Shown: piece by piece, positions 1 to 64,000 of the stretch | How positions within the stretch are numbered: the stretch's first letter is position 1 | How the letters are laid out: each line of letters opens with the position of its first letter | Assembly: GCF_003626535.1 (NCBI RefSeq) | Contig: NZ_RBAL01000006.1 | Location: 248,001 to 312,000, forward strand | Origin: Streptomyces hoynatensis | GTDB lineage: Bacteria; Actinomycetota; Actinomycetes; Streptomycetales; Streptomycetaceae | Length of the DNA stretch: 64,000 bases | Direction of reading: 5' to 3' | Position numbers and translations under genes: made by a program | The notes under the pieces: model-generated | The model's database searches: none | What the model was told of the DNA's origin: nothing | The model's input: the letters and a program-made list of their open reading frames with translations, nothing else

Positions 1-85
1 CCCGGACCCCTTCCGTCCCGTTCGCTCTCATCAGGATGAAACATGGCATTTCACCCGCGATCCAGGAACGCGGCAGGGCCACCGG

Positions 86-123
86 CCGGCGGACCCGGCC
101 GCCGCGGCGGCCGGGTCCGCCGG
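86..123. repeat. 38-bp perfect palindrome upstream of kinase-like gene
   Basis: Two 19-base arms (86-104 and 105-123) are exact reverse complements with no spacer. In RNA the centre would open into a small loop on a very stable stem. It ends 14 bases before the preferred start of the kinase-like gene. It could be a terminator for a gene left of the window or a structure that limits translation of the downstream gene. The arms are seen directly; the role is inference. Confidence 0.7.
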
Positions 124-137
124 GGATGATGGGCCCC

Positions 138-779
138 ATGCGCGTGGAGGCGATCACCTGGGAGAGGCTGGCCGGCGCGCTCGCCGACCACATCGCCGGG
201 CTGCCCACGGCCGACGGCGGGCCCTGGACGCGGGTCCTCCTCGACGGGGCGCCCCCGGCCGGGCCCGGTGAACTGGCGGAGGCGGTGCGCGAGGCGCTGC
301 GCGTGCGCGGGCGCGCCGCCCTCACGGTGGGCGCGGAGGGCTTCTGGCGCGCCGCCTCCCTGCGCTTCGAGCAGGGGCGGCACGACCCGGACGCGTATTC
401 CGACCTGTGGCTCGACACCGGGGCGCTGTGGCGGGAGGTGTTCACTCCCCTCGAACCCGGCGGCAACGGGCGGGTGCTGCCCGACCTGTGGGACCCGGAA
501 CGGGACCGCGCCACCCGCAGCCCCTACGTCGAACTGCCGCCGGGCGGGGTCCTGTTGCTGCACGGGAGCCTGCTGCTCGGGCGGTGGTTCCCGGCCGATC
601 TTGCAGTGCACATCCGCCTGTCGCCCGGCGCGCTCGCCCGGCGCATGCCGCCGGAGTCGCGCTGGACGCTGCCCGCCTTCGCGCGGTACGAGGCCGAGGT
701 GGACCCGGTGGCCTCGGCCGACGTGGTGGTGCGGGCCGACGACCCGCGGCGGCCGGCCTGGGGCGGCCTGCCCGGCTGA
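138..779 (+). CDS. Uridine kinase-like protein with degenerate P-loop
   Basis: About 213 residues from ATG 138; in-frame ATGs at 126 and 129 and an upstream ATG at 36 are possible, but 36 would translate through the 38-bp palindrome. The overall layout (beta strand and loop, a middle region ending in a tyrosine and threonine-rich stretch, then PYVELPPGGVLLLHG and a C-terminal ARYEAEVDP helix) resembles actinobacterial proteins annotated as uridine kinase. The position of Walker A reads DGAPPAGPGEL, with no GKS/T lysine, so normal ATP phosphate binding is doubtful. Assignment is by family resemblance recalled from Streptomyces annotations; catalytic activity is not supported by the motif. It may be a nucleotide-binding or regulatory relative. 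Confidence 0.6.
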   Translation: MRVEAITWERLAGALADHIAGLPTADGGPWTRVLLDGAPPAGPGELAEAVREALRVRGRAALTVGAEGFWRAASLRFEQGRHDPDAYSDLWLDTGALWREVFTPLEPGGNGRVLPDLWDPERDRATRSPYVELPPGGVLLLHGSLLLGRWFPADLAVHIRLSPGALARRMPPESRWTLPAFARYEAEVDPVASADVVVRADDPRRPAWGGLPG

Positions 780-880
780 CCCCCGCCCCGAGCCCCGCGG
801 GCCGCCTCGCTCCCGCGGGGGAGCCGCCGGCCCGCGGACCGTCCGTGCTCCCGGCGGCGCCGGGGGCGGAGGGCCCGGGC

Positions 881-1918
881 TCAGCCCGTGGCGGCGCCCG
901 GCAGGCGCAGCACCGCGGCCCCGCTGACCCGGCCGGCGGCCAGGTCGTCGAGCGCCCGGTCCGCCTCCTCGAAGGGGTAGGGGCTCACCGTGGTGCGAAT
1001 CCCGTGGGCCGCCGCGGCGGCCAGGAACTCCCGCCCGTCCTCCCGGGTGTTGGCCGTGACGCTGCGCAGGCTGCGCTCCCGGAACAGGTGGCGTGCGTAG
1101 TCGAGCGGCGGAATGGCGGACAGGTGGATGCCCGCCACGCTCAGCGTCCCCCCGCCGTCCAGGGCCGCGAGCGCCACCGGCACCAGGTCGCCCGCCGGGG
1201 CGAAGAGGATCGCCGCGTCCAGCGGCTCGGGCGGCCGCTCGTCGGTGCCGCCCGCCCAGGCCGCGCCCAGTTCGAGGGCCAGCGCCCTGGCCGCGGGGGA
1301 CCGGGTCACCACGTGCACCCGCGCGCCCTGCGCCACCGCCACCTGGGCCGTCAGGTGCGCGGAGCCGCCGAAACCGTAGATGCCGAGGGTGCCGCCCCGT
1401 GGGAGTTCGGCCCGGCGCAGGGCCCGGTAGCCGATGATGCCCGCGCACAGCAGGGGCGCCACCTCCTCGTCGGTGTACCCCGCGGGCAGCGCATAGGCGT
1501 AGGCGGCGGGGACGGTGACGTACTCCGCGTAGCCCCCGTCGTGGTCCCAGCCGGTGTACCGGGAGGAGGGGCACAGGTTTTCCCGGCCCCGCAGGCAGTA
1601 CCGGCACCGGCCGCAGGTGTGCCGCAGCCACGGGATGCCCACGCGCGAGCCCACCGGGTGCCCGGCCGCCGCGGGCGCCGCCGGGCCGGCCGCCACCACC
1701 TGCCCCACCACCTCGTGGCCGGGGACCACGGGCGTCCGGTGCGGCGGCAGGTCCCCGTCACGCACGTGCAGGTCGGTGCGGCAGACGCCGCAGGTGCGCA
1801 CCCGGACCAGCAGTTCGCCGGGCCCGGGGCGGGGCACGGGCAGCCGCACCGAGTCGAGCCGCCCCGGGGTGCGCACCACCCACGCGCGCATGGTCGTCGG
1901 AATCTCCTCCGCCTCCAT
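881..1918 (-). CDS. Zinc-dependent alcohol dehydrogenase family protein
   Basis: A 345-residue medium-chain dehydrogenase/reductase. It has the catalytic-zinc region CGVCRTDLH and GHEVVG, and a structural-zinc lobe with four cysteines in [16 protein letters not shown] Rossmann glycine motif (GIYGFGGSA) lies near residue 180. Complete zinc ligands argue for an active NAD(P)-dependent alcohol or aldehyde reductase; the substrate cannot be read. A -10-like TAGCGT at 1925-1930 sits six bases before ATG 1918, the leaderless arrangement, so I keep this start. A second ATG at 1891 has a GGAGGA-like site twelve bases upstream and is an alternative. It is divergent from the VWA gene. Confidence 0.85.
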
Positions 1919-1924
1919 GCCCCC

Positions 1925-1930
1925 ACGCTA
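1925..1930 (-). promoter_or_regulatory. -10 element for leaderless alcohol dehydrogenase transcript
   Basis: TAGCGT on the minus strand, six bases before the ATG. This TAnnnT spacing is the usual pattern of leaderless actinobacterial transcripts. No convincing -35 was seen. Confidence 0.45.
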
Positions 1931-1970
1931 CCGGCCCCGAGCGGCCCAACGGCCAGGCCACCTCGCCGTT

Positions 1971-2000
1971 TTGGGGCCCGGACGACTTGATCAATACTAT
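1971..2000 (+). promoter_or_regulatory. Promoter of the VWA operon (leaderless)
   Basis: TTGGGG at 1971-1976, an 18-base spacer, then TACTAT at 1995-2000, with six bases to ATG 2007. There is no Shine-Dalgarno sequence before that ATG, which fits a leaderless mRNA starting at or next to the start codon. Confidence 0.55.
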
Positions 2001-2006
2001 CCACGG

Positions 2007-3350
2007 ATGATCACAAGGAGATGGTCGGCGGCGCTGCTCTGCGGCCTGTTCGCCGCCTTCATGGCAGGCACCCTCACCACGGGAGCCGTCGCCGACGAGA
2101 CCACCCCGGACAGTCAGGAGGGCCCGCCGCCCCGGGTCGACCTGGTCCTGGACGTCAGCGGCTCGATGCGCGAACGGGACATGAGCGACGGGCAGTCCCG
2201 GATGGCCGCGGCCCAGCAGGCGTTCAACGAGGTCATCGACGCGGTGCCCGACGAGGTGTACCTCGGCATCAGGACGCTGGGGGCCACCTACCCGGGTGAC
2301 GACGTGGAGGTCGGCTGCCAGGACAGCGAGCAGCTGTACCCGGTCGGGCCCGTGGACCGGACCGAGGCCAAGACGGCGGTGGCCACCCTGCGGCCCACCG
2401 GCTGGACCCCGATCGGCCTGGCGCTGCGCGGGGCCAACGAGGACCTCGGCGACGAGGAGGGCACCCGCCGGGTCGTGCTGATCACCGACGGGGAGGACTC
2501 CTGCGGCGACCCCGACCCCTGCGTCGTGGCACGCGAGCTCGCCGCCAGCGGCACCAACCTCGTCGTGGACACCCTCGGGCTCACCCTGGACGACGCGGTG
2601 CGCGAGCAGCTGAGCTGCATCGCCGAGGCCACCGGCGGCACCTACACCGCGGTCCAGGACGCCGGCCAGCTCGGCGACCGGCTCAACCAGCTGGTGCGGC
2701 GCGCGGACCTGCCGGTGGAGGAGCCCACCGACGTGGCCGGCGCGGAGGAGTGCCAGGACGCCCCGCAGCTCGGCGTCGGGGTCTACAACGACCGCGCCGT
2801 GTTCGGCGAGCACCGCTGGTACCGGGTGGCCGTGCAGCCGGGGCAGGAACTGCGCGCCTCGGTGAGCGTCGCCGCCGACCGGGAGGTCAACCCCGACTAC
2901 GGGGTGCTGCTCCGGGCCGTGGACGAACGCGGCCGGGAACTCACCCGCGGCACCGGCGCCGGCTCCGGGCGCACGGACGTCGTCTCCACCGGGCTGCGCT
3001 ACCCGGTGCCCCAGGAGGAAGACGAGGACGGAGACGGCGAGTCCACCGCGGACGGCGCAAGCGGGGACTCCGGCGACGGCGAGGGGAACGGCGAGGCCGG
3101 GGTGCGTTACGTCTGCCTCGACGTCGGCGACTCCTTCTCCGCCCCCGACGCGGTGCAGCGCGAGCCCGGCCTGCCGGTCGAGCTGACCGTGGACGTGGTC
3201 TCGGCACCCGGGGAACCGGGCGACGTGGCCGCCTTCGGCCTGGCCCGCGGCTGGGTGCCGCTGGTGCTGCTGACCGGCGCCGGGCTCGTCGCCGGACTGG
3301 CCTGGGGCCTGCTGGCCCGCCTGGGAACCGCCATAGGGAGGGCGTCATGA
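2007..3350 (+). CDS. Exported membrane-anchored VWA domain protein
   Basis: A 447-residue protein. The N-terminus is a signal peptide (MITRRWSAALLCGLF onward, cleavage probably after the GAVA stretch). A von Willebrand A domain follows at about residues 35-220, with the metal-binding DVSGS motif and the ITDGEDS segment. After a beta-rich middle region and an acidic Asp/Glu/Gly linker, a C-terminal hydrophobic helix (WVPLVLLTGAGLVAGLAW) precedes a short basic tail, so the VWA domain should face outside. The start is fixed by the leaderless promoter. The stop overlaps the ATG of the next gene by four bases (ATGA), so the two are probably coupled and may form a complex. The ligand is unknown. 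Confidence 0.85.
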   Translation: MITRRWSAALLCGLFAAFMAGTLTTGAVADETTPDSQEGPPPRVDLVLDVSGSMRERDMSDGQSRMAAAQQAFNEVIDAVPDEVYLGIRTLGATYPGDDVEVGCQDSEQLYPVGPVDRTEAKTAVATLRPTGWTPIGLALRGANEDLGDEEGTRRVVLITDGEDSCGDPDPCVVARELAASGTNLVVDTLGLTLDDAVREQLSCIAEATGGTYTAVQDAGQLGDRLNQLVRRADLPVEEPTDVAGAEECQDAPQLGVGVYNDRAVFGEHRWYRVAVQPGQELRASVSVAADREVNPDYGVLLRAVDERGRELTRGTGAGSGRTDVVSTGLRYPVPQEEDEDGDGESTADGASGDSGDGEGNGEAGVRYVCLDVGDSFSAPDAVQREPGLPVELTVDVVSAPGEPGDVAAFGLARGWVPLVLLTGAGLVAGLAWGLLARLGTAIGRAS

Positions 3351-4195
3351 CGGCACGCACGCGCACGAGGAGGCTGTCGCGCGCCGGGCTGCTGGCGGCC
3401 GCGGCACTGCTGGCCCTGGCCGGCCCCGCCAGGGCCGACGGCGAGGGCGGCGACGGGGAGGAAAGCCCGGCCGAGGCCGGCACCACCTTCCGCACCGCCA
3501 CCGTCCTCGACCAGGGACAGCACGGCACGGCCACGGCCTCCACGGGCGACTACCTGTACTGGGTCTTCCCCGTCGCCGCGGGGCAGACCGCCACCGCCGA
3601 GGCCACGGTCACCCTGCCGGACTCCGCGACCCGCAGCGGCCCCTCCACCTGGCGGATCGACGTCTACGACGGGCTGCGCCGCCGCCAGGCGTGCGTCTCG
3701 GGCGCGCAGACGGCCGTGGCCGCCCAGGAGGACGCCGAGATCAGCCTCGACTGCACCCTCAGGACCGTGCGTTCCTGGGCCGAGCCCTGGTCGAACGACC
3801 CGCTGCCCGGCGCCTACTACCTGCGGCTGACCGTGACCGACCTGCCCGACCGCGACCTCGGCCTGCCGATCGGCGCCGAGGCCTGGACCACCGTCGAGGA
3901 CGAGGGCGGCGCCGGGGATTTCGGCGGGGAACTGGCGGCGCCGCTGCTCCCGGTCGGCAGCGCGGGCAGCGTGGACGAGAACGCCGGCAGCGGGGACGGC
4001 GCCGGGGACGGCACCGAGGAGGACGGCGACCAGGCGCGGTACCTGGCGGCCGTGCCCGAGCCCGAGGGCGGCTGGTCGGGCGGCTGGTGGACGGACCGCT
4101 GGCTGTGGACCGCGGGCGGTGGCGTGCTCGGCGCCGTCGCGGCCGTCGGCGGCTACCTCCTGGTGCGCGGCCCGCGCCGGCCCTCCGCGGGCTGA
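3347..4195 (+). CDS. Exported membrane-anchored partner of the VWA protein
   Basis: 282 residues, starting inside the stop of the VWA gene with a GGGAGGG ribosome site just upstream. A signal peptide (RLSRAGLLAAAALLALAGPARA) is followed by a beta-rich domain (about residues 40-200), an acidic, glycine-rich linker and a C-terminal membrane helix (WTAGGGVLGAVAAVGGYLLV). The topology copies that of the upstream protein: an external domain on a flexible stalk. I do not recognise a named domain. Tight coupling and shared topology suggest a cell-surface complex; that is inference. Confidence 0.8.
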   Translation: MTARTRTRRLSRAGLLAAAALLALAGPARADGEGGDGEESPAEAGTTFRTATVLDQGQHGTATASTGDYLYWVFPVAAGQTATAEATVTLPDSATRSGPSTWRIDVYDGLRRRQACVSGAQTAVAAQEDAEISLDCTLRTVRSWAEPWSNDPLPGAYYLRLTVTDLPDRDLGLPIGAEAWTTVEDEGGAGDFGGELAAPLLPVGSAGSVDENAGSGDGAGDGTEEDGDQARYLAAVPEPEGGWSGGWWTDRWLWTAGGGVLGAVAAVGGYLLVRGPRRPSAG

Positions 4196-4265
4196 GGGCC
4201 CTGGGCGGGCCGGGCCGGCCGGGCGGGCCGGGGGCGGCCGGCGGCCGGCCGGGGCCGGGCCGGGG

Positions 4266-5702
4266 TCAGGCCAGGCGCCTGATCTCGCCGCGCACCCGGT
4301 AGAAGCCGCCGGCCGCCGGGTGCACGGCGTCGACCACGTACCGGGCGCCGGCCTGGCGTATGTGCCGGGGGAACTGGACGTTCCACGAGGGGTCGAAGCC
4401 CGCGCTGGCCACCCGCACCCGCAGCCGCCCGCCGTCCTGCACGCACTCCACCACCACCCCGGAGTCCGGCACCGTGGCGACCGTCGCCACCGCGGCGGCG
4501 GTCGCCGGGGTGTAGGTGGGCAGCGCGGCGGCCGACTTGACGTCCCGTGCGATGGGCACCTGGCCGTCCTTGGCGTTCTCGATGGCCGCCTCGCTCGCGT
4601 CCACGCAGGCCAGCGAGCCGTCCGTGGTGACCAGGTAGAGCCGCCCGTCCAGATACTGCATCGACAGCGCCGAGCCGCTGCCGGTGCCCAGCTTCCACAG
4701 CCGCCGGCCGTCCTGGGCGAAGCAGTACACCGAGGAGGCCCCGTCCCCGGCGAACACGTACTGGCCGCCGGGCGCCGTCGCGCAGGAGTACACCGCCGCG
4801 TCGCAGGCGTACGTCGCCTCTATCCGGCCGGTCGCCTTGGACAGCCGCTGCACGACCCGCCGGTCGGTGCCCGCGTACACCGCGTCCGCCTCCTGCCAGC
4901 CGAACAGCACCGCCCCCGTGGTCGGCGTGTGCCACAGCTCGCCCCGTCCGTCCGGCGCGTAGGCCGTCACCCCGCGCCCGTGGCCGTGGAACACCGCCCG
5001 CTCGTCCCGGCGCACCATCCAGGCGTGGTCGCCGGCGCCGGACCGCGACCACTGGAACTCGTCCTCGTGGTCGATGACCGTCAGGCCGCCGCTGCGGTCC
5101 GAGACGTGCAGCACCCCCTCGTGGATGTCCAGCCAGAAGATGTCCACGTCGGCCGCTATCTCGTAGGCGGCGAACGGCAGCTTGCTCGACAGGTCGTAGA
5201 CGGTGCCGTCGTCGCAGCCGGCGTAGATCCAGAAGTCGTCGGCGACCAGGCACTTGACCCCGTCGGGCAGCCGGTACCTGGCCAGCACCTCGCCGCCGTG
5301 CGAGACCGTGTACACCTCGCCCGCCTGATTCCCCACCCAGCAGCGGTCCTCGTCCACGTGGATGCCGAAGGCGGCGGTGCCGGTCCTGAAGCGCCAGATC
5401 ACGGGGGCCAGCGCGCGGGCCGTCGAGGGCGCCGAGGTCACCTGGCGGCGCGTCACCGACCGGGCGGCGCGCTGCCCCTGGACCGCCGGGGCGTATCCCT
5501 TCCTGACCTTCTCGCCTATCTTCCTGGCCGCGGCGGCCGCGGCCTTCTCCGCGGTCGCGAACGCCTGCGTCTTGAGCTGGCCGGCCGAGCCGATCCGGCC
5601 GTAACGGACCGAGACCTCCGTGCCGTTCACCGTCACCTCGTAGAACTTGTGCGCGCCCCCGCCCTCTTCCGACAGCTCCAGATAGGTCCTGGTCCCGGCC
5701 AC
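4266..5702 (-). CDS. WGR domain protein with PQQ/WD-like beta-propeller
   Basis: About 478 residues from GTG 5702, chosen because an excellent Shine-Dalgarno (AGAGGAG) ends five bases before it; a longer frame to 5762 would begin only two bases after the -10 box. Residues about 1-75 form a WGR domain (TYLELSEE, KFYEV, VRYGRIGSAGQ), a module known from PARP proteins and bacterial DNA-damage proteins and thought to bind nucleic acid. The rest is a repeated beta-strand array (WVGNQAGEVYTV, IYAGCDDGTVYDL, YVFAGDGASSVYCF) consistent with a seven- or eight-bladed propeller. Its promoter matches the PafBC-type DNA-damage pattern, so a damage-response role is likely. The biochemical activity is unknown. 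Confidence 0.85.
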   Translation of the reverse strand: MAGTRTYLELSEEGGGAHKFYEVTVNGTEVSVRYGRIGSAGQLKTQAFATAEKAAAAAARKIGEKVRKGYAPAVQGQRAARSVTRRQVTSAPSTARALAPVIWRFRTGTAAFGIHVDEDRCWVGNQAGEVYTVSHGGEVLARYRLPDGVKCLVADDFWIYAGCDDGTVYDLSSKLPFAAYEIAADVDIFWLDIHEGVLHVSDRSGGLTVIDHEDEFQWSRSGAGDHAWMVRRDERAVFHGHGRGVTAYAPDGRGELWHTPTTGAVLFGWQEADAVYAGTDRRVVQRLSKATGRIEATYACDAAVYSCATAPGGQYVFAGDGASSVYCFAQDGRRLWKLGTGSGSALSMQYLDGRLYLVTTDGSLACVDASEAAIENAKDGQVPIARDVKSAAALPTYTPATAAAVATVATVPDSGVVVECVQDGGRLRVRVASAGFDPSWNVQFPRHIRQAGARYVVDAVHPAAGGFYRVRGEIRRLA

Positions 5703-5764
5703 GAAAACTCCTCTCCCCTGGGCGTCCCACGGCCGCCGTGACCGTCGATCACCACCTGTCACCC

Positions 5765-5787
5765 ACGTTAGGGGCCGCCACTGACAA
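5765..5787 (-). promoter_or_regulatory. RecA-NDp/PafBC-type promoter of the WGR gene
   Basis: On the minus strand TTGTCAGTG, eight bases, TAACGT. This is an exact fit to the mycobacterial/actinobacterial RecA-NDp consensus TTGTCRGTG-N8-TAnnnT bound by PafBC. It lies within the 116-base gap shared with the divergent MazF-fold gene. Confidence 0.75.
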
Positions 5788-5806
5788 CGGTCCGGGGCCG
5801 CGGCGA

Positions 5807-5812
5807 TAGCGT
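5807..5812 (+). promoter_or_regulatory. -10 element for leaderless MazF-fold gene
   Basis: TAGCGT six bases before ATG 5819 with no ribosome site between. Its -35 zone (about 5782-5788) overlaps the PafBC-type box of the divergent WGR gene, so the two promoters may interfere or be co-controlled. Confidence 0.5.
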
Positions 5813-5818
5813 GGGCCC

Positions 5819-6286
5819 ATGGAGCCCACCGACCGCAGTGAGATAGCCGAGATCCCAGGGCGCCGCGGGCCGGCCGCCACCGTCGAGATCCAGCCGCGCG
5901 CCGTCGGCGCCGTGCGAACCGAGTACTCCCCGCGGCCGGACGGCGACCCGGACCCCGGCGAGATCGTCTGGACCTGGGTGCCCTACGAGGAGAACGACGG
6001 CCGCGGCAAGGACCGCCCCGTGCTCGTCGTCGCCAGGGAGCCGCGGGCCGGGGGCGTCGAGACGCTGCTCGCCGTGCAGCTCTCCAGCCAGGACAGGAGC
6101 CGGGACCCGGAGTGGATGCCCCTGGGCTCGGGCCCCTGGGACCGCTCGGCCCGCGACTCGTGGGTCCACCTGGAGCGGGTCCTGCGGGTGCACCCCGAGG
6201 GCATGCGGCGCGAGGCCTGCGCCCTGGACCGGGCGCGGTTCAACCGGGTGGTGCACAGCCTCCAGCTGCGGCACGGCTGGCGCTGA
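5819..6286 (+). CDS. MazF/PemK-like protein, type II toxin fold
   Basis: 155 residues. After an N-terminal extension of about 45 residues, the PemK/MazF core begins with PGEIVWTWVPY and continues with KDRPVLVVARE and a C-terminal VVHSLQLRHGW. In family members this fold is a ribosome-independent mRNA endoribonuclease; here no antitoxin gene is adjacent, since the neighbours are the WGR gene and an exonuclease. The extension might act as a built-in regulator, or the protein may have a housekeeping role, as many orphan Streptomyces members may. Leaderless start supported by the TAGCGT element. Confidence 0.75.
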   Translation: MEPTDRSEIAEIPGRRGPAATVEIQPRAVGAVRTEYSPRPDGDPDPGEIVWTWVPYEENDGRGKDRPVLVVAREPRAGGVETLLAVQLSSQDRSRDPEWMPLGSGPWDRSARDSWVHLERVLRVHPEGMRREACALDRARFNRVVHSLQLRHGWR

Positions 6287-6380
6287 TGACCCGGCCGACC
6301 CGGGGCGCGCGTGGCCCCGCCGCCCGCCGCCAGGCACCGCCCGCACGCCGCCAGGCCCCGCCCCCGGGGCGGGTGGCGCG

Positions 6381-7238
6381 TTGAGCGGCTGGGCCGGTGA
6401 GCCGCTGGCCGGCTTCGACCTGGAGACCACGGGCACCGACGTCGAGCGCGACCGCGTCGTGTCCGGCGCCTGGGTGCTGCTCGGCCCCGGCGGGCGGCTC
6501 CTCGCCCGCCGCTCCTGGCTGCTCGACCCCGGCGTGCCGGTCCCCGAGGCCGCCACCGCGGTGCACGGTCTCGACACCGCGCACGTGCGCCGGCACGGCG
6601 GCGAGGCGAGGGCCGGCATCGAGGAGATGACGGCCCACCTCGCGGCCTCGCTGGCCGCGGGAACCCCGCTCGTGGTGATGAACGCCAAATACGACCTCAC
6701 GCTGCTCGACCGCGAATGCCGCAGGCACGGCCTGGCCACGCTGACCGCGCGGCTGGGCGGGCCGCCCGCGCCGGTGGTGGACCCCCTGGTCCTCGACCGG
6801 CACGCCGACCACTACCGCAGGGGCAAGCGGAACCTGGGCGTGCTGTGCGCGCTCTACGGCGTGGCCCTCGACCGTCCGCACGAGGCGGGGGCGGACGCGG
6901 TCGCGGCGGCCGGGGTGGCCAGGCGAATGGGCGGGCGGCACCCGGCGCTCGGCGCGCTGACCGCGCCCGAGCTGCACGCGCTCCAGGTGCGGGCCGCCGC
7001 CGAGCAGGGCAGGGCCCGGCTGCGGCGGCACGCCGCCGCCGGTGCGCCCGGGGCACCCGGCCCCACGGCGCGGCAGCCCGTGGCGGACGCCCCCTGGACG
7101 CCCTCCGCGCCCGGCGCGACGGCCTGGCCCGTCATCCCGCCCCCGGCGCTGCCCGCGCCGGCGCCGCCGCCCGGGGAGGGCGGCGCGGCGCCCGCCGCGG
7201 TCGGGGACGCGCCGGGCCGGGGCACCCCCGCGGGGTGA
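6381..7238 (+). CDS. DnaQ-like 3'-5' exonuclease (DEDDh)
   Basis: 285 residues from a TTG start at 6381, preceded by a G-rich stretch. The DEDDh signature is visible: FDLETTG near the N-terminus, the HGLDTAHV segment, NAKYDLTLL, and HEAGADAVAA, giving the histidine and last aspartate. Residues from about 210 onward form an Ala/Pro-rich tail with no fold. The family includes the proofreading subunit of DNA polymerase III and many stand-alone exonucleases; the stand-alone form with a disordered tail is common in Streptomyces. It lies 94 bases after the MazF-fold gene and could be co-transcribed with it. Confidence 0.85.
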   Translation: MSGWAGEPLAGFDLETTGTDVERDRVVSGAWVLLGPGGRLLARRSWLLDPGVPVPEAATAVHGLDTAHVRRHGGEARAGIEEMTAHLAASLAAGTPLVVMNAKYDLTLLDRECRRHGLATLTARLGGPPAPVVDPLVLDRHADHYRRGKRNLGVLCALYGVALDRPHEAGADAVAAAGVARRMGGRHPALGALTAPELHALQVRAAAEQGRARLRRHAAAGAPGAPGPTARQPVADAPWTPSAPGATAWPVIPPPALPAPAPPPGEGGAAPAAVGDAPGRGTPAG

Positions 7239-7372
7239 CCCGGACGGGGCGCGCGCCGCGTCCCCCTGCGGTGCTCCCGGGCGGCGGAGCGTCGCGGCTC
7301 GTGCCGCGCCGTGCGCGCGGTGCGGCAGCGCCCCCGGGGTGCCCTGCGGGACGCCGAAGCCGGTGCGCCCTC

Positions 7373-7463
7373 CCGATCACCGCACCCGGTCACCGCACCC
7401 GGTCACCGCGCCGGGTCACCGCACCCGATCACCGCACCCGGTCACCGCGCCGGGTCACGACGC
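7373..7463 (+). repeat. Seven tandem 13-bp repeats upstream of PIG-L gene
   Basis: The core TCACCGCnCCCGG recurs with an exact 13-base period (TCAC at 7377, 7390, 7403, 7416, 7429, 7442 and 7455). The array ends five bases before a -10-like TAGGGT and so covers the -35 region of the next gene. Looks like an iteron-type array or a slippage-prone tract. Confidence 0.8.
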
Positions 7464-7467
7464 GGCC

Positions 7468-7473
7468 TAGGGT
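7468..7473 (+). promoter_or_regulatory. Candidate -10 element of PIG-L gene
   Basis: TAGGGT, 48 bases before the GTG start and directly downstream of the 13-bp repeat array. The -35 zone falls inside the repeats (CACCGC), a poor match to consensus, so an activator may be required. Confidence 0.4.
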
Positions 7474-7521
7474 GAGCGGCGGGCAACGACCCCCGACGAG
7501 ACCCGTGGAAGGAGACGCGCC

Positions 7522-8265
7522 GTGACCGGAGTGGACGCGCTGGCGCCCATGCCCCTCGACTGGCGGCGAGCCCTGGCCGTGGTCGCCCACCCGGACGACC
7601 TGGAGTACGGCGCCGCCGCGGCGATCGCCGAATGGACCGATGCGGGGCGTGAGATCACCTACCTGCTGGTGACCAGGGGAGAGGCCGGCATCGACGGGCT
7701 GGCGCCCGCGGAGTGCGCCCGCGTGCGCACCGCGGAGCAGCTCGCGAGCGCGGCGGTGGTCGGGGTGCACGCGGTGGAGTTCCTCGAACACCGGGACGGC
7801 GTGATCGAGGAAGGCCCGGCGCTGCGCCGCGACCTGGCCGTGGCGATCAGGCGGCACCGGCCGGAGCTGCTGATCACCCTCAACCACCGCGAGACCTGGG
7901 GCGGCCGGACCTGGAACACCCCCGACCACCGGGCCGTGGGCCGCGCGGTGCTGGACGCGGCGGGCGACGCGGGCAACCGCTGGATCTTCGCCGGGCAGCC
8001 CGGGGAGGAGGGGCCGGCGCCCTGGGGCGGGGTGCGCTGGGTGGCGGTGGCGGGCTCGCCCGAGGCCACCCACGCCCAGGCCGTGAGCGAGGGCTCACTG
8101 GAACGCGCCGTCGCCTCGCTCGCCGAGCACCGGGCCTACCTCACCGCGCTCGGCGCTCCGGAGCCGGCCGCCTACGCGCGGGAGTTCCTCACCCGCGTGG
8201 CCGGGGACGCGGCCGCCCGATTCGGCGGGCGCCGCTGCGTCGCTTTCGAGCTCTTTCCGCGCTGA
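7522..8265 (+). CDS. PIG-L/LmbE family deacetylase
   Basis: 247 residues, GTG start with a GGAAGGAG ribosome site about ten bases upstream. The metal-binding AHPDD motif lies near residue 23 and the second ligand region NTPDHRAVG near residue 132. The length and motifs fit zinc-dependent N-acetylglucosaminyl deacetylases such as MshB and Mca of mycothiol metabolism. It could equally act on a lipid- or peptide-linked GlcNAc; no neighbour decides this. Confidence 0.88.
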   Translation: MTGVDALAPMPLDWRRALAVVAHPDDLEYGAAAAIAEWTDAGREITYLLVTRGEAGIDGLAPAECARVRTAEQLASAAVVGVHAVEFLEHRDGVIEEGPALRRDLAVAIRRHRPELLITLNHRETWGGRTWNTPDHRAVGRAVLDAAGDAGNRWIFAGQPGEEGPAPWGGVRWVAVAGSPEATHAQAVSEGSLERAVASLAEHRAYLTALGAPEPAAYAREFLTRVAGDAAARFGGRRCVAFELFPR

Positions 8266-8320
8266 GCGGGCGCCGCGGGCCGTCGGCGAACCGGCCGCCC
8301 GCGGCTTTGCCGGTGGCCTC

Positions 8321-8371
8321 TGTCACAGGGCCCCGGCGTCCTACGAAAACCGGTAGGAGGGAAATGTGACA
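8321..8371. repeat. Nested inverted repeat downstream of PIG-L gene
   Basis: Outer arms TGTCACA (8321-8327) and TGTGACA (8365-8371) enclose inner arms TCCTAC (8339-8344) and GTAGGA (8353-8358) around an eight-base loop GAAAACCG. It could be a transcription terminator or a two-part operator. The right side also carries GGAGG followed by GTG, which resembles a translation start. Confidence 0.6.
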
Positions 8372-8585
8372 AAGGGCCGGGACTTTCGGCCCAGGCCCCT
8401 GGGGAATTCGGGCCGGGAAGGCGCCGACCTCCGGCCCCGAGGCGAAAAGCGCAGGCCGGCGAGGCGCGGGCGGGCGGCGGACGGGCCGCTGGGCCGGGGA
8501 GACGGGCGATTCGGGCCCGTTCTCCGGGGCCGTCAAGGGCCCCTCGGCCGCCTTTTCCGTACGGGATCGCCTAGTAACAGGGTCC

Positions 8586-8614
8586 TTGAAATCGGGCGAA
8601 TCGGTCGTTATCAA
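8586..8614 (+). promoter_or_regulatory. Promoter of M23 peptidase gene
   Basis: TTGAAA (8586-8591), 17-base spacer, TATCAA (8609-8614). The -10 overlaps the first in-frame ATG at 8614, which argues for the later start at 8674 and a leader of about 50 bases. Confidence 0.55.
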
Positions 8615-8673
8615 TGGGATTCGTCCGGTCGCGTTCGGCCGGAATTCTCCCGAATCTTCGAGGTAATCCCCCC

Positions 8674-9432
8674 ATGCCGAACACCATGCCGAACAGCACG
8701 CAGCAGCCCCCGCAGGGCCCCGGCAGCCGCGCGCCGCGCGCCGTCAAGGGCTCGCGCCTCCGCTACCGCGCCGTCGCCCTCCTGACGGCGGGCGCGGCCG
8801 CCTCCGCGGCCCTCACCGGCGTCGCGGCGGCCTCCGACGGCGGCCACGAGCAGCCCGAGGCCTTCTCCTCGCGCACCGTGGCCACCCAGCTCGCCAAGGA
8901 GACGCACGGCCAGGCGGCCGCCCTGCGCGCCGCGGCCGAGGCCGCCGAGCAGGACAAGTCGCAGGCCAAGGACGCCAAGGACGCGCAGAGCGCCCGCGAG
9001 AAGGCGGCCAAGCACTGGGTCAGCCCGATATCGGACGACTACGAGCTGACGGCATCCTTCGGGAACAGCGGCGACCGCTGGGCCCACAAGCACAGCGGCC
9101 AGGACTTCGCCGTGCCCGTCGGCACCCCGGTGCACGCCGTCCACGGCGGCACGGTCGTCAAGGCGGGCCCGAACGGCGCGGGCGACGGCCCTGCCTACGG
9201 CAACGCGGTCGTCATCAAGCACGCCGACGGCACCTACACGCAGTACGCCCACCTGTCCCGCATCGACGTGACCGTGGGGCAGCAGGTCTCCACCGACCAG
9301 AGGATCGCCCGCTCCGGCAACACCGGGAACACCTCGGGCCCGCACCTCCACTTCGAGGTGAGGACCACGCCGAACTACGGCTCGGCCGTGAACCCGATGG
9401 CCTTCCTGCACGAGAAGGGCGTCGACGACTGA
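8674..9432 (+). CDS. Secreted M23 family metallopeptidase
   Basis: 252 residues from ATG 8674 (GAGG ten bases upstream; the longer start at 8614 collides with the promoter). The signal peptide is RYRAVALLTAGAAASAALTGVAAA. A lysine/alanine/glutamate-rich helical segment (about residues 60-115) probably forms a coiled coil. The C-terminal LytM/M23 domain shows the zinc ligands HSGQD and the HLHFEV motif. Family members cut peptidoglycan cross-bridges; the coiled coil suggests regulated or septum-directed action in cell wall remodelling. Confidence 0.9.
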   Translation: MPNTMPNSTQQPPQGPGSRAPRAVKGSRLRYRAVALLTAGAAASAALTGVAAASDGGHEQPEAFSSRTVATQLAKETHGQAAALRAAAEAAEQDKSQAKDAKDAQSAREKAAKHWVSPISDDYELTASFGNSGDRWAHKHSGQDFAVPVGTPVHAVHGGTVVKAGPNGAGDGPAYGNAVVIKHADGTYTQYAHLSRIDVTVGQQVSTDQRIARSGNTGNTSGPHLHFEVRTTPNYGSAVNPMAFLHEKGVDD

Positions 9433-9564
9433 TCCGGGGCCGAAGACCCCCACCCCGCGCCCGGCGCGCGACCGGCGGCCCGTCCGCCGGCGCCGCCGGG
9501 CGCACGCCTGCCGGGGGCCCTGCCGCGCCGGCGCCCGGCCCAGGGCCGCCGGCCCGCGCCTCGC

Positions 9565-10107
9565 TCAGAAGAGCGGGGCGGGCAGCACGCCCTCAAGCGC
9601 CAGCAGGCTCCGCTTCGTCTCCAGGCCGCCGCCGAAGCCGCCTATGCCGCCGTCGGCCGCCACCACCCGGTGGCAGGGCACGATCACGGGCAGCGGATTG
9701 GCGCCCATCGCGGCCCCGACCGCGCGGGCGGCGTCCGGCTCCCCGACCCGCTCGGCGAGCTCCCGGTACCCCACCACGCTGCCGAAGGGCACCGAGGCCG
9801 CAAGCTCACGCAGCACCCGCTCGGTGAAGCCCGAGACCAGCGACCAGTCGAGCGGCAGCGCGAAGCGCCTGAGCTCGCCCGCGAAGTACGCGTCCAGGTC
9901 GCGGACGGCGCGGGCGAGCAGGGCGTCCTCCGCCGAGCGCCGCGGCCGCAGCCCGAGCCCGGCCTCCAGCCGCACCAGGGCCCGGCGCGTGACCCGGGCG
10001 TCCGCGTGGAAGACGACGCTGACCAGTCCGGCCGCGGTGGCGGCCAGCAGCAGCGGCCCGATGGGCGTCGGCCTGACCGTCCAGGCGCAGGAGGTGTCAC
10101 GGCTCAT
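9565..10107 (-). CDS. ogt: Methylated-DNA--protein-cysteine methyltransferase
   Basis: 180 residues. The alkyl-acceptor motif PCHRVV and the downstream [20 protein letters not shown] are canonical for Ogt/AGT proteins, which repair O6-alkylguanine by suicide transfer to the cysteine. A DNA-binding helical region precedes the active site. The ATG lies six bases after a TAGGTT -10 element, so the mRNA is probably leaderless. The promoter fits the PafBC-type damage pattern, placing ogt with the uvr genes in one response. It converges with the M23 gene across 132 GC-rich bases. Confidence 0.93.
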
Positions 10108-10113
10108 GCGCCC

Positions 10114-10136
10114 AACCTAAGGGGCACCACCGACAA
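10114..10136 (-). promoter_or_regulatory. RecA-NDp/PafBC-type promoter of ogt
   Basis: TTGTCGGTG, eight bases, TAGGTT, then six bases to the ATG. Exact fit to TTGTCRGTG-N8-TAnnnT. Confidence 0.75.
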
Positions 10137-10164
10137 CGGCCCCGCGCCTCCTGCCCGGGCCGCC

Positions 10165-11151
10165 TCAGCCCGCGAGCGCGTCCCGGACGACGTCGGGCAC
10201 GTCGCTGATGATCCCGTCCACGCCGAGGCCCGCCGCCGCCACGGCGGCCGGCCCGTCGTCGATCGTCCAGGCGTACACCTTCAGCGGGCGGCCCTGCGGC
10301 CCCGTGTGCGCCTGGATGCCGGCCACGTACGCGGCCGTGAGGTCCCGGTACCTCGGGTTGATCTCGTCGGCGAACTCGGCGTACTCCGCGACGTCGGCCG
10401 GGTCGGGGGCGCCGATGAACCCGGTCTCCACGCCGGGTGCCAGCGCGTGCACGGTGCGCACCGCCTCCGCGTCGAAGCTCTGGATCACCAGCCGCTCGCC
10501 CGGCTCGCCGCCGAGCCAGCCGAGCCGCTCCAGCTCCGCCAGCACCTCCGCCTCGATGCCGGGGTAGAGCTCGGGCGACTTCAGCTCGAGCAGCAGGCTC
10601 TGGCCGCGCGAGCGGAGCCCCGCCAGCCAGTCGCCGAGCGTGGGCACCCGCTCCCCGGCGAACTCCGCGCCGAACCAGCTCCCGGCGTCCAGGGTGGCGA
10701 TCTCGGCCGCCGTGAAGTCGGAGACGTTCCACGGGGCGCGGCCCGGATAGCGCTCCTCCACGTCCGTGGTGCGCTCCAGCGTCGTGTCGTGCATGAGGAT
10801 CAGCGCGCCGTCCGCGGTGCGCTGCACGTCCGTCTCGACCCAGGCGATGCCCAGGTCGGCCGCGGCCTCCGCGGCGGCCAGGGTGTTCTCCGGGGCGTGG
10901 CCCGAGGCGCCGCGGTGGCCCACGACCAGCGGCCCCGCCGCGTCCCGCGCCCGGGGCCCGGCCGCCCCGGCGCGCCCGGGGGAGGCCGCGGGCGGGGCGG
11001 CGAACTCGGCCGCGGCGCTGCCCAGTTCGGGCGAGGCGTCCCGGGCGGGCGCCGCCTGGCCGCCGAGGGAGGGGGCGGCGAAGGGGGCGATCGCGAGCGC
11101 CGCGAGACCGAGGACCCAGCCCGCCCGGCGGGCGGCGGAGCGCTTCGGCAT
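10165..11151 (-). CDS. Secreted glycerophosphodiester phosphodiesterase
   Basis: 328 residues. A basic N-terminus and hydrophobic stretch ([15 protein letters not shown]) give a signal peptide, followed by an Ala/Pro-rich linker. The GDPD catalytic domain starts with [18 protein letters not shown] and continues with [17 protein letters not shown], which supply the catalytic histidines and the metal-binding glutamate and aspartate. LLLELKSPE and the C-terminal GIISDVP also match the family. It probably hydrolyses glycerophosphodiesters outside the cell to release glycerol 3-phosphate. A GGAG ribosome site precedes the ATG. Confidence 0.92.
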
Positions 11152-11397
11152 GGGGGGACTCCAAGCTTCGTGGGGGCGCGGCGCACTGCACGGACGCCAC
11201 GGGACACCGGAAATCTCTCCCGCGCCCGGAACGGGAGGGGAGGTGGGCGGTTACCGCGGGCTGAACTCTTGGCGCCCCCGGCCCGGCAGCCCGCCCGGCG
11301 CCGCCCGACCGTTCTCCCTGGTCACCCGCCGTCCATCCCGGCTTCCGCGGGGCGTCACCCGGGCCCCGGCCGCTCCCGCGACGGCCGCCGGGGCCCG

Positions 11398-11420
11398 TTG
11401 TCAGTGGCGGGTCGTACGGT
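11398..11420 (+). promoter_or_regulatory. RecA-NDp/PafBC-type promoter of uvrB
   Basis: TTGTCAGTG (11398-11406), eight bases, TACGGT (11415-11420), then seven bases to the ATG. Exact fit to the consensus and a leaderless or near-leaderless arrangement. Confidence 0.8.
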
Positions 11421-11427
11421 GGGGGAC

Positions 11428-13533
11428 ATGCGGCCCGTTTCTGACATCGAACGCACGGTGGCGCCCTTCAAGGTCGTCAGCGAGTACCAGCCGAGCGGCG
11501 ACCAGCCGGCGGCCATCGACGAACTCGCCAGGCGCGTCTCGGGAGGGGAGAAGGACGTCGTCCTGCTCGGCGCCACAGGCACCGGCAAGTCGGCGACCAC
11601 GGCGTGGATGGTCGAGCGCCTGCAGCGCCCCACGCTGGTCATCGCGCCGAACAAGACGCTGGCCGCCCAGCTGGCGAACGAGTTTCGCGAGCTCCTCCCG
11701 GACAACGCGGTGGAGTACTTCGTCTCGTACTACGACTACTACCAGCCCGAGGCGTACGTCCCGCAGACGGACACCTACATCGAGAAGGACTCCTCGATCA
11801 ACGAGGAGGTCGAGCGCCTGCGGCACAGCGCGACCAACGCGCTGCTCACCCGGCGCGACGTGATCGTGGTGGCCTCCGTCTCCTGCATCTACGGCCTGGG
11901 CACCCCGCAGGAGTACGTCGACCGGATGGTGCCGCTCAAGGTCGGCCAGGAGATCGACCGGGACGCGCTGCTGCGGCGCTTCGTGGACATCCAGTACACG
12001 CGCAACGACCTGGCGTTCACCCGCGGCACCTTCCGGGTGCGCGGCGACACCATCGAGATCTTCCCGGTGTACGAGGAGCTCGCCGTCCGCATCGAGATGT
12101 TCGGGGACGAGATCGAGGCGCTGTCCACGCTGCACCCGCTGACCGGCGAGGTGATCAGCCAGGACGACCACCTCTACGTGTTCCCCGCCTCCCACTACGT
12201 GGCGGGCCCCGAGCGCATGGAGCGGGCCATCTCCGGCATCGAGACCGAGCTGTCCGAGCGCCTGGCGACGCTGGAGCGGCAGGGGAAGCTGCTGGAGGCG
12301 CAGCGGCTGCGCATGCGCACCACCTACGACATCGAGATGCTGCGCCAGATCGGCACCTGCTCCGGCATCGAGAACTACTCGCTCCACGTGGACGGCCGCG
12401 AGACCGGCAGCCCGCCCTACACCCTCCTCGACTACTTCCCCGAGGACTTCCTGCTGGTCATCGACGAGTCGCACAACACGGTCCCGCAGATCGGCGCCAT
12501 GTACGAGGGCGACGCCTCGCGCAAGCGGACCCTGGTCGACCACGGCTTCCGGCTGCCGTCCGCGATGGACAACCGGCCGCTGAAGTGGGAGGAGTTCCTG
12601 GAGCGCGTCGGGCAGACGGTGTACCTCTCCGCCACGCCGGGGCCGTACGAGCTCTCCCGGTCCGACGGCGTGGTCGAGCAGATCATCCGGCCGACCGGCC
12701 TGGTGGACCCGGAGGTGGTCGTCAAGCCCACGGAGGGCCAGATCGACGACCTGGTGCACGAGATCCGCACCCGCGCCGAGCGGGACGAGCGGGTGCTGGT
12801 CACGACGCTGACCAAGAAGATGGCCGAGGACCTCACGGACTACTTCGTGGAGCTGGGCATCCGCGTCCGGTACCTGCACAGCGACGTGGACACCCTGCGC
12901 CGCGTGGAGCTCCTGCGCGAGCTGCGGGCCGGCGAGTACGACGTCCTGGTCGGGATCAACCTGCTGCGTGAGGGCCTCGACCTGCCCGAGGTCTCGCTGG
13001 TCGCCATCCTCGACGCCGACAAGGAGGGCTTCCTGCGCTCGGGGACGGCCCTGATCCAGACCATCGGCCGGGCCGCGCGGAACGTCTCGGGCCAGGTCCA
13101 CATGTACGCCGACCGGGTGACGCCGGCCATGGAGCGGGCCATCGAGGAGACGAACCGGCGCCGCGTCAAGCAGATCGCCTACAACCAGGCGCACGGCATC
13201 GACCCCCAGCCGCTGCGCAAGAAGATCAACGACATCGTGGCCTCCATCGCGCGCGAGGACGTGGACACCAGGGAGCTGCTCGACACCGGCTACCGCCAGC
13301 CGGCCCAGGCGGGGACCAGGAAGACGCCGGTGCCCGCGAAGCCGGCCAGGCGCGGCGAGGGGGAGCTCACCGACCGGCCGGCCGCGGAGCTGGCCGACAC
13401 CATCGAGGAGCTGACCGCCCGCATGCGGGCCGCCGCGGCCGAGCTGCAGTTCGAGGTCGCGGCCAGGCTGCGGGACCAGGTGTCCGACCTGAAGAAGGAG
13501 CTGCGGCAGATGCGGGAGGTGGGCCTGAGCTGA
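11428..13533 (+). CDS. uvrB: Excinuclease ABC subunit UvrB
   Basis: 701 residues, full family length. UvrB is the DNA-loading helicase-like subunit of nucleotide excision repair; it receives damage from UvrA and recruits UvrC. Walker A is GATGTGKS at residues 48-55, the damage-clamping beta-hairpin is marked by [12 protein letters not shown], and helicase motifs LLVIDESH and [16 protein letters not shown] follow. The C-terminal UVR domain (about residues 660-695) contacts UvrC. The frame is open far upstream, but the start is placed at ATG 11428 by the damage promoter seven bases before it and by family length. Confidence 0.97.
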
Positions 13534-13659
13534 GCCGCCCCCCGCGGGCACCCGGCCGGAGAGTCCTCCGCGGCCCGGTGGGTACTCGCCTCTCCCCAGC
13601 GTCACCCGGCCGGGCCGGCCGGGGCGACCGGACGCGCGAGGACGCTAAGGAGAGCAGAC

Positions 13660-14244
13660 ATGGGCATCGACCTGTCCAAGGGCCAGGCCATCAGCCTGGA
13701 GAAGAGGGGCGGGGGCGGCTTGTCGAGAATCCGCATGGGCCTGGGCTGGCAGGCCGCGAAGCGCGGCGGGTTCCTCGGCAAGGTGTTCGGCGGGGGCGGC
13801 GAGATCGACCTCGACGCCTCGGCCGTGCTCTTCGCCGACGCGGAGGCCCAGGACGTGGTCTACTTCCGCAAGCTCACGAGCAGCGACGGCTCCGTCACCC
13901 ACTCCGGGGACAACCTGACGGGCGGCGGGGGCCGGGAGGACGACGAGGCGATCACCGTGGACCTGGAGCGGGTTCCCGACCGCATCGACCAGATCGTCTT
14001 CACGGTGAACTCCTTCACCGGTCAGCGCTTCACCGAGGTCGAGCAGGCGTTCTGCCGCCTCGTGGACGAGGCGACGGGCGAGGAGCTGGCCCGGTACACC
14101 CTCGCCGGCGGCGGCGCGCACACCGGGCAGATCATGGCCAAGGTGCGCCGGGAGGGCCCGGGCTGGCAGATGACCGCCATCGGCGCCCCCGCGGACGGCC
14201 GCACCTTCCAGGACCTGCTCCCGGCCATCAAGCAGCACGTGTGA
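13660..14244 (+). CDS. TerD family protein
   Basis: 194 residues with an AAGGAGAG ribosome site. It opens with the family MGIDLSKGQAISLEK and contains EIDLDASAVLFA, the HSGDNLTGGG segment and the acidic REDDEAITVDLERVP, which form the two calcium sites of TerD proteins. Roles proposed for the family include tellurite resistance and calcium-linked stress or differentiation in Streptomyces; several paralogues usually exist. It stands alone here, followed by a strong bidirectional terminator. Confidence 0.9.
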   Translation: MGIDLSKGQAISLEKRGGGGLSRIRMGLGWQAAKRGGFLGKVFGGGGEIDLDASAVLFADAEAQDVVYFRKLTSSDGSVTHSGDNLTGGGGREDDEAITVDLERVPDRIDQIVFTVNSFTGQRFTEVEQAFCRLVDEATGEELARYTLAGGGAHTGQIMAKVRREGPGWQMTAIGAPADGRTFQDLLPAIKQHV

Positions 14245-14264
14245 GCGGGCCGCGCGCCGCGGGC

Positions 14265-14297
14265 GGCCGGGGGCGCGGGCCGGCCGCGCCCCCGGCC
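14265..14297. terminator. Bidirectional terminator hairpin
   Basis: Perfect 14-base arms (14265-14278 and 14284-14297) with a five-base loop, in the 57-base gap between convergent terD-like and phosphodiester glycosidase genes. No T tract, as is usual in this group. Confidence 0.65.
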
Positions 14298-14301
14298 CGG
14301 C

Positions 14302-17300
14302 TCAGCGGGTCACCAGGAGGCTCGCCCGCTGCCGTTCGCCGCTGACCGTCACCTCCAGCGTCACGGTGCCGGGACGCAGTCCGGTGAGCTCGCCGGTGGC
14401 GGGGTCGAAGGCCGCCACGTCGCCGCGGCGGGCGTCCTCCGCGGGCCCGAGGTGCAGCCCGCGCGAGCCCGACCAGTCGGCGCTGACCGGGAAGGCGGCC
14501 GGCACCTCGCGCGCCCCGGCCCCGGTGCCCTGCGCCAGGGTGGCCCCGGCCGTCGCGGTCTCCCCGGCTCGCAGCGAGGCGGGCGCCTGGATGCTCAGGC
14601 CGTCCACGTGCGGCCTGGTCTGCACCGAGATCCAGTCGGGACCTCCCGCGGCGGGCGTCCGCCTGGCCTGGTTCTGCTCCGCCCGCGAGACGTGGTCCAC
14701 GCCGACCAGGGCCCAGCCGGTGAAGCCGCCCTCGTCCGGCGCCGCGGCCGGCGCCTTGCCGGCGTCGCCGCCGATGAAGTACGGCACCCCGTCCAGGTGG
14801 TAGGAGTCGAAGACGCCGACATGGGCGCCGAAGAAGGCGATGCCCTTGCCGGTCTCCTCCCGGAAGGCGGCGAGCCAGTCCTCGAGCAGCGCGGCCTCCA
14901 GCCGGTCCGTCAGCTGGCTGGCGGGCTGTGCCGTGGTGTCGCGCGGCGGCACGTGCTCCATCACCACCACCGACCGCACCGAGGGGTCGGCGGCGGCCTC
15001 GTCGAGCTGCCTGCGCAGTTCCCGGATCTGCTCGTACCCGCCGCCGCGCAGGGTGAGCGAGGAGGTGTCGAGGGTGAGGAACCGCGTGCCCTCCCGGTCG
15101 AAGCTCAGCCGCGCGGGGCCGAACTCCTGCTCGAATTGATCGATGTTCCCGCCCATCACCTCGTGGTTGCCCGGGATGTAGTACCAGGGGAGGTCGTCGC
15201 CCAGTTCCTCCTCGATGACCTGCCGGGAGAAGGCCAGGTCCTCGGGGGAGCCCTCGTCCACCCAGTCGCCGTTGATCACGACGAAGTCGGGGTCGGCGGC
15301 CCTCGCCTCGCGCAGGGTGCGGCGCGCCGCCGCCACGATCGCGCTGTCGGGGTCCCGCGCCACGAACTGGGCGTCGGAGACCACCGCGAACCGCCAGTCG
15401 CGGCCTGCGGTGTCCGCCGCCGAGTCGATCAGCCAGTCGGCCCCGGGCCGCGAGTCGGGAAGCTCCACCTCGGGTGGGGTCTGCGCCCGCAGCTCGTCGA
15501 GGGCGATCTCGTCCGCGTAGGAGGCGTCCGGCCTGGTCTCGGCGAGGTAGAAGCGGTGCACGGAGACCGGGTAGGCAATGCCCTCGGGCACCTCGAAGGT
15601 CACCTGCCGCCAGCCCTCCCAGGTGACGTGGTCGCCGCGCAGCACCTGGTCGGTGCCCTCCGCGTCGATCAGGTGCAGGGAGGGCCAGGCGCCCCGGCCG
15701 TCGCCCCTGATCCACAGCGTGAAGCTCTGCGGCTGCCCGGCGACGGGGAGGTCGGCGGGCGGGTTGGCGTAGGCGGCGCGGGTGGCGGTGCTCCGGGTGA
15801 AGTCGTAGGACAGGCCGAGCGCGGTGCCCTCCTGGCCCTCGGGCTCCGCGGAGAGCGAGCCGGCGGCGCGGGCCTGGGTGAACGTCCACCGGTCCGCGTC
15901 CTCGAAGTCCGCGACCACGGTGTCCTCCAGGCCCACGGTGACGGCCAGCCGGGTGGTGGCCTCGCCGACCCGGGCGGTGATCACCCCGGAGGCCGCGCCG
16001 GCGCCGGAGACGGCCCGCACGGTGAAGCCGCCGGTGGCCGGGTCGGGTTCGACCGTGAACCGCGAGGCGTCGAAGTCCAGGGCGACGTCGGCCGGCTCGA
16101 TCGGGGCCGAGTCCCCCGCCGCGTCGTAGCCGAGGATGCCGAAGTGGCCGGTGGCCGCGGCGTCGGCGAGGCCGACCCGCTGCGTGGTGGGCTCGACCCG
16201 GTCCAGCGCGCCGAGCACCGTCAGCTCCACGGAGCCGCTCGCCCGGTGCCTGGAGGCGGTCACCTCGGTGGTCCCGGAGCGGCGGGCGGTGAACACGCCC
16301 GTGCCGTCCACGGTTCCCACCCGGCCGTTCGCGCTGCGCCAGCGCTGCGGCGCCGCCCCGGCCGGGCCGTAGGTCTCGTCGTAGCCCACCGCGGTCAGCC
16401 GCCGGGTGAGGCCGGGGAAGACCCGCTCGGGGTGGCCGCCGGCCACGGGGCCCGCGGTCGGGGCCTGCTCCGGGTCCGCCACGGTGCCCACCCGGTAGCC
16501 GGCCACCTCCCCGCTGCCGACGGGCGCGGTGAACGCCAGGCCGTTGGCCACCTCGCGCTGCCACCCGTCGGAGGGGTCGTTGATCAGGCTCGGGGCCGCG
16601 TCGCCTGCCACGCGGGCCAGCAGGGTGCTGGAGCCGCCGCCGTCCAGGTTGAGCGCGCTGTAGGCGCCGAGGTCGGCCATCATGACGCCGAGTTCGGTGA
16701 GCGTGACCCCGCCGGAGTCCGCCTGGCGGCCCTCCACGGTCATCACGTACATCTCCTGCCCGTCGCGCGAGAAGCCCACGGCGGTGCGGGCGGCGGCCGC
16801 GTTGTTCGGCTTGCCCTCCCAGTCGACCGGCTCGCCGTTCTGCACCAGGATGCCGCGTCCCCCGACGGCGGTGCGCGGCAGCGGGCCGCCGTCGCCGGTG
16901 CGCGGCGCGTACTCCACCTCCACCGTCTCGCCCACGGTCAGGGCGGCCAGCGTCTCGGCCCCGGCCTCGCGGCCGAGGAGCACGGAGGAGCCGGGGGGTA
17001 TCGGGCCGCCGGCCGGCTCGTGGCGGACGGAGCCGACCCGGCCCTCGTCCGAGACGATCACCTCGGTGACCTCCTCGGCGCCCGCCACCGGCAGGGCCAG
17101 GTCGCCCTCGCCCCAGCGGGCGGTGTACAGGCCGATGCCGCCGGCGGGCACGGCGGGGGAGTTGTAGGAGTTCAGCGGCACCTCGCCGGAGGGCAGGGTG
17201 AGGGTGCCGTCGAAGTAGAGGTCGAGGATGCGCCCCGCGTCGTCCGGGCCGAAGCCGACGGCCTGGGAGGCCCCCGCGGGGGCCTGGAGCAGCTCGCCGT

Positions 17301-17757
17301 CGGCGAGGCCGGCGCCCTCGGGGGCGTAGGTGGCGTTGATGTCGAAGAAGTCGCCGTTGATCGCGGCCACGGTGGTGCGGCCCTCGCCCGCGTCGTGCGC
17401 GGCGGCGAGTTCGCCGACCGTCTCGGCGTGGCTGACCTCCCCTGAGGAGAGGTAGTCGACCTGCAGGTCGCTGCCGAGGTCGATGCTGAGGGCCTGGGCG
17501 CTCAGCCACTTGTCGGATTCGAGCCGGCGAAAGGTGGTCAGCTCGGCGCCCGGTGCGATCGGCTGCTCGGTGCGCGACAGCTCCATGCCGTCGTGCCCGG
17601 TGACCGAGGCAGCGGCGGCCGTGGCGGCCCCGGCCGGTGCCGCGGCCGCGGGCGCCGGGGTGCCCAGCGGTCCCAGGCCGGCCGTCAGCGCGCAGGCGGC
17701 CCCCACCGCGAGCAGTGAACGCGCGCAAAGTCCCTTGCGCGCCGTGGTTCCTGACAC
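14302..17757 (-). CDS. Secreted phosphodiester glycosidase / metallophosphoesterase fusion
   Basis: About 1151 residues from GTG 17757, selected by AGGGAG five bases upstream; a frame to 17811 is possible. A signal peptide is followed by a NAGPA-type phosphodiester glycosidase domain (about residues 60-430: AINGDFFD, GGRGILVQNGE, LNLDGGGSSTLL). Bacterial Ig-like repeats, a jelly-roll carbohydrate-binding-like region and then a calcineurin-type phosphoesterase (about 790-1000: INGDWVDEG, YIPGNHEV, VMEHVPP) come next, with a last Ig-like domain at the end. It should act outside the cell on glycans bearing phosphodiester-linked sugars, perhaps wall teichoic polymers; the substrate is inference. 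The first phosphoesterase motif reads SDAQ rather than the usual D-x-H. Confidence 0.88.
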   Translation of the reverse strand: MSGTTARKGLCARSLLAVGAACALTAGLGPLGTPAPAAAAPAGAATAAAASVTGHDGMELSRTEQPIAPGAELTTFRRLESDKWLSAQALSIDLGSDLQVDYLSSGEVSHAETVGELAAAHDAGEGRTTVAAINGDFFDINATYAPEGAGLADGELLQAPAGASQAVGFGPDDAGRILDLYFDGTLTLPSGEVPLNSYNSPAVPAGGIGLYTARWGEGDLALPVAGAEEVTEVIVSDEGRVGSVRHEPAGGPIPPGSSVLLGREAGAETLAALTVGETVEVEYAPRTGDGGPLPRTAVGGRGILVQNGEPVDWEGKPNNAAAARTAVGFSRDGQEMYVMTVEGRQADSGGVTLTELGVMMADLGAYSALNLDGGGSSTLLARVAGDAAPSLINDPSDGWQREVANGLAFTAPVGSGEVAGYRVGTVADPEQAPTAGPVAGGHPERVFPGLTRRLTAVGYDETYGPAGAAPQRWRSANGRVGTVDGTGVFTARRSGTTEVTASRHRASGSVELTVLGALDRVEPTTQRVGLADAAATGHFGILGYDAAGDSAPIEPADVALDFDASRFTVEPDPATGGFTVRAVSGAGAASGVITARVGEATTRLAVTVGLEDTVVADFEDADRWTFTQARAAGSLSAEPEGQEGTALGLSYDFTRSTATRAAYANPPADLPVAGQPQSFTLWIRGDGRGAWPSLHLIDAEGTDQVLRGDHVTWEGWRQVTFEVPEGIAYPVSVHRFYLAETRPDASYADEIALDELRAQTPPEVELPDSRPGADWLIDSAADTAGRDWRFAVVSDAQFVARDPDSAIVAAARRTLREARAADPDFVVINGDWVDEGSPEDLAFSRQVIEEELGDDLPWYYIPGNHEVMGGNIDQFEQEFGPARLSFDREGTRFLTLDTSSLTLRGGGYEQIRELRRQLDEAAADPSVRSVVVMEHVPPRDTTAQPASQLTDRLEAALLEDWLAAFREETGKGIAFFGAHVGVFDSYHLDGVPYFIGGDAGKAPAAAPDEGGFTGWALVGVDHVSRAEQNQARRTPAAGGPDWISVQTRPHVDGLSIQAPASLRAGETATAGATLAQGTGAGAREVPAAFPVSADWSGSRGLHLGPAEDARRGDVAAFDPATGELTGLRPGTVTLEVTVSGERQRASLLVTR

Positions 17758-17945
17758 AGCAACTCCCTGAAAGGCGTGCCCCGGCCGCGCGTTTCGCACG
17801 GCCGGGGGCACAGCGTTCCAAGGGGGATGCGGTCTACACCAGAGGGCGCCCGGGAATTCTCGGCAAACAACTCGTCCTTCCCCCGGCCGGTTTCACGGCG
17901 GCTCAGGGACCGCGGCGAAACCGGCCGGGGGAGAGACGGGCCGGG

Positions 17946-17976
17946 AGGAACCGGAGAAGGCAGGAACCGGAGAAGG
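17946..17976. repeat. 15-bp direct repeat downstream of uvrA
   Basis: AGGAACCGGAGAAGG occurs at 17946-17960 and again at 17962-17976, one base apart, just beyond the uvrA stop. No function apparent. Confidence 0.7.
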
Positions 17977-17993
17977 GAGGGCCCGGGGGGCGG

Positions 17994-20924
<2,931 letters not shown>

Positions 20925-20982
20925 GCCGGATGGCACCTTTCGTGTATGGACCGGGGTCCGCGGATGCGGGCTCCCCCATCCA

Positions 20983-21005
20983 AGAGTAGGGGCGGTGTCT
21001 GACAG
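20983..21005 (-). promoter_or_regulatory. RecA-NDp/PafBC-type promoter of uvrA
   Basis: Minus strand CTGTCAGAC, eight bases, TACTCT. It matches the TGTCAG core, spacing and TAnnnT of the consensus but differs at the first base and the last two of GTG. Transcription would start near 20976, giving a leader of about 50 bases. Confidence 0.6.
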
Positions 21006-21126
21006 GCGGTTCCGGCAGCGGGCTGCCGGCCGCCCCCGGGGCGCCGCGGTCCCGGGCCACGCAGCCTATCGCACGCGAGTTCGATTCTCTGCCCCGGCGT
21101 GCCCGCCGCCCACCGGGAGGGGCCGG

Positions 21127-21132
21127 TAGCGT
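21127..21132 (+). promoter_or_regulatory. -10 element for leaderless isomerase-fold gene
   Basis: TAGCGT six bases before ATG 21139. Confidence 0.45.
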
Positions 21133-21138
21133 GAGGCC

Positions 21139-21861
21139 ATGCCCGAGCCCACTGCCGAACCCACGCCCTCCCCCGCGGCCGAACTCGCCGGCCTCCGGGA
21201 CGCGACGGAACGCCTCCTCGCCGCCGTGGCCACGCTGGACGACGCCGCCGTCGGCCGGCCGTCCAGACTCCCCGGCTGGACCAGGGGGCACCTCCTCGCC
21301 CACCTCGCGCACCACGCCGACGCCATGGTCAACGTCCTCGAGGGCCGCCCCATGTACCCCGGCGAGGAGGCGCGCGACGCGGCCATCGAGCGGGACGCCG
21401 GCCGCCCGGCCGCCGTCCACCACGCCGAGATCGAGGCGAGCGCCGCCCGGCTCGCCGCGGCCGCCGCCGCCCGCTCGGGCGCAGACTGGGCGGTGCCCGT
21501 CACCTTCCGGGGCGGAGTCAGGGGAGTGGCCGCCGACGTCCCCCTGCGCCGCTGGACCGAGGTCGAGCTCCACCACGTCGACCTGGACGTCGGCCACGGC
21601 ATCGCCGACCTCTCCGGCGCCTTCCTCACCCCGGCGCCCGGCTACCTCGCCGCCCGCTTCGCCGGGCGCGGGGACGTGCCGCCGCTCCTGCTGCGCTCCG
21701 AGGACGGCCGCAGCTGGCGCACCGGCAGCACCGACCCGGACGCCGGCCCGCCGCGCACCGTGGCCGGCACCCCCGCCGCGCTCGTCGGCTGGCTCAGCGG
21801 GCGCACCTCGGGCAGCGGCCTGACCTCCGCCGGCCCCCTGCCCGTCCTCCCGCCTCTCTGA
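21139..21861 (+). CDS. Maleylpyruvate isomerase family, mycothiol-dependent-type protein
   Basis: 240 residues. The N-terminal DinB-like four-helix domain has LPGWTRGHLLAHLAHHADAM, in which the histidines give the metal site, and a third histidine lies in EVELHHVDLDVGHG. The family includes mycothiol-dependent maleylpyruvate isomerase and many uncharacterised actinobacterial thiol transferases. No aromatic catabolism genes are nearby, so a detoxification role with mycothiol is as likely. Leaderless start. Confidence 0.85.
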   Translation: MPEPTAEPTPSPAAELAGLRDATERLLAAVATLDDAAVGRPSRLPGWTRGHLLAHLAHHADAMVNVLEGRPMYPGEEARDAAIERDAGRPAAVHHAEIEASAARLAAAAAARSGADWAVPVTFRGGVRGVAADVPLRRWTEVELHHVDLDVGHGIADLSGAFLTPAPGYLAARFAGRGDVPPLLLRSEDGRSWRTGSTDPDAGPPRTVAGTPAALVGWLSGRTSGSGLTSAGPLPVLPPL

Positions 21862-22026
21862 CGCACCCCGCCCGGCCGCGCCGCGCCGGGCGGGGCGCAC
21901 CCCGCCCGGCCGCCCGCGCCGGGCCACGGCCCGCCCGGAACCCGCCCCGCCCGGAACCCGCCCCGCCGCCCGGCGGCGGGCCCGGGCAGGGCGCCGGTCC
22001 CGGCCGCCTGGGGGAGACTGGCTGCC

Positions 22027-22683
22027 ATGCCGTACACCGGAAACGTCACCGTCGGCGGCCCGGCCGACGCGCACGAGCTGGCCGAACTGATCATCTCCAA
22101 GGTCGCGGTCGGCCCCCACGACAACAACGCCTACCTGCTGCGCTGCCGGCGGACCGGCGAGCAGCTGCTGATCGACGCCGCCGCCGAGCCCGCCACCCTG
22201 CTGCGGCTGGCCGGCGAGGCCGGCCTGGCCGGCGTCGTCACCACGCACCGGCACGGGGACCACTGGCAGGCGCTCGCCGAGGTCGTGCGCGCCACCGGCG
22301 CGCGCACCTACGCGGGCCGCGAGGACGCCCCGGCCATCCCGGTGCCCACCGACGTGCCGGTGGCCGACGGGGACGAGATCCCCGTCGGCGCCTGCCGCCT
22401 CACCGTCCGTCACCTCGTCGGCCACACCCCGGGCTCCGTCGCGCTCGTCTACGACGATCCCGAGGGTCACCCCCACGTGTTCACCGGCGACTCCCTCTTC
22501 CCCGGCGGCGTCGGCAACACGCGGGGCGACGCCGCCGCGTTCGCGAGCCTGCTGCGCGACGTGGAGGCCAAGCTCTTCGGCGCGCTCCCCGACGAGACCT
22601 GGGTCTACCCCGGGCACGGCGCCGACACCACCCTGGGCGCCGAACGCCCGCACCTGCCCGAGTGGCGCGAACGCGGCTGGTAG
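22027..22683 (+). CDS. MBL-fold metallo-hydrolase
   Basis: 218 residues. The metallo-beta-lactamase signature THRHGDHW gives the first zinc ligands; VGHTPGSV, TGDSLFPGG and YPGHG supply the remaining ones. The glyoxalase II-like order and length suggest hydrolysis of a thioester or similar small substrate in the cytoplasm. It lies between the isomerase-fold gene and uvrC and may be its own unit. The 165 bases upstream contain short GC-rich repeats (GCCCGGAACCCGCCCC twice). Confidence 0.88.
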   Translation: MPYTGNVTVGGPADAHELAELIISKVAVGPHDNNAYLLRCRRTGEQLLIDAAAEPATLLRLAGEAGLAGVVTTHRHGDHWQALAEVVRATGARTYAGREDAPAIPVPTDVPVADGDEIPVGACRLTVRHLVGHTPGSVALVYDDPEGHPHVFTGDSLFPGGVGNTRGDAAAFASLLRDVEAKLFGALPDETWVYPGHGADTTLGAERPHLPEWRERGW

Positions 22684-22743
22684 CCCCGGGGAGGGGAGGC
22701 GGCGCCCCGGGGCGCGGGGGCGCCGCCGCGCGTGCGTCACTCA

Positions 22744-22766
22744 CTGTCAGTTCCCGGCAGTAGGGT
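22744..22766 (+). promoter_or_regulatory. RecA-NDp/PafBC-type promoter of uvrC
   Basis: CTGTCAGTT (22744-22752), eight bases, TAGGGT (22761-22766), then seven bases to the ATG. Same architecture as uvrB, with two changes from the consensus. Confidence 0.65.
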
Positions 22767-22773
22767 GGCGGTC

Positions 22774-24768
22774 ATGGCCGACCCCTCCAGCTACCGACCG
22801 AAGCCCGGCGAGATCCCCGAGTCCCCGGGCGTCTACCGCTTCCGTGACCAGCACGGCCGGGTCATCTACGTCGGAAAGGCCAAGAGCCTGCGGCAGCGCC
22901 TCTCCTCGTACTTCCAGGACATCGGCGGGCTGCACCCGAGGACGGCCACGATGGTCACCACCGCAGCCTCGGTGGACTGGACCGTCGTCTCCACCGAGGT
23001 CGAGGCCCTCCAGCTCGAATACTCCTGGATCAAGGAGTTCGACCCCCGATTCAACGTCAAGTACCGCGACGACAAGAGCTATCCGTCGCTCGCGGTGACG
23101 ATGAACGAGGAGTACCCGCGGGCCCAGGTGATGCGCGGCCCCAAGCGCAAGGGCGTGCGGTACTTCGGCCCCTACGGCCACGCCTGGGCGATCCGCGAGA
23201 CGGTCGACCTGCTGCTGCGCGTCTTCCCGATCCGCACCTGCTCGGCGGGCGTGTTCAAGCGGGCCAACGCCATAGGCCGCCCCTGCCTCCTGGGCTACAT
23301 CGACAAGTGCTCCGCCCCCTGCATCGGCCGCGTCACCCCCGAGGAGCACCGCGAGCTCGCCGAGGAGTTCTGCGACTTCATGGCCGGGCGCACCGGCACC
23401 TACCTGCGCCGCCTCGAGGAGCGGATGCACGAGGCGGCCGAGGAGCTGGAGTACGAGCGGGCCGGCCGGCTGCGCGACGACATCGAGGCGCTGCGCCGCG
23501 CCATGGAGAAGAACGCGGTCGTCCTCGCCGACGCCACCGACGCCGACCTGATCGCGGTGGCGGAGGACGAGCTGGAGGCCGCCGTGCAGATCTTCCACGT
23601 CCGCGGCGGCCGGGTCCGCGGCCAGCGCGGCTGGGTCACCGACAAGGTGGAGCACGTCGACCTGCCGCAGCTCGTCGAGAGCGCCCTGCAGCAGCTCTAC
23701 GGCGAGGAGCGCGGCGAGGGCGTGCCGCGCGAGGTGCTGGTCCCCGCGCTCCCCGAGCCGGCCGAGCCCGTCGCGCAGTGGCTCGGCGAGCGCCGCGGCT
23801 CCCGGGTCAGCCTGCGCGTCCCGCAGCGCGGCGACAAGCGGGACCTGATGGCCACGGTGCAGCGCAACGCCCAGCAGGCGCTCGCCCTGCACAAGACCAA
23901 GCGGGCCTCCGACCTGACCACCCGCTCCCGGGCCCTGGAGGAGATCGCGGAGGCCCTCGCCCTGGACTCGGCGCCGCTGCGCATCGAGTGCTTCGACATC
24001 TCCCACTTCCAGGGCGACGACGTGGTCGCCTCCATGGTCGTCTTCGAGGACGGCCTGGCCCGCAAGAGCGAGTACCGCCGCTTCCAGATCAAGAGCTTCG
24101 CCGGGCAGGACGACGTCCGCGCCATGCACGAGGTGATCTCCCGCCGCTTCCGCCGCTACCTGCGCGAGCGCGAGCGCACCGGGGAGTGGGCCGTGGCCGA
24201 GGCCGCGGCAAACGGGGAGGAACCGGAGGACGAGGCGCCGGCGTCCTCCCGCACGGAGGACGGCCGCCCCAAGCGCTTCGCCTACCCCCCGCAGCTCGTG
24301 GTGGTGGACGGCGGGCAGCCGCAGGTGGCCGCCGCCCGCCGGGCCATGGACGAGCTCGGCGTCGAGGACGTCGCCGTGTGCGGGCTGGCCAAGCGGCTGG
24401 AGGAGGTCTGGCTGCCGGGCGAGGACGATCCCGTGATCCTCCCCCGCACCAGCGAGGGCCTCTACCTGCTGCAGCGGGTGCGTGACGAGGCCCACCGCTT
24501 CGCGATCCGCTACCAGCGCGGCAAGCGGTCACAATCGATGAGGAGGAGTCCGCTCGACGCCGTGCCCGGCCTCGGGGAGACCCGCAAGAAGGCCCTGCTC
24601 AAGCACTTCGGCTCGGTCAAGCGGCTGCGCGCCGCGACGGTCGAGGAGATCGCCGGGGTGCCCGGCATAGGCCCGAAGACCGCGGAGACGGTCGCCGCCG
24701 CCCTCGCCGAGGGCGGCAGGACCGCCCCCGCGGTCAACACCGCCACCGGGGAGATCGTCGAGGAATGA
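22774..24768 (+). CDS. uvrC: Excinuclease ABC subunit UvrC
   Basis: 664 residues from ATG 22774, placed by the leaderless promoter. UvrC makes both incisions of nucleotide excision repair. The N-terminal GIY-YIG nuclease ([22 protein letters not shown]) makes the 3' cut; a UVR domain (about residues 225-260) binds UvrB; the RNase H-like domain ([19 protein letters not shown]) makes the 5' cut. Two helix-hairpin-helix motifs ([23 protein letters not shown]) close the protein. A short acidic insertion ([13 protein letters not shown]) sits within the C-terminal nuclease region, as in other streptomycetes. Confidence 0.97.
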
Positions 24769-24836
24769 GCCGGCGGCGGACCGCACCCACGTGACGCACA
24801 CACCGGAAGACGGATGAGGACAGGCGGGGGAACTGC

Positions 24837-25772
24837 ATGATGAGCGAACAGACCAGACGCGAAGAACAGACCACCGCCCCGCCCCCCGCGGCAGGGGCCG
24901 AGGAGCAGGGCCCCACGCCCGAGCTGGTGATCATCACCGGCATGTCGGGCGCGGGCCGCAGCACCGCGGCCAAGTGCCTGGAGGACCTCGGCTGGTTCGT
25001 GGTGGACAACCTCCCCCCGGCCCTGATCCCCACCATGGTCGACCTCGGCGCCCGCTCCCAGGGGAACGTCGCCCGCATCGCGGTGGTCGTCGACGTGCGC
25101 GGGCGCAGCTTCTTCGACAGCCTCCGCGAGTCCCTGACCGACCTGGACGCCAAGGGGGTCACCCGCCGGGTCGTCTTCCTCGAGGCCTCGGACAACGCCC
25201 TGGTCCAGCGCTTCGAGTCGGTCCGCAGACCGCACCCGCTGCAGGGCGAGGGCCGCATCGTCGACGGCATCGCGGCCGAGCGCGACCTGCTGCGCGAGCT
25301 GCGCGGCGACGCCGACCTGGTGATCGACACCTCCCACCTGAACGTACACGAGCTGCGCGCCAAGATGGACGCCCAGTTCACCAGCGGCGACGAGCCCGAG
25401 CTGCGCGCCACGGTGATGTCCTTCGGGTACAAGTACGGCCTGCCCGTGGACGCCGACCACGTCGTCGACTGCCGCTTCCTGCCCAACCCGCACTGGGTCC
25501 CCGAGCTGCGCCCCTTCACCGGGACCAGCGAGGAGGTCGCCGGCTACGTGTTCAACCAGCCGGGCGCCAAGGAGTTCCTCGACCGCTACGCCGAGCTGCT
25601 CCAGCTGATCGCCGCCGGCTACCGCCGCGAGGGCAAGCGGTACGTCACCATCGCCGTCGGCTGCACCGGCGGCAAGCACCGCAGCGTCGCCATGTCCGAG
25701 CGGCTGGCCCGCCGCCTGGCCGCGGAGGGCGTCGAGACCGTCGTCGTCCACCGGGACATGGGGCGCGAATAG
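24837..25772 (+). CDS. rapZ: RNase adapter protein RapZ
   Basis: 311 residues; the second codon is also ATG, so 24840 is possible. The P-loop reads GMSGAGRST, with arginine instead of lysine, as in actinobacterial members. The C-terminal domain (YKYGLPVDADHVVDCRFLPNPHW, GCTGGKHRSVAMSERLA) is typical. In enterobacteria RapZ binds small RNAs and controls glucosamine-6-phosphate synthase; in actinobacteria its role is less clear, but it is always next to yvcK and whiA. A two-base gap separates it from yvcK, so the three form an operon. Confidence 0.95.
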   Translation: MMSEQTRREEQTTAPPPAAGAEEQGPTPELVIITGMSGAGRSTAAKCLEDLGWFVVDNLPPALIPTMVDLGARSQGNVARIAVVVDVRGRSFFDSLRESLTDLDAKGVTRRVVFLEASDNALVQRFESVRRPHPLQGEGRIVDGIAAERDLLRELRGDADLVIDTSHLNVHELRAKMDAQFTSGDEPELRATVMSFGYKYGLPVDADHVVDCRFLPNPHWVPELRPFTGTSEEVAGYVFNQPGAKEFLDRYAELLQLIAAGYRREGKRYVTIAVGCTGGKHRSVAMSERLARRLAAEGVETVVVHRDMGRE

Positions 25773-25774
25773 GC

Positions 25775-26860
25775 ATGCCGCGCAAGGGGGTCCGGCAGCG
25801 CCGGACAGCGCAGGAAGGGGACCGGCTCGAGGGCGGCCCCAGGCCGCGGGCGGCCGCGCGCGGACGGCTCGGCCTCCGGCCGCGGCGCGGCGGACGCGGC
25901 GCCCAGCCCAAGGTCGTCGCCCTCGGCGGCGGCATGGGCCTGTCCGCCTCGCTGACGGCGCTGCGCCGGATCACCGGCGACCTGACCGCCGTCGTCACGG
26001 TCGCCGACGACGGCGGGTCGAGCGGCAGGCTGCGCGACGAGCTGGGCGTGCTGCCCCCGGGCGACCTGCGCAAGGCCCTGGCGGCGCTGTGCGGCGACGA
26101 CGAGTGGGGCCGCACCTGGTCCGAGGTGATCCAGCACCGCTTCAAGAGCGAGGGCGCGCTGCACGACCACGCCGTGGGCAACCTGCTGATCGTCGCCCTC
26201 TGGGAGCAGCTCGGCGACCACGTGCTGGCCCTCGACCTGGTCGGGAAGCTGCTGGGCGCGCACGGCCGGGTGCTGCCGATGTCGGCCGTGCCGCTCGAAC
26301 TGGAGGCGCTGGTGCGCGGGCACGACCCGGCCAGGCCGTCCGATCTCGGCCGGGTCCGCGGGCAGGCCGCCGTCGCCCTGACCCCGGGGGAGGTCCGCAA
26401 GGTGGAGCTGGTGCCGGGCGACCCGCCCGCCGTGCCCGAGGCGGTCGAGGCCGTCCTCGACGCGGACTGGGTGGTCCTCGGCCCCGGCTCCTGGTTCTCC
26501 TCGGTCATCCCGCACCTGCTGGTGCCGGCCCTGCGCGACGCCCTGGTGACCACCAGGGCGCGCCGCGTGCTCTCCCTCAACCTGGCGCCACAGCCGGGGG
26601 AAACTGATGGGTTCTCCCCGCAGCGTCATGTGGAGGTTTTGGTACAACACGCCCCTAAACTCGCCTTTGACGTGGTGCTGGCCGATCAGGCCGCCGTGCC
26701 TGACCTGGAGAGTCTGCGCCGGGCCGCGGAGCGCCTGGGGGCCGAGGTGGAGCTGGCGCCGGTGGCCGCGCCCGACGGCCCCCGGCACGATCCGGAGCTG
26801 CTGGCCGCCGCGTACGACCGTATTTTTCGGATGCATGGAAGGATCGGCCCATGGCGATGA
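25775..26860 (+). CDS. yvcK: Gluconeogenesis factor YvcK/CuvA family protein
   Basis: 361 residues from ATG 25775, two bases after the rapZ stop. A basic N-terminal extension of about 45 residues precedes the nucleotide-sugar-binding fold ([45 protein letters not shown]). Homologues bind UDP-GlcNAc and are needed for normal cell shape and wall synthesis under gluconeogenic growth. The 3' end overlaps whiA by ten bases, pointing to translational coupling. Confidence 0.94.
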
Positions 26861-27828
26861 CGCCCGCGGTGAAGGACGAGATCTCCCGGCTTCCCGTGAC
26901 CCGCACCTGCTGCCGCAAGTCGGAGGTGTCGTCGATCCTGCGCTTCGCGGGCGGGCTGCACCTGGTCAGCGGGCGGATCGTGATCGAGGCCGAGCTCGAC
27001 ACCGGGATCGCCGCCCGCAGGCTGCGCAGGGACATTCTGGAGATCTTCGGGCACAGCTCCGACCTCGTGGTCATGGCGCCCGCCGGCCTGCGCCGCGGCA
27101 GCAGGTACGTGGTCCGCGTGGTCGCGGGCGGCGACCAGCTGGCCCGGCAGACCGGCCTGGTGGACGGCAGGGGCCGTCCCATCCGCGGCCTGCCGCCGCA
27201 GGTCGTCTCCGGGGCCACCTGCGACGCCGAGGCCGCCTGGCGCGGGGCGTTCCTCGCCCACGGCTCGCTCACCGAGCCGGGCCGCTCCTCCTCGCTCGAG
27301 GTCACCTGCCCCGGGCCCGAGGCCGCCCTCGCCCTGGTCGGCGCCGCCAGGCGGCTGCAGATCAGCGCCAAGGCCCGCGAGGTGCGCAGCGTGGACCGCG
27401 TGGTCGTCCGTGACGGTGATGCCATCGGCGCGCTGCTGACCAGGCTCGGCGCCCACGAGTCCGTCCTGGCCTGGGAGGAGCGCAGGATGCGGCGCGAGGT
27501 GCGGGCCACCGCCAACCGGCTGGCCAACTTCGACGACGCCAATCTCCGGCGCTCCGCCAGGGCCGCCGTCGCGGCCGGCGCCCGCGTCCACCGGGCTTTG
27601 GAGATCCTGGGCGACGAGGTGCCCGACCACCTCGCGGCGGCCGGGCGGCTGCGCATGGAGCACAAGCAGGCCTCGCTGGAGGAACTCGGCGCCCTGGCCG
27701 ACCCGCCGCTGACCAAGGACGCGGTCGCCGGGCGCATCAGGCGGCTGCTCGCGATGGCCGACAAGCGCGCCCAGGACCTGGGCATCCCCGGCACCGAGTC
27801 GAACCTCACCGAGGAGATGGTGGGCTGA
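26851..27828 (+). CDS. whiA: Sporulation regulator WhiA
   Basis: 325 residues, the normal length. WhiA combines a degenerate LAGLIDADG endonuclease fold ([21 protein letters not shown] onward) with a C-terminal helix-turn-helix ([25 protein letters not shown]). In Streptomyces it works with WhiB to start sporulation septation and represses vegetative genes. Its place after rapZ and yvcK is conserved across Gram-positive bacteria. Start ATG 26851 lies within yvcK. Confidence 0.97.
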
Positions 27829-27950
27829 GGAACCGTCGGCTCCCGCACCGCCCGCCCGGCCCCCGCCGGGCCCGCCGCCCCCGGGCGTGACGGGCCGGGA
27901 CGGGGGCCCGAACACGCCTGGTCGATGTCACCCGGGAAAGCGCGGCGCGG

Positions 27951-29036
<1,086 letters not shown>

Positions 29037-29144
29037 CCCGGACGAACGACGCGGGGCTCGCGGCACGCACGGCGCGCCGCGGGCCCTCACGTCCGCACGG
29101 GCACGCGCCACACGGCCACCACCGGTAGGAGCCAGCAGACAGTC

Positions 29145-30361
29145 ATGAGCATGAAGACGATTGACGACCTCGAGGTCGCCGGAGCGCGGGTGTTCGTCCG
29201 CGCCGACCTCAACGTCCCGCTCTCCGGCGGGACCATCACCGACGACGGCCGGATCAGGGCCGCCGTGCCGACCATCACCAGGCTCGCCGAGGCGGGCGCG
29301 AAGGTGATCGTCGCCTCCCACCTCGGCCGCCCCAAGGGCGCGCCGGACCCGCAGTACTCCCTCGCCCCCGTCGCCGAGCGGCTCGGCGAGCTGCTCGGCA
29401 GGCCCGTCGCCTTCGCCTCCGACACCGTGGGCGACTCCGCCCGCGCCACCGTCGCCGCACTCGCGGACGGGCAGGTGGCGCTGCTGGAGAACCTCCGCTT
29501 CAACGCCGGGGAGACCAGCAAGGACGCGGCCGAGCGCGGCGCCTTCGCCGACCGCCTCGCGGAACTCGCCGACCGCTACGTCGGCGACGGCTTCGGCGCG
29601 GTGCACCGCAGGCACGCCTCCGTCTTCGACCTGCCCGCCCGGCTGCCGCACGCGGCCGGCGGCCTGATCGCCACCGAGGTCGGCGTCCTGCGGCAGCTCA
29701 CCGAGGACGTGGCCCGGCCGTACGCCGTCGTGCTCGGCGGCGCCAAGGTCTCCGACAAGCTCGGCGTGATCGACAACCTGCTGCAGAAGGCCGACCGCAT
29801 CATCATCGGCGGCGGCATGCTCTTCACCTTCCTCAAGGCCCAGGGCCACGAGGTGGGCGCCTCCCTGCTCCAGGAGGACCAGATCCCGGCGGTGCAGGAG
29901 TACCTGCGCCGGGCGCAGGAGCGCGGCGTGGAGTTCGTGCTCCCCGTGGACGTGGTGGGCGCCACCGCGTTCCCCGACCTGAAGACCAAGGCCCCGGCCG
30001 ACCCCGTGACGGTGCCGGCGGACGCCATCCCGGAGGGCCTGATCGGCCTGGACATCGGCCCGGAGAGCCGGAAGCTGTACGCCGCGAAGCTCGCCGACGC
30101 GGCCACCGTCTTCTGGAACGGCCCGATGGGCGTCTTCGAGCACCCGGACTTCGCCGAGGGCACCAGGGCCGTGGCCCAGGCGCTGCTCGACAGCCCGGCC
30201 TTCACGGTCGTCGGCGGCGGGGACTCGGCCGCGGCGGTCCGGCTCCTCGGCTTCGACGAGTCGGCTTTCGGACACATCTCGACCGGCGGCGGCGCCAGCC
30301 TCGAGTACCTGGAGGGCAAGGAGCTGCCAGGGCTCGCGGCGCTGAGTGACGAGGAGACGGC

Positions 30362-30365
<4 letters not shown>
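29145..30365 (+). CDS. pgk: Phosphoglycerate kinase
   Basis: 406 residues. Family landmarks are [26 protein letters not shown], the domain hinge and the C-terminal nucleotide site [11 protein letters not shown] with [13 protein letters not shown]. It makes ATP from 1,3-bisphosphoglycerate. [14 protein letters not shown] replaces the more common NDAFGTAHR sequence, a change seen in other actinobacteria. The start could be ATG 29145 or 29151. The stop overlaps tpiA by four bases. Confidence 0.97.
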
Positions 30366-31141
<776 letters not shown>

Positions 31142-31159
31142 GTGGCGGTACCCTGTCGA

Positions 31160-31200
31160 GGGGCCGGGAGCGCGGCGCCGTGTCGTCCGCGCCCGGCCCC
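31160..31200 (+). terminator. Terminator-like hairpin after tpiA
   Basis: Nine-base perfect arms GGGGCCGGG (31160-31168) and CCCGGCCCC (31192-31200), with extra pairing inside, 19 bases after the tpiA stop. It probably reduces read-through from the glycolytic genes into secG. No T tract. Confidence 0.55.
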
Positions 31201-31285
31201 GAACGCAGAGTAGTCGGTGGTCGTCTTCGGTTCCTCGCAAGTCGTCCTCAGTTAACTGTCCGCTGTTGAGAGAGTTGGTCCAGTC

Positions 31286-31516
31286 GTGGAAACGGCGTTC
31301 CAGATCGCGCTGATCATCTTCAGCTTCCTGTTGGGGTTGCTCGTGCTCATGCACAAGGGCAAGGGCGGCGGCCTCTCCGACATGTTCGGCGGTGGCATGC
31401 AGTCCTCGGTCGGCGGCTCCTCGGTCGCCGAGCGCAACCTGGACCGGATCACCATCGTCGTGGGGCTCATCTGGTTCGGAATCGTGGTCGCGCTGGGTCT
31501 GCTGATGAAGTCCTAG
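31286..31516 (+). CDS. secG: Preprotein translocase subunit SecG
   Basis: 76 residues from a GTG start. Two membrane helices (ALIIFSFLLGLLVLM and ITIVVGLIWFGIVVALGLLM) flank a glycine-rich loop with GKGGGLSDMFGGG, the family pattern. SecG sits with SecYE in the cytoplasmic membrane and helps SecA-driven export. Placement after tpiA is conserved in actinobacteria and many other bacteria. Confidence 0.95.
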   Translation: METAFQIALIIFSFLLGLLVLMHKGKGGGLSDMFGGGMQSSVGGSSVAERNLDRITIVVGLIWFGIVVALGLLMKS

Positions 31517-31622
31517 CCGGCCTGGCCGCGCGCGGGTAAGTCAGTAACTCGAAGCACTGGACGTGCGTTGAGCCTTGCATAGACTGAGGACTTCGCAGGA
31601 TGTCAGGCAGGGAGTAACGACC

Positions 31623-31958
31623 GTGGCAGGTGGCAACGCGATCCGGGGCAGCCGGGTCGGGGCGGGGCCCATGGGTGAGGCCGAGCGCGGCGAGTCCGCT
31701 CCTCGGCTGAGGGTCTCCTTCTGGTGCGCGAACGGGCACGAGACGCAGCCCAGCTTCGCCAGCGACGCACAGATTCCGGAAACCTGGGACTGTCCGCGCT
31801 GCGGCTTCCCGGCGGGCACCGAGCGGGACGCCCCACCGGCGCCGCCGCGCACGGAGCCCTACAAGACCCATCTCGCCTACGTCCGCGAGCGGCGCAGCGA
31901 CGCCGACGGCGAGGCCATCCTCGCCGAGGCGCTGGCCAAGCTTCGCGGCGAGATCTGA
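31623..31958 (+). CDS. RbpA-family RNA polymerase-binding protein (probable paralogue)
   Basis: 111 residues from GTG 31623, with AGGGAG upstream. The zinc-binding core CANGH...CPRC matches RbpA, as do the N-terminal GNAIRGSRVG and the C-terminal YVRERRSDADGEAILAEAL sigma-interaction region. RbpA binds the principal sigma factor and stabilises open complexes. The sequence is clearly diverged from the main Streptomyces RbpA as I remember it and sits next to secG and pgi, so I read it as the second, RbpB-type copy. No symbol is given for that reason. Confidence 0.8.
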   Translation: MAGGNAIRGSRVGAGPMGEAERGESAPRLRVSFWCANGHETQPSFASDAQIPETWDCPRCGFPAGTERDAPPAPPRTEPYKTHLAYVRERRSDADGEAILAEALAKLRGEI

Positions 31959-32090
31959 GCCGGCCGGGGCGCCCGCCCGGCGGCCCGGCACCAGCGGCAC
32001 CTTCGGCAGTCCCCGAGAGCCCGCGCACCGGCCCTGCGGCCCGTGAGCGGGCTCGCGCCTTTCCCCCGCCCGCCCGTCCGCGTGATCGAC

Positions 32091-32096
32091 TAGCGT
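32091..32096 (+). promoter_or_regulatory. Candidate -10 element of pgi
   Basis: TAGCGT about 50 bases before the preferred ATG. The -35 zone (CCGTCC) is not convincing. Confidence 0.35.
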
Positions 32097-32145
32097 GGAG
32101 CCGGCGGGGGGAAGCGAAGACCGAAGAATGGGCTGGATGGCGAAC

Positions 32146-33807
32146 ATGAACGCGGCAGGCCGGGACAGGCTGGATCGGACGCCGGAGTGGGACGCGCTCG
32201 GCAGGCACCGCGCGGAGCTCGGGGAGGTGCGGCTGCGCGAGCTGTTCGCGGCCGACCCCGGCCGCGCGGAGCGGTACACGCTCCGGGTCGGCGACCTCAC
32301 CCTCGACTACTCCAAGCACCTCGTCACGGACGAGACCCTGCGGCTGCTCCTCGGGCTCGCCGAGGCCCGCGGGGTCGCCGCGCTGCGCGAGGCGATGTTC
32401 CGCGGCGAGAAGATCAACGTCACCGAGCGCCGGGCCGTGCTGCACACCGCGCTGCGGGCGCCCGCAGGCGCCGTGGCCGAGGTGGACGGGGAGAACGTCG
32501 TCCCCGCCGTGCACGCGGTCCTCGACCGGATGTCCGCCTTCGCCGAGCGGGTGCGCTCGGGGGAGTGGACCGGGCACACCGGCGAGCGCATCACGACCGT
32601 CGTCAACATCGGCATCGGCGGCTCCGACCTCGGCCCCGCCATGGCCTACGAGGCGCTGCGGCCCTTCACCGCCCGCGGGCTCGGCTTCCGCTTCGTGAGC
32701 AACGTGGACGGCGCCGACCTGCACGAGGCGCTGCGGGACCTGAACCCGGAGCGGACGCTGTTCATCGTGTCCTCCAAGACCTTCACGACGGTCGAGACCC
32801 TCACCAACGCCACCTCGGCCAGGCAGTGGCTGCTCGCGGGCCTGGGCGGCGAGGAGGCGGCCGTGGCGCGGCACTTCGTGGCCGTCTCGACGAACGCGGA
32901 GAAGGTCGCCGCGTTCGGCATCGACACGGCCAACATGTTCGAGTTCTGGGACTGGGTCGGCGGCCGGTACTCCTACGACTCGGCGATCGGCCTGTCCCTG
33001 ATGATCGCCATCGGCCCCGAGCGGTTCCGCGAGATGCTGGCCGGTTTCCGGCTGGTCGACGAGCACTTCCGCAGCGCCCCGCCCGAGGCGAACGCGCCGC
33101 TCCTGCTCGGCCTGCTCGGGGTGTGGTACGGCGCCTTCCACGGCGCGCAGTCCCACGCGGTGCTGCCCTACAGCCACTACCTGTCCCGGTTCACCGCCTA
33201 CCTGCAGCAGCTGGACATGGAGTCCAACGGCAAGTACGTCGACCGGCAGGGCGAGCCGGTGAACTGGCAGACCGGGCCCGTGGTGTGGGGCACCCCGGGG
33301 ACCAACGGGCAGCACGCGTACTACCAGTTGCTGCACCAGGGCACCAAGCTGATCCCCGCCGACCTCATCGGCTTCGCCAGGCCCGTGGCCGAGCTGGAGT
33401 CCCCGCTGCGCGAGCAGCACGACCTGCTGATGGCGAACCTCTTCGCCCAGGGGCAGGCGCTGGCCTTCGGCAAGACGGCCGAGGAGGTGCGGGCCGAGGG
33501 CGTCGCCGAGGACCTCGTGCCGCACCGGACCTTCCCCGGCAACCGGCCGACCACGACCATCCTGGCGAGCGAACTGACGCCCTCCGTGCTCGGCCAGCTG
33601 ATCGCCCTGTACGAGCACAAGGTGTTCGTGCAGGGCGCCGTCTGGGACATCGACTCCTTCGACCAGTGGGGCGTCGAGCTCGGCAAGGTGCTGGCCAAGC
33701 GGGTGGAGCCGGCGCTGCGTGCGGACGGCGCGGGGGCCGAGGACACGGACCTCGACCCCTCCACCGCGGCCCTCGTGGCCCGCTACCGCGAGCTGCGCGG
33801 GCGCTGA
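32146..33807 (+). CDS. pgi: Glucose-6-phosphate isomerase
   Basis: 553 residues from ATG 32146, the start that gives the family N-terminus [18 protein letters not shown] and has GGATGG upstream; ATGs at 32128 and 32137 are alternatives. [15 protein letters not shown] carries the sugar-phosphate site, and [26 protein letters not shown] and [12 protein letters not shown] are signature segments. It interconverts glucose 6-phosphate and fructose 6-phosphate and faces the converging pentose phosphate operon. Confidence 0.96.
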
Positions 33808-33812
33808 GGCCC

Positions 33813-33838
33813 CGCCGGGCCGGGCGCCCGCCCCGGCG
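33813..33838. terminator. Hairpin between convergent pgi and pgl
   Basis: CGCCGGG (33813-33819) pairs with CCCGGCG (33832-33838), with a small inner GGGCGCCC palindrome in the loop. It is probably a two-way terminator. Confidence 0.5.
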
Positions 33839-33844
33839 GCGGCC

Positions 33845-34603
33845 TCAGGCCGTCGCCGGGGGATACAGCTCGGGGGGAAGCGCGGAGGCCGCCGCCCGGT
33901 CCAGCAGCCACAGGGTGCGGGCCGTGCCGTACGCCCCGGCGGCCGGGGCCTGGAGTTCGCCCGCGCCGGACAGCGCGAGGGCGGCCGCCGCGGCCTTGTC
34001 CTCGCCGGCCGCGAGCAGCCACACCTCGTGGGCCGAGCGGATCGCGGGCAGCGTCAGCGTGAGCCGCGTCGGCGGCGGCTTCGGCGCGCCGTGCACCGCG
34101 ACCACCGCCCGGTCCTGCTCGCGGACCGCGGGCAGCTCGGGGAACAGCGAGGCCACGTGGGTGTCGGGGCCCACGCCGAGCAGCACCACGTCGAACGGGT
34201 CGGGCGCCGCGGCCAGTTCCGCCTCGTACGCCTCGGCCGCCGCCTCCGGGTCCCCGGCGAAGGGGCCGTCGGAGGCGGGCATCGGATGCACCCGCGCGGG
34301 GTCGAGCGGCACCGCGTCCAGCAGGGCCTCGCGGGCCTGCGTGACGTTGCGCTCCGCGTCGCCCTCGGGCAGGAAGCGCTCGTCGCCCCACCACAGGTCG
34401 AGCCGCCGCCAGTCGATCGCGTCGCGGGCCGCCGAGGAGGCCAGCGCGGCCAGCAGGCCGTTGCCATTGCGCCCGCCGGTCAGCACCACGGAGGCCGAGC
34501 CGCGGGCGGCCTGGGCGTCCACGACCTTCGTGATCAGCCTGGCCGCCGCGGCCTGGGCCATCAGCTCCTTGTCGCGGTGCACCACCAGCTGCGGCACCGT
34601 CAC
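33845..34603 (-). CDS. pgl: 6-phosphogluconolactonase
   Basis: 252 residues from GTG 34603, with AGGAG seven bases upstream and a four-base GTGA overlap with the opcA stop. The SIS-like fold of DevB/Pgl is evident: SVVLTGGRNGNGLLAAL, WWGDERFLPEGDAERN and DVVLLGVGPDTHVASLFPE. It hydrolyses 6-phosphogluconolactone, the second step of the oxidative pentose phosphate pathway. It is the last gene of the tkt-tal-zwf-opcA-pgl operon. GRNGNG replaces the usual GGSTP-like motif in this group. Confidence 0.93.
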   Translation of the reverse strand: MTVPQLVVHRDKELMAQAAAARLITKVVDAQAARGSASVVLTGGRNGNGLLAALASSAARDAIDWRRLDLWWGDERFLPEGDAERNVTQAREALLDAVPLDPARVHPMPASDGPFAGDPEAAAEAYEAELAAAPDPFDVVLLGVGPDTHVASLFPELPAVREQDRAVVAVHGAPKPPPTRLTLTLPAIRSAHEVWLLAAGEDKAAAAALALSGAGELQAPAAGAYGTARTLWLLDRAAASALPPELYPPATA

Positions 34604-35613
34604 GAGGGGGCTCCTGGCGCGCCCTCTTCCGGCCCGGGGGCCGGCCGGCTCCGCCTGCCGCCCGCGGCCACCGGCTCGGCCCGCGCCGCCTCCGCGCCGA
34701 TCCGGCCGCGCCCGCGGCGCATCGCCACGGCGTACGCCTCGTCGGGGTCGAGGCGGCGCAGTTCCTCGGCGATCAGCTCGGCCGTGCTCCTGCGGTTCAG
34801 CGCCACGTGCCGGTCCGGCTGCCCCGGCACCGCCAGGGTCGCCAGCGCGCCGTCGGGCCGGTCCAGGCAGATCGCGCCCTCGGCCGTGCCCAGCCGCACC
34901 GCGCTGAGCCCCGGCCCCTCGGTGCGGACGCGGCTCACCGGGACCGAGAGCCGCTCGGCGAGCCACTGCACCATCAACTCGGTGCTGGGATTGCACTCCT
35001 CGCCCGCGACCTCGGCCGAGGTGATCTCGGGGTGCTTCTGGTCGAGGGCCGAGGCCAGCACGCTGCGCCAGGGCGTGAGCCGGGTCCACGCCAGGTCCGT
35101 GTCGCCCGGCTCGTACACCTCGGCCCGCGAGCCGAGCGCGGAGATCGGGTCCTCCTCGGCCGCCGCGTCGGTGATCCGGCGCTGCGCCAGCGTGCCCAGC
35201 AGGTCCCTGGCCGGATGGGCCGGGGCGTCGGCCGGCCACCACACGACGACCGGCGCGTCCGGCAGCAGCAGCGGCAGCACCACGCTGTAGGCGTGCTCGG
35301 CCAGCTCACCGTGCAGCCGCAGCAGCACCGTCTCCCCGTTGCCGATGTCCCCGCCGACCCGCACCTCGGCGTCCAGCCTGGCCGAGGCGCGCTGCCGCGG
35401 CGAGCGGCCGGGGCGCCTGATGACCACGAGGATGCGCGAGGGGTGCTCCTTGGAGGCCTCGCTGGCCGCCTTGAGCGCGTCGTAGTGGTTGCCCTCGTCG
35501 GTGACGATGACCAGGGTGAGCACCATGCCGACCGCCGCCCCCACCGCCCGGCGGCCCTGCACCAGGGCCGCGTTGATCCGGGCGGAGGTGGTGTCCGTCA
35601 GGTCGATGTTCAT
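34600..35613 (-). CDS. opcA: Glucose-6-phosphate dehydrogenase assembly protein OpcA
   Basis: 337 residues. The OpcA family sequence is recognisable by its position and by IVTDEGNHYDALKAASEAS, VVWWPADAPAHPARDLLG and LTPWRSVLASALDQ. OpcA activates or helps assemble Zwf and is confined to actinobacteria and cyanobacteria. Four-base overlaps at both ends (with zwf and pgl) show strict coupling. The C-terminal 40 residues are charged and probably disordered. Confidence 0.93.
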   Translation of the reverse strand: MNIDLTDTTSARINAALVQGRRAVGAAVGMVLTLVIVTDEGNHYDALKAASEASKEHPSRILVVIRRPGRSPRQRASARLDAEVRVGGDIGNGETVLLRLHGELAEHAYSVVLPLLLPDAPVVVWWPADAPAHPARDLLGTLAQRRITDAAAEEDPISALGSRAEVYEPGDTDLAWTRLTPWRSVLASALDQKHPEITSAEVAGEECNPSTELMVQWLAERLSVPVSRVRTEGPGLSAVRLGTAEGAICLDRPDGALATLAVPGQPDRHVALNRRSTAELIAEELRRLDPDEAYAVAMRRGRGRIGAEAARAEPVAAGGRRSRPAPGPEEGAPGAPS

Positions 35614-37181
35614 GGCCGGCGCCAGCTCCGTCCGTCTCGTGCGAGCATCTCGTCGGCCTCCGTGGGGCCCCAGGTGCCCGAGGCGTAGGGAGCGGGCTTG
35701 CCGTGGCTCGCCCAGTACTCCTCGATCGGGTCGAGGATCTCCCAGGAGCGCTCGACCTCCTGGTGGCGCGGGAAGAGGTTGGCGTCGCCGAGGAGGACGT
35801 CGAGCAGCAGCCGCTCGTACGCCTCGGGGCTGGACTCCGTGAAGGACTCGCCGTAGGCGAAGTCCATCGTGACGTCCCGGATCTCCATCTGGGTGCCCGG
35901 CACCTTGGAGCCGAACCTGACCGTGATGCCCTCGTCCGGCTGCACCCGGATCACCAGGGCGTTGTGCCCGAGCTCCTGGGTCTCCGTGGCGTCGAAGGGC
36001 GAGTAGGGCGCCCGCTGGAAGACCACCGCGATCTCGGTGACGCGGCGGCCGAGCCGCTTGCCGGTGCGCAGGTAGAACGGGACGCCGGCCCAGCGCCTGT
36101 TGTCCACCTCCAGCTTGATCGCGGCGTAGGTGTCGGTCACCGAGGCCGGGTCGATGCCCTCCTCCTCCAGGTAGCCCACGACCCGCTCGCCGCCCTGCCA
36201 GCCGGCCGCGTACTGGCCCCGGACGGTGTGCCGGCCGAGGTCGTCGGGCAGCCGCACCGCGTTGAGGACCTTCAGCTTCTCCGTCACCAGCGCGTCGGCG
36301 TCGAAGGAGGAGGGCTCCTCCATCGCGGTCAGCGCGAGGAGCTGGAGCAGGTGGTTCTGGATGACGTCGCGCGCCGAGCCGATGCCGTCGTAGTACCCGG
36401 CCCGGCCGCCGATGCCGATGTCCTCGGCCATCGTGATCTGCACGTGGTCCACGTAGCTGCGGTTCCAGATCGGCTCGAACATCGTGTTGGCGAAGCGCAG
36501 CGCCAGGATGTTCTGCACCGTCTCCTTGCCCAGGTAGTGGTCGATCCGGAAGACCTCGTTGGGCGGGAAGACCTCGTGGACGATCTGGTTGAGCTCCTGG
36601 GCCGTGCGCAGGTTGTGCCCGAAGGGCTTCTCGATGACCGCGCGGCGCCAGCTGTCGCCCGGGCCGTCGGACAGGCCGTGCTTCTTCAGCTGCCGCACCA
36701 CCGTCGGGAAGAACTTCGGCGGCACGGAGAGGTAGAACGCGAAGTTGCCGCTGGTGCCGCGCTCCTTGTCGAGCTGCTCGACGGTGGAGCGCAGGGTGAC
36801 GAAGGCGTTGTCGTCGTCGAAGACGCCGGGGACGAAGCGCATCCCCTCCGCCAGCTGGCGCCAGACCTCCTCGCGGAAGGGGGTGCGCGAGTACTGCTTG
36901 ACCGAGTCGTGCACCACCTCGGCGAAGTCCTCGTGCTCCCAGTCGCGGCGGGCGAAGCCGACGAGCGAGAAGCCCGGGGGCAGCAGCCCCCGGTTGGCCA
37001 GGTCGTACACGGCGGGCATCAGCTTCTTGCGGGACAGGTCGCCGGTCACCCCGAAGATCACCAGGCCGGAGGGCCCGGCGATCCTCGGCAGCCGCCGGTC
37101 CTGGGCGTTCCGCAGCGGGTTGGCCGCAAACCGGCTCTCCGCGGCGGCCGTGGCGCGCTTGGTGTTCGCGCTGTCGCTCAC
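35610..37181 (-). CDS. zwf: Glucose-6-phosphate 1-dehydrogenase
   Basis: 523 residues from GTG 37181. IFGVTGDLSRKKLMPAVY binds NADP; FRIDHYLGKE carries the catalytic histidine and lysine region. It oxidises glucose 6-phosphate to 6-phosphogluconolactone and provides NADPH. It starts seven bases after the tal stop and ends overlapping opcA. An N-terminal tail of about 35 residues precedes the Rossmann fold, as in other streptomycete Zwf proteins. Confidence 0.96.
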   Translation of the reverse strand: MSDSANTKRATAAAESRFAANPLRNAQDRRLPRIAGPSGLVIFGVTGDLSRKKLMPAVYDLANRGLLPPGFSLVGFARRDWEHEDFAEVVHDSVKQYSRTPFREEVWRQLAEGMRFVPGVFDDDNAFVTLRSTVEQLDKERGTSGNFAFYLSVPPKFFPTVVRQLKKHGLSDGPGDSWRRAVIEKPFGHNLRTAQELNQIVHEVFPPNEVFRIDHYLGKETVQNILALRFANTMFEPIWNRSYVDHVQITMAEDIGIGGRAGYYDGIGSARDVIQNHLLQLLALTAMEEPSSFDADALVTEKLKVLNAVRLPDDLGRHTVRGQYAAGWQGGERVVGYLEEEGIDPASVTDTYAAIKLEVDNRRWAGVPFYLRTGKRLGRRVTEIAVVFQRAPYSPFDATETQELGHNALVIRVQPDEGITVRFGSKVPGTQMEIRDVTMDFAYGESFTESSPEAYERLLLDVLLGDANLFPRHQEVERSWEILDPIEEYWASHGKPAPYASGTWGPTEADEMLARDGRSWRRP

Positions 37182-37188
37182 GGGAGGC

Positions 37189-38307
37189 TCAGTCCTTCCC
37201 GCCGGCCAGGCGCTCCAGCTCGGCCTGGGTCGACTCCAGCAGGCCGTTCCAGGCGGCCTCGAACTTCTCCACGCCCTCGTCTTCGAGCAGCTGGACGACC
37301 TCGTCGTAGGAGATGCCCACCTTGTCCAGCGCGTCCAGGTCGGCGCGGGCCTGCTCGTAGGTGCCCTGGATGGTGTTGCCGCGCACCTCGCCGTGGTCCT
37401 CGGTGGCCCGCAGCGTGGCCTCGGGCATGGTGTTGACCGTGCCGGGGGCGACCAGCTCGGTGACGTAGAGGGTGTCCGGGTAGGCCGGGTCCTTCACGCC
37501 GGTGGAGGCCCACAGCGGGCGCTGCGGGTTGGCGCCGGCGCGGGAGAGCGCCTCCCAGCGCTCGCCGGCGATGACCTCCTCGTACGCCTGGTACGCCAGG
37601 CGGGCGTTGGCCACGGCCGCCTTGCCGCGCAGGGCGGTGGCCTCGGGGGTGCCGAGGGCGTCCAGGCGCTTGTCGATCTCCGTGTCCACGCGGGAGACGA
37701 AGAACGAGGCCACCGAGTAGATGTCCTTCAGGTCGAGGCCCCTGGCCTTGGCCTGCTCGAGCCCCGTCTGGTAGGCATCCATCACCTCGCGGTACCGGTC
37801 GAGGGAGAAGATCAGCGTGACGTTGACGCTGATGCCGCGGGCGATGGTCTCGGTGATGGCCGGCAGGCCGGCCTTGGTCGCCGGGATCTTGATGAAGGTG
37901 TTCGGGCGGTCCACCAGCCAGGCCAGCTGCTTGGCCTCGGCGACGGTGGCGGCGGTCCGGTGGGCGAGGCGGGGGTCCACCTCGATCGAGACCCGGCCGT
38001 CGAGACCGCCGGTGGCCTCGTACACCGGACGCAGCACGTCCGCCGCGTCCCTGACGTCGGCGGTGGTGATCATGCGCACCGCCTCCTCGACCGTGACCCC
38101 GCGCGCCGCGAGGTCGGCGAGCTGCTCGTCGTAGCCGGTGCCGCCCGAGATGGCCTTCTGGAAGATCGTCGGATTGGTCGTCACGCCCACGACGTGCTGC
38201 TGGTCGAGCAGCTCGCCGAGGTTGCCGGACGAGATCCTGGCCCGTGACAGGTCGTCGAGCCAGATCGCGACACCCTCCTGGGAGAGGCGCTTGAGTGCGT
38301 CGGTCAT
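37189..38307 (-). CDS. tal: Transaldolase
   Basis: 372 residues, the long actinobacterial type. [13 protein letters not shown] contains the Schiff-base lysine; [13 protein letters not shown] and VDTEIDKRL are further signatures. It transfers a dihydroxyacetone unit between sugar phosphates in the non-oxidative pentose phosphate pathway. It is between tkt (38-base gap) and zwf (seven-base gap). Confidence 0.96.
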
Positions 38308-38345
38308 GGGAATCGCATCTCCTGCTGTCTTCTCGGATACCGGTG

Positions 38346-40415
38346 TCAGCGCTCGGCGGCCGCGAGGGATTCCCTGGCGGCCTGGGCCACGGCCTCGGGG
38401 GTGATGCCGAACTCGCGGAAGAGGGTCTTGTAGTCGGCCGAGGCGCCGAAGTGCTCAAGCGAGACGATCCGCCCGGCCTCGCCGACCCAACGGTGCCAGG
38501 TGAGGCCGATGCCCGCCTCGACCGCCACGCGGGCGCGGACGTTGGGCGGCAGCACGCGGTCCCGGTAGGCCGCCTCCTGCTCCTCGAACCACTCCACGCA
38601 GGGCACGGACACCACGCGGGTGGGCACGCCCTCGGCCTGGAGCTCCTCGCGGGCGGCCAGGGCCAGGTGCAGCTCGGAGCCGGTGGCGAGCAGGATGGCG
38701 CGCGGGGCGCCGCCCTCCGCCTCGGTGTGCACGTAGGCGCCGCGGGCGGTGTCCTCGTTCGGCGCGTACGTCGGCACGTTCTGCCGGGTCAGCGCGAGGC
38801 CGTGCGGGGCGGGGGCGGTGGTGTGCCGCCTGAGGATCTCGCGCCAGGCGATGACCGTCTCGTTGGCGTCCGCGGGGCGCACCACGTTGAGCCCGGGGAT
38901 GGCGCGCAGCGCGGCCAGGTGCTCCACGGGCTGGTGGGTGGGGCCGTCCTCGCCGAGGCCGATGGAGTCGTGGGTCCACACGTAGGTGACGGGCAGCCGC
39001 ATCAGCGCGGCCAGCCGGACCGCGGGCCGCATGTAGTCGGAGAACACCAGGAAAGTGCCGCCGTAGATGCGGGTGTTGCCGTGCAGCGCGATGCCGTTCA
39101 TGGCCGCGCCCATCGCGTGCTCGCGGATGCCGAAGTGCACCGTGCGGCCGTAAGGGGCCGCGGTCGGCAGCGGGTTGTCCGCCGGGAGGAAGGAAGAGGA
39201 GGCGTCGATCGTGGTGTTGTTGGAGCCGGCGAGGTCGGCGGAGCCGCCCCACAGCTCGGGCAGCACCGGGCCGAGCCCGGCGAGCACCGTGCCGGACGCC
39301 TTGCGGGTGGCGACGGAGGAGCCGGCGTCGAAGACCGGCAGCGCCTTCTCCCAGCCCTCGGGCAGCCGGCCGGCCCTGATCCGGTCGAACTCGGCGGCCC
39401 GCTCCGGGTTGGCCTCGCGCCAGGCGTCGAGCTCCTTCTGCCAGGCGGCGTGGGCGCTTTGCCCGCGGGCGACGGCGTCGCGCGCGTGGGCGAGCACCGC
39501 CTCCTCGACCTGGAAGTCCTGCTTCGGGTCGAAGCCGAGCACCTCCTTGGTCGCGGCCACCTCGTCCGCGCCGAGCGCCGAGCCGTGCGCGGCCTCGGTG
39601 TTCTGCGCGTGCGGGGCGGGCCAGGCGATGATCGAGCGGGCGGCGATGATCGAGGGGCGGCCCGTCTCGGCGCGCGCCGCCTGGAAGGCCGCGTACAGGG
39701 CGTGCGGGTCCAGGTCGCCGTTCTCCTTGGGGGCCACCCGCTGAACGTGCCAGCCGTAGGCGGCGAAACGCGCCAGGACGTCCTCAGAGAAGGCGGTCTC
39801 GGTGTCGCCCTCGATGGAGATGTGGTTGTCGTCGTAGAGCAGTACCAGGTTGCCCAGCTTCTGGTGGCCGGCCAGCGAGGCGGCCTCGGCGGCGACGCCC
39901 TCCTGGAGGCAGCCGTCGCCGGCGATCGCCCAGATCGTGTGGTCGAAAGGCGAGGTGCCGGGGGCGGCCTCCGGGTCGAACAGGCCGCGCTCGTACCGGG
40001 CGGCCATCGCCATGCCCACGGCGTTGCCGATGCCCTGGCCGAGCGGGCCCGTGGTGGTCTCGACGCCGGCCGTGTGCCCGTACTCCGGGTGGCCCGGGGT
40101 CCTGCTGCCCCAGGTGCGGAAGGACTTGAGGTCGGCGAGTTCGAGGCCGTAACCGGCAAGGTACAGCTGGATGTAGAGCGTGAGGCTGGTGTGGCCGGCC
40201 GAGAGGACGAAGCGGTCACGGCCCGCCCAGTCCGGGTCCGAGGGGTCGTGCCGCATCAGCTTCTGGAAGATCAGATAGGCGGCGGGCGCCAGGCTCATCG
40301 CCGTGCCCGGGTGGCCGTTGCCGACCTTCTGCACGGCGTCCGCCGCAAGCACCCGAGCGGTGTCGACCGCCCGCTGGTCCAGGTCGGTCCATTCGAGTTC
40401 TGAGGTGGTCGGCAT
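38346..40415 (-). CDS. tkt: Transketolase
   Basis: 689 residues from ATG 40415, which has AGGG eight bases upstream; GTG 40424 is in frame. The thiamine diphosphate motif is [19 protein letters not shown] near residue 150. [15 protein letters not shown], the [12 protein letters not shown] segment and [14 protein letters not shown] are family features. It shuttles two-carbon units and leads the pentose phosphate operon. It is divergent from ctaB. Confidence 0.96.
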
Positions 40416-40827
40416 GCTGCTCACCCTGCGTCAGGGCTCCTCTCCGCGTGTGTTCAGGCCGGTGACGCCGGCGTCGTGGTGCGCTCCCGCCTGGCGGCGG
40501 ACGGGCTCACCGGGCCGGTGTCGAGCCTACCTCTGGCCCGGCGGGCACTCCGGGGAGACTGCGCCGATCCCGCCGCGGCCCGGGCCGGGCCCCGCCGCGG
40601 CCCCGGCACGCGGGGAGTCGGCGGCCGGGGGACGGCCGGGGGACGGCCGGGGGACGGCAGGGGAAGGGGGCCACACGGGGACCCGGCGACGAGTCCCCGG
40701 CGCGCGGCGTCTAAAGTGGCCGGGTGTGCGCGAGCCCTCACCAGCCGCCTTTGCCGGGGGCCCCGCGTGCCACAGTCACCAAGCGGCGCAACCGAGCCGC
40801 CGATGTCGCAACGAACCAGGGGTGTCC
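40416..40827. other. 412-base divergent region between tkt and ctaB
   Basis: Holds three and a half tandem copies of an 11-base unit GGCCGGGGGAC (40623-40655 and beyond) and a -10-like TAAAGT at 40712-40717 facing ctaB. No gene is supported; open frames here are GC shadows. Confidence 0.5.
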
Positions 40828-41769
40828 GTGACGGCCGTCGAAACCCGTCCCGTGGCTCAGGCCCAGCCGGGCTCGGGCCGCTGGACCCTGGGAGCCCGGC
40901 TCAAGGCGTTCGTCGCGCTGACGAAGCCGCGCATCATCGAGCTGCTGCTGATCACCACGGTCCCCGTCATGTTCCTGGCCGAGGGCGGGGTGCCCGACCT
41001 GTGGCTCGTGCTGGCCACCTGCGTCGGCGGCTACCTGTCCGCGGGCGGCGCCCATGCGCTGAACATGTATCTGGACCGGGACATCGACGCGCTGATGGAC
41101 CGCACCAGGAACCGGCCGCTGGTGACCGGCGTGGTCTCGCCGGCGGAGTGCCTGGCCTTCGGCCTCGCCCTGGAGGCGGTCTCCACGCTCTGGTTCGGCC
41201 TCACGGTCAACTGGGCCTCGGCCGCGCTCTCGGTGGGCGCGCAGCTCTTCTACGTCGTCGTGTACACCATGTGGCTGAAGCGGCGTACGGCGCAGAACAT
41301 CGTCTGGGGCGGCATCGCGGGCTGCATGCCGGTCCTCATCGGCTGGTCCGCGGTCACCGGCACGGTCTCCTGGGCCGCGGTGATCCTCTTCCTGGTCATG
41401 TTCTTCTGGACGCCGCCGCACTACTGGCCGCTCTCGATGCGGGTCAAGGACGACTACGAGCGGGTCGGCGTCCCGATGCTGCCGGTCATCGCCGCGAACG
41501 CCGTCGTGGCCAGGCGGATCGTCGCCTACAGCTGGGTCATGGTGGGCGTGTCGCTGCTGCTGTGGCCGCTGGGCTACGCCGGCTGGTTCTACACCACGGC
41601 CGCGGCGGCGGCCGGGGGCTGGTGGCTGTGGGAGGCGCACGCGCTGCTCGGGCGGGCGCGCGCGGGCCAGCGGGGCGCGCGGCTCAAGGAGATGCGCCTC
41701 TTCCACTGGTCGATCACGTACATCTCGCTGGTCTTCATCGCGGTCGCGATCGACCCCTTCCTGAGCTGA
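40828..41769 (+). CDS. ctaB: Protoheme IX farnesyltransferase
   Basis: 313 residues from GTG 40828, with AGGGG five bases upstream. It is an integral membrane prenyltransferase of the UbiA type: [19 protein letters not shown] supplies the first aspartate-rich site, and [12 protein letters not shown] lies in the second loop. Eight or nine hydrophobic helices are visible. It converts heme B to heme O for cytochrome aa3 oxidase; CtaA, encoded 0.7 kb away, makes heme A. Confidence 0.95.
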
Positions 41770-41898
41770 GGCCCCGCGCCCGGGCTGCCCTGCCGCGAGC
41801 AGACGCGCCCGGCCGCCTCCGCGGGACGCCGGCGCGGCCCCGCCCGGGGCCCCGGAAGCCGAGGCCCTGCGTATCCCCGGAAGGCCTGCCAGGCGGCG

Positions 41899-41921
41899 TT
41901 GTCCTTACCCGTGGGTAGCAT
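41899..41921 (+). promoter_or_regulatory. Candidate promoter of 144-residue hypothetical gene
   Basis: TTGTCCTTA, eight bases, TAGCAT, then six bases to ATG 41928. Spacing equals that of the PafBC-type boxes but the GTG part is missing. TACCC-GT-GGGTA (41906-41917) forms an inverted repeat overlapping the -10 and may be an operator. Confidence 0.4.
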
Positions 41922-41927
41922 GTGGGC

Positions 41928-42362
41928 ATGGCTGGGAACGAAGCGGAGAGCGAGACCAACGGCCCCCTGGGCGAGGGCGGTTCCGGACGGAAGGGCGCGG
42001 AGCCCGCGTCCGCCGATTCCGTGGCCCCCGAGCCCGCGCCGGCGGCGCGGCCCGCGGCGGGCAAGGGCGGTCGCGCGGCGGCGCGGCTGGCGCGGCGGGT
42101 GCGTGACTTCGCGGCGCGGCACGGCGCCGAGGGCACCGAGGGGCACCTCGCCTACCTCGGGGCGCGCGGCTACCGGCTGGTGCTCGTGGGGGCGGACGGC
42201 GCCTGGGGCGACCTGGTGGCCCCGGAGCGCGAGCCGCTGGAGGCCGCCGCGGAGCGGGCCGGGGTCAGGCTGCGGGAGGCGCTGGACGGGGGGCTCGCGG
42301 GGCGGATGCGTACCGGGCCCTACGAGTGGCGGCGGATGGCGGGGATACAGCTCGGCGGCTGA
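41928..42362 (+). CDS. Hypothetical protein, conserved-looking C-terminal domain
   Basis: 144 residues from ATG 41928, chosen for the leaderless promoter. The first 45 residues are Glu/Ala/Pro-rich and probably disordered. The rest is a compact alpha/beta segment (VRDFAARHGAEGTEGHLAYLGARGYRL begins it; it ends with GPYEWRRMAGIQLGG). I do not recognise a named domain. It lies convergent to ctaA, and codon use matches its neighbours, so it is a real gene. Confidence 0.65.
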   Translation: MAGNEAESETNGPLGEGGSGRKGAEPASADSVAPEPAPAARPAAGKGGRAAARLARRVRDFAARHGAEGTEGHLAYLGARGYRLVLVGADGAWGDLVAPEREPLEAAAERAGVRLREALDGGLAGRMRTGPYEWRRMAGIQLGG

Positions 42363-42428
42363 GCCGCCGGGGCGGGCCGGACGGCGCCCCGCGCGGGGGC
42401 GAGTCCAGGCGCGCCCCTGGCGGCGGGC

Positions 42429-43430
42429 TCAGGCGGTGGTGACCGCGGTGGGGGCGGGGCGGGCGCCCGCGGAGACGGGCGCGGGCTCCGCGGCGGCGCT
42501 TGCCGGCACCGGGCCGCGGTCGCGGGTGGAGAGCAGCAGCCGCAGGACCGCGATCCACACCAGCGACGCCCCGAACAGGTGGATGCCGACGAGGAGTTCC
42601 GGCTCGTCGAGGAAGTACTGGACGTAGCCGATGACGCCCTGGCCCAGCAGCACGAGCAGCAGGTCCCTGGCCCGCGCCCGGGGGCCGGCCGGGGCGTCGG
42701 CGAGGCGCAGCACGGCCACGAGCGCCAGGGTGCCGAGCACGACCAGCCAGGCCAGCGCCGAGTGCGTCCTGGTGATCAGCGTCCAGTCGAACGGCATCCG
42801 GTCGATGTCGCTGCTGTCGCCGGCGTGCTTGCCGCTGCCGGTCACCGCCGTGCCCACGACGAGCAGCGCCGCCGCCAGCACCGCGAGCGCCAGCACGCCC
42901 CGCCGCACGGGCGCGCCGACCAGCGGGCGCGGGGCCTCGTCCCCCTCGGCGGTCCGCTGCCAGGTCACCACCGCGACCGTCAGCAGCGAGATGGCGGCCA
43001 GGAAGTGCGCGGCCACGATGTACGGGTTGAGATCGGTCAGCACGGTGATGCCGCCGATCACGCCGTTGCTCATCACGACCCAGAACTGCAGCCAGCCGAG
43101 CCGGGTGAGGGAGCGGCGGCGCGGCTTGGCGGAGCGGGCCGCGACGGTGACCCACACCGCGGCGGCCGTCACCACGTAGGTGAGCATCCGGTTGCCGAAC
43201 TCGATGGCGCCGTGCACGCCGCGCTCGCCGGTCGGGGTCAGGCTGTCGTCGCTGCACCGCGGCCAGGTCTCGCAGCCGAGGCCCGAGCCGGTGAGGCGGA
43301 CGGCGCCGCCGGTGACGATGATGACGACCGCTATCACCAGCGCGGCGGCCGCCGCGCGCCGGACGGTGCGCGGCGCGGGCGTCCAGTGACCGGCGATGAA
43401 GGCGAGGGGATTTCGCACGGCTTTCAGCAC
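42429..43430 (-). CDS. ctaA: Heme A synthase
   Basis: 333 residues with a GTG start. It is an eight-helix membrane protein of the COX15/CtaA family: GAVRLTGSGLGCETWPRC with the conserved external cysteine pair, HGAIEFGNRMLTY with a heme-ligand histidine, HFLAA, and later HSALAW and GIHLFGA. It oxidises heme O to heme A. The C-terminal 35 residues are Ala/Pro-rich and cytoplasmic. It works after CtaB in supply of cofactor to cytochrome aa3. Confidence 0.95.
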   Translation of the reverse strand: MLKAVRNPLAFIAGHWTPAPRTVRRAAAAALVIAVVIIVTGGAVRLTGSGLGCETWPRCSDDSLTPTGERGVHGAIEFGNRMLTYVVTAAAVWVTVAARSAKPRRRSLTRLGWLQFWVVMSNGVIGGITVLTDLNPYIVAAHFLAAISLLTVAVVTWQRTAEGDEAPRPLVGAPVRRGVLALAVLAAALLVVGTAVTGSGKHAGDSSDIDRMPFDWTLITRTHSALAWLVVLGTLALVAVLRLADAPAGPRARARDLLLVLLGQGVIGYVQYFLDEPELLVGIHLFGASLVWIAVLRLLLSTRDRGPVPASAAAEPAPVSAGARPAPTAVTTA

Positions 43431-43515
43431 CCGTTCATGGTATGCCCCCGCTTGTGCGCGGATTCACGAGGGGGCCGCGGGGGCGCCTGCGGTGCTCCCC
43501 GGGGCGCCCCCCGGC

Positions 43516-44304
43516 TCATTCCCAGCGGAAGAAGCGGCCCGCGGCGGCCAGGCCGAGGACGGCCCACGCGGCCAGCGCGGCGGCGTCGTCCCAGGGCAGC
43601 GAGGCGCCGTCGCGCAGCACCGCGCGCAGCCCGTCGGCGAGCGCGCCGAGCGGCGTCAGGGCCAGCAGGTCCGGCAGGGCGCCGGGGAAGTCGCCGAGGG
43701 GGATGATCACGCCGCCGAAGAACAGCAGCAGCACGAACACCAGGTTGGCCGCGGCGAGGGTCGCCTCGGCGCGCAGCGTGCCCGCCATCAGGAGCCCGAG
43801 CCCGGAGCAGGCCGCGGCGCCGAGCAGCATCAGCAGGGCGACGGCGACCGGGTTGCCGTGCGGCGACCAGCCGAGCAGCAGCGCGACCGCCGTCAGCAGC
43901 GCCGTCTGCAGGAGCAGGGTGACCAGGACGGACAGCGTCTTTCCGCACATCAGGCCCCAGCGCGGCAGCGGGGAGGCGGCGAGCCGCTTGAGCACCCCGT
44001 AGCGGCGCTCGAAGCCGGTGGCGATGGCCTGCCCGGTGAAGGCGGTGGACAGCACGGCGAGCGCGAGGATGCCGGGCGCCAGGAAGTCGACGCGCTCGCC
44101 GCCGCCGCGTTCCGAGGCGTCCAGGGAGACGATGTCCAGGCCGCTGAAGAGGACGAGCAGCAGGGTGGGGATCACCACGGTCAGCAGCAGCTGCTCCCCC
44201 TGCCGCAGCAGCATCCTGGTCTCGATCGCGGCCTGGGCCGCGATCATCCTGGACACCGGGGCGGCGCCCGGGCTCGGCGCGTACCGGCCGGCGACGGCGG
44301 TCAT
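43516..44304 (-). CDS. ABC-2 type transporter permease
   Basis: 262 residues from ATG 44304, overlapping the ATPase stop by four bases. Six hydrophobic helices are visible (for example LLLTVVIPTLLLVLF, LVTLLLQTALLTAVALLLGW and LVFVLLLFFGGVIIPLG), the ABC-2 membrane fold. GFERRYGVLKRLAASPLPRWGLMCGK matches the coupling region. With the adjoining ATPase it forms a two-protein exporter; the pair is usual next to ctaA in Streptomyces, but its substrate is not known to me. Confidence 0.9.
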   Translation of the reverse strand: MTAVAGRYAPSPGAAPVSRMIAAQAAIETRMLLRQGEQLLLTVVIPTLLLVLFSGLDIVSLDASERGGGERVDFLAPGILALAVLSTAFTGQAIATGFERRYGVLKRLAASPLPRWGLMCGKTLSVLVTLLLQTALLTAVALLLGWSPHGNPVAVALLMLLGAAACSGLGLLMAGTLRAEATLAAANLVFVLLLFFGGVIIPLGDFPGALPDLLALTPLGALADGLRAVLRDGASLPWDDAAALAAWAVLGLAAAGRFFRWE

Positions 44305-45236
44305 GACCGCAGCTCCCTTCCCGTGAGTTCGAGGAACACGTCCTCCAGTGTGTGCCGCCTGGTGGTGATCCGGTCGGCGAGGACCCCGTGCTGCGCGCAC
44401 CAGGCCGTCACGGTGGCCAGCAGCCGCGGGCCGACGTCGCCGGTGACCCGGTAGCTGCCCGGGCTCGGCTCGGTCACCTCGCTGCCGGCGGGCAGGGCCG
44501 CGCGCAGCGAGGCGAGGTCGAGTCCGGGGCGGCCGGCGAAGCGCAGCACGTCGGCCGCCGCGCCGCCGCCGAGTTCCAGCGGGGCGCCCTGCGCGATGGC
44601 CCGGCCGCGGTCCACGATGACCACCTCGTCGGCGAGTTCCTCGGCCTCGTCCATGTAGTGGGTGGTGAGCACCACGGTGACCCCGTCGGCGCGCAGCTCG
44701 CGGACCAGCTCCCAGGTGGCGTGCCTGGCCTGCGGGTCCAGGCCCGCCGTCGGCTCGTCGAGGAACACCAATTCGGGGCGGCCCACCACGGCCAGGGCGA
44801 GCGCGAGGCGCTGCTTCTGGCCGCCGGAGAGCCGCCGGTAGGGGGTGCGCCCGCAGCCGGCGAGGCCCAGGCGCTCGGCGAGGGCGTCCACGTCCAGGGG
44901 GTGGGCGTGCAGCCCGGCCACGTGCCGCAGCATCTCGACGGCGCGCACCCCGGGGTAGATGCCGCCGCTCTGGAGCATGACGCCGATCCGCGGGCGCAGC
45001 AGGGCGGCCTCGCGGACCGGGTCGAGGCCGAGGACGCGCAGCCGCCCGCCGTCCGGGGCGCGGTAGCCCTCGCAGAGCTCGATCGTCGTGGTCTTCCCGG
45101 CCCCGTTGGGCCCCAGCACCGCGGTGACGGTGGCCCTGCGGACGGTCAGGTCGAGGCCGTCCACCGCGGTCGTCCGGCCGTACCGCTTGACCAGGCCGAC
45201 CGCTTCGACGGCCGGTTCGGCGCCTGCGGTGTGCAT
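44301..45236 (-). CDS. ABC transporter ATP-binding protein
   Basis: 311 residues. Walker A is GPNGAGKTT, the signature LSGGQKQRLALA and Walker B LVFLDEPTAGLDPQARH, followed by the switch histidine in LTTHYMDEAEE. The order and C-terminal domain match DrrA/CcmA-type exporters. It is coupled to the permease downstream. It probably exports a lipid-like or toxic compound. Confidence 0.93.
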   Translation of the reverse strand: MHTAGAEPAVEAVGLVKRYGRTTAVDGLDLTVRRATVTAVLGPNGAGKTTTIELCEGYRAPDGGRLRVLGLDPVREAALLRPRIGVMLQSGGIYPGVRAVEMLRHVAGLHAHPLDVDALAERLGLAGCGRTPYRRLSGGQKQRLALALAVVGRPELVFLDEPTAGLDPQARHATWELVRELRADGVTVVLTTHYMDEAEELADEVVIVDRGRAIAQGAPLELGGGAAADVLRFAGRPGLDLASLRAALPAGSEVTEPSPGSYRVTGDVGPRLLATVTAWCAQHGVLADRITTRRHTLEDVFLELTGRELRS

Positions 45237-45347
45237 GGGGGCGAGTCTAGGTCCGCCCGCGGGCCCGGCCCGCGCCGGGTGGGGGCCGGGCCCGCGGGCC
45301 CGGGAGCGGGCCCCGCGCCGGGGCGGGCCGGGGGCTTCGGGCCGGCG

Positions 45348-46652
45348 TCAGCCGCCGGCGAGGCGGGTGCCGCCCTCGGTCAGCAGGACGGGCCTGCCGG
45401 TGCGGGCCGCCTCGTCGGCGGCGACGCCGGTGAGCACGCTGCGCACCCCGTCGCGGTAGCCGGCCTGGCGGGCCAGCGGGTCGTTCGCCGCGCCGCGGAA
45501 GACGTCGTCGAGGAGCAGCCGGTCGCCGCCGCCGTGGCCGCCGGCGCCCGCGTGGATCGGGATCTCCTCGGCGGGCTTCCAGTGTTCCTGGACCCGCAGC
45601 CGCTCGAAGACGCCCTCGTCCTGCCGGTCCTTGCTGACCGAGGGGTCGATCGCGGCCGAGGGGGGCGTCCAGGAGCGCTCGCAGACCTCAAGCTCCAGGC
45701 GGCCGTGCGTGCCGTTGAACGCGACCCGGTAGCCCTCCCAGGGGGCGTGGGCGTGCAGCGAGTAGGTCAGCAGCGCCCGGTTCGCGTAGCGCACCAGCAC
45801 CGACATGTTGTCCGGGATGGTGACGCCCTCGGTGAAGACGTCCTGGTCGCGGAGGTACCCGTCCTCGTGCTCCGCGTCCAGGTAGAGGCGCTTGAGCCGC
45901 GGGTCGGCCGCCATGTCGAGGAGGAAGGGGTCGCTGCCGAGGCCGGGGGCGCCGTGCGCCCGGGCGGGGCGCGGGCCGAATGCGCGCGCCCCGGCGTTGC
46001 CGCCGCCGTAGAAGCGCAGGTCGGTCTGGGCGAAGACGAGCTCGGGGTGGGAGGCCAGCCACCAGTTGATCAGGTCGAAGTGGTGGGTCGACTTGTGCAC
46101 GAGCAGGCCGCCGGAGCACTCGCGGCGGCGGTGCCAGCGGCGGAAGTAGTCGGCGCCGTGCATCGTGTCGAGCAGCCACTCGAAGTGCACCGAGGTGACC
46201 TCGCCGATGCGGCCGGAGGCGAGGACCTCGCGGACCGCGGAGTTGCGCGGGGAGTAGCGGTAGTTGAACGTCACCACCAGGCTGCCCCGGCTGCGCTCGG
46301 CGGCCTCGGCGATCCTGGCGCAGCCCTCCGCGTCGATGGTCAGCGGCTTCTCCACGACGACGTCGCGCCCGGCGTCGAGGGCCGCGCACACGTACCGGGC
46401 GTGGGCCGAGTCCATCGTGGTGACGATGACGGCGTCGGCGCCCTCGATCGCGGTGGCGAACTCCTCGGCCGGGTAGCAGGGGACCGCGGGCCGGCCGCCG
46501 GCCGTCACGCGCTCGTTGTAGTAGTCCATGCGCGTCCGGTTGCGGTCGCAGAAGGCGACGATCTCACCGGCGTCGCTCCAGTCGCCGAGCAGCGCGTCCA
46601 CGTACATCTGGGCCCGGTGGCCGAGCCCGACGATGGCGAAACGGCGTGTCAT
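45348..46652 (-). CDS. Gfo/Idh/MocA family oxidoreductase
   Basis: 434 residues from ATG 46652, with GGAGA upstream; the open frame to 46877 crosses a likely operator region. The Rossmann fold begins FAIVGLGHRAQMYVDALL, with the EKPLTID lysine-proline motif near residue 100 and the C-terminal sugar-binding beta-sheet domain. Such enzymes oxidise or reduce sugars and inositols with NAD(P). No partner sugar genes adjoin it. It has its own LacI-like box upstream and sits between the ABC pair and sufR. Confidence 0.88.
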   Translation of the reverse strand: MTRRFAIVGLGHRAQMYVDALLGDWSDAGEIVAFCDRNRTRMDYYNERVTAGGRPAVPCYPAEEFATAIEGADAVIVTTMDSAHARYVCAALDAGRDVVVEKPLTIDAEGCARIAEAAERSRGSLVVTFNYRYSPRNSAVREVLASGRIGEVTSVHFEWLLDTMHGADYFRRWHRRRECSGGLLVHKSTHHFDLINWWLASHPELVFAQTDLRFYGGGNAGARAFGPRPARAHGAPGLGSDPFLLDMAADPRLKRLYLDAEHEDGYLRDQDVFTEGVTIPDNMSVLVRYANRALLTYSLHAHAPWEGYRVAFNGTHGRLELEVCERSWTPPSAAIDPSVSKDRQDEGVFERLRVQEHWKPAEEIPIHAGAGGHGGGDRLLLDDVFRGAANDPLARQAGYRDGVRSVLTGVAADEAARTGRPVLLTEGGTRLAGG

Positions 46653-46738
46653 CCGAGAGTCTCCTGGAAAGTGCGTTGGCTCGGGGTGGCGGCGGCCCGC
46701 CGGGCCCGCGCGGGGGGCGGGGCGCCGGGCGGGTGATC

Positions 46739-46752
46739 GACAAACGTTTGCA
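46739..46752 (-). promoter_or_regulatory. LacI-family-type operator for Gfo/Idh gene
   Basis: Minus strand TGCAAACGTTTGTC, holding the perfect palindrome CAAACGTTTG with the central CG typical of LacI-family operators. It lies about 87 bases before the gene start. Confidence 0.5.
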
Positions 46753-46864
46753 GCACGCTTTCCCATATCGGGGAAAACGTCAAGGTCTGTGGGCAACAAC
46801 CGGTTGCACAATCGACGGCAAAGCTCGCGCCGCGCGCGCCCGTGGCCCCGGGCGGCCCCGGCCT

Positions 46865-46883
46865 TCAGGTTAGGCATGCCTTA
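46865..46883 (+). promoter_or_regulatory. Iron-box-like site (DmdR1/IdeR type) upstream of sufR
   Basis: TCAGGTTAGGCATGCCTTA agrees with the DtxR-family consensus TTAGGTTAGGCTAACCTAA at 14 of 19 positions and contains the perfect palindrome AGGCATGCCT. It suggests iron control of the suf operon. Confidence 0.5.
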
Positions 46884-46942
46884 CGTGATGTACTGCATCC
46901 CGGCAGGTCAGGACCCGGCTTGCCCGTGCCGTCTGAATTACG

Positions 46943-46956
46943 CAACAATGACGTTG
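46943..46956 (+). promoter_or_regulatory. SufR-type operator overlapping the sufR start codon
   Basis: CAAC-AATGAC-GTTG fits the CAAC-N6-GTTG motif described for Streptomyces SufR. Its last G is the first base of the sufR GTG codon, so bound SufR would block its own operon. Confidence 0.75.
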
Positions 46957-47855
46957 TGAAAAAGCGGAGCGAGCGGCGTGAGACCGCGGCGACCGGTCAG
47001 GCCGCCGCGCGCGAGGCGCTGCCCGCGGGGGCCGCTCAGGCCCCGCCCGCCACCGAGGAGCAGTCGGGGACGCGGCAGCGCGTGGCCAGGTCCATCCTGC
47101 AGCACGGCCCCTCCACGGCGGCCGAGCTCGCCGGCCGGCTCGGGCTGACCCAGGCCGCCGTGCGCCGGCACCTCGACGCCCTGGCCGCCGAGGGCCTGGT
47201 CGAGCCCCGCGAGAAGCGGGTCTACGGCTCGCGCGGCCGCGGCCGTCCGGCCAAGGTGTTCGCCCTGACCGACGAGGGCAGGGGCGCCTTCGACCAGGCG
47301 TACGACGAGCTCGCCGTCGAGGCGCTGCGCTGGATCGAGCGCGCCGCCGGGGGCGGCGAGGGCGGCGCGGCGGCCGTCATGGCCTTCGCCCGGGAGCGGG
47401 CCGCCGCCCAGGCGGAGCTCTACCGCCCGTTCCTCCAGGACGCGCCCGCCGCCGAGCGGGCCAGGGCGCTGGCCGAGGCGCTCACGCACCACGGGTACGC
47501 GGCGGCCACCCGCGGCGTGCCCTCCCCGCCCGGGGAGCAGCTGTGCCAGCACCACTGCCCGGTGGCACACGCGGCGGCCCGCTTCCCGCAGCTGTGCGAG
47601 GCGGAGACCGAGGTGTTCTCCCGCCTGCTCGGCAGCCACGTGCAGCGGCTCGCCACCATCGCCCACGGCGACGGCGTCTGCACGACCTTCGTACCGAAGT
47701 CCACGGCGGAGGCACCGGCGGAAGCGCCGGAGCCCGCCCCCACCGAGGGCCGCGCCGAGCGCTCCCGCGGCCGGCCGGCCGAGCCCTCGCTTCCGTCACA
47801 TCCGCTCAAGAAGACCACCGCACACGCACGCATCGCCGGGAGGAACCCCGCATGA
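46956..47855 (+). CDS. sufR: Iron-sulfur cluster biosynthesis repressor SufR
   Basis: 299 residues from GTG 46956. The N-terminal winged helix ([30 protein letters not shown]) is followed by a wing with [12 protein letters not shown]. The C-terminal half has cysteines in [18 protein letters not shown] plus a fourth in GVCTTF, suited to hold a [4Fe-4S] cluster. With cluster bound the family represses suf; loss of the cluster lifts repression. Its stop overlaps the sufB ATG by four bases. A proline/alanine-rich tail ends the protein. Confidence 0.93.
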
Positions 47856-49273
47856 CGCTCCCCACGGAGACTGCCCACCCCGAGCTCGAGGGCCTGGGCA
47901 CGTACGAATACGGCTGGGCCGACTCCGACGAGGCGGGCGCCGCCGCGAGGCGCGGCCTTTCCGAGGAGGTCGTCCGCGACATCTCGGCCAAGAAGTCCGA
48001 GCCCGAGTGGATGCTCAGGCTGCGCCTGAAGGGCCTGAAGCTCTTCGCCAAGAAGCCCATGCCCACCTGGGGCTCCGACCTCAGCGGCATCGACTTCGAC
48101 AACATCAAGTACTTCGTGCGCTCCACCGAGAAGCAGGCCCAGAGCTGGGAGGACCTGCCCGAGGACATCAAGCGCACCTACGACAAGCTGGGCATCCCCG
48201 AGGCCGAGAAGCAGCGCCTGGTCGCGGGCGTGGCCGCGCAGTACGAGTCCGAGGTCGTCTACCACCAGATCCGCGAGGACCTGGAGCGGCAGGGCGTGAT
48301 CTTCCTCGACACGGACACCGCGCTCAAGGAGCACCCGGACCTCTTCCAGGAGTACTTCGGCACCGTCATCCCCGCCGGGGACAACAAGTTCGCCGCGCTG
48401 AACACGGCGGTCTGGTCGGGCGGCTCGTTCATCTACGTCCCGCCGGGCGTCCACGTCGACATCCCGCTCCAGGCCTACTTCCGGATCAACACCGAGAACA
48501 TGGGCCAGTTCGAGCGGACCCTGATCATCGTCGACGAGAACGCCTACGTGCACTACGTCGAGGGCTGCACCGCCCCGATCTACAACTCGGACTCCCTGCA
48601 CTCCGCCGTCGTGGAGATCATCGTCAAGAAGGGCGGCCGCTGCCGCTACACGACGATCCAGAACTGGTCCAACAACGTCTACAACCTGGTGACCAAGCGC
48701 GCCGTGGCCTACGAGGGCGCCACCATGGAGTGGGTGGACGGCAACATCGGCTCCAAGGTGACGATGAAGTACCCGGCCGTCTACCTCATGGGCGAGCACG
48801 CCAGGGGCGAGACGCTGTCCATCGCCTTCGCCGGCGAGGGCCAGCACCAGGACGCCGGCGCGAAGATGGTCCACATGGCGCCGCGGACCTCGTCCAACAT
48901 CGTCTCCAAGTCCGTGGCCAGGAGCGGCGGCCGCACCTCCTACCGCGGCCTGATCGAGATCAGCGAGGGCGCGGCCGGGTCGAAGTCCAACGTCCTGTGC
49001 GACGCGCTGCTCGTCGACACGGTCTCCCGCTCCGACACCTACCCCTACGTCGACGTCCGCGAGGACGACGTGACCATGGGCCACGAGGCCACCGTCTCGA
49101 AGGTCAGCGACGACCAGCTGTTCTACCTGATGAGCCGCGGCCTGTCCGAGGACGAGGCGATGGCGATGATCGTGCGCGGCTTCGTCGAGCCGATCGCCAA
49201 GGAGCTCCCCATGGAGTACGCCCTGGAGCTGAACCGGCTGATCGAGCTCCAGATGGAGGGCGCCGTCGGCTGA
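47852..49273 (+). CDS. sufB: Fe-S cluster assembly protein SufB
   Basis: 473 residues from ATG 47852 (ATGA overlap with sufR). The beta-helix core has [27 protein letters not shown] with the sulfur-accepting cysteine, and the C-terminal [18 protein letters not shown]. SufB forms the scaffold with SufC and SufD. The 188-base gap after it is the largest within the operon. Confidence 0.97.
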
Positions 49274-49416
49274 CCGGCCCCGCGGCCGGCCGGGGCGGGG
49301 CGCCCGGTTCCCCCGGATTCCCCGCCCCACCCCCGGGAGCCGCCCGGCGGCCCCCGGGCCGCTCGGCAGCCCCCCGACACGTGCGACAAGACCGAAGACA
49401 GCAGCCCAAGCAGTCC

Positions 49417-49443
49417 CACAAGAGCCACAAGAGCCACAAGAGA
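49417..49443 (+). repeat. Three 9-bp tandem repeats upstream of sufD
   Basis: CACAAGAGC, CACAAGAGC and CACAAGAGA run without gaps and end directly before an in-frame GTG at 49444. They offer several weak AAGAG ribosome-like sites before sufD. Confidence 0.7.
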
Positions 49444-49461
49444 GTGAGCACGACGACAGCC

Positions 49462-50643
49462 ATGGCTGAGGCCCAGAGCATGCCGGCCGGTGCCGGCCCG
49501 GGAGGCGCGGTCGCGGTGGCCGGCGAGTCCGGCGTCGCGACCCGGATGAGCGCGCCGCCGTCCTACGACGTCGCGGACTTCCCCGTCCCGCACGGCCGCG
49601 AGGAGGAGTGGCGTTTCACTCCGCTGGAGCGGCTTCGCGGCCTGCACGACGGCACCGCCGCCGCCGCGGGCTCGATCAAGGTCGACGTCACCGCCCCCGA
49701 GGGCGTGACCGTGACGACCGTCGGCCGCGAGGATCCGCGCGTCGGCAAGGCGGGCGTGCCCGTCGACCGGCTCGCCGCGCAGGCGTACAGCTCCTTCGAG
49801 AAGGCCACGGTGGTCTCCGTGCCCGCCGAGGCGGTGCTCACCGAGCCGGTGCGGCTCGCGCTGCACGGCGAGGGCGGCGCGACCTTCGGGCACACCGTCT
49901 TCGAGGTGGGCGCCTTCGCCGAGGTCGTCCTCGTCGTCGACCACACCGGCGAGGGGCTGCGCGCGGCGAACGTCGAGTTCCTGGTGGGCGAGGGCGCCAA
50001 GGTGACCTTCGTCAGCGTGCAGGACTGGGCGGACACCGCCGTGCACTGCTCGCAGCACAGCGTGCTCATCGGCCGCAACGCCAGCTTCAAGTCGGTCGTC
50101 GTCACCTTCGGCGGCGACCTGGTCCGGCTCCACCCCCGGGTGAGCTTCGCGGGACCGGGCGGCGAGGCCGAGATGTACGGCCTGTACTTCACCGCCGACG
50201 GCCAGCACCACGAGCACCGCCTGGTGATCGACCACACCGCCCCCAACTGCCGCAGCAACGTGGCCTACAAGGGCGCCCTCCAGGGCGAGCGGGCGCACGC
50301 CGTGTGGGTCGGCGACGTGGTGATCAGGACGCAGGCCACCGGCACCGACACCTACGAGCTGAACCGCAACCTGGTCCTGACCGACGGCGCGCGGGTCGAC
50401 TCGGTCCCCAACCTGGAGATCGAGACCGGCGAGATCGTCGGCGCCGGGCACGCCTCGGCCACCGGCCGCTTCGAGGACGAGCAGCTGTTCTACCTCATGG
50501 CCAGGGGCATCCCGGCCGCGGAGGCGCGGCGCCTGGTGGTGCGCGGCTTCTTCGCCGAGCTGGTCCAGCAGATCGGCGTCTCCGACGTCGAGGAGCGGCT
50601 GATCGCCAAGGTCGAGGCCGAGCTGGAGGCGTCGATCGCATGA
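49462..50643 (+). CDS. sufD: Fe-S cluster assembly protein SufD
   Basis: 393 residues from ATG 49462, matching the usual Streptomyces start MAEAQ; GTG 49444 is in frame. The conserved VPHGREEEWRFTPLERL opens the domain and ARGIPAAEARRLVVRGFFAELV ends it, parallel to SufB. It pairs with SufB and SufC. The stop overlaps the Rieske gene by four bases. Confidence 0.95.
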   Translation: MAEAQSMPAGAGPGGAVAVAGESGVATRMSAPPSYDVADFPVPHGREEEWRFTPLERLRGLHDGTAAAAGSIKVDVTAPEGVTVTTVGREDPRVGKAGVPVDRLAAQAYSSFEKATVVSVPAEAVLTEPVRLALHGEGGATFGHTVFEVGAFAEVVLVVDHTGEGLRAANVEFLVGEGAKVTFVSVQDWADTAVHCSQHSVLIGRNASFKSVVVTFGGDLVRLHPRVSFAGPGGEAEMYGLYFTADGQHHEHRLVIDHTAPNCRSNVAYKGALQGERAHAVWVGDVVIRTQATGTDTYELNRNLVLTDGARVDSVPNLEIETGEIVGAGHASATGRFEDEQLFYLMARGIPAAEARRLVVRGFFAELVQQIGVSDVEERLIAKVEAELEASIA

Positions 50644-51005
50644 GCCACCCAAGCGGCCAGGGCGCGCCCGCCCCCGGGGACTTCGTCCGGGTCTGCGCGC
50701 TCGGCGACCTGGAGGACAGCGTCCCGCTGCGGGTGGAGGTCGGCGGCACCCCGGTCTCCGTCGTCCGTACCGAGGGCGAGGTCTTCGCGGTCAACGACAT
50801 CTGTTCGCACGCGAACGTCTCGCTGTCCGAGGGGGAGGTGGAGGACTGCCAGATCGAGTGCTGGCTGCACGGCTCCAGCTTCGACCTGCGCACCGGGAAG
50901 CCCTCCGGGCTGCCCGCCACCCGCCCCATCCCCGTTTACCCCGTCACAATCGATGGAGACGGCCCCGACGCGGCCGTGCTCGTCTCCCTCACCCAGGAGT
51001 CCTGA
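50640..51005 (+). CDS. Rieske [2Fe-2S] ferredoxin-like protein
   Basis: 121 residues. The cluster ligands are in CSHANVSL and CWLHGSSF, the C-x-H ... C-x2-H pattern of soluble Rieske ferredoxins. It sits inside the suf operon with an ATGA overlap to sufD and nine bases before sufC, as in other actinobacteria. It may deliver electrons for cluster assembly; this is inference. Confidence 0.93.
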   Translation: MSHPSGQGAPAPGDFVRVCALGDLEDSVPLRVEVGGTPVSVVRTEGEVFAVNDICSHANVSLSEGEVEDCQIECWLHGSSFDLRTGKPSGLPATRPIPVYPVTIDGDGPDAAVLVSLTQES

Positions 51006-51014
51006 GGCATCCCC

Positions 51015-51776
51015 ATGGCAACGCTTGAGATCCACGACCTGCACGTCTCCGTCGAGGGCGAGTCCGGCCCGAGAGAGATCCTGCGCGGGGTCGACCTGAC
51101 CGTGAAGCAGGGCGAGACGCACGCCATCATGGGCCCCAACGGCTCCGGCAAGTCGACCCTGGCCTACTCCCTGGCCGGCCACCCCAAGTACACGGTGACC
51201 GGCGGCAGCGTGACCCTGGACGGCGAGGACGTCCTGGCGATGAGCGTCGACGAGCGGGCCAGGGCCGGGCTCTTCCTCGCCATGCAGTACCCGGTCGAGG
51301 TCCCCGGCGTCTCCGTCTCCAACTTCCTGCGCACCTCGGCCACCGCCGTCCGCGGCGAGGCACCCAGGCTGCGGACCTGGGTGAAGGAGGTCAAGGAGGC
51401 GATGGAGCGCCTGGAGATGGACCCCGCCTTCGCCGAGCGCAACGTCAACGAGGGCTTCTCCGGCGGCGAGAAGAAGCGCCACGAGATCCTTCAGCTCGAA
51501 CTGCTGAAGCCGAAGGTCGCCATCCTCGACGAGACCGACTCCGGCCTGGACATCGACGCGCTGCGCATCGTCTCCGAGGGCGTCAACCGGGTCCGCGAGA
51601 CGGGTGAGGTGGGCACCCTGCTGATCACCCACTACACGCGCATCCTGCGCTACATCACGCCGGACCACGTGCACGTCTTCGCCGCCGGCCGGGTCGTCGA
51701 GTCGGGCGGCCCCGAGCTGGCCGACAAGCTCGAGTCCGAGGGCTACGAGCAGTACACCAAGGGAGGGGCGTCATGA
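51015..51776 (+). CDS. sufC: Fe-S cluster assembly ATPase SufC
   Basis: 253 residues. It is an ABC-type ATPase: Walker A GPNGSGKST, signature FSGGEKKRHEILQ, Walker B VAILDETDSGLD, and LLITHYTRIL with the switch histidine. It powers the SufBCD scaffold. It overlaps sufS by four bases. Confidence 0.97.
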   Translation: MATLEIHDLHVSVEGESGPREILRGVDLTVKQGETHAIMGPNGSGKSTLAYSLAGHPKYTVTGGSVTLDGEDVLAMSVDERARAGLFLAMQYPVEVPGVSVSNFLRTSATAVRGEAPRLRTWVKEVKEAMERLEMDPAFAERNVNEGFSGGEKKRHEILQLELLKPKVAILDETDSGLDIDALRIVSEGVNRVRETGEVGTLLITHYTRILRYITPDHVHVFAAGRVVESGGPELADKLESEGYEQYTKGGAS

Positions 51777-53059
51777 GCGGGGAGGTACTGCCGGGCGAGG
51801 CGCCCGCGGTACTGCCGGGACTGCTCGACACCGAGGCGATCCGCAAGGACTTCCCGATCCTGGACCGCACCGTCCACGACGGCAGGAAGCTGATCTACCT
51901 GGACAGCGCCGCCAGCTCGCAGAAGCCGCGGCAGGTGCTCGACACCCTGCAGAGCTACTACGAGCGCCACCACGCCAACGTGCACCGCGGCGTGCACGTG
52001 CTGGCCGAGGAGGCGACGGCGCTGTACGAGGCGGCCCGGGACAAGGTCGCCGCGTTCGTCAACGCGCCCAGCCGCGACGAGGTGGTCTTCACCAAGAACG
52101 CCTCCGAGTCGCTCAACCTGGTGGCCAACATGCTCGGCTGGGCCGACGAGCCCTACCGGGTGGACGCCTCGACCGAGATCGTCATCACGGAGATGGAGCA
52201 CCACTCCAACATCGTGCCCTGGCAGCTGCTGGCGCAGCGCACCGGCGCGACGCTGAAGTGGTTCGGCCTCACCGACGACGGCAGGCTCGACCTGTCGGAC
52301 ATCGAGCAGGTCATCACCGAGCACACCAAGGTCGTCTCCTTCGTGCTGGTCTCCAACGTCCTGGGCACGGTCAACCCGGTGGAGGCCATCGTCAGGCGCG
52401 CCCAGGAGGTCGGCGCCCTGGTGGTGATCGACGCCTCGCAGGCCGCCCCGCACATGCCGCTGGACGTGCAGGCCCTCCAGGCCGACTTCGTGGCCTTCAC
52501 CGGCCACAAGATGTGCGGCCCCACCGGCATCGGGGTGCTGTGGGGGCGCCAGGAGCTGCTGGAGGACCTGCCGCCCTTCCTCGGCGGCGGGGAGATGATC
52601 GAGACGGTCACCATGCACTCCTCCACCTACGCCCCCGCGCCGCACAAGTTCGAGGCCGGGACGCCGCCGATCGCGCAGGCGGTCGGGCTCGGCGCCGCCG
52701 TGGACTACCTCTCCGGCATCGGCATGGACCGGATCGCCGCCCACGAGCACGCGATCACCGAGTACGCGCTGCGGCGGCTGTCCGCGGTGCCCGACCTGCG
52801 CATCGTCGGCCCGGTCTCCGCGGCCGACCGGGGCGCGACGCTCTCGTTCACGCTCGGCGACATCCATCCGCACGACGTGGGCCAGGTGCTCGACGAGCAG
52901 GGCATCGCGGTCCGGGTGGGCCACCACTGCGCCCGTCCGGTGTGCCTGAGGTACGGAATTCCGGCGACCACGCGGGCGTCGTTCTATCTGTACTCCACCC
53001 CGGCCGAGGTGGACGCCCTCGCCGAGGGGCTGGAGTACGTCCGTGGCTTCTTCGCATGA
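51773..53059 (+). CDS. sufS: Cysteine desulfurase SufS
   Basis: 428 residues. The PLP lysine is in FTGHKMCGPTGIG and the persulfide cysteine in VRVGHHCARPVC. MEHHSNIVPW is a family segment. It takes sulfur from cysteine and hands it to SufU. It begins in the ATGA overlap with sufC. Confidence 0.96.
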   Translation: MSGEVLPGEAPAVLPGLLDTEAIRKDFPILDRTVHDGRKLIYLDSAASSQKPRQVLDTLQSYYERHHANVHRGVHVLAEEATALYEAARDKVAAFVNAPSRDEVVFTKNASESLNLVANMLGWADEPYRVDASTEIVITEMEHHSNIVPWQLLAQRTGATLKWFGLTDDGRLDLSDIEQVITEHTKVVSFVLVSNVLGTVNPVEAIVRRAQEVGALVVIDASQAAPHMPLDVQALQADFVAFTGHKMCGPTGIGVLWGRQELLEDLPPFLGGGEMIETVTMHSSTYAPAPHKFEAGTPPIAQAVGLGAAVDYLSGIGMDRIAAHEHAITEYALRRLSAVPDLRIVGPVSAADRGATLSFTLGDIHPHDVGQVLDEQGIAVRVGHHCARPVCLRYGIPATTRASFYLYSTPAEVDALAEGLEYVRGFFA

Positions 53060-53074
53060 GGATGGGCTGAGCAC

Positions 53075-53557
53075 GTGCAGCTGGAATCGATGTACCAGGA
53101 CGTGATCCTGGACCACTACAAGCACCCCCACGGGCGCGGCCTGCGCTCGGGCGACGCCGAGGTGCACCACGTCAATCCGACCTGCGGCGACGAGATCACC
53201 CTGCGCGTGCGCTACGAGGGCGGCACCGTCGCCGACGTCTCCTACGAGGGGCAGGGCTGCTCCATCAGCCAGGCCAGCGCCTCGGTGCTGAACGAGCTGC
53301 TGGTCGGCAAGGACCTCGGGGAGGCCCTCGGCATCCAGGCCACCTTCCTCGAACTCATGCAGTCCAAGGGGCGGATCACCCCGGACGAGCAGATGGAGGA
53401 GGTGCTGGAGGACGCGGTCGCGTTCGCCGGCGTCTCGAAGTACCCGGCGCGCGTCAAGTGCGCGCTGCTGAGCTGGATGGCGTGGAAGGACGCCACCGCG
53501 AAGGCGCTGGGCGAGGCCGCGTGGGAGGCCGCGGGGCAGGAGAGGAGGACGGCGTGA
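53075..53557 (+). CDS. sufU: SufU sulfur-transfer / scaffold protein
   Basis: 160 residues from GTG 53075. Three cysteines at NPTCGDEI, GQGCSISQASAS and ARVKCALLSW are the zinc ligands of SufU in Gram-positive bacteria. It accepts persulfide sulfur from SufS. It lies 15 bases after sufS and overlaps the next gene by four bases. Confidence 0.95.
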   Translation: MQLESMYQDVILDHYKHPHGRGLRSGDAEVHHVNPTCGDEITLRVRYEGGTVADVSYEGQGCSISQASASVLNELLVGKDLGEALGIQATFLELMQSKGRITPDEQMEEVLEDAVAFAGVSKYPARVKCALLSWMAWKDATAKALGEAAWEAAGQERRTA

Positions 53558-53901
53558 GCGAGACCGCCACCGCACCCACCGGGCCGGGCAGCCCGGTGAG
53601 CGAGGAGGAGATCCGGGACGCCATGATGGACGTCGTGGACCCCGAGCTCGGGATCGACGTGGTGAACCTCGGGCTGATCTACGGGATTCACATCGACGAG
53701 GACAACGTCGCCACCCTGGACATGACCCTCACCTCCGCGGCCTGCCCGCTGACGGATGTGATCGAGGACCAGGCGAGGTCCGCCACCGAGGGCCTGGTCA
53801 GCGATCTGCGGATCAACTGGGTGTGGATGCCGCCCTGGGGCCCTGACAAGATCACCGACGACGGCCGCGAGCAGCTGCGGGCCCTCGGCTTCAACGTCTG
53901 A
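53554..53901 (+). CDS. SufT-like metal-sulfur cluster assembly factor (DUF59)
   Basis: 115 residues from GTG 53554, overlapping the sufU stop (GTGA), with AGAGGAGG upstream. The MIP18/DUF59 fold has VVDPELGIDVVNLGLIY and the cysteine in TSAACPLTD. Family members help mature Fe-S proteins. It is the last gene of the suf operon, followed by a terminator. Confidence 0.92.
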   Translation: MSETATAPTGPGSPVSEEEIRDAMMDVVDPELGIDVVNLGLIYGIHIDEDNVATLDMTLTSAACPLTDVIEDQARSATEGLVSDLRINWVWMPPWGPDKITDDGREQLRALGFNV

Positions 53902-53935
53902 GCGGCCGGGCCCCGCTCCTTTCGCCCCCGTTCCC

Positions 53936-53971
53936 GGCGCCCCCGTCCCGGCCCGCCCGGGCGGGGGCGCC
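53936..53971. terminator. Hairpin after the suf operon
   Basis: GGCGCCCCCG (53936-53945) pairs with CGGGGGCGCC (53962-53971); a smaller stem lies in the loop. It sits between the converging suf operon and the Cys-rich gene. Confidence 0.55.
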
Positions 53972-53988
53972 GCGGTTCAGGCGCCGGT

Positions 53989-54225
53989 TCAGGCGCGGTC
54001 GACGAGCTGGCCCGCCCCCTTGGCCCGGGCGCAGTGCCCGGAGCAGAAGAAGTGGCCCTCCTCCGTCTCCAGGCCGTGGCCGATGATGCGGCACCCGCAG
54101 TTCTCGCAGATCGGGGCCATGCGCTGGACGGCGCACTCGAAACTGTCGAAGACGTGCACGTCGCCCGCGGCGCGCACCTCGAAGGCCATCCGGTAGTCGT
54201 TGCCGCAGGTCTCACACACGGCCAT
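53989..54225 (-). CDS. Small Cys-rich zinc-ribbon-like protein
   Basis: 78 residues. Cysteines occur in pairs, CETC near the N-terminus, CENCGC in the middle and CSGHC near the end, with one more in FECAV, a layout for one or two zinc sites. I do not recognise a named family; similar short proteins are annotated hypothetical in Streptomyces. It converges with the suf operon and diverges from dapD. Confidence 0.8.
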   Translation of the reverse strand: MAVCETCGNDYRMAFEVRAAGDVHVFDSFECAVQRMAPICENCGCRIIGHGLETEEGHFFCSGHCARAKGAGQLVDRA

Positions 54226-54478
54226 CGTCGCCTCACTCCCTCGGGATTCCGATCGGTTTGCCGGGTCGGCACGTCACCGCGCCCGGAAGGCTCCGCGAGA
54301 CTCCGGGAGGCCCGGAAACGGCCGGAAAGCGCCGGTGAAAATCCCACAAGCTGCCCGGCTGGTGACGCGGCAAGGATCGCCGTGCGGGCCGCCGCCGCCC
54401 CGGCGGCGCGCGCGATGCTCACTCCACCGGCGGGGCACCGGGACGGGGCCGGGTGCCGCCCCGGGGGCGGCGACCGGT

Positions 54479-54484
54479 TAGCGT
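54479..54484 (+). promoter_or_regulatory. -10 element of leaderless dapD
   Basis: TAGCGT seven bases before ATG 54492. No clear -35. Confidence 0.45.
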
Positions 54485-54491
54485 TTCCGGC

Positions 54492-55490
54492 ATGACCGAC
54501 GCTGCATCCCGGGGCCCCGCGCCCCACACCGGCGCCGTCGCCGCCGGCCTGGCCACCCTCGCCGACGACGGCACCGTGCTCGACACCTGGTTCCCCGCCC
54601 CCCGGCTCGCCGCCGAGCCCGGCCCCTCGGGCACCGAGCGGCTGAGCCCGGAGCGCGCCGCGGAACTGCTCGGCGACGCCGCCCCGCGCGCCGCCCGGCG
54701 CGACCCGCGGCGCGGCGTCGAGGTGGTCGCGGTGCGCACGGTCGTCTCCGACCTGGCGGAGAAGCCGGTGGACGCGCACGACGTCTACCTGCGCCTCCAC
54801 CTGCTCAGCCACCGCCTGGTGCGCCCCCACGGGCTCAGCCTTGAGGGGCAGTTCGGGCTGCTGGCCACCGTGGCCTGGACGAACATCGGCCCGGTGCCGG
54901 CCGACCGGGTCGAGGAGACCCGGCTCGCGGTCAGGGCCGAGGGCGGGCAGCTGAACGTCACCAGCGTGGACAAGTTCCCCCGGATGACCGACTACGTGCT
55001 GCCGAGCGGCGTGCGGATCGGCGACGCCGACCGGGTCAGGCTCGGCGCCCACCTGGCCAGTGGCACCACGGTGATGCACGAGGGCTTCGTCAACTTCAAC
55101 GCCGGGACCCTGGGCACCTCCATGGTCGAGGGCCGCATCAGCGCCGGGGTGGTCGTCGGCGACGGCTCCGACATCGGCGGCGGCGCCTCGATCATGGGCA
55201 CCCTCTCCGGGGGCGGCAGGCAGGTCGTCTCGATCGGCGAGCGCTGCCTGCTCGGCGCCGAGGCGGGCCTCGGGATCTCGCTGGGCGACGACTGCGTCGT
55301 GGAGGCCGGGCTCTACGTCACCGCGGGAACCCGGGTGAGGCTGCCCGACGGCGGGGTGGTGAAGGCGCTGGAACTCTCCGGCGCGCACAACCTGCTCTTC
55401 CGCCGCAACTCCACCACGGGCGCGGTGGAGGCGCTGCAGCGCACCGGCACCTGGGGCGGGCTCAACGCCGCCCTGCACAGCCACAACTGA
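54492..55490 (+). CDS. dapD: 2,3,4,5-tetrahydropyridine-2,6-dicarboxylate N-succinyltransferase
   Basis: 332 residues from ATG 54492. It is the long actinobacterial DapD: an alpha/beta N-terminal domain and then a left-handed beta-helix of hexapeptide repeats ([52 protein letters not shown]). It succinylates tetrahydrodipicolinate for lysine and diaminopimelate synthesis. It converges with dapA, which makes the precursor. Confidence 0.94.
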
Positions 55491-55514
55491 CCGCTTCCCG
55501 GCCGCCCGAGGCCG

Positions 55515-55604
55515 GCACCGCCCGGCGGCCCGGCGCGTTCCCGCACCGCCCGGCGGCCCGGCGCGGCCCGGCTTTCCCGCGGGCGCCGGGCCGCGGGCGC
55601 CGGG
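55515..55604. repeat. Direct repeats between dapD and dapA
   Basis: A 23-base sequence recurs at 55515-55537 and 55543-55565, followed by a 14-base unit CCGCGGGCGCCGGG twice in tandem (55577-55590, 55591-55604). The region separates convergent genes and probably folds as a terminator. Confidence 0.65.
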
Positions 55605-55613
55605 CCGCGCCGC

Positions 55614-56537
55614 TCAGGAGCCTGCGCCCGTGGGCGCCGGCTCGGGCGCCCCGAGCACCGCCCGCAGCGTGTCCGCGAGCCGGGCCGTCAGCTCCTCGCC
55701 CGCCGGAAGCAGGGGGCCGCGCACCGGCCCGCCCGGCAGCCCCGCCACCCGGAACAGCGCCTTCACCGCGACCGTCGCGGGCACCTCCCCGAACACCGCC
55801 TCCGCCAGCGGCAGCAGCGCCCGGTGGCGGCGGGCCGCGGTCTGCACGTCGCCCGCGGCGAAGGCGTCGAGCACGGCCCGGACGCGCGGCCCGGCCACGT
55901 TCGCCAGGGTGCTCACCACGCCGGTGGCGCCCAGGGCGAGCAGCGGCAGGTTGAGCTCCTCGCTGCCCGAGTAGTACGCCAGGCCGGTCTCCTCCAGGGC
56001 CCGGCCCGACTTCAGCAGGTCGAACGCGCAGTCCTTCACGGCGACGATCCGCGGGTGCCCGGCCAGCCGCCGCAGCGCGTCCAGGCCGAGCGCCGTGCCC
56101 TCCCCGGTGCGCGCCGGGATGTCGTACAGCATCACCGGCAGGTCGGCGCCGTCCGCGATGGCGCGCAGGTGGGCCACGATCGCCTCCTGCCCCGGCCGCG
56201 AGTAGTAGGGGGTGACCGCGAGCACGCCGTGCGCCCCGTCCGCCGCGGCCTGCCGGGCCAGGGCCACGGAGTGGCGGGTGTCGGCGGTGCCCACGCCGGT
56301 GAGCACGGTGGCCCGGTCGCCCACCGCCTCGACCACGGCCCGCACCACCGCCGACTTCTCGGCGTCCGACGTGGTGGGGGCCTCGCCCGTGGTGGCGTTG
56401 AGGACGAGGGCGTCGCAGCCGCCGCGATCCACCAGGTGCGCGGCGAGCCGCTGGGCGCCCGGCAGGTCCAGGCCGCCCTCCTCGGTGAACGGGGTGATCA
56501 TCGCGGCCGCGCAGCGGCCGAAGGGAGCGGTGTGCAT
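55614..56537 (-). CDS. dapA: 4-hydroxy-tetrahydrodipicolinate synthase
   Basis: 307 residues from ATG 56537. All DapA hallmarks are present: NATTGEAPT, YYSRPGQEAI, LYDIPARTG with the tyrosine and arginine, and the Schiff-base lysine in IVAVKDC. It condenses pyruvate with aspartate semialdehyde. Streptomyces often carries more than one dapA; this copy neighbours dapD. The open frame continues upstream to 56798 through a C-rich tract and is unlikely to be translated. Confidence 0.9.
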   Translation of the reverse strand: MHTAPFGRCAAAMITPFTEEGGLDLPGAQRLAAHLVDRGGCDALVLNATTGEAPTTSDAEKSAVVRAVVEAVGDRATVLTGVGTADTRHSVALARQAAADGAHGVLAVTPYYSRPGQEAIVAHLRAIADGADLPVMLYDIPARTGEGTALGLDALRRLAGHPRIVAVKDCAFDLLKSGRALEETGLAYYSGSEELNLPLLALGATGVVSTLANVAGPRVRAVLDAFAAGDVQTAARRHRALLPLAEAVFGEVPATVAVKALFRVAGLPGGPVRGPLLPAGEELTARLADTLRAVLGAPEPAPTGAGS

Positions 56538-56941
56538 GGCCCAGAGTCTCCGGGTCGGCGGCCCCGCGGTCCACTCAATACCCCCCCGTACCCCCGTCCC
56601 CCTTGTGCCCCTCCCGCCGCCCCTCCGGCAGCGGCTCGTTGCCGGCGCCGGGCGGGGCGCGCCCGCGCCGGGGCCCGCGGCCCGCGGGACCCGCGGGCGC
56701 CCGCGCCCCCTGGCCCCCGGGGGGACTCCCGGGACGCACGGGAAACCGGGGCACACCGGGCCGGCCGCGCTCCCGCCCCCTCGGTCAAGGCCGGGCAAAA
56801 TGTGGCGAACCAGCGGTGCGCCCCCGCCTCCTGTGCCGCACGCGTGCGGGAACCGCAGAGGCCCGCTGACGGCTCGTCACGATCGAGCGCTCCACTCATC
56901 TAGGCTGGGCTTTGCCCTAGTGGTTCCGATGAGGAGCGATT
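56538..56941. other. 404-base region between dapA and acidic hypothetical gene
   Basis: Contains a G-quadruplex-type motif on the dapA sense strand (56581-56611) and a -10-like TAGGCT at 56901 facing the acidic gene. The rest is GC-rich with no gene I can support. Confidence 0.5.
56581..56611 (-). promoter_or_regulatory. G-quadruplex-forming motif upstream of dapA
   Basis: On the minus strand, G runs of 4, 5, 5 and 7 are separated by loops of 5, 2 and 3 bases, 43 bases before the dapA ATG. It fits the G4 pattern well and would be in the dapA promoter or leader. Confidence 0.6.
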
Positions 56942-58474
56942 GTGAACTCCCGTGATCAGAGTCCCGTCATGCCGCCGGTCAGGCTGCCCTCCGAGGCCGA
57001 GCTGGCTCGGGACGCCCTCGCCGCTCCGCTGCTGCACCGGGCCGTGCGCCTGGCGCGCTGGGCGGCGCACGGCGTTCCGGTGGGAGCGGGCGGCGAACTC
57101 CTCGCCGACGAGCTGAAGTCCGCGGTCGCCGTGCTGGCCATCGAGGCCGAGGAGGACGCCGCGGCCCTGGCCGCCGACGCCTGGAACTTCGCCGTGGACA
57201 CCGGCCTGGTCGAGGTCGAGGAGGCGGAGGACGCCGTGGCCCTGGCCGCCGAGGACGCCGTGATCGGCACCGCCACCGGGGGCGCCGAGCTGACGAGGAT
57301 CACCGAGGGCACCCCGGCGGACGTGCTCGACATCTGGGCGGCGGGCGTGGAGGCGGTGCTCGCCGACGCCTCGGCCCCGATGCTCGAAGACCTCGTCGAG
57401 GGCCTCGGCGCGCGGGAGGGAGCCTTCGGCGACGACGGCGAGCCGGACCAGGACACCATCGACCTCGACGCCCTGGACTGGGACCCGGAAGAGGAGGCCG
57501 ACTACCTCGACGCGGCGCTCGGCAGCCTCTACCTGTTCGCCGTCACCGACGACGCGGGCCAGGCCGCCACGCCGGTGCCGCTGCCGATGGTCGCCGCGGC
57601 CTCCGTCATTCCCGAGGACATGGACGAGCTCTCGGAGGCGGCCCTGGACGACCTCTCGGCGACCGTGCTGAAACTCAACGGCCAGTTCCGTGCCCTGGCC
57701 GGGACCGGCCTGCTGGAGTACCGGCCGGTCGACGAGTCCGTGCTCCTGGCCGAGGAGGGCGAGGAGCAGCGCCGCGCCCTCCCCGAGGCCGAGGAGGAGG
57801 AAGACCTCGGCCGCTACGGGCAGGCGCGGCTGACGCCCCTCGGGCTCTACGGCGTGCGCCGCCGCATGATCGAGGCGGGCCTCGCCGCCCCGGTCGTCGG
57901 CGAGCTGGCGGGCCAGGACGCCCGCGCCCTGCTCGGGGCGCTGCCCTACCTCCCGGAGGCCGCGGCGCACGAGGAGGCGGAGCTGTGGCTGGCCGAACGT
58001 GAACCCCTCGATGCCGCCCGGGAGTTGCTCGATGCCGCCCGGGGCGGCGACCCGGCGGCCCCCGGCCGGCGCCTGGGCTGCCAGCTGGTGCTCGCGCTGC
58101 TCGACGAGCGGGCCGACGGCGCGCTGCGCGAGGTGCTGCACGACGCCGAACTCGGCGGCCTGGCCCGGGTCTGGCTCGTGGAGCGCGGGGTGGTGGACGT
58201 GCCGCCGCCCTCGGACGACATGGTCTTCTGGCTGACCATCGACACCCTCGCCGCCCAGCTCGCCACCGCGAACGGCGGCCGGGAGAACGCGGAGGAGCTG
58301 CGCGAGCTGGTGACCAACCTGGCCGCGCAGCACAGCGGCTTCTTCGAACGCGCCTGGCGGACCGACCACCCCGCGACGGCCGAGGTGCTGGACGCGGTGG
58401 GCCGCCTGCACCCGGACAAGCAACTCGCCAAGCAGGCCAGGAAGGCGGCGTTCAAGTCGCGTTCGCGGGACTAG
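56942..58474 (+). CDS. Hypothetical acidic alpha-helical protein
   Basis: 510 residues from GTG 56942, with AGGAG five bases upstream. It is rich in Ala, Glu and Leu and predicted from composition to be largely helical, with acidic patches (DALDWDPEEEADYLD, PEAEEEEDLG) and a basic end (KQARKAAFKSRSRD). RLTPLGLYGVRRRMIEAG resembles a winged-helix-like segment. No signal peptide or catalytic motif is seen. I do not recognise the family beyond conserved streptomycete hypotheticals. Confidence 0.8.
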   Translation: MNSRDQSPVMPPVRLPSEAELARDALAAPLLHRAVRLARWAAHGVPVGAGGELLADELKSAVAVLAIEAEEDAAALAADAWNFAVDTGLVEVEEAEDAVALAAEDAVIGTATGGAELTRITEGTPADVLDIWAAGVEAVLADASAPMLEDLVEGLGAREGAFGDDGEPDQDTIDLDALDWDPEEEADYLDAALGSLYLFAVTDDAGQAATPVPLPMVAAASVIPEDMDELSEAALDDLSATVLKLNGQFRALAGTGLLEYRPVDESVLLAEEGEEQRRALPEAEEEEDLGRYGQARLTPLGLYGVRRRMIEAGLAAPVVGELAGQDARALLGALPYLPEAAAHEEAELWLAEREPLDAARELLDAARGGDPAAPGRRLGCQLVLALLDERADGALREVLHDAELGGLARVWLVERGVVDVPPPSDDMVFWLTIDTLAAQLATANGGRENAEELRELVTNLAAQHSGFFERAWRTDHPATAEVLDAVGRLHPDKQLAKQARKAAFKSRSRD

Positions 58475-58621
58475 GCCGTACCGCAGGGGACCCGGCCGGA
58501 TCGGGCGGGACTGGGCGAGACCCCGGCCGTGCCCCCGGCCGGGGCCGGCCGCCCCGGCGTGCGGGAGGGTGGTGAGGGGCGCGGGAGGGCGGCGCCCGCG
58601 CCGGGCGCGGGGGAGCGGGGG

Positions 58622-58813
58622 TCACCGGTCCCCCTCCGGGGCCGGCCACGCGGTGTGGCAGAAGTGCGAGCAGGGGTCGAAGGCGATCCCGTGCTGCGGT
58701 TCGGGCGGATGCGCCTCGGCCTGCCGGCAGTCGGCACAGCGGTGCTCGGCGCACTGGGGGGAGACGTAGCGGCCCGCGGCCGAGGCGGGCCCCGGGTGCT
58801 GCGGCGTCGTCAT
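58622..58813 (-). CDS. Small Cys/His-rich protein downstream of XRE regulator
   Basis: 63 residues from ATG 58813, with AGGAG six bases upstream. Five cysteines and five histidines are concentrated in CAEHRCADCRQAEAH and CSHFCHTAW, a likely metal site. Its start lies 67 bases after a 27-base inverted repeat and 122 bases after the XRE gene stop on the same strand. No named family is recognised. The pairing resembles other Streptomyces XRE regulator / small protein modules. Confidence 0.7.
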   Translation of the reverse strand: MTTPQHPGPASAAGRYVSPQCAEHRCADCRQAEAHPPEPQHGIAFDPCSHFCHTAWPAPEGDR

Positions 58814-58879
58814 GGAGGGCTCCTGTGCTGCTTCCCGGGCGAATGATCCCAGCCTGCCCCGGAAACCCCCCGGGGACCT

Positions 58880-58906
58880 TGCCGCCTTGGCATTGCCAAG
58901 GCGGCA
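58880..58906. repeat. 27-bp inverted repeat between XRE gene and small gene
   Basis: Arms TGCCGCCTTGGCA (58880-58892) and TGCCAAGGCGGCA (58894-58906) are perfect with a one-base centre. It may be an operator for the XRE protein at the small-gene promoter or a terminator for the XRE gene. There is no T tract. Confidence 0.75.
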
Positions 58907-58935
58907 GAACGGGTTGACGCGCGGTGACCGTGGTG

Positions 58936-60141
58936 TTACACACCGCTCCAGCGGGCGAACTCCCGCAGCGCCTCGGCCGGGCCTCCGGGCCGCGCCCGCA
59001 GCAAGGTGCCCACCGTCTCGTGCACATGGGGGTGGTACCTGGTCAGCTGCGGCGCCGTCCGGCGCGCCTCCCGCAGCGAGGCGAGCGCCTCCTCGGGGCG
59101 GGCCGTCCACGCCTCGGCGCGCGCTCGCCGGATCATGAAGTGTGCCGCCAGGGTGGGCGGGCAGCCCTCGGGCAGCCGCATCCCCGAGGCGCGCCGCAGC
59201 GCGGCCCCGTGGTCGTCGCGCTCGTTGTCCACGCCCATCTGCGCCAGCGCCACCCCGAACGGGCCGAACATCAGGCTGTAGTGGTAGACGTCGCCCACCT
59301 GGGCCGCCAGCTCCCTGGCCTGCCCCAGCCAGTCCTCGGCCCCGCTCTCGTTCCCCTCCTGCAGGGCGAGTTGCGCGGCCCGCAGGTACAGCGCCCCACG
59401 GACCGCGCGGGTCTGTGCCGTCCCGTCGTCGTCGAGGTCGCGCAGGGCCACCCGCATCAGCGCCACGCCGCGATCGGCCCGGGACGCCTGGCTGTGCGTC
59501 ATGGAGGAGCGTTCCATGCGCTCGATGGCCACCTGCGCCGGGTCGCCGCTGTGCGGGGCCGCCATGGCCATGCGCGACAGGGCCAGCCGGGCGAGGTCGA
59601 TGAAGCCGAGACGGTACGCCACGATGGCGGCCGTCCGCGCCAACTCGGCCTGCAGCGCGTGCGCCTGCTCGCGGTGCTCGCCGGGGGAGGCGTGCGCCTG
59701 GGCGAGGGCCGACGCCTCGACGATGAGCGGCGGCAGCGCCTCGGCGATCTCGGCGAAGTGGGTGCGCAGCCGCAGCCGCACGATCCGCTCCACCTCGGCG
59801 CGCAGCGCGCCGAGCGGGCGCGGCGGGACGTCCTCGGGCGGGATGTCCCAGCTGCCGAGGGCGCTGCTGATCGGCGTGAGGAGCGCGTCGAGCCGGTCCT
59901 GCTGGAGCATGTGGATGTAGGGCAGTCCGTGGAGCACGGAGACGGTCACGCCGAGGGCCCTGGCGATGTTCGCCTCGACGGTGGAGCTGACGGACCTGGC
60001 GCCGCTCTCGATGCGGGACAGCTGACTCGTGGACACGTGGGCGCGGCGCCCGAGTTCGGTGAGGGAGAACCCCCTGATCGTCCGGAACTCCTTGACGCGC
60101 GCGCCGATTCCCCCGGTGGGCGTGCGGGCCTGGTCGGCCAT
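58936..60141 (-). CDS. XRE family regulator with TPR-like domain
   Basis: 401 residues, with GGAG upstream. The N-terminal helix-turn-helix is VKEFRTIRGFSLTELGRRAHVSTSQLSRIESGARSVS in outline (residues about 15-50). The remaining 300 residues are helical and Ala/Leu-rich with repeat spacing like TPR motifs (GALYLRAAQLALQEGNESGAEDWL). Such proteins in Streptomyces regulate development or antibiotics, often in response to a peptide or small partner. The next gene downstream is the small Cys/His-rich protein. Confidence 0.85.
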   Translation of the reverse strand: MADQARTPTGGIGARVKEFRTIRGFSLTELGRRAHVSTSQLSRIESGARSVSSTVEANIARALGVTVSVLHGLPYIHMLQQDRLDALLTPISSALGSWDIPPEDVPPRPLGALRAEVERIVRLRLRTHFAEIAEALPPLIVEASALAQAHASPGEHREQAHALQAELARTAAIVAYRLGFIDLARLALSRMAMAAPHSGDPAQVAIERMERSSMTHSQASRADRGVALMRVALRDLDDDGTAQTRAVRGALYLRAAQLALQEGNESGAEDWLGQARELAAQVGDVYHYSLMFGPFGVALAQMGVDNERDDHGAALRRASGMRLPEGCPPTLAAHFMIRRARAEAWTARPEEALASLREARRTAPQLTRYHPHVHETVGTLLRARPGGPAEALREFARWSGV

Positions 60142-60491
60142 GCCGGCTCCCTGCTGTGACGGGCCTCGAAACAGCAGGACCGTACTCTCCGGCCGTGCCG
60201 GGCCGGGCCGAAAGGGCGCGCCGTCACACGGGCGAGTGGGTTCCCCGGCCGCGCCGCATGGCCGCGCGGGAGGCGAGCGGCGCGCCGAGCCGGTCGGGCG
60301 GCGCGCTCCGGCTGCCCCCGGCGCCGTCGAGTTCGCGGGCGACGGCCGGCCCGGGCGGTGGCGGCCGGCGCCGTGGCCCGAGCCTCGCCCGCGCCCCCGC
60401 CTCGCGCCCGCGCACCCCGCGCCCGCGCACCCCGGCCGGCGGGGCGCGGGCGCCGTCTTGTGTCCCGTTCCCGGCCCACCGGGACAGATTG

Positions 60492-60505
60492 TGCAAGCGC
60501 TTGCA
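60492..60505 (+). promoter_or_regulatory. LacI-type operator upstream of GntR operon
   Basis: TGCAAGCGCTTGCA is a perfect 14-base palindrome with the CG centre typical of LacI-family sites. A T-rich tract follows (TCTTTTTT), so a weak terminator is the alternative. Confidence 0.55.
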
Positions 60506-60523
60506 TCTTTTTTGTCAGAAGCG

Positions 60524-60553
60524 TTGACGGCCGCCCGCGGGCAGTCCTACCGT
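60524..60553 (+). promoter_or_regulatory. Promoter of the GntR operon
   Basis: TTGACG (60524-60529), 18-base spacer, TACCGT (60548-60553). The inverted repeat ATATG-T-CATAT at 60578-60588 lies in the transcribed leader and could be the GntR operator. Confidence 0.6.
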
Positions 60554-60608
60554 CATCGGGCCGCCGCATCGTACGCCATATGTCATATACGAGATACGAG
60601 GCGCTCGC

Positions 60609-60656
60609 ATGCGAAACCTGCACCACAAGCCGGACGACGAAGGCCCCGCCGCATGA
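60609..60656 (+). CDS. Candidate 15-codon leader peptide before GntR gene
   Basis: ATG 60609 with GAGG seven bases upstream encodes MRNLHHKPDDEGPAA; its TGA overlaps the GntR ATG as ATGA. The ribosome site is better than the one before the GntR ATG, so translation could be coupled. Short and unproven. Confidence 0.35.
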   Translation: MRNLHHKPDDEGPAA

Positions 60657-61357
60657 ACCCTCCGCTACCAGGCCCCGCGCCGGTGCCCATCCCGTCCAGG
60701 ACGCAGTTCGTCCTGGAGCACCTGACGCGCGCCATCCTCACCGGCGGACTCGCCCCCGGCTCCGCACTCGTCGAGACCGAACTCGCCGCGCGCTTCGGCG
60801 TTTCCAAGACCCCCGTCAGGGAGGCGCTGAAGACGCTCGCGGGCCGCGGGCTCGTCGAGATGAGCGAGTACAAGGGCGCGACGGTGCGGACCGTCGACGC
60901 GGCCATGGCCCGCTCCGTCTACGACGTGCGGCTGCTGCTCGAACCCGAGGCGGTGCGCCGCACCGTCGCCGCCCAGGGCTCGCTCGCCGCGGCCCACGCG
61001 GCGCTCGAACGCGCCGACGCCGCGGCCGACACGGCCGAACGCTCGCTGGCCAACCGGGACTTCCACCGCGCGCTCTACCTGCCCTGCGGCAATCCGCTGC
61101 TGGCCAGGATGCTCGACGAGCTGCGCGACCAGGCGGCCCTGGTCTCCTCGGTGGCCTGGCAGGCCACCCCGACCTGGGAGCGGGAGGCGGCCGAGCACCG
61201 CGCGATCCTCGCCCGCGCGGAGGAGGGCGACCCGCAGGGGACCGCCGAGCTGCTCCGCGCCCACATCGAGGGCTTCATGGCCCGCTCGTTCCCCGAGCAG
61301 CTGCCCGCGGCGGAGCAGGCACCGCTCACCCCCCACGCACGACAGGAGCTGGCATGA
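60653..61357 (+). CDS. GntR family (FCD-type) transcriptional regulator
   Basis: 234 residues from ATG 60653. The winged helix is at about residues 15-80 (FVLEHLTRAILTGGLAPGS, FGVSKTPVREALKTLAGRG). The C-terminal all-helical FCD domain holds metal/effector residues, including DFHRAL and AEHRAIL with their histidines. FadR-subfamily regulators of this type sense sugar acids or organic acids. The stop overlaps the DHDPS-family gene (ATGA), so it probably controls this operon. Confidence 0.92.
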   Translation: MNPPLPGPAPVPIPSRTQFVLEHLTRAILTGGLAPGSALVETELAARFGVSKTPVREALKTLAGRGLVEMSEYKGATVRTVDAAMARSVYDVRLLLEPEAVRRTVAAQGSLAAAHAALERADAAADTAERSLANRDFHRALYLPCGNPLLARMLDELRDQAALVSSVAWQATPTWEREAAEHRAILARAEEGDPQGTAELLRAHIEGFMARSFPEQLPAAEQAPLTPHARQELA

Positions 61358-62306
61358 CCGACTTCGTGGCCCAGCGCGCGGCGCTCGCCGACGTGGTGGC
61401 GATCCCCGTCACCCCGTTCGACGCGGAGGACCGCATCGACGCCGGCGCCTACCGGGCGCTCCTGCGCCGGCTGCTGACCGCCGGGGTGCGCGCCCTCACG
61501 CCCAACGGCAACACCAGCGAGTTCTACTCCCTCACCCCCGCCGAGCGGCGGGCCGAGGTGGCGCTGACCGTCGAGGCGGTGGCCGAGTCCGGCGTGGAGG
61601 CGCAGATCCTCGCCGGCGTCGGGCAGGAGGTGCCCGCGGCGGTCGCCGCCGCCCGGGAGGCCGCCGAGGCCGGCGCCCACATGGTGATGGTGCACCAGCC
61701 CGTCCACCCCTACGTGTCGCAGGAGGGCTGGCTCGCCTACCACCGGGCCATCGCGGAGGCCGTGCCGGAACTCGGCGTCGTCCCGTACCTGCGCAACCCG
61801 GCGATCGAGGGCGGCACCCTGGCCAGGCTCGGCGCGGCCTGCCCGAACGTGATCGGCGTGAAGTACGCCGTGCCCGACCCGGTGCGGTTCGCCACCGTCT
61901 CCCGGGACGCGGGCCTCGACCGCTTCGTGTGGGTGGCCGGGCTCGCCGAGCTCTCGGCGCCCGCCTACTTCGCCTCGGGCGCCACCGGCTTCACCTCGGG
62001 GCTGGTGAACGTCGCCCCGCGGCTGACCCTCGCCATGCTCCGGGCGCTGCGCGCGGCCGACTACCCGGCGGCGATGCGGATCTGGGAGGAGATCAGGCCC
62101 TTCGAGGAGCTGCGCGCCGAGCGGCAGTCGGCCAACAACGTGACGGTCGTGAAGGAGGCCCTGGCCCACCTCGGGCTGTGCCGCCGCGACATCAGGCCGC
62201 CGAGCAGCCCGCTGCCCGAGGCGGAACGCGGCGCCGTGGCCGCGCTCGTCGGCAGGTGGCGCGCGGCCGGGAGCACCTCCGAGGCGCCCGGGACGGAGGT
62301 GCGGCG

Positions 62307-62310
<4 letters not shown>
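61354..62310 (+). CDS. Dihydrodipicolinate synthase family protein (sugar-acid type)
   Basis: 318 residues. The class I aldolase barrel is clear: PVTPFDAEDRIDAGAYRALL, PNGNTSEFYSLTPAER, and the Schiff-base lysine in VIGVKYAVPDP. The DapA substrate motif Y-x-x-P-x-R-T is replaced by PYLRNPAIEG, so it should not make lysine precursors. Its place between a GntR regulator and an IlvD/Edd dehydratase suggests a 2-keto-3-deoxy sugar acid aldolase or dehydratase. Four-base overlaps occur at both ends. Confidence 0.85.

Positions 62311-64000
<1,690 letters not shown>

What the first reader, a model, noticed from the sequence alone, without database searches (positions are those of the whole stretch)
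4266..6286. Damage-inducible WGR/beta-propeller protein divergent from an orphan MazF-fold protein
A WGR domain fused to a propeller has a perfect PafBC-type promoter. The box overlaps the -35 zone of a leaderless MazF/PemK-fold gene on the other strand, which has no adjacent antitoxin and carries a 45-residue N-terminal extension. Together with the following DEDDh exonuclease, this could be an uncharacterised damage-response module acting on nucleic acid. The functional link is inference.
Basis: partly seen in the sequence, partly recalled or inferred. Interest (0 to 1): 0.65.

Follow-up and report, generated by a model that had tools for sequence, protein, structure and literature searches.

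The report
Damage-induced WGR propeller DNA-repair scaffold
A bacterial protein carrying the DNA-break-sensing domain of human PARP enzymes on a propeller platform is very probably switched on by DNA damage in many Streptomyces, while the toxin-like gene next to it is just a neighbour.

Summary
The minus-strand gene 5702-4266 encodes WGR + seven-bladed propeller + a small C-terminal domain unknown to Pfam. Its RecA-NDp/PafBC box (5765-5787, minus) is conserved: the core TGTC-N12-TANNNT stands upstream of 43 of 43 family orthologs and 8 of 8 intact orthologs from other families, and at none of the eight other spacings tested; the strict box is in 79 of 80 named loci. The gene changes address but keeps this promoter. 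The MazF-fold gene is a neighbour in 7 of 80 and 2 of 43 loci and co-occurs with the WGR gene at chance (p = 0.84); the exonuclease is not conserved there. The window's uvrB and ogt also carry the box. WGR genes of other architectures, mostly WGR-DUF4132 size, have the core in 20 of 27 loci. In print, WGR genes belong to the DdrO regulon (Deinococcus) and to an SOS gene list (E. coli yehF). So bacterial WGR proteins look repeatedly wired to DNA-damage regulons. Most likely mechanism: a PafBC-induced scaffold that binds DNA ends and docks repair partners. Induction, DNA binding and partners are inferred, not shown.

The parts
4266..5702 (-). WGR / seven-bladed propeller / C-terminal beta-domain protein, 478 aa, GTG start
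5478..5690 (-). WGR domain (residues 5-75); YGRIG motif, G35 and R36 invariant in all 31 aligned sequences (window protein and 30 orthologs)
4599..5402 (-). propeller, residues 101-368, seven four-stranded blades in the model
4269..4508 (-). C-terminal domain (residues 399-478), no Pfam match; AF2 pLDDT 88.9; small beta domain weakly like OB folds
5765..5787 (-). RecA-NDp / PafBC-type promoter box TTGTCAGTG-N8-TAACGT of the WGR gene
5819..6286 (+). PemK/MazF-fold protein, 155 aa, leaderless, conserved 45-residue N-terminal extension; neighbour, not part of the system
5807..5812 (+). putative -10 (TAGCGT) of the MazF-fold gene, 6 nt before its ATG; same arrangement in its orthologs
6381..7238 (+). 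DEDDh exonuclease (PRK07942-like); neighbour, not conserved beside the WGR gene
9565..10107 (-). O6-methylguanine-DNA methyltransferase (ogt), same PafBC-type promoter
   Evidence: L183
10114..10136 (-). PafBC-type box of ogt (one mismatch to TTGTCAGTG)
11398..11420 (+). PafBC-type box of uvrB
11428..13533 (+). uvrB (identified from its translation by eye); regulon neighbour, head-to-head with the WGR gene in at least one species (L045)

Best explanation
The gene encodes a PafBC-regulon DNA-repair scaffold. DNA damage produces ssDNA, ssDNA-activated PafBC lets RNA polymerase fire from the TGTC-N12-TANNNT promoter, and the protein is made together with RecA, UvrB and others. Its N-terminal WGR domain then docks on DNA ends or nicks, as in PARP1-3 but without an ADP-ribosyltransferase. 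The OB-like C-terminal domain may hold the adjacent single strand, and the propeller is a docking platform for repair enzymes. Shown: promoter sequence, its conservation and spacing, regulon context, domain architecture. Inferred: induction, DNA binding, ssDNA binding, partners, role in repair. The MazF-fold and exonuclease genes are bystanders.
For: Core promoter at exactly N12 in 43 of 43 family and 8 of 8 intact outside-family orthologs, none at N8-N11 or N13-N16. Strict box in 36 of 43 and 79 of 80; 11 of the 13 other strict hits in the 43 loci lie in front of uvrB or ogt. Conservation falls off outside the box. No constant neighbour, so the promoter travels with the gene. The regulon has recA, uvrB, ogt, ruvC, rarA, UDG, AlkZ-like, dnaX, RecD-like, PD-(D/E)XK and DnaQ-type genes. 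A WYL gene pair lies near the two Pup-ligase-family genes, the expected pafBC place. PafBC is activated by ssDNA in mycobacteria (PMC11804915, passages). The S. coelicolor SCO6735 promoter of the same type is UV-inducible 5-fold (PMC5087735, passages). Y is the commonest first letter of the WGR motif in bacterial PARPs (PMC5966428, passages). Other WGR genes carry the core in 20 of 27 loci. DR2173 (WGR) is MMC-induced and IrrE-dependent (PMC8533742, passages); E. coli yehF is in an SOS gene list, log2 up to 1.14 after ciprofloxacin (PMC11002266, passages).
Against: No expression or binding data here. WGR lacks the W of PARP1 (Y/F instead). OB resemblance is weak (Foldseek best E 0.09; best Z 4.4). 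Seven of 27 WGR loci outside the propeller family lack the core, including the window genome's own second WGR protein. SCO6735, from the same promoter class, gave no significant damage sensitivity when deleted, so a phenotype is not assured. One S. venezuelae study found the mycobacterial PafBC motif not conserved in an initial search (PMC9380542, passage). About half of the family genomes sampled lack the gene (78 of 121 without an ortholog), so it is not essential.
Confidence: 0.55

Rival explanations
1. WGR, MazF-fold and exonuclease genes form one damage-response module acting on nucleic acid.
For: The divergent pair WGR/MazF-fold occurs in 7 of 80 named loci at 67-83% identity; in one of 27 MazF-fold loci (L082) the MazF-fold gene has its own PafBC-type box.
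Against: 2 of 43 in the family sample; co-occurrence at chance, p = 0.84; exonuclease adjacent in none of 42 other family loci and weakly in 1 of 80; no core box of its own in 26 of 27 MazF-fold loci.
Confidence: 0.04
2. The protein regulates or recruits an ADP-ribosylation pathway: WGR as an allosteric partner of an unidentified ADP-ribosyltransferase, in the same regulon as the TARG1/DarG-like hydrolase SCO6735.
For: WGR is a PARP domain; SCO6735 has the same promoter type and removes thymidine-linked ADP-ribose (PMC5087735, PMC9411070, passages).
Against: No constant neighbour of any kind; no macrodomain among the 20 of 27 box genes scanned with Pfam.
Confidence: 0.1
3. The protein binds RNA rather than DNA, for example tRNA or rRNA fragments made under stress, and protects or sorts RNA.
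For: Weak C-terminal matches include IF1A, RNase R and exosome chains; WGR is called a predicted nucleic-acid-binding domain in print (PMC4275035, passage).
Against: The identifiable regulon members are mostly DNA-repair genes.
Confidence: 0.12
4. Anti-phage defence component induced by damage during infection.
For: PADLOC has a WGR candidate family; a Cas3-HD gene in this genome also carries the box.
Against: PADLOC WGR hit E 0.0015 over the WGR only; no gene family recurs beside it in more than 9 of 43 loci. The neighbours were not scanned against the defence library.
Confidence: 0.06

Closest known systems
PafBC / RecA-NDp regulon of Actinobacteria
   Same: Same promoter layout (TTGTCRGTG-N8-TANNNT; SCO6735 promoter as printed in PMC5087735 fits it) and same company (recA, uvrB, ruvC)
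   Different: This member is not a known repair enzyme, and my searches found no report of it
PARP1/2/3 WGR domain
   Same: WGR family by Pfam, conserved G-R of the motif; PARP3 2eoc aligned weakly over 33-71 (E 0.6)
   Different: W replaced by Y/F; no PARP regulatory or catalytic domain; fused to a propeller
WGR-DUF4132 proteins
   Same: N-terminal WGR; the PafBC-type core promoter in 19 of 20 loci of the window's family and 1 of 4 others
   Different: About 1,200 aa, no propeller family match; architecture confirmed by Pfam in 3 of 3 scanned
D. radiodurans DR2173 and E. coli YehF
   Same: WGR genes under DNA-damage control (DdrO regulon; SOS gene list)
   Different: Different regulators; YehF is WGR plus about 200 aa without a Pfam match, and DUF4132 is in a separate gene, yehI
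Bacteroides fragilis 2ra8 (Q64V53)
   Same: Best solved WGR match, E 4.9e-9
   Different: Uncharacterized; matched over the WGR only
SCO6735 macrodomain of S. coelicolor
   Same: Same promoter type, shown to be UV-inducible (PMC5087735)
   Different: Enzyme that removes ADP-ribose; unrelated fold

Membership tests
PafBC (RecA-NDp) regulon | Promoter with TTGTCRGTG-type upstream element and TANNNT -10 at fixed spacing | tested here: met
PafBC (RecA-NDp) regulon | PafBC encoded in the genome | tested here: met
   two WYL matches 0.8 kb apart at C10:79-80 kb, near two Pup-ligase-family genes at C10:82 and 87 kb; identity as PafB/PafC by position only
PafBC (RecA-NDp) regulon | Damage induction lost without PafBC | not testable with these tools
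   needs expression data
WGR-domain proteins | PF05406 above its cut-off | tested here: met
   65.4 bits against 22
WGR DNA-break sensors (PARP type) | Conserved G-R of the motif and DNA-dependent binding | tested here: inconclusive
   G35 R36 invariant in 31 of 31 sequences; binding not testable here
PARP enzymes | PARP catalytic domain | tested here: not met
   only WGR and propeller families found at E up to 1
Seven-bladed PQQ/WD-type propellers | Seven four-stranded blades | tested here: met
   AF2 secondary structure; Foldseek matches, E down to 5e-14, propellers as I recognise the names; residues 174-188 of low confidence
OB fold (C-terminal domain) | Five-stranded OB barrel | tested here: inconclusive
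   weak matches, best Z 4.4
MazF/MazE type II toxin-antitoxin pair (5819-6286) | PemK/MazF fold | tested here: met
   PF02452 52 bits against 23.1
MazF/MazE type II toxin-antitoxin pair (5819-6286) | Adjacent antitoxin gene | tested here: not met
   flanked by the divergent WGR gene and the exonuclease gene with gaps of only 116 and 94 nt
WGR + MazF + exonuclease module | Conserved synteny and co-occurrence | tested here: not met
   7 of 80, 2 of 43, p = 0.84

The most novel reading that the evidence does not exclude
The WGR domain is a general bacterial damage-regulon module: a PARP-type DNA-end sensor without ADP-ribosylation. It has been fused independently to propeller-OB, DUF4132 and other bodies and placed under LexA, DdrO or PafBC in three phyla. 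The Streptomyces WGR-propeller is then the first member whose body (a seven-bladed protein-docking platform plus an OB-like ssDNA clamp) suggests how it works: it marks broken ends and assembles repair enzymes on them.
Probability: 0.4. Interest if true: 0.8.

Novelty: new variant of a known kind. Interest (0 to 1): 0.6.

Why it matters
Bacterial WGR proteins occur in many phyla and, as far as my searches showed, lack an established function. Showing that two different WGR architectures keep a PafBC-type promoter across genera, while LexA- and DdrO-type control of WGR genes is in print for other phyla, gives the domain a common context (DNA damage) and makes its function testable in laboratory streptomycetes. 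It also shows a rich PafBC-type promoter set in a streptomycete, although one S. venezuelae study reported the mycobacterial motif as not conserved there.

Tried and rejected
Rejected: the three-gene module. Rejected: a functional meaning of the box/-35 overlap, because the spacing drifts among loci and no sigma-70-type promoter scored in 5650-5900 (that scan also misses the PafBC type). Rejected: an operon or constant partner; the commonest neighbour cluster is in 9 of 43 loci and reads, by eye, as a response regulator (my own gene calls). No inverted or direct repeats in 5680-5860. PADLOC hits too weak to file the protein under defence. Phmmer of the MazF-fold protein against PDB gave nothing at E up to 1. 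Pfam found nothing for the C-terminal domain at E up to 10; its fold comparison was weak, so the OB reading is only a lead. An SOS-box-like site 8 nt before E. coli yehF is 1 of 14 sites at that stringency in 35 kb, so by itself it proves nothing; the SOS assignment rests on the papers.

Results against the reading: of 30 WGR hits in the class sample, 7 lack the core promoter: L292, L294, L297, L298 (broken propeller gene), L299, L300, L301 (second WGR protein of this genome). That sweep overlaps the earlier samples: 21 of its 23 positive hits are propeller orthologs, 20 of which (all but none dropped) were already. For WGR loci outside the propeller family, one search gave 20 of 24; with L299, L300 and L301, which it did not include, 20 of 27. 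DUF4132 was checked in only 3 of these, and some genomes give two loci. The strict box is absent in 7 of 43 family loci, where only the core is kept. Orthologs are related, so counts are not independent events; the spacing control and the flank profile are the better tests, and the core letters are fixed by the selection, so only the other positions are evidence. My notebook entry 2 calls DR2173 'WGR-DUF4132'; the passage gives DR2173 only the WGR and puts DUF4132 in DRA0166. My first count of the box (27 of 30) used another pattern and is replaced.

Full report
What is there. The minus-strand gene 5702-4266 encodes 478 aa with an N-terminal WGR domain (PF05406, E 5.3e-18, residues 5-75) and propeller repeats. 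AlphaFold2 on 51 sequences (the window protein and 50 of the 80 named loci) gives mean pLDDT 79.1, pTM 0.63, and strands that I count as seven four-stranded blades over residues 101-368; 174-177 and 182-188 are poorly modelled. The Foldseek rows shown are, as I recognise the names, propellers. Residues 399-478 form a separate domain: the last 64 residues have no Pfam match, and the 80-residue piece is modelled at pLDDT 88.9. Its best structural matches are weak, and many are, by my own recognition, OB-fold chains (aIF1A, RNase R, CspA, Rho, mtSSB, CST; E 0.09 or worse, Z 4.4 or less). Its invariant residues include arginines and aromatics. In the WGR domain G35 and R36 are invariant in all 31 aligned sequences and the first motif letter is Y or F; a published survey says Y is the commonest in bacterial PARPs (PMC5966428, passages).

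The promoter. TTGTCAGTGGCGGCCCCTAACGT lies at 5765-5787 on the minus strand, 62-85 nt before the GTG. The pattern TTGTCAGTGN8TANNRT occurs 5 times in the 7.26-Mb genome and 0 times read backwards: before recA, uvrB, a mycothiol-S-transferase/DinB-family gene, the WGR gene, and one site (L002/L170) whose gene I could not assign. The relaxed TGTCRGTGN8TANNNT occurs 27 times against 1. Of the genes behind these 27 sites, 20 were scanned with Pfam; besides recA, uvrB and the WGR gene (recognised from sequence) they include ogt, ruvC, rarA/mgsA, a RecD-type helicase, a DEAD/DEAH helicase, a PD-(D/E)XK nuclease, a uracil-DNA glycosylase, an AlkZ-like glycosylase, dnaX and a DnaQ-type exonuclease. 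The rest are not repair genes by Pfam (GNAT, HAD hydrolase, two TerD, Cas3-HD, mycothiol-S-transferase), have no match (L172, L176, L177, L187), or were not assigned (L165, L170, L171, L173). A two-gene WYL locus near two Pup-ligase-family genes is the likely pafBC. The same promoter type stands before SCO6735 in S. coelicolor, 5-fold up after UV (PMC5087735, passages).

Phylogenetic footprint. Full-length orthologs were found in 42 of 121 family genomes (the window's included), plus one frameshifted copy (43 loci analysed). Strict box TGTC[AG]GTGN8TANNNT within 250 nt upstream: 36 of 43; elsewhere in the same loci 13 hits in 1.53 million strand-bases, 0.002 expected per 250 nt. Eleven of those 13 lie in front of uvrB or ogt. 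The core TGTC-N12-TANNNT: 43 of 43, and 8 of 8 intact orthologs outside the family, with 0 of 43 and 0 of 8 at spacers 8-11 and 13-16; the broken ortholog in G333 lacks it (background there 1 hit in 76,074 strand-bases, 0.0026 per 200 nt). Base conservation is confined to the box: at positions not fixed by the core pattern (4 to 6 after the first T of TGTC) relative entropy is 0.9-1.8 bits, against 0.01-0.26 upstream of the TTGTC and 0.02-0.44 downstream of the -10 (51 sequences). Of the best 80 named loci (79 labelled Streptomyces, one Streptosporangium), 79 have the strict box and the 80th (L150) has one mismatch.

Neighbours. No gene family is constant beside the WGR gene: the commonest neighbour cluster is in 9 of 43 loci (my gene calls). 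uvrB is within the fetched stretch in 6 of 43 and within 3 kb in 10 of 80, ogt in 12 of 80. In L045 the uvrB and WGR boxes are divergent and 44 nt apart. In the window itself three boxes (WGR, ogt, uvrB) lie within 5.7 kb. The MazF-fold gene is adjacent in 7 of 80 and 2 of 43. Its orthologs occur in 79 of 121 genomes, the WGR gene in 43, both in 29; Fisher p = 0.84. It is a conserved family with its own N-terminal extension, leaderless in 27 of 27 loci, and only once (L082, of 27) with a PafBC-type box of its own.

Other WGR genes. Proteins of about 1,200 aa with WGR and DUF4132 (3 of 3 scanned) occur in the same family. Of 24 WGR loci outside the propeller family, 20 have the core promoter at N12 and none at the eight other spacings: 19 of 20 from the window's family, 1 of 4 from elsewhere. 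Three more, examined, lack it: 20 of 27 in all. A sweep with PF05406 over 296 genomes of the class, overlapping these samples, gave 23 of 30 WGR hits with the core, again none at other spacings. In print: DR2173 of Deinococcus has an N-terminal WGR and an RDRM box, and its tagged protein rises with mitomycin C only if IrrE is present (PMC8533742, passages); yehF of E. coli, WGR by Pfam, is in a table of SOS genes with log2 changes of -0.12 to 1.14 over 120 min of ciprofloxacin (PMC11002266, passages).

Explanation. Shown: a damage-type promoter that follows the gene wherever it sits, and the architecture. Inferred: a damage-induced scaffold that recognises DNA ends or nicks by WGR, perhaps ssDNA by the C-terminal domain, and docks repair enzymes by the propeller. 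Regulon membership I hold at about 0.95, the scaffold mechanism at about 0.55.

Print check. Searches for WGR domain with Streptomyces and DNA damage (6 papers, listing only), WGR domain with bacteria (58 papers, 30 listed, passages of three read), PafBC with Streptomyces, DNA damage and promoter (16 papers, passages of four read), RecA-NDp (6 papers), Streptomyces with mitomycin and WGR (one unrelated paper) and DUF4132 with DNA damage (one paper) showed no report of this protein or of WGR genes under PafBC. The library holds open-licence papers only; Gamulin et al. 2004 (which defined RecA-NDp) and Muller et al. 2018 are not held, so they could name this gene without my knowing. PMC9380542 (passage) says an initial search suggested the mycobacterial PafBC motif is not conserved in S. 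venezuelae; I did not test that species.

Noticed in passing
window 9565-11428: ogt and uvrB each carry a PafBC-type box about 28-29 nt before their start codons, implying leaderless damage-induced mRNAs in one 5.7-kb repair neighbourhood with the WGR gene.
   Followed up: yes
L164 (G000:C5:98119): A gene with a Cas3 HD domain carries a PafBC-type box 29 nt before its start: possible damage control of a CRISPR-Cas nuclease.
   Followed up: partly
L179, L186 (G000:C48:129751, C50:54834): Two TerD-family genes carry PafBC-type boxes; another TerD-like gene (by eye) sits beside uvrB in the window (about 13660-14244).
   Followed up: partly
window 4266-5702: Seven cysteines (C151, C163, C300, C307, C327, C366, C420) are invariant in all 31 aligned sequences; I know of no metal site or redox role.
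   Followed up: no
L204 (G104): The MazF-fold gene faces an intact PafBC-type box but that genome gave no WGR-propeller match: possibly a promoter left behind after gene loss.
   Followed up: partly
L082: Here the MazF-fold gene has its own PafBC-type box on its own strand, the only one of 27 loci.
   Followed up: no
G000:C43:384839-385957 (L266): Second WGR protein of this genome, about 372 aa, without a PafBC-type promoter.
   Followed up: partly
window 5819-6286 and orthologs: Solitary MazF-fold family in 79 of 121 genomes, leaderless in 27 of 27 loci, with a conserved N-terminal extension and no room for an antitoxin beside it in the window: it may be a housekeeping protein rather than a toxin.
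   Followed up: partly
L176, L177: Two proteins (497 aa or more, open at the locus end; 314 aa) without Pfam matches at 1e-5 also stand behind PafBC-type boxes.
   Followed up: no
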